From the NCBI GenBank assembly GCA_031289675.1, contig JAITOZ010000158.1:1-36140 (forward strand): a stretch of DNA of 36,140 nt, given 5' to 3'. The position numbers were made by a program, and so were the translations under genes. Positions within the stretch are counted from its first letter, which is position 1. Each line of letters begins with the position of its first letter. This DNA comes from Planctomycetaceae bacterium. GTDB taxonomy: Bacteria; Planctomycetota; Planctomycetia; Pirellulales; Thermoguttaceae. The notes below the pieces were generated by a model that saw only the letters and a program-made list of their open reading frames with translations, did no database searches and had not been told where the DNA came from. Positions 1 to 36,140 of this stretch are shown here, in pieces.

Positions 1-10
1 GATACTCGCC

Positions 11-853
11 TTGATGTCGTCCTTAATACCGCCGTTATTTGCAAGTGCTTATAGAATGATATGCCCGCAAACCGCCGTAACCGGCGGAGACTTTGCCCTT
101 TTACAGCAGTTATTCAATATGCTGAAAATTCCGTTCTTCGCTGCTAACGAGGAGGAAAATATCCAAAAATACATATCGCTGCATAAATGTCCTTTTCTTA
201 CCCGAATCGGAACAGCAGTAAAGACAAAAGGGAAAAAGTCAACGCTGTGGGCCGATACAATCGGACTGCAGAACAGAGCGTTCGTCTACACATCGCTTAT
301 TTCCTCACTGGCGAGGATGTCCTACGGAAAAGCAAACCTTATTATTCTGCCGTGTCTGCGTTCATATCAATGGTTTGACGGTAAACTGCCGGACATCTTT
401 CTTACCTGCTTCGCTCACTGCCTAAAACATTTCAGCCGGTATGTCCTCGAACCGAAATTGTCGTCAGAAGACTGGAACACAGACACGCTTGCAGAAGCAG
501 TACGGTTTTTTGAAGAAGATATGGGACTGCCCGTAACAAAAAATGTCATTCGTGACGGGTATTATGACTCTTCCCCGTATTTCTGTGATTACGTCAATTT
601 ACTCAAGCAGTCGGAAATACTGCCGTTCGAGCAAGTCAACGGCGAATGCCGTATATCAGTAAACAATCTCGGCGAATGTTTTCGAAAGCACATCGGAATG
701 TTTGACTTTGAATATATCCATTCGAGTCTGCTGCAAAGCGAACTCTTAAAGGGTTATGACGCAAAGACGCATACGCTTATACTTGACAGCGAAGTTATGA
801 ATAAAAACGCAATGCGGCTGGAAAAACTTTACGGACCGAATATACGCCGTTAA
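11..853 (+). CDS. hypothetical protein (possibly 5'-truncated by the window edge)
   Basis: 280-aa ORF with mixed, protein-like composition; stop shared with the convergent gene; true start may lie outside the window. Confidence 0.6.
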   Translation: MMSSLIPPLFASAYRMICPQTAVTGGDFALLQQLFNMLKIPFFAANEEENIQKYISLHKCPFLTRIGTAVKTKGKKSTLWADTIGLQNRAFVYTSLISSLARMSYGKANLIILPCLRSYQWFDGKLPDIFLTCFAHCLKHFSRYVLEPKLSSEDWNTDTLAEAVRFFEEDMGLPVTKNVIRDGYYDSSPYFCDYVNLLKQSEILPFEQVNGECRISVNNLGECFRKHIGMFDFEYIHSSLLQSELLKGYDAKTHTLILDSEVMNKNAMRLEKLYGPNIRR

Positions 854-1533
854 GTCCACTTATCGTGCGATGACACTGCCGCTAATTCCTGTTTAATGGA
901 TTCACTCAACTGTGATGCCTGTACCTGAAGAGACGGTATTGAAGCGATCTGATTGAGCAGTTTCTGTACCTGTTCTTCGATGTATTCATTCACATCGTTT
1001 GTCCGGTTACTCTGCTCCATCAAAATATCCTCGCCGAACAAACCGATATCTCCGTAGATGTCCGCTTCTTTGGCGAATGACAGCACTGCCGGAGGCGACA
1101 TCAAGCCGTCCTTCTTTAATATCGTACGGCAATAAGCAACAATTTGACGGTCAAAAACATCCTCTTCTTCCGGCGGACACAGCAAAAGAGCCTCCGTGAC
1201 AGCCCACGCCAAATCTTCGGTATCAATCGGTTCGGCATAACTCCAGTCCGTACCGTCGCCGAGAAGCCCGTGTACTGTTGCCAGAAATGACGGCAGTCCC
1301 CGCAGCAGGTTGTTTGTTGCAATGACTCCGACAGCCGCCATCAATTTGCCGAGATTATCCTGTGGAAGGTCAACGCCGAAATGCTCCTTGAACCCGATAA
1401 TCAGCGTTTCAGCAGTCAGCGGACCGTTTTCGCCCGAAAGAACATCAACGCCGAATCTGTCTACTGCGAGCAGAAGCAGAGTCGAAGCAAATGTGCCGGC
1501 ATCCTGAATCAAGGCTGTTTCAACCGCAGGCAT
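850..1533 (-). CDS. hypothetical protein (mobile element cargo)
   Basis: 227-aa ORF, good composition; start overlaps the stop of the next upstream gene (TAATG), suggesting coupling. Confidence 0.7.
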   Translation of the reverse strand: MPAVETALIQDAGTFASTLLLLAVDRFGVDVLSGENGPLTAETLIIGFKEHFGVDLPQDNLGKLMAAVGVIATNNLLRGLPSFLATVHGLLGDGTDWSYAEPIDTEDLAWAVTEALLLCPPEEEDVFDRQIVAYCRTILKKDGLMSPPAVLSFAKEADIYGDIGLFGEDILMEQSNRTNDVNEYIEEQVQKLLNQIASIPSLQVQASQLSESIKQELAAVSSHDKWT

Positions 1534-1883
1534 TAATCACCGCCCAGATAACCGTACGTAATCGAACAAAACCAATGCTCGCCTTCTTTCGGCTGCGGAA
1601 TATTTCCGTCAGTGTTGCCGTTCTGGTCGCACGCAATCGGAATACCGCGGTCAGCAAGACCGGGACGCTCTAATCCCGCTTTCTTTGCCAGTTTGATTCC
1701 CTGTTCGGTCACACCCGGCAGCAAAGCGAAATTGTAAGCATCACTCGAAGATTTCGCTTCAATAATGAACTGAACAGCGCATCGTTCGCTGTCGTAAGCC
1801 TCTTCAATGACCCGGTATTTTGCAATACAGGGATATTCTTTAACATTTGTGGAAATAAATCCACCGTCTGATTTTTCTGCCAT
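1533..1883 (-). CDS. hypothetical protein (mobile element cargo)
   Basis: 116-aa ORF, translationally coupled with 850..1533. Confidence 0.65.
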   Translation of the reverse strand: MAEKSDGGFISTNVKEYPCIAKYRVIEEAYDSERCAVQFIIEAKSSSDAYNFALLPGVTEQGIKLAKKAGLERPGLADRGIPIACDQNGNTDGNIPQPKEGEHWFCSITYGYLGGD

Positions 1884-1896
1884 CTATCTGTCGCTG

Positions 1897-2322
1897 TTAA
1901 CGGATTATTTCAGTCGGCTGCTCCGACAGCACCCGATACGTTACACGGTATTTTAATATATTGGCGGCTTCTTTTACAAGTTTTGCCGTTTCTTCTGCAC
2001 AAGTTCCGAGTGCAAGGCGTGCGCGTCCCAGAGAAGTCTTATCAACGGCTGTATTGACGGATTTACAACTTCGGCAGGAGACGGCTCGTAATTTTTGCTC
2101 CAAAGCCCGCACTTCGTTAAAGACCGGCAGCAGTTTAGCAATCCGCATAATCCGCGACCAGCGGTACAAAAGATCATCCGTAACCGTTACCGGAGGAATA
2201 TCAGATAAGGCAGACGTATTACCCCAAACAGCAGAACTGCGTCCGAAAGACTGTCCGGCGGTACTCGTCCTGACCGTTCGCACCGTATTACCCTTTATAG
2301 ACGACCGACCGCAGCAGCCCAT
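1897..2322 (-). CDS. hypothetical protein
   Basis: 141-aa ORF in the same-direction cluster; a competing + strand ORF (1961..2335) looks less protein-like. Confidence 0.5.
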   Translation of the reverse strand: MGCCGRSSIKGNTVRTVRTSTAGQSFGRSSAVWGNTSALSDIPPVTVTDDLLYRWSRIMRIAKLLPVFNEVRALEQKLRAVSCRSCKSVNTAVDKTSLGRARLALGTCAEETAKLVKEAANILKYRVTYRVLSEQPTEIIR

Positions 2323-2356
2323 AACCGTATTTTAGCAGAAAGTTAAATGGGATTTA

Positions 2357-2375
2357 TTTTACACGCCGTGTAAAA
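2357..2375. promoter_or_regulatory. perfect 9-bp inverted repeat TTTTACACG-C-CGTGTAAAA (operator or short terminator)
   Basis: read directly; lies between the stop of 2378..2896 and the start of 1897..2322. Confidence 0.5.
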
Positions 2376-2377
2376 GT

Positions 2378-2896
2378 CTAAAGATTTTTCAACTCTTCTA
2401 AATCTGCCTGGTCTTTTTCTAACCGTCTAACCGCTGTTTTGATCCACTCAATCGACTGCTTCACAAAATCCCTGTTCGGCAGGATAATATCAATCGTACT
2501 GCGTCTGAAAAACGGTAACTTATGCGTATGCACGTTCGGCTGTTTTCCCTGCGGTTTGTAAGGTATCCAAGCCGGTTCTTCCAAATCATTCACAGACCTG
2601 ACGTAAACACGGTTTTCCTGAGCAGCGTAGAGAAACGTGTCTGCCGCAAATTCTGACGGGTCGATTTCCTCAACAGACGACACCCCGACAGGATACTCAA
2701 CCATATCTTCGACCGAACAAACTGTAACGAAACTCTCCCGCATCACCTGTTCAAAAGCATTCGGCGGTTCGATACTGCACAAAAACACTGCTGCGGGCTG
2801 TCCATCTTCATCTCTGGCTTGAAACACAACCCTTGACGCTCCCGGCGACAGCGGACGCTTGACTTCGGCAAGTTGAGTTAAAACAGCAATCGGCAT
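2378..2896 (-). CDS. hypothetical protein
   Basis: 172-aa ORF, good composition. Confidence 0.7.
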   Translation of the reverse strand: MPIAVLTQLAEVKRPLSPGASRVVFQARDEDGQPAAVFLCSIEPPNAFEQVMRESFVTVCSVEDMVEYPVGVSSVEEIDPSEFAADTFLYAAQENRVYVRSVNDLEEPAWIPYKPQGKQPNVHTHKLPFFRRSTIDIILPNRDFVKQSIEWIKTAVRRLEKDQADLEELKNL

Positions 2897-3021
2897 TCTT
2901 TTATTATACAGCGTGAATTATCCGCCGTACGATTAGGACAGGCAAAAAATCAGAAAACCGAGCCGGTTGAGATGACCGCCAGTTCAGTCCAATGTTGATG
3001 ACATCATAAAGAGATGACGCA

Positions 3022-4047
3022 TCACCCTATTTCCGCAACAATTTTATGCAAGTCGGCAATAAATGACTGTATTTGACTCTCGTTGGCTTGAGTCCTTTTT
3101 CCATAAATTTCGTATTTCTTATTCCGTAAAGAAGACGGAGCGAGTCCCGTGTAATTCAATACGGGAGACAACGTATTACAGTCCTTCATATGATGTATCC
3201 GTTTCTGCTTATCTAACGTAGTAAACTTATCAGCATAGTTAGCCGACAACTCCTCGATGATTTTATCAATTTCCGCAACATGCGACCGGTAAGCAGCAGA
3301 AGCATCCCTATTAATTGTTCTCGCCTTATTCAATATAAACGAATGAATTTTCGGAGATATTCCGCCGATGTCTTGGATTTTTGTATAAAACGTATCGAAT
3401 ACATTGTCTTCCAGCACGCTGTCTCCGACTTTTACGCCAAAAACTAACCGCAGTATATTGTATATTCCGCGAATAGATGCAGAATCCGCTGTACAGGGGA
3501 CGATAAGCCTGTCCGACGCAATCAAGCCCAACTGCGTATAGTTCGCAAAACTCGGATTAGAGTCAATGAAAAATACCGGTGAGTCCTTGCGATCTTGCTC
3601 AAACACGGTTATCAAATCGGACAAAAAACTCCGGCTCTTCTCCCAAGCGTTACGTTCCGGTGCGGAAGCCAGGTAATCAATAATTGACGAACAAATATCC
3701 AAATCAACATCGCCCGGCAATAGATAAAGATTTTTGGGCATATTTTCGTTATAGTCACTCACTCTAACGAAATAACTAATTTCACTACCTATCTTTCCGA
3801 ATCGGCTGCGGTCATAGCGGCTTTTGATATAACTGGCGATAGTCCGTCCGTTGTCATAGCAGAGTGATAAATTATCCTCGCCTTTTCCGTTTCCGCCGAG
3901 GAGCATTTCAGAAACATTCGCCTGCGGACACATATCTACAGCGACTACGGCTTTATCGGGATTATTCACCGCATACTCAATGGAAAGGCAATAAGTCAAA
4001 AACGTCTTGCCGACACCGCCTTTATTGTTCCAGATACAATACCGCAT
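3022..4047 (-). CDS. ParA/MinD-family AAA-like ATPase
   Basis: N-terminal deviant Walker A WNNKGGVGKTFLTY, then VVAVDMCPQANVSEMLLGG typical of the ParA family. Confidence 0.9.
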   Translation of the reverse strand: MRYCIWNNKGGVGKTFLTYCLSIEYAVNNPDKAVVAVDMCPQANVSEMLLGGNGKGEDNLSLCYDNGRTIASYIKSRYDRSRFGKIGSEISYFVRVSDYNENMPKNLYLLPGDVDLDICSSIIDYLASAPERNAWEKSRSFLSDLITVFEQDRKDSPVFFIDSNPSFANYTQLGLIASDRLIVPCTADSASIRGIYNILRLVFGVKVGDSVLEDNVFDTFYTKIQDIGGISPKIHSFILNKARTINRDASAAYRSHVAEIDKIIEELSANYADKFTTLDKQKRIHHMKDCNTLSPVLNYTGLAPSSLRNKKYEIYGKRTQANESQIQSFIADLHKIVAEIG

Positions 4048-4140
4048 AGTTCATTAAAAATCCTCGAACGGCAAAGATTTTATCCGAAACAGAACGCAAT
4101 GCAATAGGGGCGGCAGCCGGACAAAAGCACAGCGAACCTT

Positions 4141-4890
4141 TTATTCCTCGTCAGTCGGACAGTTCCTGCTTGTTTTCTCCGGGCAATTTGAGACAACCTC
4201 GGTGCCGGTTATGACTTTATCTTCGTCAAACACGGCATTGCCGTACACCACGGCGTTCTCTATCAGTTGCGTTGTTCCGCCGACTTTCACGCAGCCGGAA
4301 ACATAAGCGTTGTCCGTAACAACAGCGTCGTCTTTTATAACAGCACTTCCCGTTATTCTTACTTGACCATCGACTCCGGCATTACCGCAAACACTTGCTG
4401 CTCCAAACACATTAGCCTTTCCCGAACAATTGCTCTGCTCGTACACATTCGCCGAACCGCAAACTCTTGCCGATTCGCTTATCACCGCATCGTCATACGC
4501 AGAAGCGTCGCCGTACACTCTCGCACTGTCCTTCACCGATGCCTGACCGTGAACAAAAGCATCGCCGCTGATTCTCGCATCCCCCTCAATAACAGCATCC
4601 TCATCAACGACGGCATTGCCGTAAACCGAAGCGTTCCCTTTAACAACAGCGTTCCCTTTGACAACCGCATTGCCGGAGACGTTGGCATCCTGCATCACGA
4701 CTGCCGAATCCGCAACCCAGCAATTCCCGCCTTGATTCAGGTTGGAATTCTTGCTTATCCAGCCGCCGCGGTCTTCGGCACTCACACTCAAACTGCCGTT
4801 TGTGAAGTCGATGAGAGCCTGAATTTGATAAACCGTTTCACCGCTGACCTCTTTGGCGGTATCCATTAAAATTGTATATTTTTCCGGCAT
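4141..4890 (-). CDS. hexapeptide-repeat (left-handed beta-helix) protein
   Basis: about 25-30 consecutive hexapeptides such as NAVVKG NASVYG NAVVDE DAVIEG DARISG. Confidence 0.85.
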   Translation of the reverse strand: MPEKYTILMDTAKEVSGETVYQIQALIDFTNGSLSVSAEDRGGWISKNSNLNQGGNCWVADSAVVMQDANVSGNAVVKGNAVVKGNASVYGNAVVDEDAVIEGDARISGDAFVHGQASVKDSARVYGDASAYDDAVISESARVCGSANVYEQSNCSGKANVFGAASVCGNAGVDGQVRITGSAVIKDDAVVTDNAYVSGCVKVGGTTQLIENAVVYGNAVFDEDKVITGTEVVSNCPEKTSRNCPTDEE

Positions 4891-4915
4891 CGTTGTTCTG
4901 AATTGTTGGATACTT

Positions 4916-5791
4916 TTATCTTACCGAATCCCGAATTCTTTCGCGTTTTGTTTGGCTTCGTTCTTTTATCCGCTGGTAAGAATTTGCCGGTACAGGAACC
5001 CATTCGATACCGGCTTTATCAAACCAAAAGCGGACGTGCGTCCCGACAATTTTATACTGATACTTGTCGCCCTCATTCTTTTTCCAGAGAAAATGGATGT
5101 TTAATTCCTTTGCCCTTTCCATATCCCTGTAAAGCAGAAACCGGGTGCGGGCATCAGCAGCCTTCCCTTTCAGCGTCTCGCTGTCAAAGCCGTCAAGACA
5201 ATACAGCACTCCGAACACAAGCCGCTTCGTGAGTATCGGACTCCAACCGGCGGAACTCGTCGGCATCACCGCCTTGATGCCTTCTTCGGCACGTCGAACA
5301 TTCGGGTTTTCCCAATCGACAAACCGGTCAATGTCATCCGCTCGCACGGGAAATCCTTGTTGCAGAATTCCGCCGCCGATTGTTACCCCAAAAGAATAAA
5401 CAACTTCTTTGAGAGTTTTTTCTTTTTCTTCTTCTCTTTCTTCTTCTTTATATTCTGCTGATTTTGTATCAGTTTGTACCATTTTGGAACAGTTCGTATC
5501 ACTTTGTACCTGTTTAGAACAGTTTGTACCATTTCGTAACAATGCGGAATCGGCAGTTTTATGTTCCGAAGCGGTACAAAGTGGTACAAAGTGATACACC
5601 GACCGCCTGACCCGAATGATGACTTTCAATTCGATGAGCAGCCTGATGTGTCTGGAAGCGGACATTTTAGAAATGCCTGCCGCATCGGCGGCTTCCTGAT
5701 TGGTGAAACAAACGATATTTCCGGCAGCCTCCCGGCAGCGGAATATCACGTAGTCCCGTACTTTCTCAAATCCGTTCGCAGCGTTGCCCAT
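4916..5791 (-). CDS. HTH replication-initiator-like protein (start probably at 5791, not 5899)
   Basis: HTH-like segment FTNQEAADAAGISKMSASRHIRLLIELKVI; internal iteron-like array; SD-like GGAGAAA before ATG at 5791; the longer ORF start would run through the 36-bp inverted repeat. Confidence 0.6.
   Translation of the reverse strand: MGNAANGFEKVRDYVIFRCREAAGNIVCFTNQEAADAAGISKMSASRHIRLLIELKVIIRVRRSVYHFVPLCTASEHKTADSALLRNGTNCSKQVQSDTNCSKMVQTDTKSAEYKEEEREEEKEKTLKEVVYSFGVTIGGGILQQGFPVRADDIDRFVDWENPNVRRAEEGIKAVMPTSSAGWSPILTKRLVFGVLYCLDGFDSETLKGKAADARTRFLLYRDMERAKELNIHFLWKKNEGDKYQYKIVGTHVRFWFDKAGIEWVPVPANSYQRIKERSQTKRERIRDSVR
5461..5540. repeat. iteron-like array, 8 x 10 bp (consensus about AGTTTGTACC)
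   Basis: attttgtatc agtttgtacc attttggaac agttcgtatc actttgtacc tgtttagaac agtttgtacc atttcgtaac in exact 10-bp phase. Confidence 0.75.
5571..5600. repeat. inverted-orientation cluster of the same iteron motif (GGTACAAAGT), 2-3 units
   Basis: gcggtacaaa gtggtacaaa gtgatacacc, 10-bp phase, opposite orientation to 5461..5540. Confidence 0.65.
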
Positions 5792-5850
5792 CTTTTTCTC
5801 CGGCAATAAGCGTATCCGGCATAACATAACGGAAACAGCAAAAGTCTGAC

Positions 5851-5886
5851 GGAAATTTCTTTCCGAAGTTTTGGAAAGAAATTTCC
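5851..5886. promoter_or_regulatory. 36-bp inverted repeat, copy 1 (GGAAATTTCTTTCC-N8-GGAAAGAAATTTCC)
   Basis: perfect 14-bp arms; in the divergent region between the rep-like gene and 5963..6403. Confidence 0.8.
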
Positions 5887-5962
5887 TCCACAGCAGCAAA
5901 ATAATTATTTGCCTTCACAGAACGGCAAGATATGTACCTGCAATCACACTGCGGAGGTTGCT

Positions 5963-6403
5963 ATGACCGAACAATTAAAGGCTTTTTACGTCAAAATCGA
6001 AAGTACGAACACGGACAGGACAACCGGCATCACCAAGGTTTTGGGATGGGTTGACGAACCTTTGCCAGAGGTGCATACCAAACCGGTGAACGCAGACATT
6101 CCGGTTGAAATTCCGTCAATACTCGTACCGGGACTTTGGTTCAATCTCTTTCAGCAGAATATCCGCAAGGGTAACTGCCCGCCGCAGAAACTTCGTCCTC
6201 TCGTATTTCGTGTTCTGCTGCTTTTCGAGCGGAATCAAGGCGTTGCCGGATTAGACGATCTTGCTTACCAGATTTGGGGCGATGACATCCGTCCCGATGT
6301 TGTCCGCAAGACGGTAAAAGAGTCGGAAAACAGTTTACAGGAGTACGGCATCAACCGCTTTATTGAGTGGAACGTGAAGAAGGAACTGTTTGAATTCGGT
6401 TGA
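5963..6403 (+). CDS. hypothetical protein, possible winged-helix DNA-binding
   Basis: ATG at 5963 preceded by GGAGG; 146 aa; bracketed by two copies of the same inverted repeat; the DNA-binding assignment is weak. Confidence 0.6.
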   Translation: MTEQLKAFYVKIESTNTDRTTGITKVLGWVDEPLPEVHTKPVNADIPVEIPSILVPGLWFNLFQQNIRKGNCPPQKLRPLVFRVLLLFERNQGVAGLDDLAYQIWGDDIRPDVVRKTVKESENSLQEYGINRFIEWNVKKELFEFG

Positions 6404-6404
6404 C

Positions 6405-6440
6405 GGAAATTTCTTTCCAAAGTTTCGGAAAGAAATTTCC
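6405..6440. promoter_or_regulatory. 36-bp inverted repeat, copy 2
   Basis: TGAC-GGAAATTTCTTTCC-AAAGTTTC-GGAAAGAAATTTCC; same arms and TGAC prefix as copy 1. Confidence 0.8.
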
Positions 6441-6495
6441 GCACGTTGATTTTTCGTTTTGTTATTTTTGTGCCGTCATTTAACCAATAACCAAA

Positions 6496-6771
6496 ATGAA
6501 AATCAAATTACCGCCGCCCGCTCTGATACGGATGCCGCAGCACGCCGCCGTCAAGCGGGAAATGCTTGAACGTATCGGCGTAAACACAGCCGAAGCCGCC
6601 GAGATGCTCGGCACGTCCATCAACACAATAATCCTGCTGCGGAAACAAGGCAGGCTCGCTCACGCTCAAGTCGGCGGACGAATTATCTATTCCGTCGCCG
6701 GTCTGCGCAGGTTCGTTGATAACGAAAAAGAAAAGCCCGGCGGTTACGAAGACCAACCGGACCAGAGTTAA
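6496..6771 (+). CDS. excisionase-family (MerR-like) HTH DNA-binding protein
   Basis: VNTAEAAEMLGTSINTIILLRKQGRLAHAQVGGRIIYSVAGLRRFVD resembles excisionase-family HTH_17 proteins; directly upstream of the integrase. Confidence 0.75.
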   Translation: MKIKLPPPALIRMPQHAAVKREMLERIGVNTAEAAEMLGTSINTIILLRKQGRLAHAQVGGRIIYSVAGLRRFVDNEKEKPGGYEDQPDQS

Positions 6772-6812
6772 GACACAAGCATTATTCTACCGCACGCGGC
6801 GTACCGGTCAAG

Positions 6813-6870
6813 ACCCTGCTTGAAATTCCAACTCAAATAGCAATAATTTGAGCCGGAAGAATAGCAGGGT
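6813..6870. promoter_or_regulatory. nested inverted repeat in the integrase leader
   Basis: outer ACCCTGCT/AGCAGGGT (8 bp), inner CTCAAAT/ATTTGAG (7 bp). Confidence 0.5.
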
Positions 6871-6882
6871 TGTCGAAACGCC

Positions 6883-6899
6883 CCGTGAACGATTCACGG
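6883..6899. promoter_or_regulatory. palindrome CCGTGAA-CGA-TTCACGG upstream of the integrase SD
   Basis: perfect 7-bp arms just upstream of GAAAGGAG...ATG. Confidence 0.45.
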
Positions 6900-6918
6900 A
6901 GAAAGGAGTTAAGACACA

Positions 6919-8106
6919 ATGGCAACCCTCATTATAAGAGAAAGTGAACACACTCCCGGTTACGAAATTCAGTGGTATGAAGACAAACGCCGCCGCACCA
7001 TTTATTTGGGCGGAAAGCGGTTCAGCCGTAAAACAGCCGAACGCCTGAAGGAGATTGTCGAAGCACTTCTGTTTTATCGGGATAACAGTATCACAATACC
7101 GGAGAAGCCGGTGCTGAACTGGCTGGAGTCGGCGAGTAAACCGATACTGGCAAAACTGCAAAGGTCAGGTCTGATTGACCTGCCGGAAGAACACACCTGC
7201 GGTGAAATGTGGGCGGCGTTCCTGAAACAAAAGACCGGCGTTAAAGAAACGACACGGACGGCATACAAAGATGCACAACACCGCTTCTTCGAGACATTCG
7301 CCGAATTCGAAACGCTTGATGTTTTGACGAAGGAACGGTTACTCGCTTGCAAAGAGAGTCTCCTGCAAAAGTATGCGAAGGCAACGGTGTCGGGAACGCT
7401 CAAAAAGACATCGTCAATGTTCGTCTGGGCTGTCGAAGAAGGCTGGCTTGATAAGAATCCGCTTGCCGGCATTCCGAAAGGTTCGCAGGTCAATCGGGAA
7501 CACGACCGGATTATCACAATGGAGGAATACCGGCTGTTGCTTGACGCGTGTCCAAGCCGTGAATGGCGGGTGATAATCGCCTTTGCCAGAATCGGCGGGA
7601 TACGGTGTCCGAGTGAACTGATACCGCTGCGATGGCCGGACATTGATTGGGAACATAATCGGGTTTGTATCGTCAGTCCGAAGACCGAACGATTCGAAGG
7701 CAAAGAGGGACGCGTGATACCGCTGTTTCCCGATTTGCGGATAGAACTGGAAGCGTTATTTCGGGAAAAACGTGATGATGGGTTCATCATACGCAAATAC
7801 CGAAATCCCTCTCAAAGCCTCGCCCCGTTTTTCCGCAAGATAGCGGTGACGGCGGGATTCGGAATGATAGCGCGTCCGTTTGATAATATGCGGATGAGCC
7901 GGTCGAACGAGATACTTCGGCAATTCGGTTCGGACTTGGAATCGGCGTGGATAGGACATTCGAGTAAGGTTCGCAAGGAGCATTACTTTAGGGTGAACGA
8001 TGATGATTTCGACAAAGCGGGCGAAGTTACTTTACCTGCGAAAATCCCTGCTGTATGCCAGTCGGACGGGATAAAATCCGCTTGTTTAGAAGAAAGACAA
8101 TCCTAA
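6919..8106 (+). CDS. tyrosine-type site-specific recombinase / integrase
   Basis: RIGGIRCPSELIPLRWPDID (box I Arg), NMRMSRSNEILRQFG and WIGHSSKVRKEHYFRV (H...Y) catalytic region. Confidence 0.9.
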   Translation: MATLIIRESEHTPGYEIQWYEDKRRRTIYLGGKRFSRKTAERLKEIVEALLFYRDNSITIPEKPVLNWLESASKPILAKLQRSGLIDLPEEHTCGEMWAAFLKQKTGVKETTRTAYKDAQHRFFETFAEFETLDVLTKERLLACKESLLQKYAKATVSGTLKKTSSMFVWAVEEGWLDKNPLAGIPKGSQVNREHDRIITMEEYRLLLDACPSREWRVIIAFARIGGIRCPSELIPLRWPDIDWEHNRVCIVSPKTERFEGKEGRVIPLFPDLRIELEALFREKRDDGFIIRKYRNPSQSLAPFFRKIAVTAGFGMIARPFDNMRMSRSNEILRQFGSDLESAWIGHSSKVRKEHYFRVNDDDFDKAGEVTLPAKIPAVCQSDGIKSACLEERQS

Positions 8107-8140
8107 ACTGAATGTCTGTAAATGGCGAAGACGGTTTAAT

Positions 8141-8320
8141 TTAGGGCTGAAAAGCTTTTTGAAACAGATTGCTTTTTAACCCGAATAGCCCGATGATGGC
8201 ATTGACGACAAGAAGTTCGTCGAGAGTGAAGCCTATCCTACGGGATTGTTCTCTCTCTCTCTTACACTTACGTGAGGTCAATTTTGCAGCACTTTGCTGC
8301 GCTAACAGGAACGTAAACAT
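8141..8320 (-). pseudogene. truncated DUF1559 (prepilin-type N-terminal motif) gene fragment
   Basis: [44 protein letters not shown] then homology to the 25-kb copy stops abruptly (about 8188); no C-terminal domain. Confidence 0.8.
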
Positions 8321-8381
8321 AGCATTCTCCTTTTCAAAAGGCGGTTTATTGCAGAGGTACAACACCCCCGCTGTTAGCCAT

Positions 8382-8410
8382 AGTGTAACCTATCAACAAA
8401 CAAATGTCAA
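8382..8410 (-). promoter_or_regulatory. sigma70-like promoter TTGACA-N17-TACACT for the truncated DUF1559 gene
   Basis: conserved with the promoter at 25469..25497. Confidence 0.6.
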
Positions 8411-8449
8411 GCGAAATCTTTGGAGAATTTTTTATTGGGGGGGGATAAC

Positions 8450-8493
8450 AAGAGCGGGGGGCTGCGGTGAGTAGACCTATACCCCCTGCTCTT
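8450..8493. repeat. G-tract hairpin AAGAGCGGGGG...CCCCCTGCTCTT
   Basis: read directly; intergenic, upstream of ruvB. Confidence 0.5.
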
Positions 8494-8564
8494 GCGCGCG
8501 GGCTGCTTTGCCGATGAGCGGGGGGAATTGATAATTGCTCGAGGATAGTTGATAATGGAAAGCG

Positions 8565-9596
8565 ATGAGAGAAGCCATTATCAAACCGTCTGACGACGAT
8601 ACCGTTCAAGTTGCCGAACCGGTCTTTAACGTACTGTCGTTAGAAGAAGACCAGAAATTACGTCCGCAGCGTATGTCCGAAATGATAGGACAGCGTGAGG
8701 TGTTTGCTCGTCTGCAAATATCAATTCAAGCCGCCCAAAAACGCAAAGAACCGCTCGGACATATTCTTTTTGACGGACCGCCCGGTCTCGGCAAAACGAC
8801 GTTTGCTATGTGTATTCCCCGCGAACTCGGTGTGGCTGTGCAAATCGGCAACGGAGCAACCCTAAAATCACCGAAAGATGTTGTTCCGTACCTGACCAAT
8901 GCCGAAGAAGGCTCCGTGCTGTTCATTGACGAAATTCACCGAATGCAAAAGTCTGTCGAGGAGTTTTTGTATCCGGCGATGGAAGACTTCCGCATTGACT
9001 TAACACTCGGCGAAGGTGTCAATGCCCGAACGCTGAATATCCAACTGAAACCATTCACTCTTATCGGAGCAACGACCCGCACCGGTTTGATTTCGGCACC
9101 GCTTCGCGACCGGTTTCAAATGCGTGAACATCTGGACTTTTATACTGTTGAGGAATTGGCAGCGATTGTCCGGCGGAATGCAGCAAAACTGAATATCCAA
9201 ATTGAAGATTCGGCGGCGGAGGAAATGGCGTTCCGCAGCCGCGGGACACCGCGATTGGCAAACAACCGGCTGCGTTGGGTTCGGGACTTTGCGGATGCAA
9301 AAGCGGACGGAGTGATTTTGCTCTCAACGGCGAAGGCGGCGTTAGCGATGCAGGCGATTGACCGGCTCGGACTCGATTCGCAAGACCGCCGGTTTTTAGA
9401 GACAATACAGCGTGTTTTCGGCGGCGGTCCGGTCGGAGTTGAGTCGGTTGCTCATACGATGAATGTCGCGGCGGATACGTTAACAGACGAAGTCGAACCG
9501 TTTATGCTCCGCAGCGAACTGCTGGTACGCACTCCAAAAGGACGGGTTTTAACGGAAAAGGGATACCAGCACCTTGCAATGGAGCATTGGATATAA
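8565..9596 (+). CDS. ruvB: Holliday junction branch migration DNA helicase RuvB
   Basis: LRPQRMSEMIGQ, GPPGLGKTT, LFIDEIHRM, IGATTRTGLISAPLRDRF, GGGPVGVES, RTPKGRVLTEKGYQHL. Confidence 0.95.
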   Translation: MREAIIKPSDDDTVQVAEPVFNVLSLEEDQKLRPQRMSEMIGQREVFARLQISIQAAQKRKEPLGHILFDGPPGLGKTTFAMCIPRELGVAVQIGNGATLKSPKDVVPYLTNAEEGSVLFIDEIHRMQKSVEEFLYPAMEDFRIDLTLGEGVNARTLNIQLKPFTLIGATTRTGLISAPLRDRFQMREHLDFYTVEELAAIVRRNAAKLNIQIEDSAAEEMAFRSRGTPRLANNRLRWVRDFADAKADGVILLSTAKAALAMQAIDRLGLDSQDRRFLETIQRVFGGGPVGVESVAHTMNVAADTLTDEVEPFMLRSELLVRTPKGRVLTEKGYQHLAMEHWI

Positions 9597-9725
9597 GGGA
9601 ATTCACCGGGAAGCGGGAAGTATTTGACCGCTTGCGTTTTAATCTACCGGCACACCACACCTATCGTCCCATTTCGGAGACTCAAAGGCACAAATTATCA
9701 TTTCTTCATTCAATGCCTCTCCCGC

Positions 9726-11057
9726 CTACGACGGCGAAGAGAGCGTGGTAATCAGCGAAATTAGCGGCATAAACAGCGAAATGACGATGAAGCCGACCAT
9801 ACCGCCGAGAAACATAATCAACAGCGGTTCAATCATACTCAACAACGCTTCCGTTGCCGCCTCAACCTCCTGGTCGTAAGTATCCGCCACCTTGTAAAGC
9901 ATCGTATCCAACTCGCCCGTCTCTTCGCCGACATCGACCATATTGACGACCATATCATCGAGAATCTTGACACGCAGTTTCAGCAGATAATACAGCATAC
10001 CGACACCGACACCGAAAAAGGCGAAATAGAGCAACGCCCCGAAATGAAACGGCGGTATCGAGTATGTTTTCATCGGATTCGCTATCGTATCGCCGTCGCG
10101 AATCGCTTCAAGAATCTTTTGATATATTTGTTCAAATACGGCATTATTACTCGCATCTTTCGTGATTTGCAGCGACTCCAAAATCGGAACACCGGACGTG
10201 ACCAGCGTACCGAGCGTTCTCGTTGAACGTGCCACTGTTGTTTTTTCCACCAGAGAACCGAATATCGGACTCTTCAGGAGAAACAAGTGCCAGCCGTAAC
10301 GTCCCTGTTCAAAAGACGTTGCCAATTTGAGCAGCAGCCATATCGAAAACGGCACCAGCGGCAAAAGATACCAGTACGTCATCACGATATTCGATGCTGT
10401 AATCAATATCTGCGTCATTACCGGCAAGGCGGTTTCAAAGTCGATAAAAATCTTTTCAAATGCCGGAACGATGGCAATCAGAATGAACACGAGAATACCG
10501 ACAGCGAAGATAACGACGCTTATCGGATACACCATTGCGGACTTGATACGTGTTTTCAGTTTTTGCGCCGCTTCGAGGAAGTCAGCGAGACGCTGCAAAA
10601 TGGTTTCCAGCGCACCGCCCGCCTCACCGGCTTTAATCATATTGATATAAAGCCGGTCAAAGGTGCGGGGATTCTTTGCCATCGCCTCAGACAAACTTGA
10701 ACCGCCTTCGATTTCATAGACGGTATCAATAAGCGTATTCCGCAATGCGCCGGGTTTCGCCTGGTCTTTGAGGATATTCAAACTCCGCAAAATCGGCAGA
10801 CCGGCATCTTGCAGAATGGAGAGTTGCCGGGTGAACGTTGTGAGACTTTTTGAGTTGACACCGCCGATGGCAAACGTTTTGCCTTGCGCTCCTTTTTTTG
10901 CCGAGCCGGATTTCCGCTCCTTGTGGATGGCAATTTTGGTCACGTGGTAACCCATCAAACGAATCGTTGCCTGGGCATCTTCTTCGGTGGCAGCCTCGAT
11001 GACATCCTTAATTTCCTGCCCTTTCTGGTCGATTGCTTCGAAACGGTATTGCGGCAT
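9726..11057 (-). CDS. type II secretion / type IV pilus inner membrane protein (GspF/PilC family)
   Basis: MPQYRFEAIDQKGQEIKDVIEA, FTRQLSILQDAGLPILRSL, GEAGGALETILQRLADFLE, VGEETGELDTMLYKVADTYDQEVE. Confidence 0.93.
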   Translation of the reverse strand: MPQYRFEAIDQKGQEIKDVIEAATEEDAQATIRLMGYHVTKIAIHKERKSGSAKKGAQGKTFAIGGVNSKSLTTFTRQLSILQDAGLPILRSLNILKDQAKPGALRNTLIDTVYEIEGGSSLSEAMAKNPRTFDRLYINMIKAGEAGGALETILQRLADFLEAAQKLKTRIKSAMVYPISVVIFAVGILVFILIAIVPAFEKIFIDFETALPVMTQILITASNIVMTYWYLLPLVPFSIWLLLKLATSFEQGRYGWHLFLLKSPIFGSLVEKTTVARSTRTLGTLVTSGVPILESLQITKDASNNAVFEQIYQKILEAIRDGDTIANPMKTYSIPPFHFGALLYFAFFGVGVGMLYYLLKLRVKILDDMVVNMVDVGEETGELDTMLYKVADTYDQEVEAATEALLSMIEPLLIMFLGGMVGFIVISLFMPLISLITTLSSPS

Positions 11058-11117
11058 TGTCGGAAATAAAAAATAAACGTTAGAAAACCTTCCCTGATCG
11101 TTATTATCAATTTTATT

Positions 11118-11639
11118 TTACCCGCTGTCAACAGCGAGAAAAAATAAAATTCCGCTTAACCGGTTGAAATACGGCAACAGTTCGGAATTTTCCGCTGTTT
11201 TTTCTCCGCCGATGCGGTAAAATGCCGTCAACCGCCGTTCGGTGCGCCGGCAAACCGTCCGCGCAAAATGCAGAAGTGCCGAAATTTTGGTACTGCCCGG
11301 TATGGAAAAACGAAACGGTTTTTCCCCCAACGGTTTTTTGAGTTGTTCGATTTCCGTTTCTAATTGCTTGACGTGTCCGGCAGAGATTTTATCTGCCGTA
11401 TTATATTCGGCAACTTCGGTACCGGCAGCGATAAGTTCGTTCTGGATCCGGAAAATAATGCCGTTCAACACTGCCGGTATGTTTTCGGCACGCACAAGAC
11501 CGAGTACCGCCGAAAGTTCGTCGATACTGCCGCAGACTTCGATGCGTAAATCGTCTTTCGGCACACGCTCATTGTTAGCGAGACAGGTTATTCCCCGATC
11601 GCCGGGGCGGGAGGAAGCGGTCATCGTTTTTTCATACAA
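11118..11639 (-). CDS. cob(I)alamin adenosyltransferase (PduO/MMAB type)
   Basis: RPGDRGIT...GSIDELSAVLGLVRAE...RRTERRL...LPYFNRLSGILFFLA; start may be the internal Met at about 11624. Confidence 0.88.
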   Translation of the reverse strand: MYEKTMTASSRPGDRGITCLANNERVPKDDLRIEVCGSIDELSAVLGLVRAENIPAVLNGIIFRIQNELIAAGTEVAEYNTADKISAGHVKQLETEIEQLKKPLGEKPFRFSIPGSTKISALLHFARTVCRRTERRLTAFYRIGGEKTAENSELLPYFNRLSGILFFLAVDSG

Positions 11640-13360
11640 CAGACTTTATATTTCTTGCCGCTGCCGCAGGGACACGGTTCGTTGCGTCCGGCATTTTGAT
11701 AAGACGAAGACGGAAGCGGCAAGCCGTCATCGTCATCATTATCGTCATTATTGTCCCAAGGCATCGGTATCGGCTTTTCCGGTGCTGAATGCTGCGGCGG
11801 CAACTTCCTGACGGTTTTGTGCTGATAACACTCCCATTGTGATAATGCGGCGGCGGCATCCGTAAATTCCTTCGGGTTAGGCAGTGTTTGACGAAACGGA
11901 CGCTGTTTCCGCGTCTTGCCGTTCAGAATATCTTCTGCCTCTTCCGGGTCGATAAAACGATCGACAACGAATTTTTTACTGAACGCTTCCCGTACCAGCG
12001 GGATGAACTCCGGCTTTGCCGTATCGCAAGCATCACAGACAAGACACGACACAAAAAGGGAAGCCTCTTTCTGCGGTACCTGCAACGCTGCTGTTAAGCA
12101 CTTGTGAAGCAATGTAACGTAATCCTCCTCCGAAACCGACCGGTCGGCAACAAGATACTTTAGCGATTCCCGCAAGCAATCCAGAACTCCGACGGGCGTT
12201 GACATATCGCAGAGTGTCTGCTGGTAAAAATTGAAATCATTGCCGATGATATGATACACGAGACAGGGCAACTCTTCGCCGAGAGCATCGCCGTAAAGAT
12301 AATCATAAAGTTGCTCATTGGTCAGCGACAAGGAATCCAAAATAACAGGCAGAGCCTCTTTTGTTTTGAATTCAGCAAAGAAATACGCCGCAAGCAAAGC
12401 GGATGAGCAGTAGTCCGGCACATCGAAGCGTCCGCAAGCCGTTGCGTTGCGCATCGATTCAATAAACACCGGAATCATTCTGTCCCAGTGCTTTCTCGTT
12501 TGATTGATTACCTGTTTAGGAAGGGGCGGTTGAAATACCCTGAAAGCACGCATTACCCAATCGGCGGCAACAAATTCTTTGTACAGGGGCAGCAGGTCTG
12601 CGTTCACTTCAAAATCGAGACCGGTAATTTCTCTTAGTTTATATTTTGCAGCGGCTTCGATTCTGACGAGGTTAACGTAACCTTCCAAACAGGCACGTTT
12701 GATGGTGCCGATAAACTCCGGCGGCAAATCTGTTCCGGCGGAAGTCAGTGCAGCGGAAACGATACCGGCGTACCAATTACCGTAACCGATGCGTAATTCT
12801 TTTAATTCGTTAAAAAGTATTGCCTGTCGTTGCGGTGCGTATTCTGCGAATGATGCCGTAACGGTGTTTAATGCCTTTAACAAGGTCAATCGGGTCATAT
12901 CGTGCCGCTGTGATTCCTGTACGGCGGTCATCAACAGCGGTACGGCGTAAGGAGGATTTTGGGCGGCTGCTGCTGCAAAAATGCGGTAAAAGACAATACC
13001 GTTGTGTGCGGCATATTCATCGTCCCACCTAATGTGATTGAGAATTTCAATCATTGCCGGCAGTGTTTGTTCTGCCGGAAAGTATTTGAGCGTTTCCCAA
13101 ACCATAAACGGGGCAAATTCGCAGCCGCGGGGGAAAAAAGCGGATTCTCTACCGACAAACTCTGCTATTTCCAGCAGTGCTGGTAAATCGTCTTCGGTTA
13201 TCGAAAATTTTTCGGCAAAATTGGTGTTCTGCAATTTATGCAGCGATTCAAATTCCTCCGGTGAAACTTCATCGCTTGAAAAATTCCACGCAGTCTCATA
13301 CCTGCATAACTCCTGTATGGACGGGGAATAATTACCAATGGAAAAAGTTGTTTCCTGCAT
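11621..13360 (-). CDS. SEC-C motif-containing protein with alpha-helical repeat-like body
   Basis: C-terminal NEPCPCGSGKKYKVCCMKKR SEC-C motif; long helical N-terminal region. Confidence 0.8.
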   Translation of the reverse strand: MQETTFSIGNYSPSIQELCRYETAWNFSSDEVSPEEFESLHKLQNTNFAEKFSITEDDLPALLEIAEFVGRESAFFPRGCEFAPFMVWETLKYFPAEQTLPAMIEILNHIRWDDEYAAHNGIVFYRIFAAAAAQNPPYAVPLLMTAVQESQRHDMTRLTLLKALNTVTASFAEYAPQRQAILFNELKELRIGYGNWYAGIVSAALTSAGTDLPPEFIGTIKRACLEGYVNLVRIEAAAKYKLREITGLDFEVNADLLPLYKEFVAADWVMRAFRVFQPPLPKQVINQTRKHWDRMIPVFIESMRNATACGRFDVPDYCSSALLAAYFFAEFKTKEALPVILDSLSLTNEQLYDYLYGDALGEELPCLVYHIIGNDFNFYQQTLCDMSTPVGVLDCLRESLKYLVADRSVSEEDYVTLLHKCLTAALQVPQKEASLFVSCLVCDACDTAKPEFIPLVREAFSKKFVVDRFIDPEEAEDILNGKTRKQRPFRQTLPNPKEFTDAAAALSQWECYQHKTVRKLPPQHSAPEKPIPMPWDNNDDNDDDDGLPLPSSSYQNAGRNEPCPCGSGKKYKVCCMKKR

Positions 13361-13390
13361 CTTCGTAAAATGTTTATAGGCAAAGATTAC

Positions 13391-14650
13391 TTACTGTCTC
13401 AACGCTCTTGCGATTTGCCGTACGGCTTGGCGGAGGCGGTCTTCTTTTTCGACTAATGCAAGACGCATATAACCTTCGCCGGCTTCGCCGAATGCACTGC
13501 CCGGACTGACAACGACATCCGCTTCGCCTAACAACTTCATCGCAAAATCGAATGTTGACATTTTCTTCTGCCATTCCGGCGGTATCTGCTGCCACACAAA
13601 CATTGACGCTTTCGGTTTGACAACATTCCAGCCGAGCCGCTGCAAGCCGCTGCAAAGAACGTCCCGGCGTTTTTGATACACCTTCGCCTGTCCCTCTACC
13701 GCCCTGTCCGTGTGCCGGATTGCCGTTATTGCCGCTATCTGCAACGGAGAAAACACGCCGTAATCGTAATACGTTTTCACCGTTGCCAAAGCCCGGATAA
13801 TGTCGGGATTGCCGCAGCAAAAACCGATACGCCAGCCCGCCATATTGTAGCCTTTGCTCATCGTTGTCGTTTCAACGCCGACTTCAACCGCACCCGGCGA
13901 TGACAAAAAACTCGGCGCACGATAACCGTCGTAACATAAATCGCCGTACGCCATATCGCTGATAACCATAAAACCATAGCGTTTTGCTAATTTTACGAGG
14001 TCATCGTAAAAACCCTGTTCGACAACCGCTGTTGTCGGATTATGCGGATAATTGACGATAACGGCTTTCGGTGTCGGACAAAGATGGTCGCACGTGTTCG
14101 CAATGTTCGCTAACAGTTTTTCCGGGTTGCGGACATCCAGTGTCAGCGCATTGGCGGATGCAAGCATTACGGCGTGCAGATGTGCCGGAAAATACGGCGA
14201 CGGCACGACGGCAGTATCGCCTGCGCCTAACAGTGCCAGACAAAGGTGCGACAGTCCTTCTTTTGAGCCGATGCAAACGATTGTTTCGGTTTCGGGGTCA
14301 AGGCGGACACCGTAATACTTGAGGTATCGGGCGGCAACTTCTTTTCGCAGTTGGGGCAAACCTCTGGCGTGACTGTATGCGTGCAGTTTGGGATTTTGTA
14401 CGGCTTCGCAGAGTTTATCGGTAACAATTTTCTGCGGCGGGTCGCTGGGACTTCCCATACCGAGGTCGATAACATCGGCACCGGTGCGGCGTTTTTCATA
14501 TTTGAGTTTATTTAACTGCGCAAAAAGATACGGCGGCAGCCGCTTGACCCGTTCGGAAACGCTGATAGCGAACGGCGCACTGTTCTCCGTCAACTGGTCG
14601 TTTGCCGGTTCGGTATTCTGAAATTCCTGTAGTTCTTGTTCGCTAGACAT
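13391..14650 (-). CDS. class I/II PLP-dependent aminotransferase (AlaC/LL-DAP aminotransferase-like)
   Basis: [68 protein letters not shown]. Confidence 0.92.
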
Positions 14651-15020
14651 CTGTTTTTCGTTGTGTTTTCCATTGTGCTGTCAGGACACAGAGGCGGGCA
14701 ATGACCATTCCAGCCTGAACACCTGCCAAATCTTGAATCATATCGTTCAAATCGCATTCACGGTAACATACCGGATTTAAGGCTCCCTGCAAAATTTCTG
14801 TACCCACTGCATAGAGTGTTAAAAATGCAGCCCAAAATTCAAATGTTCTTTTTCTCCGTCCCGCTTCAAAGAGCAAGCCGAGAAGCCCGAAGACAAGAAT
14901 GTGTGCATAACCTTCTGCCTTTATTCCGCGCCGAAGAGGTTCGGTAAAATCCGGCGATAAAAGCAGAAGTGTCAAGACGGTAAAATAAAACCAAGAGAAG
15001 CGATGCAAACAGCGGAGCAT
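14643..15020 (-). CDS. VanZ-like family membrane protein
   Basis: small hydrophobic protein with TEILQG...[19 protein letters not shown] typical of VanZ-like proteins; overlaps the aminotransferase start. Confidence 0.75.
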
Positions 15021-15042
15021 AAGGGAGAACGGGATGGAGAAC

Positions 15043-15128
15043 GGAGAGGACAGGATTTGAACCTGCGGAGCCCTTACAGGCTCACGGATTTAGCAAACCC
15101 GCGCAATAGACCACTCTGCCACCTCTCC
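15043..15128 (-). tRNA. tRNA-Ser (anticodon GCU)
   Basis: reverse complement GGAGAGGTGGCAGAGTGGTCTATTGCGCGGGTTTGCTAAATCCGTGAGCC...GGTTCAAATCCTGTCCTCTCC: 7-bp acceptor stem, long variable arm, GCT anticodon. Confidence 0.93.
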
Positions 15129-15201
15129 AACGCTCTGCGGTATAATACCCGATTCTGCCGTTTCTGTCAAGATACCGTCCTCTACGACAAAATTTCTACT
15201 C

Positions 15202-15229
15202 TTGACAAATGTTCCTCTTCTGCTAGAAT
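15202..15229 (+). promoter_or_regulatory. sigma70-like promoter TTGACA-N16-TAGAAT upstream of rpmA
   Basis: read directly, 36 bp before the rpmA ATG. Confidence 0.65.
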
Positions 15230-15264
15230 GTCCGCGTAGTTTCTCATCAACCATAACGGGTACA

Positions 15265-15510
15265 ATGGCACATAAAAAGGGACAAGGCTCCAGCCGCAAC
15301 GGACGGGATTCAAACGGGCAGCGGCGCGGGGTAAAGGTTTTCGGCGGTCAGGAAGTGCGTGCGGGGAATATCATCGTTCGGCAGGTCGGAACGAAGTTTC
15401 ACGCCGGTAAAGGAGTCGCTTTAGGCAGCGACTATACAATATTCGCCCTTGCTGACGGCAAAGTACAATTTGACCGCGGCGGACGGCGGGTCAACGTTGT
15501 TCAGTTATAA
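15265..15510 (+). CDS. rpmA: 50S ribosomal protein L27
   Basis: [51 protein letters not shown]. Confidence 0.97.
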
Positions 15511-15523
15511 TCTGTTTTGTAGT

Positions 15524-16567
15524 ATGCCCCTTGTTAAAGCGCACGAATTCCTCTGGAATACCGCCAAATATCCGGCGAAAGAGATATGTGTCGTCTTCGG
15601 CAAGGATACTTTTTTCAAATCAAACGTTATCCGGCACCTGCGGGACCAAGTGTTGTCTAATGACGATGCCGAATTTTCGTTGATGCGGTTCGATGGACAG
15701 ATTGCCGTTTTCAAGGATGTGCTGCTGGAACTGTCTGCTTCGGCAATGTTCGGCGGCGGACGAAAGTTCGTTCTTATTGATGATGCGGATAAATTCGTTT
15801 CCAAATTCCGCTCTGAACTCGAAAAGTATGCCGAAAACCCGTCCAAAAGTGCGGTTTTGGTACTGCAATTACCCGAATTTCCGAGTAACACCAACCTCTA
15901 TAAGAAACTTGCCGTAACCGGCTTGCTGGTCGAAGCAGCCGGCGCAGCAGAAAAGGAAATGCCGAAATGGATTTGCCGATGGTCGGAACATCGGTATCAA
16001 ATTCACTGTGAAATTGATGCTGCTGATTTACTTTTTCAACGCATCGGCAGCGAACACGCCTTGCTGGATATGGAACTTGCCAAACTTTCTTTGACGGCAG
16101 ACGCGAAGCGCGGCATTACCGTTCAACAGATTGAACAACAGGTCGGTTCGTGGCGCAGCCGGACGGCATTTGAAATGTTGGATTGTGCTTTATCAGCGCA
16201 GCCGGCAGCGGCAGTACGTTTGTTAGACTCTCTAATGTTAGCTGGCGAAAATGCTATTGCCGTCTATGCACAAATTGCTTCTGCATTGAGAAAATTGGCG
16301 GCGGCAACGCAGTCTATTCTTGATGCGGAAAGTCAGGGCAAGAAAATAACGGTCAGGTCGGCTTTGGAAAATGCCGGTGTCAAAGGGTTTGTCCTTGCCA
16401 AGACAGAGAAACAATTACTGAATCTCGGACGAGAGCGGGGCGGGAAAATGCTGAATATGTTGATAAGACTTGACCTCGATTTGAAGGGCGGAAGCAGAAG
16501 CGACCCCCGGCAAATTCTGGAAACCTTTCTTGTCAGCATCGCTGCACCGGAACTGCGGAAAACATAG
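15524..16567 (+). CDS. holA: DNA polymerase III subunit delta
   Basis: [74 protein letters not shown]; start at MPLVKA. Confidence 0.82.
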   Translation: MPLVKAHEFLWNTAKYPAKEICVVFGKDTFFKSNVIRHLRDQVLSNDDAEFSLMRFDGQIAVFKDVLLELSASAMFGGGRKFVLIDDADKFVSKFRSELEKYAENPSKSAVLVLQLPEFPSNTNLYKKLAVTGLLVEAAGAAEKEMPKWICRWSEHRYQIHCEIDAADLLFQRIGSEHALLDMELAKLSLTADAKRGITVQQIEQQVGSWRSRTAFEMLDCALSAQPAAAVRLLDSLMLAGENAIAVYAQIASALRKLAAATQSILDAESQGKKITVRSALENAGVKGFVLAKTEKQLLNLGRERGGKMLNMLIRLDLDLKGGSRSDPRQILETFLVSIAAPELRKT

Positions 16568-16734
16568 CAACAAACAGCATATTGTGCGCGGACATCGGCA
16601 TCATTTTATTTATGCGCCGGCAACAGATGAACGGAGTTGAGTGCCGGTTGTAAATTAGACTTGTTTCCTAACGCCCGCGTCGTCTCTATTTCAAATTGAA
16701 AAGAGAAAATGATAAATAGCGAAGCCGCGAAGAA

Positions 16735-16821
16735 AGTGATGAGTGACGAGTGATTAGTGACGAGTAAATGCGGGGAAAATTCGGAAGTGAAAACTCGCCA
16801 CTGGTCACTAGACACCAGCAA
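16735..16821. repeat. heptameric low-complexity repeat (GAGTGAC GAGTGAT TAGTGAC GAGT) with partial inverted copy
   Basis: 7-bp period followed by ACTCGCCACTGGTCACTAG forming an imperfect hairpin. Confidence 0.55.
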
Positions 16822-16861
16822 CTAATAAAAAGCGGTCTTCGTTCCTTCGCGATTAAAAAAC

Positions 16862-16917
16862 AAAAAAACGGTTTAGAGAACAACTCTATTGTTCCGCCAA
16901 ACCGGCAGCCGTTTTTT
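16862..16917. terminator. strong hairpin with A-rich lead and T-tract, terminator-like
   Basis: AAAAAACGGTTT-aga-GAACAA-ctcta-TTGTTC-cgcc-AAACCGgcagCCGTTTTTT. Confidence 0.6.
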
Positions 16918-16971
16918 ACTGTATTTATTTGGCAGTCCTTATCAGGAGAACTATCGCATAAAAAACCGAAA

Positions 16972-17235
16972 ATGACAGAACCGAAACCTCAGATTGTTGT
17001 CTGTTTAGGCAGTTCTTGTTTTGCCAAAGGCAATAACCGCATTGTCGAATTGACCGAACAATATCTTTGCGACCACGGCTATCAAAATGATGCCGATGTC
17101 CGGTTGTCCGGTTCTCTTTGTCAGGAACACTGCTCTGAAGGTCCCAATGTAATGATTGACAATGTTTTTTATAGTCAGGTCGATTCCGGCGTGATGCTTG
17201 ATATTCTAAAAAAGGTATTACCTCCCAAACACTAA
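16972..17235 (+). CDS. (2Fe-2S) thioredoxin-like ferredoxin / NuoE-like subunit
   Basis: VVCLGSSCFAKGNN...LSGSLCQEHCSEGPNVMID with four Cys ligands. Confidence 0.85.
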   Translation: MTEPKPQIVVCLGSSCFAKGNNRIVELTEQYLCDHGYQNDADVRLSGSLCQEHCSEGPNVMIDNVFYSQVDSGVMLDILKKVLPPKH

Positions 17236-17243
17236 CATTCATT

Positions 17244-18953
17244 ATGTCCGCCCCGTCACCGGTTTATACGACCGAAAACGCTTGTCAGGATTGTTATAAA
17301 TGTATCCGGCATTGTCCCTGCCGGGCAATCCGCATCGACAACGGTCATGCCGGCGTTATTGTAGAACTCTGCGTTGCCTGCGGTATGTGTGTCCGCGTTT
17401 GTCCGGCAAAAGCCAAAAAAATCCGCAGCGATTTACTGCGTGTAAAATATCTCCTCAACAGCGGCAAAAAAGTCTATGCGTCCCTCGCTCCCTCATTCAT
17501 CAGTTATTTCAAACAATATGACCGGGGCGCATTAGCCGCTGCGCTTATCCAAGCCGGCTTTGCCGGTGTCAGTGAAACAGCACTGGGCGCACAAATCGTT
17601 AGTGCCGAGACCGCCGTGTTTCTCGACAAAGCCAAGCCCGGGGTCTATCTTTCAAGTGCTTGTCCCGCCGTTGTCGATTATGTCCGAAAATACGTTCCGT
17701 ATTACGTTGCTAATATCGTACCGGTATTTTCACCGATTCTCGCCCACGCAAAATTACTCCGCAAGCACTACGGTCAGGATATTGGAGTTGTTTTTTTCGG
17801 TCCCTGTGCCGCAAAAAAAAACGAAGCCGACCAACATCCCGAACTCCTTGACCTTGCTGTTACGTTCAGCGATTTAGTTGGTCTCTTGGCAGGTGAAGAT
17901 GTTAAGCTTGGATCCGTCGAAACCGGACACTATGCTGCAATGAGTCCGAATGATGCGGAAGAAGGAAAGGTTTATGCCGTCGAAGGCGGTATGAATGATA
18001 CATTGCGTAGAGCGAAAAACGATATACGTTACATATCCGTCTCCGGTTTGCATAATCTGGAGCGGCTCTTTCGGGATATTCCCGACCCGCAAATGCTGCA
18101 TGATTGTAAAATATTCGCAGAATGTCTGGCTTGCAGCGGCGGATGTATCAATGGACCGGCAATGTCCGGCAGCGGGGCGGGAACTCTTGCGGCGATTGCT
18201 CAAATTGTCAAGGAATACAAAGGCGGAAGCAGCATCGGTCGGCAAGCAGAAATTTTGATAGAATCGCAATTTCTGCCCGATGTACGCACGGAACGGAATG
18301 TTACGGAGAACGACATTAAAACCGCATTGGTAAGCGTCGGCAAGTTTGTAGCGGCAGATGAACTCAACTGCGGCGGATGCGGATACTCTACCTGCCGGGA
18401 ATTTGCCAAAGCACTGCTGACGAACAAAGCCGAAACCGAAATGTGTGTTTCGTATCTCCGGCAATTAGCGCAGCGGAAAAGCAATGCGCTTATCCGCTAC
18501 ATTCCCGCCGGCGTTGTGATTGTCGATAGAAATCTAAAAGTCCTCGAATGTAATAAGCACTTTGCCGAATTATTCGATGAAGATATTCTTACGGCATTTG
18601 AGACCTGCGGATTGGTCGGTGCGGAAATTCGGCTGTTCGTTGAATTCAGCGATTTAATCGCTTCGATTCTCAACGGCGGCGGGGCATTACAGCGGCATCA
18701 TCTGGTATGCAGCAACCAAATTCTGAACGTCAGCATTTTTACCATTTCGGCACATCAAAGTGTCGGCGTAATTGTTCAAAATGTTACAAATATCGAATTG
18801 CACCGTGAACAGGTCTCTGAAAAAGCAAGAGCGGTCATTCAAAAAAATATTGTAACGTGTCAACAGATTGCACGCAGTCTCGGTGAACACATGGCGGAAA
18901 CGGAAATTCTGTTGCGGGAAATTGCCGGAACATACAGCGCAGTGAAAGAATGA
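17244..18953 (+). CDS. [FeFe] hydrogenase-like sensory protein with Fe-S and PAS domains
   Basis: CQDCYKCIRHCP and CVACGMCVRVCP (two 4Fe-4S), H-cluster motifs SSACPAVV, GPCAAKKNE, ECLACSGGCINGP, then LNCGGCGYSTCREFAKAL and a PAS-like domain. Confidence 0.92.
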   Translation: MSAPSPVYTTENACQDCYKCIRHCPCRAIRIDNGHAGVIVELCVACGMCVRVCPAKAKKIRSDLLRVKYLLNSGKKVYASLAPSFISYFKQYDRGALAAALIQAGFAGVSETALGAQIVSAETAVFLDKAKPGVYLSSACPAVVDYVRKYVPYYVANIVPVFSPILAHAKLLRKHYGQDIGVVFFGPCAAKKNEADQHPELLDLAVTFSDLVGLLAGEDVKLGSVETGHYAAMSPNDAEEGKVYAVEGGMNDTLRRAKNDIRYISVSGLHNLERLFRDIPDPQMLHDCKIFAECLACSGGCINGPAMSGSGAGTLAAIAQIVKEYKGGSSIGRQAEILIESQFLPDVRTERNVTENDIKTALVSVGKFVAADELNCGGCGYSTCREFAKALLTNKAETEMCVSYLRQLAQRKSNALIRYIPAGVVIVDRNLKVLECNKHFAELFDEDILTAFETCGLVGAEIRLFVEFSDLIASILNGGGALQRHHLVCSNQILNVSIFTISAHQSVGVIVQNVTNIELHREQVSEKARAVIQKNIVTCQQIARSLGEHMAETEILLREIAGTYSAVKE

Positions 18954-18978
18954 TGCCGAACCAGTCAGCGTAAATACG

Positions 18979-20166
18979 ATGCAAAACGATGTGTTTGTTG
19001 AAATGGAATGTTGTCAGTTGAACCACACCGGCGAAGCCGTCTGCGGCGATGATTTTCTCTTTGAACGTATTGAGTCCGAAAACCGGCATCTTGCCGTTTT
19101 GTCCGACGGGCTGGGCAGCGGAATCAAAGCCAACCTGCTCGCCGCGATGACAACGACAATGGCTCTCCGGTTTATCCGCTCTAATATGGAGGTACTTCTG
19201 TCGGCAGAAACCATTATGGACACGCTGCCTGTTTGTGAAGTCCGAAAAATCAGTTACGCAACCTTTACGATATTGGATTTGCAAATCGGCGGAAAATCAC
19301 GGATTATTGAAATGGAAAACCCGCCGTGCATTCACCTTCGGAACAATCACGATTTGGCAATAGAGAGGCAAAATCTGGTACCCGTGCGCTGGAAGCAGCG
19401 GAAGATACAACTTGCGGATATTCACGTCATCACAGGCGACCGGCTCCTTGCTTTTTCCGACGGTGTAACCCAAGCCGGAATGGGACAAGCGGATTATCGA
19501 TTCGGTTGGCGGCGGGAAGGAGTTCTGGCGTTCATTCAGGAACAGATTGGAGCAAATCCTGATATTTCTGCGCGGGAATTGTCCTGTGCCGTAGTACATA
19601 AAGCGCGGAGTTGTAATAAAAACGGCGTTTGCATAGATGACATCAGTTGTATGACGGTTTATCTGCGTAAGCCCCGCAAACTGCGCCTGCTCACGGGACC
19701 GCCGTTTCATTCGGAATCCGACGGCATTTATGCAGAATTGGTTCGAAATTTTGACGGCAAAACGATTGTATGCGGCGGGACAACAGCAAAAATTATTTCC
19801 CGCGAATTAAAACGTTCTATCGATATTGACATAAAATCCGTCGGTCTGGGCGGAGGCTTACCGCCGCCGTCGCAGATTTGGGGCATTGACCTTGTTACGG
19901 AAGGAATTTTAACGCTTACAGATGTCATTCAGCGGATAGAACAAGGCGATGCTCTGGCTTCGCCTTTACCATTGGCTTCGCACAAAATGGTAGAATTTTT
20001 CCGTAACAGCGATGAAATCGAAATCATTGCAGGAACGAAGGTCAATGAGGCGCATCAGGATCCGCATTTGCCTGTTGACCTTGAAATCCGGCGCAACATT
20101 GTCAAGCGGTTGAAAACGGTCCTCGAAGACAAGTACCGCAAACGAGTCTCTGTGCAGTATTTTTAA
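18979..20166 (+). CDS. SpoIIE/PP2C-family serine/threonine phosphatase
   Basis: GDDFLFE...LAVLSDGLGSGIKANLLAAMTTT, DRLLAFSDGVTQAGMG, IDDISCMTVYLRKPRK. Confidence 0.88.
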   Translation: MQNDVFVEMECCQLNHTGEAVCGDDFLFERIESENRHLAVLSDGLGSGIKANLLAAMTTTMALRFIRSNMEVLLSAETIMDTLPVCEVRKISYATFTILDLQIGGKSRIIEMENPPCIHLRNNHDLAIERQNLVPVRWKQRKIQLADIHVITGDRLLAFSDGVTQAGMGQADYRFGWRREGVLAFIQEQIGANPDISARELSCAVVHKARSCNKNGVCIDDISCMTVYLRKPRKLRLLTGPPFHSESDGIYAELVRNFDGKTIVCGGTTAKIISRELKRSIDIDIKSVGLGGGLPPPSQIWGIDLVTEGILTLTDVIQRIEQGDALASPLPLASHKMVEFFRNSDEIEIIAGTKVNEAHQDPHLPVDLEIRRNIVKRLKTVLEDKYRKRVSVQYF

Positions 20167-20299
20167 GATACATATCACAAAAGAGAAACGACATCATAAC
20201 ACTTACATCATTTTACTAAAATCGGTACTACGGTTGGGGGGAGAGGCACTAAAATCAGCAGGATTATTGATGGCAACAAGCGGCTTGGCTCTTCGCCTG

Positions 20300-20458
20300 T
20301 CACTTTTTCCGCAATATCACAAACAGTACCGGTGTTACGGTAAGTATATGAATCAGACTCGAAATCATTCCGCCGACAACCGGTGCCGCTATCGGCTTCA
20401 TTATTTCCGTTCCGGTCCGCACACTCCAAAAGATAGGCAGCAGCGATGCGATCGTTTG
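20300..20458 (-). pseudogene. remnant of a cusA-like RND gene C-terminus
   Basis: [51 protein letters not shown] nearly identical to the C-terminal part of CusA at 25.6-25.7 kb. Confidence 0.85.
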
Positions 20459-20697
20459 AAATGTTGGTGTTGGATTGTTCTTTGTCGGCGCAGCCGGCAT
20501 CGGCAGTACGTTTGTTAGACTCTCTAATGTTAGCCGGCGAAAATGCTATTGCCGTCTATGCGCAAATTGCTTCTGCATTGAGAAAATTGGCGGCGGCAAC
20601 GCAGTCTATTCTTGATGTGGAAGCAGAAGCGACCCCCGTCAGATTCTAGAAACTTTTCTTGTCAACATCGCTGCACCGGAACTGCGGAAAACATAAC
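20459..20697 (+). pseudogene. holA 3' fragment with internal deletion
   Basis: near-identical to 16.17-16.34 kb joined directly to 16.49-16.57 kb of holA. Confidence 0.88.
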
Positions 20698-20794
20698 GGC
20701 GAACGGCGCATTGTGTGCGGTGAGTTTCGCAAAATTTCAAGTGTTTTAAATATCCGCTGAAAATCCGCCGCACATCACTAGTTGCACTGCTGCC

Positions 20795-23110
20795 CTAAAA
20801 CTTCACGCTCCACCTGAACGTATCGCTGGTCTCGGTCGGCTTTAATAGTTCCCGGCGTATCTCTTTCTTTGCCGGGTCGTAAATCCGCAATTCATACGGG
20901 TCGCCGGCAATCACCTTGCTAATGCCGGAAAGCGTCTTCGTTTCGGGATTCCATTTTTCCTCAACAACATCCGCAATCCCCTGCGTAATGTGCTGCGAGG
21001 TACTCAACAAAACCGGATGTTCCGCAACCGGCTGCACCGCTAATACCAAACACGAACCGGGCGGCAATTCAACGGAAATCTTGTCAGTGAACGCACCGAA
21101 CAATTTGTTTCCCCAGAAATCAAAAGCAGCGTATTCCTTCGCCTCCGGCAGCCCAATCCAAGCCGGCGTTGTCTCTATTTTTGCCGGTTTTTTGTCGTCC
21201 CAGTTGTAAAAGGCAGCAATATGCCTTTCCGTTTGCGGTATTTTGTTTGTTGACTTGTTCGTCAAATACCAAATTTTCGGCAAATCCTCGCTGAACAAAT
21301 CGACCGGTCTTGCCGAACGCAAGCCGTGCGGACGGATGGTGCGGCGGAGAACTTCGACCCGCTCTTCAGAAAGCGCCGGAAGCCAATCACTGAACACATA
21401 AAGTTGACCGCTCACGGCAACCCAAGACGTTATCAGCCGGGCGTGTTCAAGCGGCATCGTGTCCCGAACGTACACCGGGTCGGGGTCGTTCCACCAAACC
21501 CGACCGTTCAAAAAATACCGGTTTGAACCGTGCCGCGGACCGGATTTAAGCGAATTCCAGCCGGAACCGTTATCAGGACCAATCCGCATCGCATCAACAC
21601 AGCCGAACGATGCCCCCATTGACCGCATATTTTGACTGATGCAGCAGCCGAGAATAAACGCATCATCGCCCGCCGCCTGCCGGACGATGCGGCAGCCCTG
21701 ACGGTGTGCGGCAACCGGCGTAATGGACGGGTCAAAATAAACCGCCTCGCCGAAGTCGTCCGCCTTGTATTCGTTATTGACGTACGTGTTTTCACAAGCC
21801 ATTGAAACGTGAAAACCGTCCAACTTGAAATAATTGTAACCCCAATCTTGCGCCGCCTGCTCAATTTCTTTACGCAGATATTCTTGAGCGGCGGGATTAG
21901 TCATATCCAGAGTCGTTCCCGACCATCGGGCTTGATACGGTTTGTCTTTTTTGTTTGCCCAAATTTTATTCGGACGTGTCGGCTGTCCTTTTTCGTTGAC
22001 TTCGTCCGTTACGCCGCTTTTGACGAACAGATTTTTATCCCAAATCGGGTCATCGGCACTGCCGGCAAACGGAATCAGCCAAATACCCGCCTTGAAGTGA
22101 TGCGATTTTATCATTTCGGCGGTCGGTTTCATTCCGTTCGGATACGGACCGTCCGGCTTGACCCGGAGAAAGTTCCGTTTTGGACCGTTGCTTGAAATAC
22201 CGTCTTGCCAGCCGTCGTCAATCTGGACGAAACGGAAACCGAAGGGCGCAAGTTTTTCGGCGGCGGCTTTGGTCAGGTTGACGATTTCCTTTTCGCTGCA
22301 CGCTCCGCCGAATTTATCCGCATACCAAGTGCAATAACCGGCTATCGGCTCTTTGATTTTAATCTGGTTTGAGCGGGCAATTTGCCAGGCGTACCGCTCT
22401 AAACCGCGGCGGCAATCGTCAAATTTGCCGATGACGAAAACCTCTGACATATTCGCTGCCGGATTTTCTGCCGAATTCTCTAAATCGGCGGGCGGCAGAA
22501 GTTTGCCGTATTCGATAACCGGCGAGATAACGGCTTTCCCGTTTTCTTTGCCGGAAAAGACGATGCCGGAACCGCGGCTGCTTGTTATCCAGCCGGCGAC
22601 AACACCGCTGCGGTCAGCGGGATTGACTGCGGCGAGGAACATATACGAACCTTTATGACCGTCAACGGCACGCAAACCGGCTGTGCCGAGTGTTTTGATT
22701 TTGTCCGCTTCCAGCGTTAATTCAAATTTCGGAAACGGGAGATTTTTTAGAGAACCGTCTGCGAACAATTCTTTGTTCAGGTATTTTGTAACGACAACGA
22801 ACGGATTATCCTCGGCAACGGTGAAAACAGCGTCAATTCTATCGCCGTGCAGAATTGCCAGCGATGAGGCATCTGTCATTTTTCCGTCTCTGCCGGTCAT
22901 CGGATGCTTGACGACGGACACGGCACTGCCTTCGGGGATATTGATTGAGGCGAATGTGCCGTTTTGGTCGAGAGTCACTCTGTGTGCATCGGGATTCCAA
23001 ACGGCGGAGAGTGTGCCGTTAGAAATTTTTGTTTCTTCGGCGGCTGGAAGTTGGAGGTTATAGCCTCCGGCAGCAGCAAACATCACAAGTGCAGCGCAAA
23101 TCAGTCTCAT
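20795..23110 (-). CDS. GH36-like alpha-galactosidase, exported
   Basis: signal peptide; GYCTWYADKFGG, FRFVQIDDGWQ, FKAGIWLIPFAG, YNYFKLDGFHV, WWNDPDPVYVRD. Confidence 0.85.
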   Translation of the reverse strand: MRLICAALVMFAAAGGYNLQLPAAEETKISNGTLSAVWNPDAHRVTLDQNGTFASINIPEGSAVSVVKHPMTGRDGKMTDASSLAILHGDRIDAVFTVAEDNPFVVVTKYLNKELFADGSLKNLPFPKFELTLEADKIKTLGTAGLRAVDGHKGSYMFLAAVNPADRSGVVAGWITSSRGSGIVFSGKENGKAVISPVIEYGKLLPPADLENSAENPAANMSEVFVIGKFDDCRRGLERYAWQIARSNQIKIKEPIAGYCTWYADKFGGACSEKEIVNLTKAAAEKLAPFGFRFVQIDDGWQDGISSNGPKRNFLRVKPDGPYPNGMKPTAEMIKSHHFKAGIWLIPFAGSADDPIWDKNLFVKSGVTDEVNEKGQPTRPNKIWANKKDKPYQARWSGTTLDMTNPAAQEYLRKEIEQAAQDWGYNYFKLDGFHVSMACENTYVNNEYKADDFGEAVYFDPSITPVAAHRQGCRIVRQAAGDDAFILGCCISQNMRSMGASFGCVDAMRIGPDNGSGWNSLKSGPRHGSNRYFLNGRVWWNDPDPVYVRDTMPLEHARLITSWVAVSGQLYVFSDWLPALSEERVEVLRRTIRPHGLRSARPVDLFSEDLPKIWYLTNKSTNKIPQTERHIAAFYNWDDKKPAKIETTPAWIGLPEAKEYAAFDFWGNKLFGAFTDKISVELPPGSCLVLAVQPVAEHPVLLSTSQHITQGIADVVEEKWNPETKTLSGISKVIAGDPYELRIYDPAKKEIRRELLKPTETSDTFRWSVKF

Positions 23111-23287
23111 CGAAATTATCTCGAAAGGTATCGCTCGTTATTGTCCTCTGTCCGTCTGCCGTTGTCAAGACTAAATCAGGCGGAGTGTAAAGTCCATTGT
23201 TTAGACATTAGACCGGTTTCATAACATATACTTTTCACTCTTTGTTGAATGTATTCCAGACGAGATTTGTCCCGCAAACGTTCAGAG

Positions 23288-23307
23288 CCGCTATCGCAAG
23301 ATAGCGG
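23288..23307. repeat. dispersed hairpin CCGCTAT-CGCAAG-ATAGCGG, copy 1
   Basis: same loop and flank as 31254..31273, with a compensatory stem change. Confidence 0.65.
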
Positions 23308-23353
23308 ACACCGCCCGTTTAATCGGTTGCCAACCATTTCGTTCCCTTATTCG

Positions 23354-23782
23354 CTAATTTTCGTCCCGCCGCGGCGGTTTCCGATTATATTTCGGCGGCT
23401 GTTCGGCTTCGCCGGCGTGTTCGACTTTGATGTCAAACACCGTCTTGCCTTTCACCTCACAAGTTAAACCGGAAGTGCCCGTTTCGGCGTACTTCGGCGA
23501 AACTTTATAGACCGTATTCTCGTTTTCGTCGTTATAAGTCGAAGCGACCGTAACCTGATAAATGCCCGGACGAATGCCGTTGGTGTTGCCGCCCGAACCT
23601 AATTGATACTTGCCCTTCTCGTCCGCAATGCCCTGATAGTTTTCGCCCGCAGAACGAAACAGCACGCTGCAACCTTCAACCGGTTGTCCGTCATCGTAGG
23701 ACACCTTGCCGCTGACTCCAACCCTGCCGCTGCAACCGGCAGCGAACAGCAATAATAGCGTGAGAGTTATGCAATGTTTCAT
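23354..23782 (-). CDS. lipoprotein with carboxypeptidase-regulatory-like fold (planctomycete type)
   Basis: LLLLFAAGCSGR lipobox; VSGKVSYDDGQPVEGCSVLF...GKYQL...GIRPGIYQVTV. Confidence 0.82.
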   Translation of the reverse strand: MKHCITLTLLLLFAAGCSGRVGVSGKVSYDDGQPVEGCSVLFRSAGENYQGIADEKGKYQLGSGGNTNGIRPGIYQVTVASTYNDENENTVYKVSPKYAETGTSGLTCEVKGKTVFDIKVEHAGEAEQPPKYNRKPPRRDEN

Positions 23783-23845
23783 CGTATTTGAATTGATAAT
23801 GGAGAATTGAAAATTGAAAATTGTAACGAATGGAGAGTTGTTGTA

Positions 23846-23927
23846 AATTGGGAATGGAGAACTGACAATCAGGACACGATTCTCTACCGAACCGTTGTCC
23901 GTTTTCTGTAATTCTCCATTCCCAATT
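23846..23927. repeat. long intergenic inverted repeat, 16-bp perfect arms AATTGGGAATGGAGAA/TTCTCCATTCCCAATT
   Basis: read directly; flanked by GAGAATTG-type direct repeats (about 23792-23845). Confidence 0.7.
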
Positions 23928-23940
23928 CTCCATTTCTGAA

Positions 23941-25347
23941 CTACGGCAGTGCCACCGCGGCACCGTCCTGAACGTTGACTAACTGCATTACCGTTAGCCG
24001 AGCCGCAGCGTCTGACAGCGAGTGGACGCTGCCGTCGCCCAGCAGAAATTGCGCTATGCCCCGATGACTCGAACCAAACGGCGAACCGTATTCCGCTGTG
24101 AAACGCGTGTAAGCCGCAGTATAAGCAGCAGATTCACAAACCAGCGTCTTCTCCGCACCCTTTGCCTCGCCGTAAGACCGGTTCGTGCAAATAAGCGGTA
24201 CGTAACCGGCATACTCGGCATTTTTGACAGCATCATAATAAAGGCTGTTAGCACTGGAAATGCAGCGCATCACGCTCATCTGTCTGCCCTGTCTTAATAG
24301 ACCGAGATAACTGCCGTCCCATTGCAAATGGGACTGGTGTTCGCCATTGACAACGGCAGTAACACGGCTTGCTTCACATTTTCCGAGATAGGCACTCGGT
24401 ACGTATTTTTCACCAAGAAGGATAATGTTCGACGTTCCGTCTGCCATCCACGAAAAACTATCGCGGGGGCGCCAGTTCTTGTAGGTGGAGCAATTGTTTG
24501 TTTTGCCAACATCGTCGCCGTCATTCGTTAGGTAGTTTAGCCCGTCAACCACTCCGATACGCAATGCGTGACGTGTCACACTGACAGTATACTGTTCCAT
24601 TGCATTGTAACCGTTATCGAATCTTCTTACATCGTATTCGCGCTCGTAATCGGCGGGCGGCACTGGGGGCGGGTTATCGTTCAACGCATACGTTCCGACA
24701 ACATAATCGGTAATCGGACCCTGCCAGCCGAGTCCGCCTCTCTGGTCACGGGTTCCGTCATTGACAGCCGATTGCCAGCCGCTGCGCTGCGAAGGACAGA
24801 CAAAACCGCTGCCGCCGAAGCCGTTGGCACTGCCGCCCATTTCTGCCTGAATGTATTCCCAAAGCCGGACACCGGCAGAAATTTCCATATTGGAATCAGG
24901 TACTTGCGCTGTTCCTATCATCGCAGTATGTTGGACTCCCGTATCAGCAGTGTTGACTGATGCGGGCCAAAAAATATCCGGTCCGGTTCTTCCGGCACGT
25001 CCGGTGCGGGCGGCACCTTTGGAGCCGTCGGCATTGAGTCCGAATTCCCCGATATTGTTCATCAACAGGTCGTAGGGGGCGGTCTGTTCTATGTAGGGAT
25101 ACAGCAGGGGACCGAAGGCGAAGTTGTTTCGCTTGATGCACATCGGCACGAGACCGCCGACGGAGTCGTGAAAGTTATGGATGGCGAGTCCGAGTTGCTT
25201 CAAGTTATTGGAGCATTGCATTCTTCTTGCGGCTTCGCGTGCGGCTTGGACGGCGGGCAGCAAGAGGGCGATCAGTATGCCGATGATGGCAATGACGACA
25301 AGAAGTTCGACGAGAGTGAAGCCTATTCTACGGGATTCGTCTCTCTC
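23941..25347 (-). CDS. DUF1559 domain-containing prepilin-like protein; leader out of frame with body
   Basis: [60 protein letters not shown]...[13 protein letters not shown]; canonical ATG at 25406 is in a different frame that stops after 27 codons. Confidence 0.85.
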
Positions 25348-25468
25348 TTACACTTACGTGAGGTCAATTTTGCAGCACTTTGCTGCGCTAACAGAAACGT
25401 AAACATGGCAATTCTCCTTTTAACAAGGTGGTTTTTTGCAGAGGCACAATACCCCCGCCGTCAGCAAT

Positions 25469-25497
25469 AGCATAACCTATCAACAAACAAATGTCAA
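25469..25497 (-). promoter_or_regulatory. sigma70-like promoter TTGACA-N17-TATGCT for the DUF1559 gene, overlapping the cusA stop codon
   Basis: read directly; conserved in the truncated copy at 8382..8410. Confidence 0.6.
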
Positions 25498-28400
25498 GGA
25501 AAATCTTTTTGGGATTTTTTTTGCTCTTGACCGGTATCGGTCGGATTTTCCGGCACAGAATCACCGGTGAAACCGGCTGTACGGTTATGCAGCATCACAA
25601 ACAGTACCGGTGTTACGATAAGTATATGAATCAAACTCGAAATCATTCCGCCGACAACCGGTGCCGCTATCGGCTTCATTATTTCCGTTCCGGTCCGCAC
25701 ACTCCAAAAGATAGGCAGCAGCGATGCTATCGTTGTCGCAACGGTCATCACTTTCGGACGCAGCCGAAGTCTTGCCCCCGCTTTAACCGCTTCAATCAAT
25801 TCGGTATATGTCAAATCCCGCTGTTTTTCGTTACGCATTTTCTCTACCGCTTCTTCCAGATACACCACCATAATAATACCTGTTTGAACGGCTGTTCCGA
25901 ATAACGCAATGTACCCGACCCAAACGGCAACGCTGAAGTTATAGCCTAACACCGCCTGCAAAAACACGCCGCCGGTCAGCGCAAAGGGTATCGCTAACAA
26001 AACGTGTGCTGCTTCACCGGCAGAATGAAACGTCATCACCAGCAGGAAAAAAATGACCGCAACAACGGTTGGAAAGACAACCATCAGCGTTCGCCGGGCG
26101 TGAAGTTGGTTTTCATATTGACCGCTGTATTCCACCGTCTGACCGGGTTCCAAGACCAATTCATTCTTGATACGTTGTTTAATTTCCTCAACGAATCCGC
26201 CCAAGTCCCGACCTCTGACATTCGTTTGAACATAGGCCCGCAGCCGTCCGTTTTCGCTTGATATTTCGTTCGGACCTATCGTCCGCCGAATGTTGGTAAT
26301 TTGTTTCAGCGGAACCATTACGCCGCCCGGAGACGGTATCAGCAATTCACCGATTTTATCAATGTCGCTGCGGTCATCGCTGTCAAGGCGGACTTGAATA
26401 TCCCAGCGTTCTCTGCCTTTAATCGTTGTTGTTACAGAAATACCGCCCAAGCCGGTTTCGACATATTGTAACACATCGGCAGCCCGAAGACCGTAGCGTC
26501 CCATTGCATTCCGGTTGACCTTAATTTCAAGGTACGTTTTGCCTTGGTCCCGCGACGGAGCGGTTCCGGCGGCTCCGCTGATGCTTGAAATAATTTTTTC
26601 TGCTTCAAAGGCTTTCTTTTGCAGCGAGTCTAAATCGTTACCGAAAATCTTGACCCCGACCTGCGCCCTAATCCCCGTACTCGTCATCAAAATACGGTTT
26701 TCTATCGGCTGTAAAAATCCCGGCGCATAACCCGGCACCAGCGACAAACGTTCGCTTAAATCGGCGATAATTTTGTCTTTCGTTATGCCGGTGCGCCATT
26801 CGGAAGGCGGTTTGAGTGTAATTGTGGTTTCAATCATTTCCACAGGAGCCGGGTCGGTAGCAGTATCGCTGCGTCCCAGTTTTCCGGCAGCGCAAACGAC
26901 TTCGGGATAATCTTTCATCATTTTGTCCTGCCAAGCCATTATCCGTTTGACTTCACTGAGCGATGTTGCCGGCAACAGCACCGGCATAAACAACAGCGAA
27001 CCTTCTTCGAGTGCAGGCATAAACTCGCTGCCGAAGCCGTTGAAAGCGGGAAACGGAAGACGGGAAGATGCAAGCATTTGGTTCACCGGTTTCGGCAGTC
27101 CGAATGCGGTTATTGCGGCGGCAATAAGCAGCAATACAGCAAAACTCAATACCGTTTTCTGGTGCCGAAGCGACCAATCGAGAGCGGGGTCATATATCCG
27201 TAACAAAAAATTCATTAAAGCATTTTTATCTTCGTTGCGGAACGGTCCGCGGACGAAAAAGGTACAGAATACCGGCACTGCCGTAACAGCCAGCAGCACA
27301 GCACCTATTAACGCAAATGTTTTAGTAAAAGCCAGCGGATGAAACAGTTTTCCTTCCTGACCGGAGAGCAGAAATACCGGCACGAACGCCAAGACGATGA
27401 TTGCCATTGAAAAAAACATCGGACGGCCGACCTGCTGACTCGCCTGTAACGTTAAATTGAAGATATCTTTTGCCGAAAGTTTTTTTTCTCTGCTTGCCTC
27501 TTCACAATGCCGGATAACATTTTCTGTCATCACAATACCGGCATCAACGAGAACACCGATGGAAATGGCAATACCCGTCAGCGACATAATATGCGAAGGA
27601 ATCCCGAATTGATTCATCAGAATAAACGAAATGAGAATCGAGGCGGGCAGCGGCAATGTTACGATAATGATTGACCTGAAATGAAACAAAAATAAAATAT
27701 GGGCAATCGTTACAAGAACAATTTCTTCAAGGAGAGCGTTTTTCAGCGTGCCGATAGCCCGACCGATTAAATCGCTGCGGTCATAAAACGGTTCAATGGT
27801 AACACCGGCGGGCAGACCGGATTGAATCGTTGCGATGCGGTCTTTGACATTTTGAATCACTTTATAAGCATTTTCACCGTAACGCATAACGATGATTCCC
27901 CCGACAACTTCCTGCCCGTTGACATCGAGCGTTCCCCGCCGGAACGCCCCGCCGATTTGTATGCGGGCAATGTCTTTGAGATACAGCGGGACACCGTTTC
28001 TCGGCAGCACCGGCAGCATTTCCAAATCGCCGGTATTTTCAAGCAAACCGACTCCGCGAACGATGAACTCGGTATCGTTTTCTTCGATTGTTTTTCCGCC
28101 GACATTCAAATTACCGGCAGCAACAGCATCCATCACTTGACCGAGCGTTACATCGAATTGTTTCAATTTCAGCAGGGAAACTTCTACCTGATACTGCCGG
28201 ACGAACCCGCCGAGGCTGCCGACTTCCGCAACACCGGAAACCGCTGCGAGTTGGTAGCGTATGTAAGTATCTTGCAGTGTCCGCAGAGAACCGAGGTCTT
28301 GAGAATGATTGCCGCTGCCGGTTTTCAAATAATACTGATAGACCCAGCCGAGACCGGTGGCATCGGGACCTAGCCGGGCGGTAACGCCTTCGGGCAAAAG

Positions 28401-28757
28401 ACTGCCGAGCGAATTCAGCCGCTCTAAAACCCGTGTCCGGGCAAAATAGGTCTCAATGTTATCGTTAAAAATAACGGTCAGGAACGAAAATCCGAACATT
28501 GATGAGGCGCGTACCGATTTAACACCGGCAAGCCCTTGCAGCGAAACGGAAAGCGGATAGGTAATCTGGTCTTCGACTTCCTGCGGCGAGCGTCCCGCCC
28601 AATCAGCATAGACGATGACTTGATTTTCGGACAAGTCGGGAATTGCATCGACAGGGGTTTCCCGCAACGCTTGCACTCCCCAAGCACACAGAGCGATAAA
28701 GGCGGCGGCAACCAAAAAGCGGTTATGCAAAGACCAGTATATTAAAGCATTTATCAT
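25494..28757 (-). CDS. CusA/CzcA-family heavy-metal efflux RND transporter
   Basis: 1087 aa; ETPVDAIPDLSENQVIVYADWAGRSPQEVEDQITYPLSVSLQGLAGVKSVRASSMFGFSF, GIAISIGVLVDAGIVMTENVIRH. Confidence 0.96.
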   Translation of the reverse strand: MINALIYWSLHNRFLVAAAFIALCAWGVQALRETPVDAIPDLSENQVIVYADWAGRSPQEVEDQITYPLSVSLQGLAGVKSVRASSMFGFSFLTVIFNDNIETYFARTRVLERLNSLGSLLPEGVTARLGPDATGLGWVYQYYLKTGSGNHSQDLGSLRTLQDTYIRYQLAAVSGVAEVGSLGGFVRQYQVEVSLLKLKQFDVTLGQVMDAVAAGNLNVGGKTIEENDTEFIVRGVGLLENTGDLEMLPVLPRNGVPLYLKDIARIQIGGAFRRGTLDVNGQEVVGGIIVMRYGENAYKVIQNVKDRIATIQSGLPAGVTIEPFYDRSDLIGRAIGTLKNALLEEIVLVTIAHILFLFHFRSIIIVTLPLPASILISFILMNQFGIPSHIMSLTGIAISIGVLVDAGIVMTENVIRHCEEASREKKLSAKDIFNLTLQASQQVGRPMFFSMAIIVLAFVPVFLLSGQEGKLFHPLAFTKTFALIGAVLLAVTAVPVFCTFFVRGPFRNEDKNALMNFLLRIYDPALDWSLRHQKTVLSFAVLLLIAAAITAFGLPKPVNQMLASSRLPFPAFNGFGSEFMPALEEGSLLFMPVLLPATSLSEVKRIMAWQDKMMKDYPEVVCAAGKLGRSDTATDPAPVEMIETTITLKPPSEWRTGITKDKIIADLSERLSLVPGYAPGFLQPIENRILMTSTGIRAQVGVKIFGNDLDSLQKKAFEAEKIISSISGAAGTAPSRDQGKTYLEIKVNRNAMGRYGLRAADVLQYVETGLGGISVTTTIKGRERWDIQVRLDSDDRSDIDKIGELLIPSPGGVMVPLKQITNIRRTIGPNEISSENGRLRAYVQTNVRGRDLGGFVEEIKQRIKNELVLEPGQTVEYSGQYENQLHARRTLMVVFPTVVAVIFFLLVMTFHSAGEAAHVLLAIPFALTGGVFLQAVLGYNFSVAVWVGYIALFGTAVQTGIIMVVYLEEAVEKMRNEKQRDLTYTELIEAVKAGARLRLRPKVMTVATTIASLLPIFWSVRTGTEIMKPIAAPVVGGMISSLIHILIVTPVLFVMLHNRTAGFTGDSVPENPTDTGQEQKKSQKDFP

Positions 28758-28820
28758 CGTTCGTAATTTGCTCTTTTTTTAATAGCCAACGCACGAGCGG
28801 AGAGTATGCCGGCGCACGAG

Positions 28821-28843
28821 CGGGGGGGTGTTAACCCCCCCCG
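28821..28843. terminator. GC-only hairpin CGGGGGGG-TGTTAAC-CCCCCCCG between the EF-hand gene and cusA
   Basis: perfect 8-bp stem; preceded by a duplicated GCACGAGCGG (28791-28800, 28813-28822). Confidence 0.45.
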
Positions 28844-28859
28844 ATGTAATGCCTACGGA

Positions 28860-29405
28860 TTATTTTACTTCACTGCCGCAAGTAAGCATCTGTGAACCGA
28901 AAAACGGATTCTGTAATTTAGGATTATCCTTTTGAATCCAGCGGCCGACCGTCAAGACCGGCGACATCGGACATTGAAACACCTTCGCCTGCCGTTTTTC
29001 CGGCGGTTGAGCCGCAACAAAATTAGCGGCGGCATTGCTGAACGGCTCGAACGGCTTGCGTGCCGACTTCAAATCTTTGCCCGCGGTGAGCCGCTCCGAA
29101 AGCGGCAGCAGCGTTGCCCGAACAGCACCGGTCGTCTCTTTCACCGCCGCGAGAACGGCAGGCAAGTGTTTCTGATAACCGGCGAGGTCATCTTTGGCAA
29201 GAGCGGCGGCGGCATCCGACAAACTTTGTACCAATGCCGGCGGCAGCTGCAAGGCGGCACTTTGGTATGCCGCAAATTCGTCTTTGCTGATAACGCCGTC
29301 CTTATTGGTATCGGCATCGGTAAATTCATCGGCAAACGTACCGGCACAAACGACCGATGCCGTGCAAATGACAGCAGCAAACAACCAATTCATCTTCGTC
29401 TTCAT
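28860..29405 (-). CDS. exported EF-hand plus DUF3347-like protein
   Basis: signal peptide; DADTNKDGVISKDEF EF-hand; FQCPMSP...WIQKDNPKLQNPFFGSQMLTCG like DUF3347. Confidence 0.78.
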   Translation of the reverse strand: MKTKMNWLFAAVICTASVVCAGTFADEFTDADTNKDGVISKDEFAAYQSAALQLPPALVQSLSDAAAALAKDDLAGYQKHLPAVLAAVKETTGAVRATLLPLSERLTAGKDLKSARKPFEPFSNAAANFVAAQPPEKRQAKVFQCPMSPVLTVGRWIQKDNPKLQNPFFGSQMLTCGSEVK

Positions 29406-29447
29406 AACAGTTTCCTTTCGTGTAAAGGGGGTTAATGGTTATTTTTG

Positions 29448-31145
29448 TTACTGTAATTCCGTACCGCAGTTCAGCATTTCAGAACCGAAGAACGGATTCA
29501 GCACTTCAGCATTGTCTTTTTGAATCCATCGGGCAGTACCGAGAACCGGACTCATCGGACATTGGAATATCTTTGCCTGCCGCTCTTCCGCCGGCTGCGC
29601 ACGGACAATGTCCGCAGCGGTATTACTGAAAGGTTCAAAGTACCGCCGGGCATCCTTCAAATCCGCACCGGCAATCAGTTTTTCCGCTAACGGAATTAAC
29701 ACGGCTTTCATATCTTCCGGCAATTTTTGTACGTTTTCCAACAAGACGGGTAAGTGTTTTTGATACGCCGCCAAATCATCCGAAGATAACGCTGCTGTTG
29801 CAGCAAGCATTATTTCGAGGAAAGATGCCGGAAGAACAGGGTTAGCGATACTGCCGGGCAATACGGTTGTTTCATTGCGATGTGTTTTTTCCGTCTTTTC
29901 ATCACTCTCCGGTGCGCCGACGTGTGCCAACTGACTTTGACTGTCGATGAGCAATGCCGCTTTCGTTACGGCATTTTCTCCGTCTTGTACTCCGCTCAAC
30001 ACTTCGGCATCCTCATCGCCGATAATTCCTAGAGTGAGTTTCCGAATTTGATACGTTCCGCCGCCGAGGTCCACATACGCCGCCGGTTTTTGATGCGTGT
30101 AAATAACGGCACTGCGCGGAACAGATAAGACCGGTGCCGACTCGATATGCACTACGCCGTTTGCCGTTTGCCGGTTCAAAATCCGCCGCTGCGGATTCGG
30201 CAGGACGACCCGGACACGTGCCGTTCGGGTCGTTTCATTCAAATTCGGGTCAATAAATGTAATCGGCGCAGACACCGTTTCATTCGGCAGCGAATTTAAT
30301 GTAACATCAACACTTTGATTGAGACGCAGCAGCGGCAAGTCTTGTTCGTAAGCGTCAAAGATAAACCAAAGAGTTGAGAAATCGCCGATTTCAAAAAGAT
30401 TATCATTCACGTTCACATACTGTCCTTCAAAAACGTTACGGGAAATCACCGTGCCGTCAAACGGAGCGCGGAGCGTGAACATTGTATCCGGTTTTTGTGT
30501 CTCCTCTACTTTTTGAATGTCTTGTGCAACGAGTCCGTAGGCAAGAAGTTTTTCGCGGCTGTCGGCAATTTCCGACAGAGAAACTGCTCCTCGGCTTCCG
30601 GCACGAAGATTTTCAAGATAAATCCGTTGGGCTGTCAGTACATCAGGACTGTAAATTTCTGCAAGCGGCTGATTATGGACGACTTCGATGCCGACCTGAT
30701 TTATGTATAGTTTTTCAATTCTTCCCGGTACACGGGCGGACAATATACGGTGCCGCGTTTCATCATCAACGATAACACCGGCAACGCGGAGCGTCCTATG
30801 TATTACAGCCGTTCTGACTTCCGATGTTTTAATGCCGATAACCGAGGCAACGGCAGGGGACAATTTTAATGCGCCGAATGCCTGCTGCGTGTCCTCTCCG
30901 CCAGCGTTATCGTAAATCGGTCCAAGAGCCATACCGCAAATCGTACATTTATCAACGGCATTTTTTGACATCACCGACGGGTGCATCGGACACTGGTAAT
31001 ATAGTATTTTACGTTCTCCTGACAGCGCAGCGGTATCCCCGTCCGTTGCCGGCATTAGCGTATGTTTTGCAATCCCCCAGCCGGCAGCACCGGAGAGAAG
31101 TACGATTAAAATAAACGGTATAAAGGAGCGGTATTTTTGGGGCAT
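29448..31145 (-). CDS. CusB-like efflux RND periplasmic adaptor with heavy-metal-binding and C-terminal DUF3347-like domains
   Basis: YYQCPMHPSVMSKNAVDKCTICGMAL metal-binding motif; membrane-fusion core; C-terminal FQCPMSPVLGTARWIQKDNAEVLNPFFGSEMLNCG. Confidence 0.93.
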   Translation of the reverse strand: MPQKYRSFIPFILIVLLSGAAGWGIAKHTLMPATDGDTAALSGERKILYYQCPMHPSVMSKNAVDKCTICGMALGPIYDNAGGEDTQQAFGALKLSPAVASVIGIKTSEVRTAVIHRTLRVAGVIVDDETRHRILSARVPGRIEKLYINQVGIEVVHNQPLAEIYSPDVLTAQRIYLENLRAGSRGAVSLSEIADSREKLLAYGLVAQDIQKVEETQKPDTMFTLRAPFDGTVISRNVFEGQYVNVNDNLFEIGDFSTLWFIFDAYEQDLPLLRLNQSVDVTLNSLPNETVSAPITFIDPNLNETTRTARVRVVLPNPQRRILNRQTANGVVHIESAPVLSVPRSAVIYTHQKPAAYVDLGGGTYQIRKLTLGIIGDEDAEVLSGVQDGENAVTKAALLIDSQSQLAHVGAPESDEKTEKTHRNETTVLPGSIANPVLPASFLEIMLAATAALSSDDLAAYQKHLPVLLENVQKLPEDMKAVLIPLAEKLIAGADLKDARRYFEPFSNTAADIVRAQPAEERQAKIFQCPMSPVLGTARWIQKDNAEVLNPFFGSEMLNCGTELQ

Positions 31146-31226
31146 AAAATTTATGTATATTTATGTATCATTTTCTATTCTATGGGATATTTGAAACAGG
31201 TCAATGCAGGTCAACGAAAGAGCGTA

Positions 31227-31315
31227 ACGCATCGGCGGCAAGCAAGTTCAGAACCGCTAACGCAAGTTAGCGGTCAAGCATCAGCAGCGAACTTGCGTCC
31301 GCTGCTCTGATGCGT
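31227..31315. repeat. structured multi-hairpin element between the Cys-rich ORF and cusB
   Basis: ACGCATC/GATGCGT, GCAAGTTC/GAACTTGC and CCGCTAACGCAAGTTAGCGG nest; alternative stem GCATCAGCAGCG/CGCTGCTctGATGC. Confidence 0.6.
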
Positions 31316-31319
31316 CTGT

Positions 31320-31667
31320 CTATCTTGTCCAAGTCACCGCTGCACGGGACGAACCTGCCGATGATGACCGGCTGTAAGCACTTGCCGCAGCACTTGACGA
31401 CCTCGCACTGGATGCAGTCGCTGCGGTCGCGCTGCTCGACCGGCTTGTCGCCGATGCCGCCGCAGTACGCGATGAAGTGTATGTTCCCGATGTTGTTCCC
31501 GAACCTCGGGAACTTGAACCGGTGGTGCAGCAAGCCGCAGTACCGGTCGTGCAGCAGGCGGGTTTCTTGCCGTCTGCACCGGGTGTGCAGCAGGATGCCC
31601 CGCTGCCGGATGACCTCGCCGCACTCGCGTACGAAGAGGGATATGAACTGGCAGATGAAATAGCCAT
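31320..31667 (-). CDS. small Ser/Cys-rich ORF with CCT(P/T)G repeats (frame uncertain)
   Basis: TTAGGAG SD 7-8 nt before the ATG at 31667; SCCTPGADGKKPACCTTGTAACCTTG; overlapping frames are also open. Confidence 0.4.
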   Translation of the reverse strand: MAISSASSYPSSYASAARSSGSGASCCTPGADGKKPACCTTGTAACCTTGSSSRGSGTTSGTYTSSRTAAASATSRSSSATAATASSARSSSAAASAYSRSSSAGSSRAAVTWTR

Positions 31668-31766
31668 TGGAATTCTCCTAATGAATAATTGTTGTTGAAT
31701 GATGAATGAAAAAAACGGGACGGATTTTCAGCGCAAAATACACTGAAAAACGTTACGCTTATTCAA

Positions 31767-32345
31767 TCAATTCAGCAAGACCTGCAAAAGGAGATGCAGA
31801 CGTACCGGCAGGGGGAAACCGGATATATCGAACGTCTGGGGACAAAATAGAATAACAACCGCCGAAGCAGACGAAGCCGCAAAGACAGCAAGTGAATGAA
31901 GTTGCGTCTTTAATTCGTCCGTCAGACGATTGAGAGAAACGGCAGGAGTCAAGTCGGCAAAAGAGGTCTTTTTTGCCGATTTGATTGCACAACGGCAACC
32001 GTCCCCCGATGATTGCTTTTCGGTTGTTGACGAATCGGTGCAGCAGCCGGCTGGATTATTTTTTTGCGTTTTTGCCCCGCAACAGGACTCTGCGGCAGCG
32101 TTACCGTTTTTAATGCTGCTGTTTTTGACGCTATCGTCTTTCAAACGGCAACACGGAGACGTTTCAGCGGACACGCCGGCGGCTTTGGACGAGTGCTTAC
32201 ATCGGCAATCCGTACAGCGGCAGACACCAACTTGCGGCATCAGTACGTAGAACAAAACTGCCGCCGATGTTATCCATCGAAGCATTTTGCTCTGTATGAT
32301 GTGGTGAAAATTCCGTTGCATTTTCTGACAATAGCGTCTGAACAA
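31767..32345 (-). CDS. Cys-rich exported/membrane protein, putative metal-binding
   Basis: MLRWITSAAVLFYVLMPQVGVCRCTDCRCKH...SPCCRL...ESCCGAK...AGCCTD...DGCRCAIKSAKK; real start may be internal. Confidence 0.65.
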   Translation of the reverse strand: MFRRYCQKMQRNFHHIIQSKMLRWITSAAVLFYVLMPQVGVCRCTDCRCKHSSKAAGVSAETSPCCRLKDDSVKNSSIKNGNAAAESCCGAKTQKNNPAGCCTDSSTTEKQSSGDGCRCAIKSAKKTSFADLTPAVSLNRLTDELKTQLHSLAVFAASSASAVVILFCPQTFDISGFPLPVRLHLLLQVLLN

Positions 32346-32386
32346 GTTTTTTCCAGATAACAGCGTCCGGCAATGTCCTCGTCCCT

Positions 32387-32414
32387 AGTATAGACCGTAT
32401 CGTCTGTTTGTCAA
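32387..32414 (-). promoter_or_regulatory. sigma70-like promoter TTGACA-N16-TATACT reading into the Cys-rich/cus genes
   Basis: read directly on the minus strand, just upstream of 31767..32345. Confidence 0.7.
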
Positions 32415-32465
32415 GAAATTATTGCAAAAAAATAAAAGATGGGCACAAATTACCGCCTTGCCCGT

Positions 32466-33281
32466 TCACTTCTTTGCCGCTTGTTTTTCGACAACCTGTT
32501 TTTGATACTCGTCCAGCGGAACAGACGGAAACGTTTGCCGGTACTCGTTGACTCGTTCCAGACATTTCCGGTCGTCATCCGAAAGCCTTCGTGAAAATTG
32601 ATGTGAACTTTTCGTAACCTCCGCCTGCGAAAATGCCGTTTTTCCTTTCGGATACAGTGCCGTTGAAACGTGTACAGCAAACCGGCGTTCCTGACGTAAA
32701 ATGTTATTGACAGCAAGACGCGGGAGCATCATCGTTGAATACGGATTGAGCCGCATATTCAGATAACACATCCAATCACAAAAATCGTAATACATTATCT
32801 CCGATTCATCAGGCAGCGGTACAGTGTGCAATTCGTAATCAATCCAATGCGACTGCATCGCAATAATTCCGTTCGTGTCATCTTTTTTGACATCAAATTT
32901 CGGCTGAACTGCAAAATAGAGAAACGAATTTGTTTTCGGATTGCTGCTCTGTAAAACCCGCTGGCACAAGTTTTCTGTTTGTTCTTTTACCTTGACGGCA
33001 TCGAACGAAGTTTGCAGACGCAGCGGCGGATTGAGCATCGTAAAGGTTTTCCGCAGTGTATCAAAAACAGCAATTTCACCGCTCATACCGATGACACTGA
33101 CGAATTGTCTGTCCAGTAAATAGACGGTACTTTTTACTCCGTTCACTTCATTATCAATGCGGTATTCCGCTCCCGAACAAGGGTAAGGCGAAAAGAATAA
33201 AGCAAGTATACAAAAGGGAATTATAGACATTCCTTTTTCGTTCTTGTCTATGTTCAGCAATTTTCTAAAATAACTGTACAT
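32466..33281 (-). CDS. exported hypothetical protein
   Basis: 271 aa with N-terminal hydrophobic signal; overlaps the stop of the upstream gene. Confidence 0.75.
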   Translation of the reverse strand: MYSYFRKLLNIDKNEKGMSIIPFCILALFFSPYPCSGAEYRIDNEVNGVKSTVYLLDRQFVSVIGMSGEIAVFDTLRKTFTMLNPPLRLQTSFDAVKVKEQTENLCQRVLQSSNPKTNSFLYFAVQPKFDVKKDDTNGIIAMQSHWIDYELHTVPLPDESEIMYYDFCDWMCYLNMRLNPYSTMMLPRLAVNNILRQERRFAVHVSTALYPKGKTAFSQAEVTKSSHQFSRRLSDDDRKCLERVNEYRQTFPSVPLDEYQKQVVEKQAAKK

Positions 33282-34626
33282 TTTTCACTGTAATATGTCT
33301 TGCCCGCGGCTTATTCGTTCTTTCATAGAAACCGAGTATTCCGTTAATGCCGACTGTCTTGCCGATATAGGAATTCAAATCAACTCCAGCAGACGGCGAC
33401 ACAAGGCAAATAATCTGTCCTTGTGCGTCGACCACCGCATACGGCGGATGTCCCTTCGGCAGCGGGTCGAACTCCCCCAGTTTGCCGGTGATGTCAAAAC
33501 GTGATGCTGCCGTTTGCGGCAGAGTGTTGGGCGTGCTGCCTCCCGCTATGTTACCTCCCGCCGTAAAGGGACTTGTTGCCGCTTTACGGCTGGGGGACGA
33601 AGTATTGCCGGACACAATGCTGCTGGACAAAGTACCGCTGCTAACCGGTTTTTTGAGGGCTAATTCCTGCCGCACTTGCCGAGTACGTTTTAACGATTCA
33701 AGCAAATGAAATGCCTTTTCAAGGTCTTTGTCCGACGGAGCAATTTGGTAAAGTTCTTCACCGCGCTTGATGAGTACATCGAAGACGGCATCATCTGTCC
33801 GGCGGGTCATTACCGTCCATACTTCCCGATCCAATTCCTGTAAGGCTTGACGGAACGGGTCGTTGAGAGCGGCAGTATTCGGTGCAGCCGGCGTTTCGTC
33901 CAAAATAATTTCGTCAAGGGCAATACGGCGGTTCGATGCGATTTTTGCTGCCGATTTCGTTTCTGCTTTAGTCTCCAAAAGACGGCTGTCCATATCCGGC
34001 ATTTTCGCGTTAGGCTGCGGCAGCGACGATGACGGGACAGGAGTTTTGGCAGGGGAAGCCGGAGCATTGTCCGTCCGGTCATAGCGTACCTGAATAATTT
34101 CTGTCTCGTGACTGCCGCTGCTTTGATTATTACAAATAATAGACGATTTCGCAATCCAGCGGAACTCGCCGCTCGGCGGTGCAATTTTCAGCCAAAGAGG
34201 ACTCTCCGCATTTTCCGGTGTTTCCCGTCTGTCAAGAACCGCAACTTGTTCACCCCGTTTGAGACGCACTTGTACGGTACTGCAATCATCGGTCAATGCA
34301 CTTCCGATGATTGATGCCAGTCCGTCTATTGTAACCGTTCCCGTATTGTTCGTGCCGAGCCGGACATACCTGGCACTGACCCAGGAATAACTTCCGACGG
34401 GCGGACGGATTGCCGCATACCCATTTTTCTCATAATAGACTTCAACCTTATCACCGGTTTTAAGTTGCGAAACCGGATAAACATTGCCGGCATCGCCGGG
34501 TCCGCTTAATACATCGGTACCGCATTGAACAGCCGCAATATACCAAGACGGTTCCTCTGCCCCAAGAAGCGAAGCCGACAAGGTTAAAACCGACAAGGTT
34601 AAAATGAGACAGTAGATATACCGCAT
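33265..34626 (-). CDS. exported SH3-like domain protein
   Basis: signal peptide; CGTDVLSGPGDAGNVYPVSQLKTGDKVEVYYEKNGYAAIRPPVGSYSWVSARYVRL. Confidence 0.82.
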   Translation of the reverse strand: MRYIYCLILTLSVLTLSASLLGAEEPSWYIAAVQCGTDVLSGPGDAGNVYPVSQLKTGDKVEVYYEKNGYAAIRPPVGSYSWVSARYVRLGTNNTGTVTIDGLASIIGSALTDDCSTVQVRLKRGEQVAVLDRRETPENAESPLWLKIAPPSGEFRWIAKSSIICNNQSSGSHETEIIQVRYDRTDNAPASPAKTPVPSSSLPQPNAKMPDMDSRLLETKAETKSAAKIASNRRIALDEIILDETPAAPNTAALNDPFRQALQELDREVWTVMTRRTDDAVFDVLIKRGEELYQIAPSDKDLEKAFHLLESLKRTRQVRQELALKKPVSSGTLSSSIVSGNTSSPSRKAATSPFTAGGNIAGGSTPNTLPQTAASRFDITGKLGEFDPLPKGHPPYAVVDAQGQIICLVSPSAGVDLNSYIGKTVGINGILGFYERTNKPRARHITVKNVQLF

Positions 34627-34650
34627 AACAGGTTTGCCGAAAGTATGCGG

Positions 34651-34680
34651 AGTGTAGCGAAATCACTCCGGCTCTGTCAA
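34651..34680 (-). promoter_or_regulatory. sigma70-like promoter TTGACA-N18-TACACT upstream of the SH3 gene
   Basis: read directly on the minus strand. Confidence 0.55.
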
Positions 34681-34721
34681 GAGTATTTTGAAGGGCGTTT
34701 TTTGTAAGAATGACCGTTTGT

Positions 34722-35816
34722 TCAAGAACCGCCGATTTGCTCTTTGACCGACCGGTCGGTTTGGTCGGCAAGGTAATCGGCGGTCGCCCGCTCAATTCCT
34801 TCTTCCCGAATCACATCGGCGTAACGTTCCGGCAGTTTCCTGCCGTCTTTAACGTACTGCCGAAATAACGTTTCGAGCCAAAGCGATACGCGTCGGCGGT
34901 GTTCGGTCACTTGCGGATGACGATAGACTTCCGCCAACAGAAAAGCCTCCATTTCGGCTTTTTCTTCGGCAAGTTCTGCACTTGGAGCAATCAACACCGG
35001 CAACTTCAACGCTGTTTCATAAGACGTGATTTTTTGTAACCGGTGTTTTGCTGTTTCAATAACGTTGCTGACTTGCCGCTCAATTAAATGATGAATCACT
35101 GCCCGGCGAAACTCTGCATCGTCAAGGTTCGTCCAAAGTTGCCGGACACGATAGGCGGCAGCCTTCCAAAGAGCCGTATGAATCACTTGACCGGCAGTGA
35201 GAAGACCGAGTTCCATTGCGTCATCGACATCGTGAGTATCATAAGCAATACTGTCGGCAACGTCCATCGTCTGTATTTCGAGGAGCGGCGTTTTCGATGT
35301 GCCCATTTTATAACGCTGTCCGTCAAGAATTTCTCTCGAAAGGTTTAATCCGGGAAAACCGGCATAGCGCTGTTCCCGTTTTTCGACAATCCGCAGGGCT
35401 TGTGCATTATGTTCAAAGCCGCCGCTGTCAGCCAACAGCCGGTTTAATACATCTTCGCCGGTATGTCCGAAAGGCGGATGCCCGATGTCGTGCAGATAGG
35501 CGGAGGCTTCGATTAAATCTTCGTTGAGACCTAATGCTCTGCCGATGGTGCGGGCTATGCAGGCGACTTCGAGAGTATGTGTGAGACGGGTTCGGTGATA
35601 GTTGCCGAATTCGGCAGTGAAGACCTGCATTTTCCCGCTTAAGCGGCGAAAGGCGGCGCAATGAACGATGCGGTCTCTGTCCCGCTGAAACGGATTGCGG
35701 TAGGGATGTGCCGTTTCGCCGTGTACTCGTCCTGCTGTTGCTTTCGCAGGAAAACCATACGCACAAATTGCTGCCATTGACCGCAATATAACACAGATGC
35801 AAAGAAAAAGAAACAC
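34722..35816 (-). CDS. dgt: deoxyguanosinetriphosphate triphosphohydrolase-like protein (HD domain)
   Basis: NPFQRDRDRIVHCAAFRRLSGKMQVF, HRTRLTHTLEVACIARTIGRALGLNEDLIEASAYLHDIGHPPFGHTGE, GFEHNAQALRIVE. Confidence 0.92.
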   Translation of the reverse strand: MFLFLCICVILRSMAAICAYGFPAKATAGRVHGETAHPYRNPFQRDRDRIVHCAAFRRLSGKMQVFTAEFGNYHRTRLTHTLEVACIARTIGRALGLNEDLIEASAYLHDIGHPPFGHTGEDVLNRLLADSGGFEHNAQALRIVEKREQRYAGFPGLNLSREILDGQRYKMGTSKTPLLEIQTMDVADSIAYDTHDVDDAMELGLLTAGQVIHTALWKAAAYRVRQLWTNLDDAEFRRAVIHHLIERQVSNVIETAKHRLQKITSYETALKLPVLIAPSAELAEEKAEMEAFLLAEVYRHPQVTEHRRRVSLWLETLFRQYVKDGRKLPERYADVIREEGIERATADYLADQTDRSVKEQIGGS

Positions 35817-35888
35817 CGCAGATGAAGGTCATTCTTGCGGGATGAGTGCTTCTCCGGTTACGCCGAAGGGAACGGACATCATCTTAAA

Positions 35889-35921
35889 CGTCTTTATAAC
35901 GTCTTTATAACGTCTTTATCC
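35889..35921. repeat. tandem repeat, 3 x 11 bp (CGTCTTTATAA)
   Basis: read directly. Confidence 0.85.
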
Positions 35922-36010
35922 TTGCATTCACCCATTCCACCGGAACTCTGCGGCGGGACAACGCGCGGTTATGCGGCTTTTCATCCGCCGTTTGCTTTTG
36001 CCGTGCGTCC

Positions 36011-36045
36011 GCGTCCCGCATAGCGTCCCGCATAGCGTCCCGCTA
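36011..36045. repeat. tandem repeat, about 2.9 x 12 bp (GCGTCCCGCATA)
   Basis: read directly. Confidence 0.85.
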
Positions 36046-36140
36046 TTTTTCTCAAACGCTTTGAAGTCCTTCACCACACGCTACCGGGCATTCACCTTTG
36101 CAGAGCATTTCATCACTTCGTAATCCGAATCCGAAGTAAT

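Follow-up and report, generated by a model that had tools for sequence, protein, structure and literature searches.

A candidate replication origin of helically phased 10-bp iterons inside an initiator-like gene of a Planctomycetaceae prophage-like element

Geometry and coding-independence of the repeat array

Phage origins are rarely recognised from sequence, and the gene encoding a 291-aa initiator-like protein (4919–5791, minus strand; positions are those of the window, the whole 36,140-nt stretch of DNA that was analysed) raises the question of whether such an origin is carried within its coding sequence, in the form of an array of very short repeats. The direct arm of this array (5461–5540, plus strand) consists of eight 10-bp iterons in exact register, with a core of TGTACCA / TGGAACA and the consensus AGTTTGTACC. 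From 5461 the units read, in order, ATTTTGTATC, AGTTTGTACC, ATTTTGGAAC, AGTTCGTATC, ACTTTGTACC, TGTTTAGAAC, AGTTTGTACC and ATTTCGTAAC; a ninth, decayed unit (AATGCGGAAT) follows the eighth and reaches 5550. Autocorrelation over 5461–5541 was 66%, 70% and 76% at lags of 10, 20 and 30, respectively, compared with approximately 20–30% at other lags, and this interval was the top window for a 10-bp period anywhere in the 36 kb. The direct-arm units cycle through A (TGTATCA), B (TGTACCA) and C (TGGAACA) in that order, and it is this higher-order cycle that accounts for the agreement at lag 30.

A spacer without a good unit (5541–5561) separates the direct arm from an inverted arm of three to four units (5562–5598, minus strand; TGTATCA, TGTACCA, TGTACCg and CGGAACA), also in 10-bp register. 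Read on the minus strand from 5598 to 5562, these units are TGTATCAC, TTTGTACCAC, TTTGTACCGC and TTCGGAACAT, an A-B-B-C arrangement that repeats the A-B-C order of the direct arm but for an additional B. The segments 5465–5501 and 5562–5598 pair at 29 of 37 positions, and no other two inverted 37-nt segments of the window, at loop lengths up to 100 nt, match as well. A first-pass annotation of this DNA had described eight 10-bp units in exact register with inverted units beyond them, and both observations were borne out.

The same annotation had argued that a period that is not a multiple of three speaks against a peptide repeat. This argument was flawed, as 30 bp corresponds to 10 codons and the distal half of the array encodes the 10-aa peptide repeat TNCSKQVQSD / TNCSKMVQTD. 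The array was instead compared with 2000 synonymous recodings of the same peptide, using codons drawn from the large ORFs of the window. The direct-periodicity score was 202 (recoded mean 145, sd 9) and the inverted-arm pairing was 29 (recoded mean 20.5, sd 1.5, maximum 26), with neither value reached by any of the 2000 recodings. The peptide encoded by the inverted arm, YHFVPLCTASEH, is non-repetitive, lies near the predicted wing and is unrelated to the linker peptide, and it is for this reason that DNA, not peptide, is what the two arms have in common. Selection therefore acts on the DNA of the array, or else this DNA was copied as such in both orientations.

The array-bearing gene, its element and the lambda O layout

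The 291-aa protein can be divided into a predicted winged helix (residues ~4–68), the iteron-encoded linker (~64–110), an E/K-rich stretch (~110–128) and a C-terminal domain. An HTH N-terminus had been proposed in the first pass, along with structure prediction. What stood of this was a set of weak HTH matches under the Pfam cut-off (e.g. AbiEi_4, E 0.00018) and a helix-helix-helix-strand-strand order at residues 4–68 of a single-sequence AlphaFold model (pLDDT ~50–70 in that region), the model as a whole having a pLDDT of only 43; a shorter construct gave a pLDDT of 39 and no confident fold. On these predictions an N-terminal winged helix is probable. The best annotated PHROG matches were the replication initiation families phrog_270, phrog_345 and phrog_678, all of them weak (E 0.0016–0.008, residues 16–125), and neither a Pfam nor an NCBIfam replication family matched at cut-off. 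The PF19808 (DUF6291) domain, which is discussed below, gave no match in this protein. Searches of viral contigs, 198 genomes, phage records, 84,980 species genomes and the PDB found no homologue; the lone match, in genome G062, was a short HTH match within an unrelated gene and was rejected.

Judged by its genes, the left part of the window is a prophage or prophage-like element that is cut by the contig end. It encodes a tyrosine integrase (6919–8106, plus strand; phrog_1, E 1.2e-28), past which lies the host ruvB at 8565, and an excisionase-like HTH_17 protein (6496–6771, plus strand; domain and PHROG searches). A ParA-like partition ATPase (3022–4047, minus strand; phrog_164, E 1.7e-36; AAA_31) is encoded in the same direction as the 291-aa gene. 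Directly downstream of the latter is a gene for a beta-solenoid, bactofilin-like protein (4141–4890; phrog_5070) with 18-bp DNA repeats. At the left end is the C-terminal part of a primase-related protein (2–850, plus strand), truncated by the contig end, which shares 35% identity (E 4.2e-43) with a protein of contig G000:C153; its primase label derives from the weak CHC2 zinc finger / DnaG primase matches of that relative (E 0.005–0.01). G000:C153 (L125) is a second phage contig from the same genome, encoding a terminase, an SDH-type protease and this primase-like protein, and a second small gene is common to the element and C153 (BLASTP E 4e-9). ParA homologues in genomes G062 and G116 had no element in common with the window. 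No D5_N (PF08706) gene was present among the scanned ORFs of the visible 8 kb of the truncated element, and further origin candidates may lie beyond the contig end.

The divergent promoter region upstream of the 291-aa gene contains a 36-bp palindrome, GGAAATTTCTTTCCGAAGTTTTGGAAAGAAATTTCC (5851–5886), a candidate operator. A second copy is found at 6405–6440, within a 40-nt repeat that is 95% identical, and these are the only two copies in the window. They flank the divergently oriented gene of a 145-aa protein (5966–6403, plus strand), which had no family match and no relatives in 197 related genomes. The two palindromes may serve as paired operators for a phage regulator, and the 145-aa protein is possibly an autoregulator.

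The 50-bp window of minimum GC content in the 291-aa gene (5416–5465, minus strand; gene nt 327–376; 24% GC) begins at the end of the array, directly 3' in the direction of the gene, the direct array occupying gene nt 251–331. It has A at 35 of 50 positions on the coding strand, includes a 34-nt purine run, and is a candidate unwinding element. As a positive control for this layout we used lambda O (NC_001416), where the annotated iterons occupy gene nt 349–433 and the minimum-GC 50-bp window, again of 24% GC and with an A-rich coding strand, occupies 438–487. The two genes are also similar in length (900 nt for lambda O, 873 nt here) and GC content (0.48 and 0.47). In lambda the duplex opens at the A-rich tract, the origin sits in the middle of the initiator gene, and the number of iterons is variable, the price being extra residues in the linker (PMC7466680). 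The 291-aa gene has the same succession of a DNA-binding domain (here predicted), iterons within its own coding sequence in the linker, an adjoining A-rich tract and a C-terminal domain. By BLASTP the 291-aa protein showed no similarity to lambda O (E 0.43), and no P-like helicase loader gene was recognised directly downstream, the next gene being the bactofilin-like one. The earlier proposal of an in-gene origin like that of lambda O is supported by the layout, the A-rich tract and the prophage context; homology to O is absent by BLASTP, and the PHROG matches are weak. We therefore describe the gene as lambda-like in layout; its membership of the O family is unsupported by these comparisons.

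Short phased iterons in other phages

Viral contigs were searched for arrays of similar units; the query, modelled on the motif of the window itself, required three TGGWACA copies spaced 10 bp apart, and its reversed form served as the single control. This gave 75 viral loci for TGGWACA and 14 for the reversed pattern. At least two opposite-orientation units within 350 bp were present at 56 of the 75 loci and at none of the 14 controls. As many of the 75 loci are near relatives of one another, only one control was used and the query was derived from the window, we take the TGGWACA motif to be real in phages and maybe not unique of its kind. The idea that most of these loci are peptide repeats was dropped once the inverted units had been counted. 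In 47 distinct arrays, same-orientation neighbours were spaced at 8, 9, 10 and 11 bp in 31, 51, 116 and 16 cases, respectively, the excess at 10 bp being partly driven by the query, and opposite-orientation neighbours showed spacing peaks at 11 and 22–24 bp. A strict four-unit pattern had no match in 297 related genomes, and the window's own degenerate array fails this pattern too; BLAST comparisons of the array, or of consensus repeats, with phage sequences returned nothing useful.

Many of the arrays are intergenic, with 8-bp pairs and 10-bp triplets flanking an AT-rich stretch (L005, L010, L063 and L072). Intergenic arrays with opposed arms were seen at 4300–4660 of L005, 4887–5175 of L010, 4580–5020 of L063, 3415–3802 of L072 and in other contigs, often near terminase genes. 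A PHROG search of the genes adjoining intergenic arrays identified no family. These intergenic TGGWACA arrays of environmental phages are likely to be undescribed origins. A D5/P4 primase was considered as the usual partner of TGGWACA arrays and was rejected, as D5_N turned up in just one of 50 records (many of these fragments). In a separate case (L004, 2320–2450), opposed TGTACCA (11-bp spacing) and TGGTACA (10-bp spacing) repeats lie in non-coding DNA just past an integrase gene, and these might mark an origin or, alternatively, integrase arm sites.

Arrays located inside genes were found mostly in genes for DUF6291 (PF19808) proteins, one of which has a DnaB_2 domain (PF07261). In these genes (L056, L133, L144, L145, L160, L162, L164 and L166, together with L190) phased iterons are followed by the lowest-GC stretch. 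The iterons of the DUF6291 genes are TGGAACA units with 9/10-bp phasing, both orientations occur within the genes of L144, L160, L162, L164 and L166, and eight genes have their lowest-GC window either where the iterons end or no more than ~80 nt further on. A more distant DUF6291-like gene, from phage vB_RanS_PJN03 (L190), has AAACCC units at spacings of 10, 9, 20, 10, 9, 20 and 10 bp and then a window of 14% GC; it adjoins a gene annotated as a bifunctional primase/helicase. With AAACCC in vB_RanS_PJN03 and TGGAACA elsewhere, the unit varies by lineage whilst the layout is constant. The array was absent from four near-identical DUF6291 homologues (L203, L204, L206 and L207) and is therefore not universal among DUF6291 genes. 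The array-bearing DUF6291 genes are probably replication initiators with internal origins. They resemble the 291-aa gene in their short, phased in-gene iterons, in several cases in two orientations, in the lowest-GC stretch that follows and in a TGGAACA unit close to those of the window; they differ from it in an N-terminal domain unlike that of the 291-aa protein and in that some members lack an array.

The origin reading, its rivals and known systems

Taken together, the array is probably where the initiator binds within a prophage replication origin that is itself located inside the initiator's gene, as in lambda, with unusually short iterons. This reading is the best supported because of the winged-helix-like N-terminus, the iterons in the linker and the A-rich minimum at the end of the array. 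It is also backed by the prophage context (integrase, ParA and partial primase-like gene), and by the same design being shared by unrelated DUF6291 initiator-like genes and by vB_RanS_PJN03. As no orthologue was found in the searches described above and the PHROG matches are weak, the support is partial. We propose that the N-terminal winged helix of the 291-aa protein would bind the 7–10-bp units with one subunit per helical turn, stacked on one face of the DNA. The direct and inverted arms, ~20–30 bp apart, would then become filled and bent together, and the resulting strain would open the A-rich tract that directly borders the direct arm. Finally, the C-terminal domain would bring in phage or host helicase/primase machinery. 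The identity of the binding protein, the melting, the recruitment of a helicase and replication itself are what we infer from this layout.

The main rival is a centromere, in which the iterons would be a parS-like site of the nearby ParA and the winged-helix protein its TubR-like centromere-binding partner. Winged-helix/ParA centromeres typically have short phased repeats in two arms, and TubR and other winged-helix adaptors bind centromeres in some plasmids and phages. The ParA-like ATPase gene lies within the element, two genes downstream of the 291-aa gene and co-oriented with it, and domain and PHROG searches recognised no ParB. However, the array and the ParA gene are not adjacent, the adjoining A-rich tract and the succession of wHTH, linker and large C-terminal domain fit lambda O better, and the DUF6291 parallels are linked to replication, so that we consider a centromere unlikely.

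We give still less credence to the array being bound by another protein of the element, either a primase-like C-terminal domain, as in P4 alpha, or the excisionase. A primase-like gene is present in the element and one array-bearing viral contig (L005) has a D5/P4-type primase, but D5_N was as rare across the records as described above, and the array lies inside the wHTH gene, ~1.3 kb from the integrase. Slightly less probable again is an autoregulatory operator, with the array merely repressing or timing the transcription of its own operon. Many initiators autoregulate, and a filament bound 190–330 bp into the gene could block transcription; against this, the promoter region has its own candidate operator, whose sequence differs from the array (the palindrome at 5851–5886), and approximately eleven units in two arms beside an A-rich tract exceed what an operator needs. 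A tandem peptide repeat without any DNA role has next to nothing left to recommend it, for although the distal half of the array doubles as a 10-aa repeat, the inverted arm encodes a different peptide and both repeat measures lie above all of the synonymous recodings.

Returning to the origin reading, the arrays may belong to a widespread and undescribed class of phage replicators, having helically phased iterons with a 7-bp core in opposed arms that enclose or adjoin an AT-rich tract, either intergenic or inside unrelated initiator families, with a TGGWACA-type unit across many phage lineages and the window's array as the member within a winged-helix gene. We offer this broader proposal tentatively and regard it as somewhat doubtful. 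In an incomplete literature search we found no paper combining these 7-mer units with phage iterons and none mentioning DUF6291. A signature of phased short iterons in two arms within an initiator gene, followed by an A-rich minimum, would allow origins and initiators to be called in prophages that have no homologues. DUF6291, labelled a 'family of unknown function', would gain a testable role as a family of origin-carrying initiators. It also becomes testable how a coding sequence keeps an array whose 10-bp period clashes with its codons.

Among known systems, the alpha protein of phage P4, itself the primase-helicase, binds decamer iterons (ori1 and crr) that lie outside its gene. The window's array resembles these in its short, ~10-bp iterons and differs in lying within a gene, and no D5_N was seen in the truncated element. 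TubR/tubC and ParA-linked sites with phased repeats are usually outside coding sequence and are not known to have an adjoining A-rich tract; a winged helix (predicted here) with short phased repeats is common to both, as is a ParA gene near the array in the window. The iterons of lambda and lambdoid phages are 18–19 bp long, each an imperfect inverted repeat, spaced ~20–24 bp apart and numbering from 4 (lambda) to 6 (Stx phages). Unlike these, the window's units are 7–10 bp, approximately half as long, one helical turn apart and set in two opposed arms. SaPI Rep and SCCmec Cch2 use very short iterons read by an element-encoded initiator, as is putatively the case here, but there an AAA+ helicase acts as the initiator, with the iterons placed downstream of the gene (PMC7581432). 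Origins within initiator genes have long been known from lambda; as far as we have checked, a version with two arms of one-helical-turn iterons, in an orphan initiator gene, is new.
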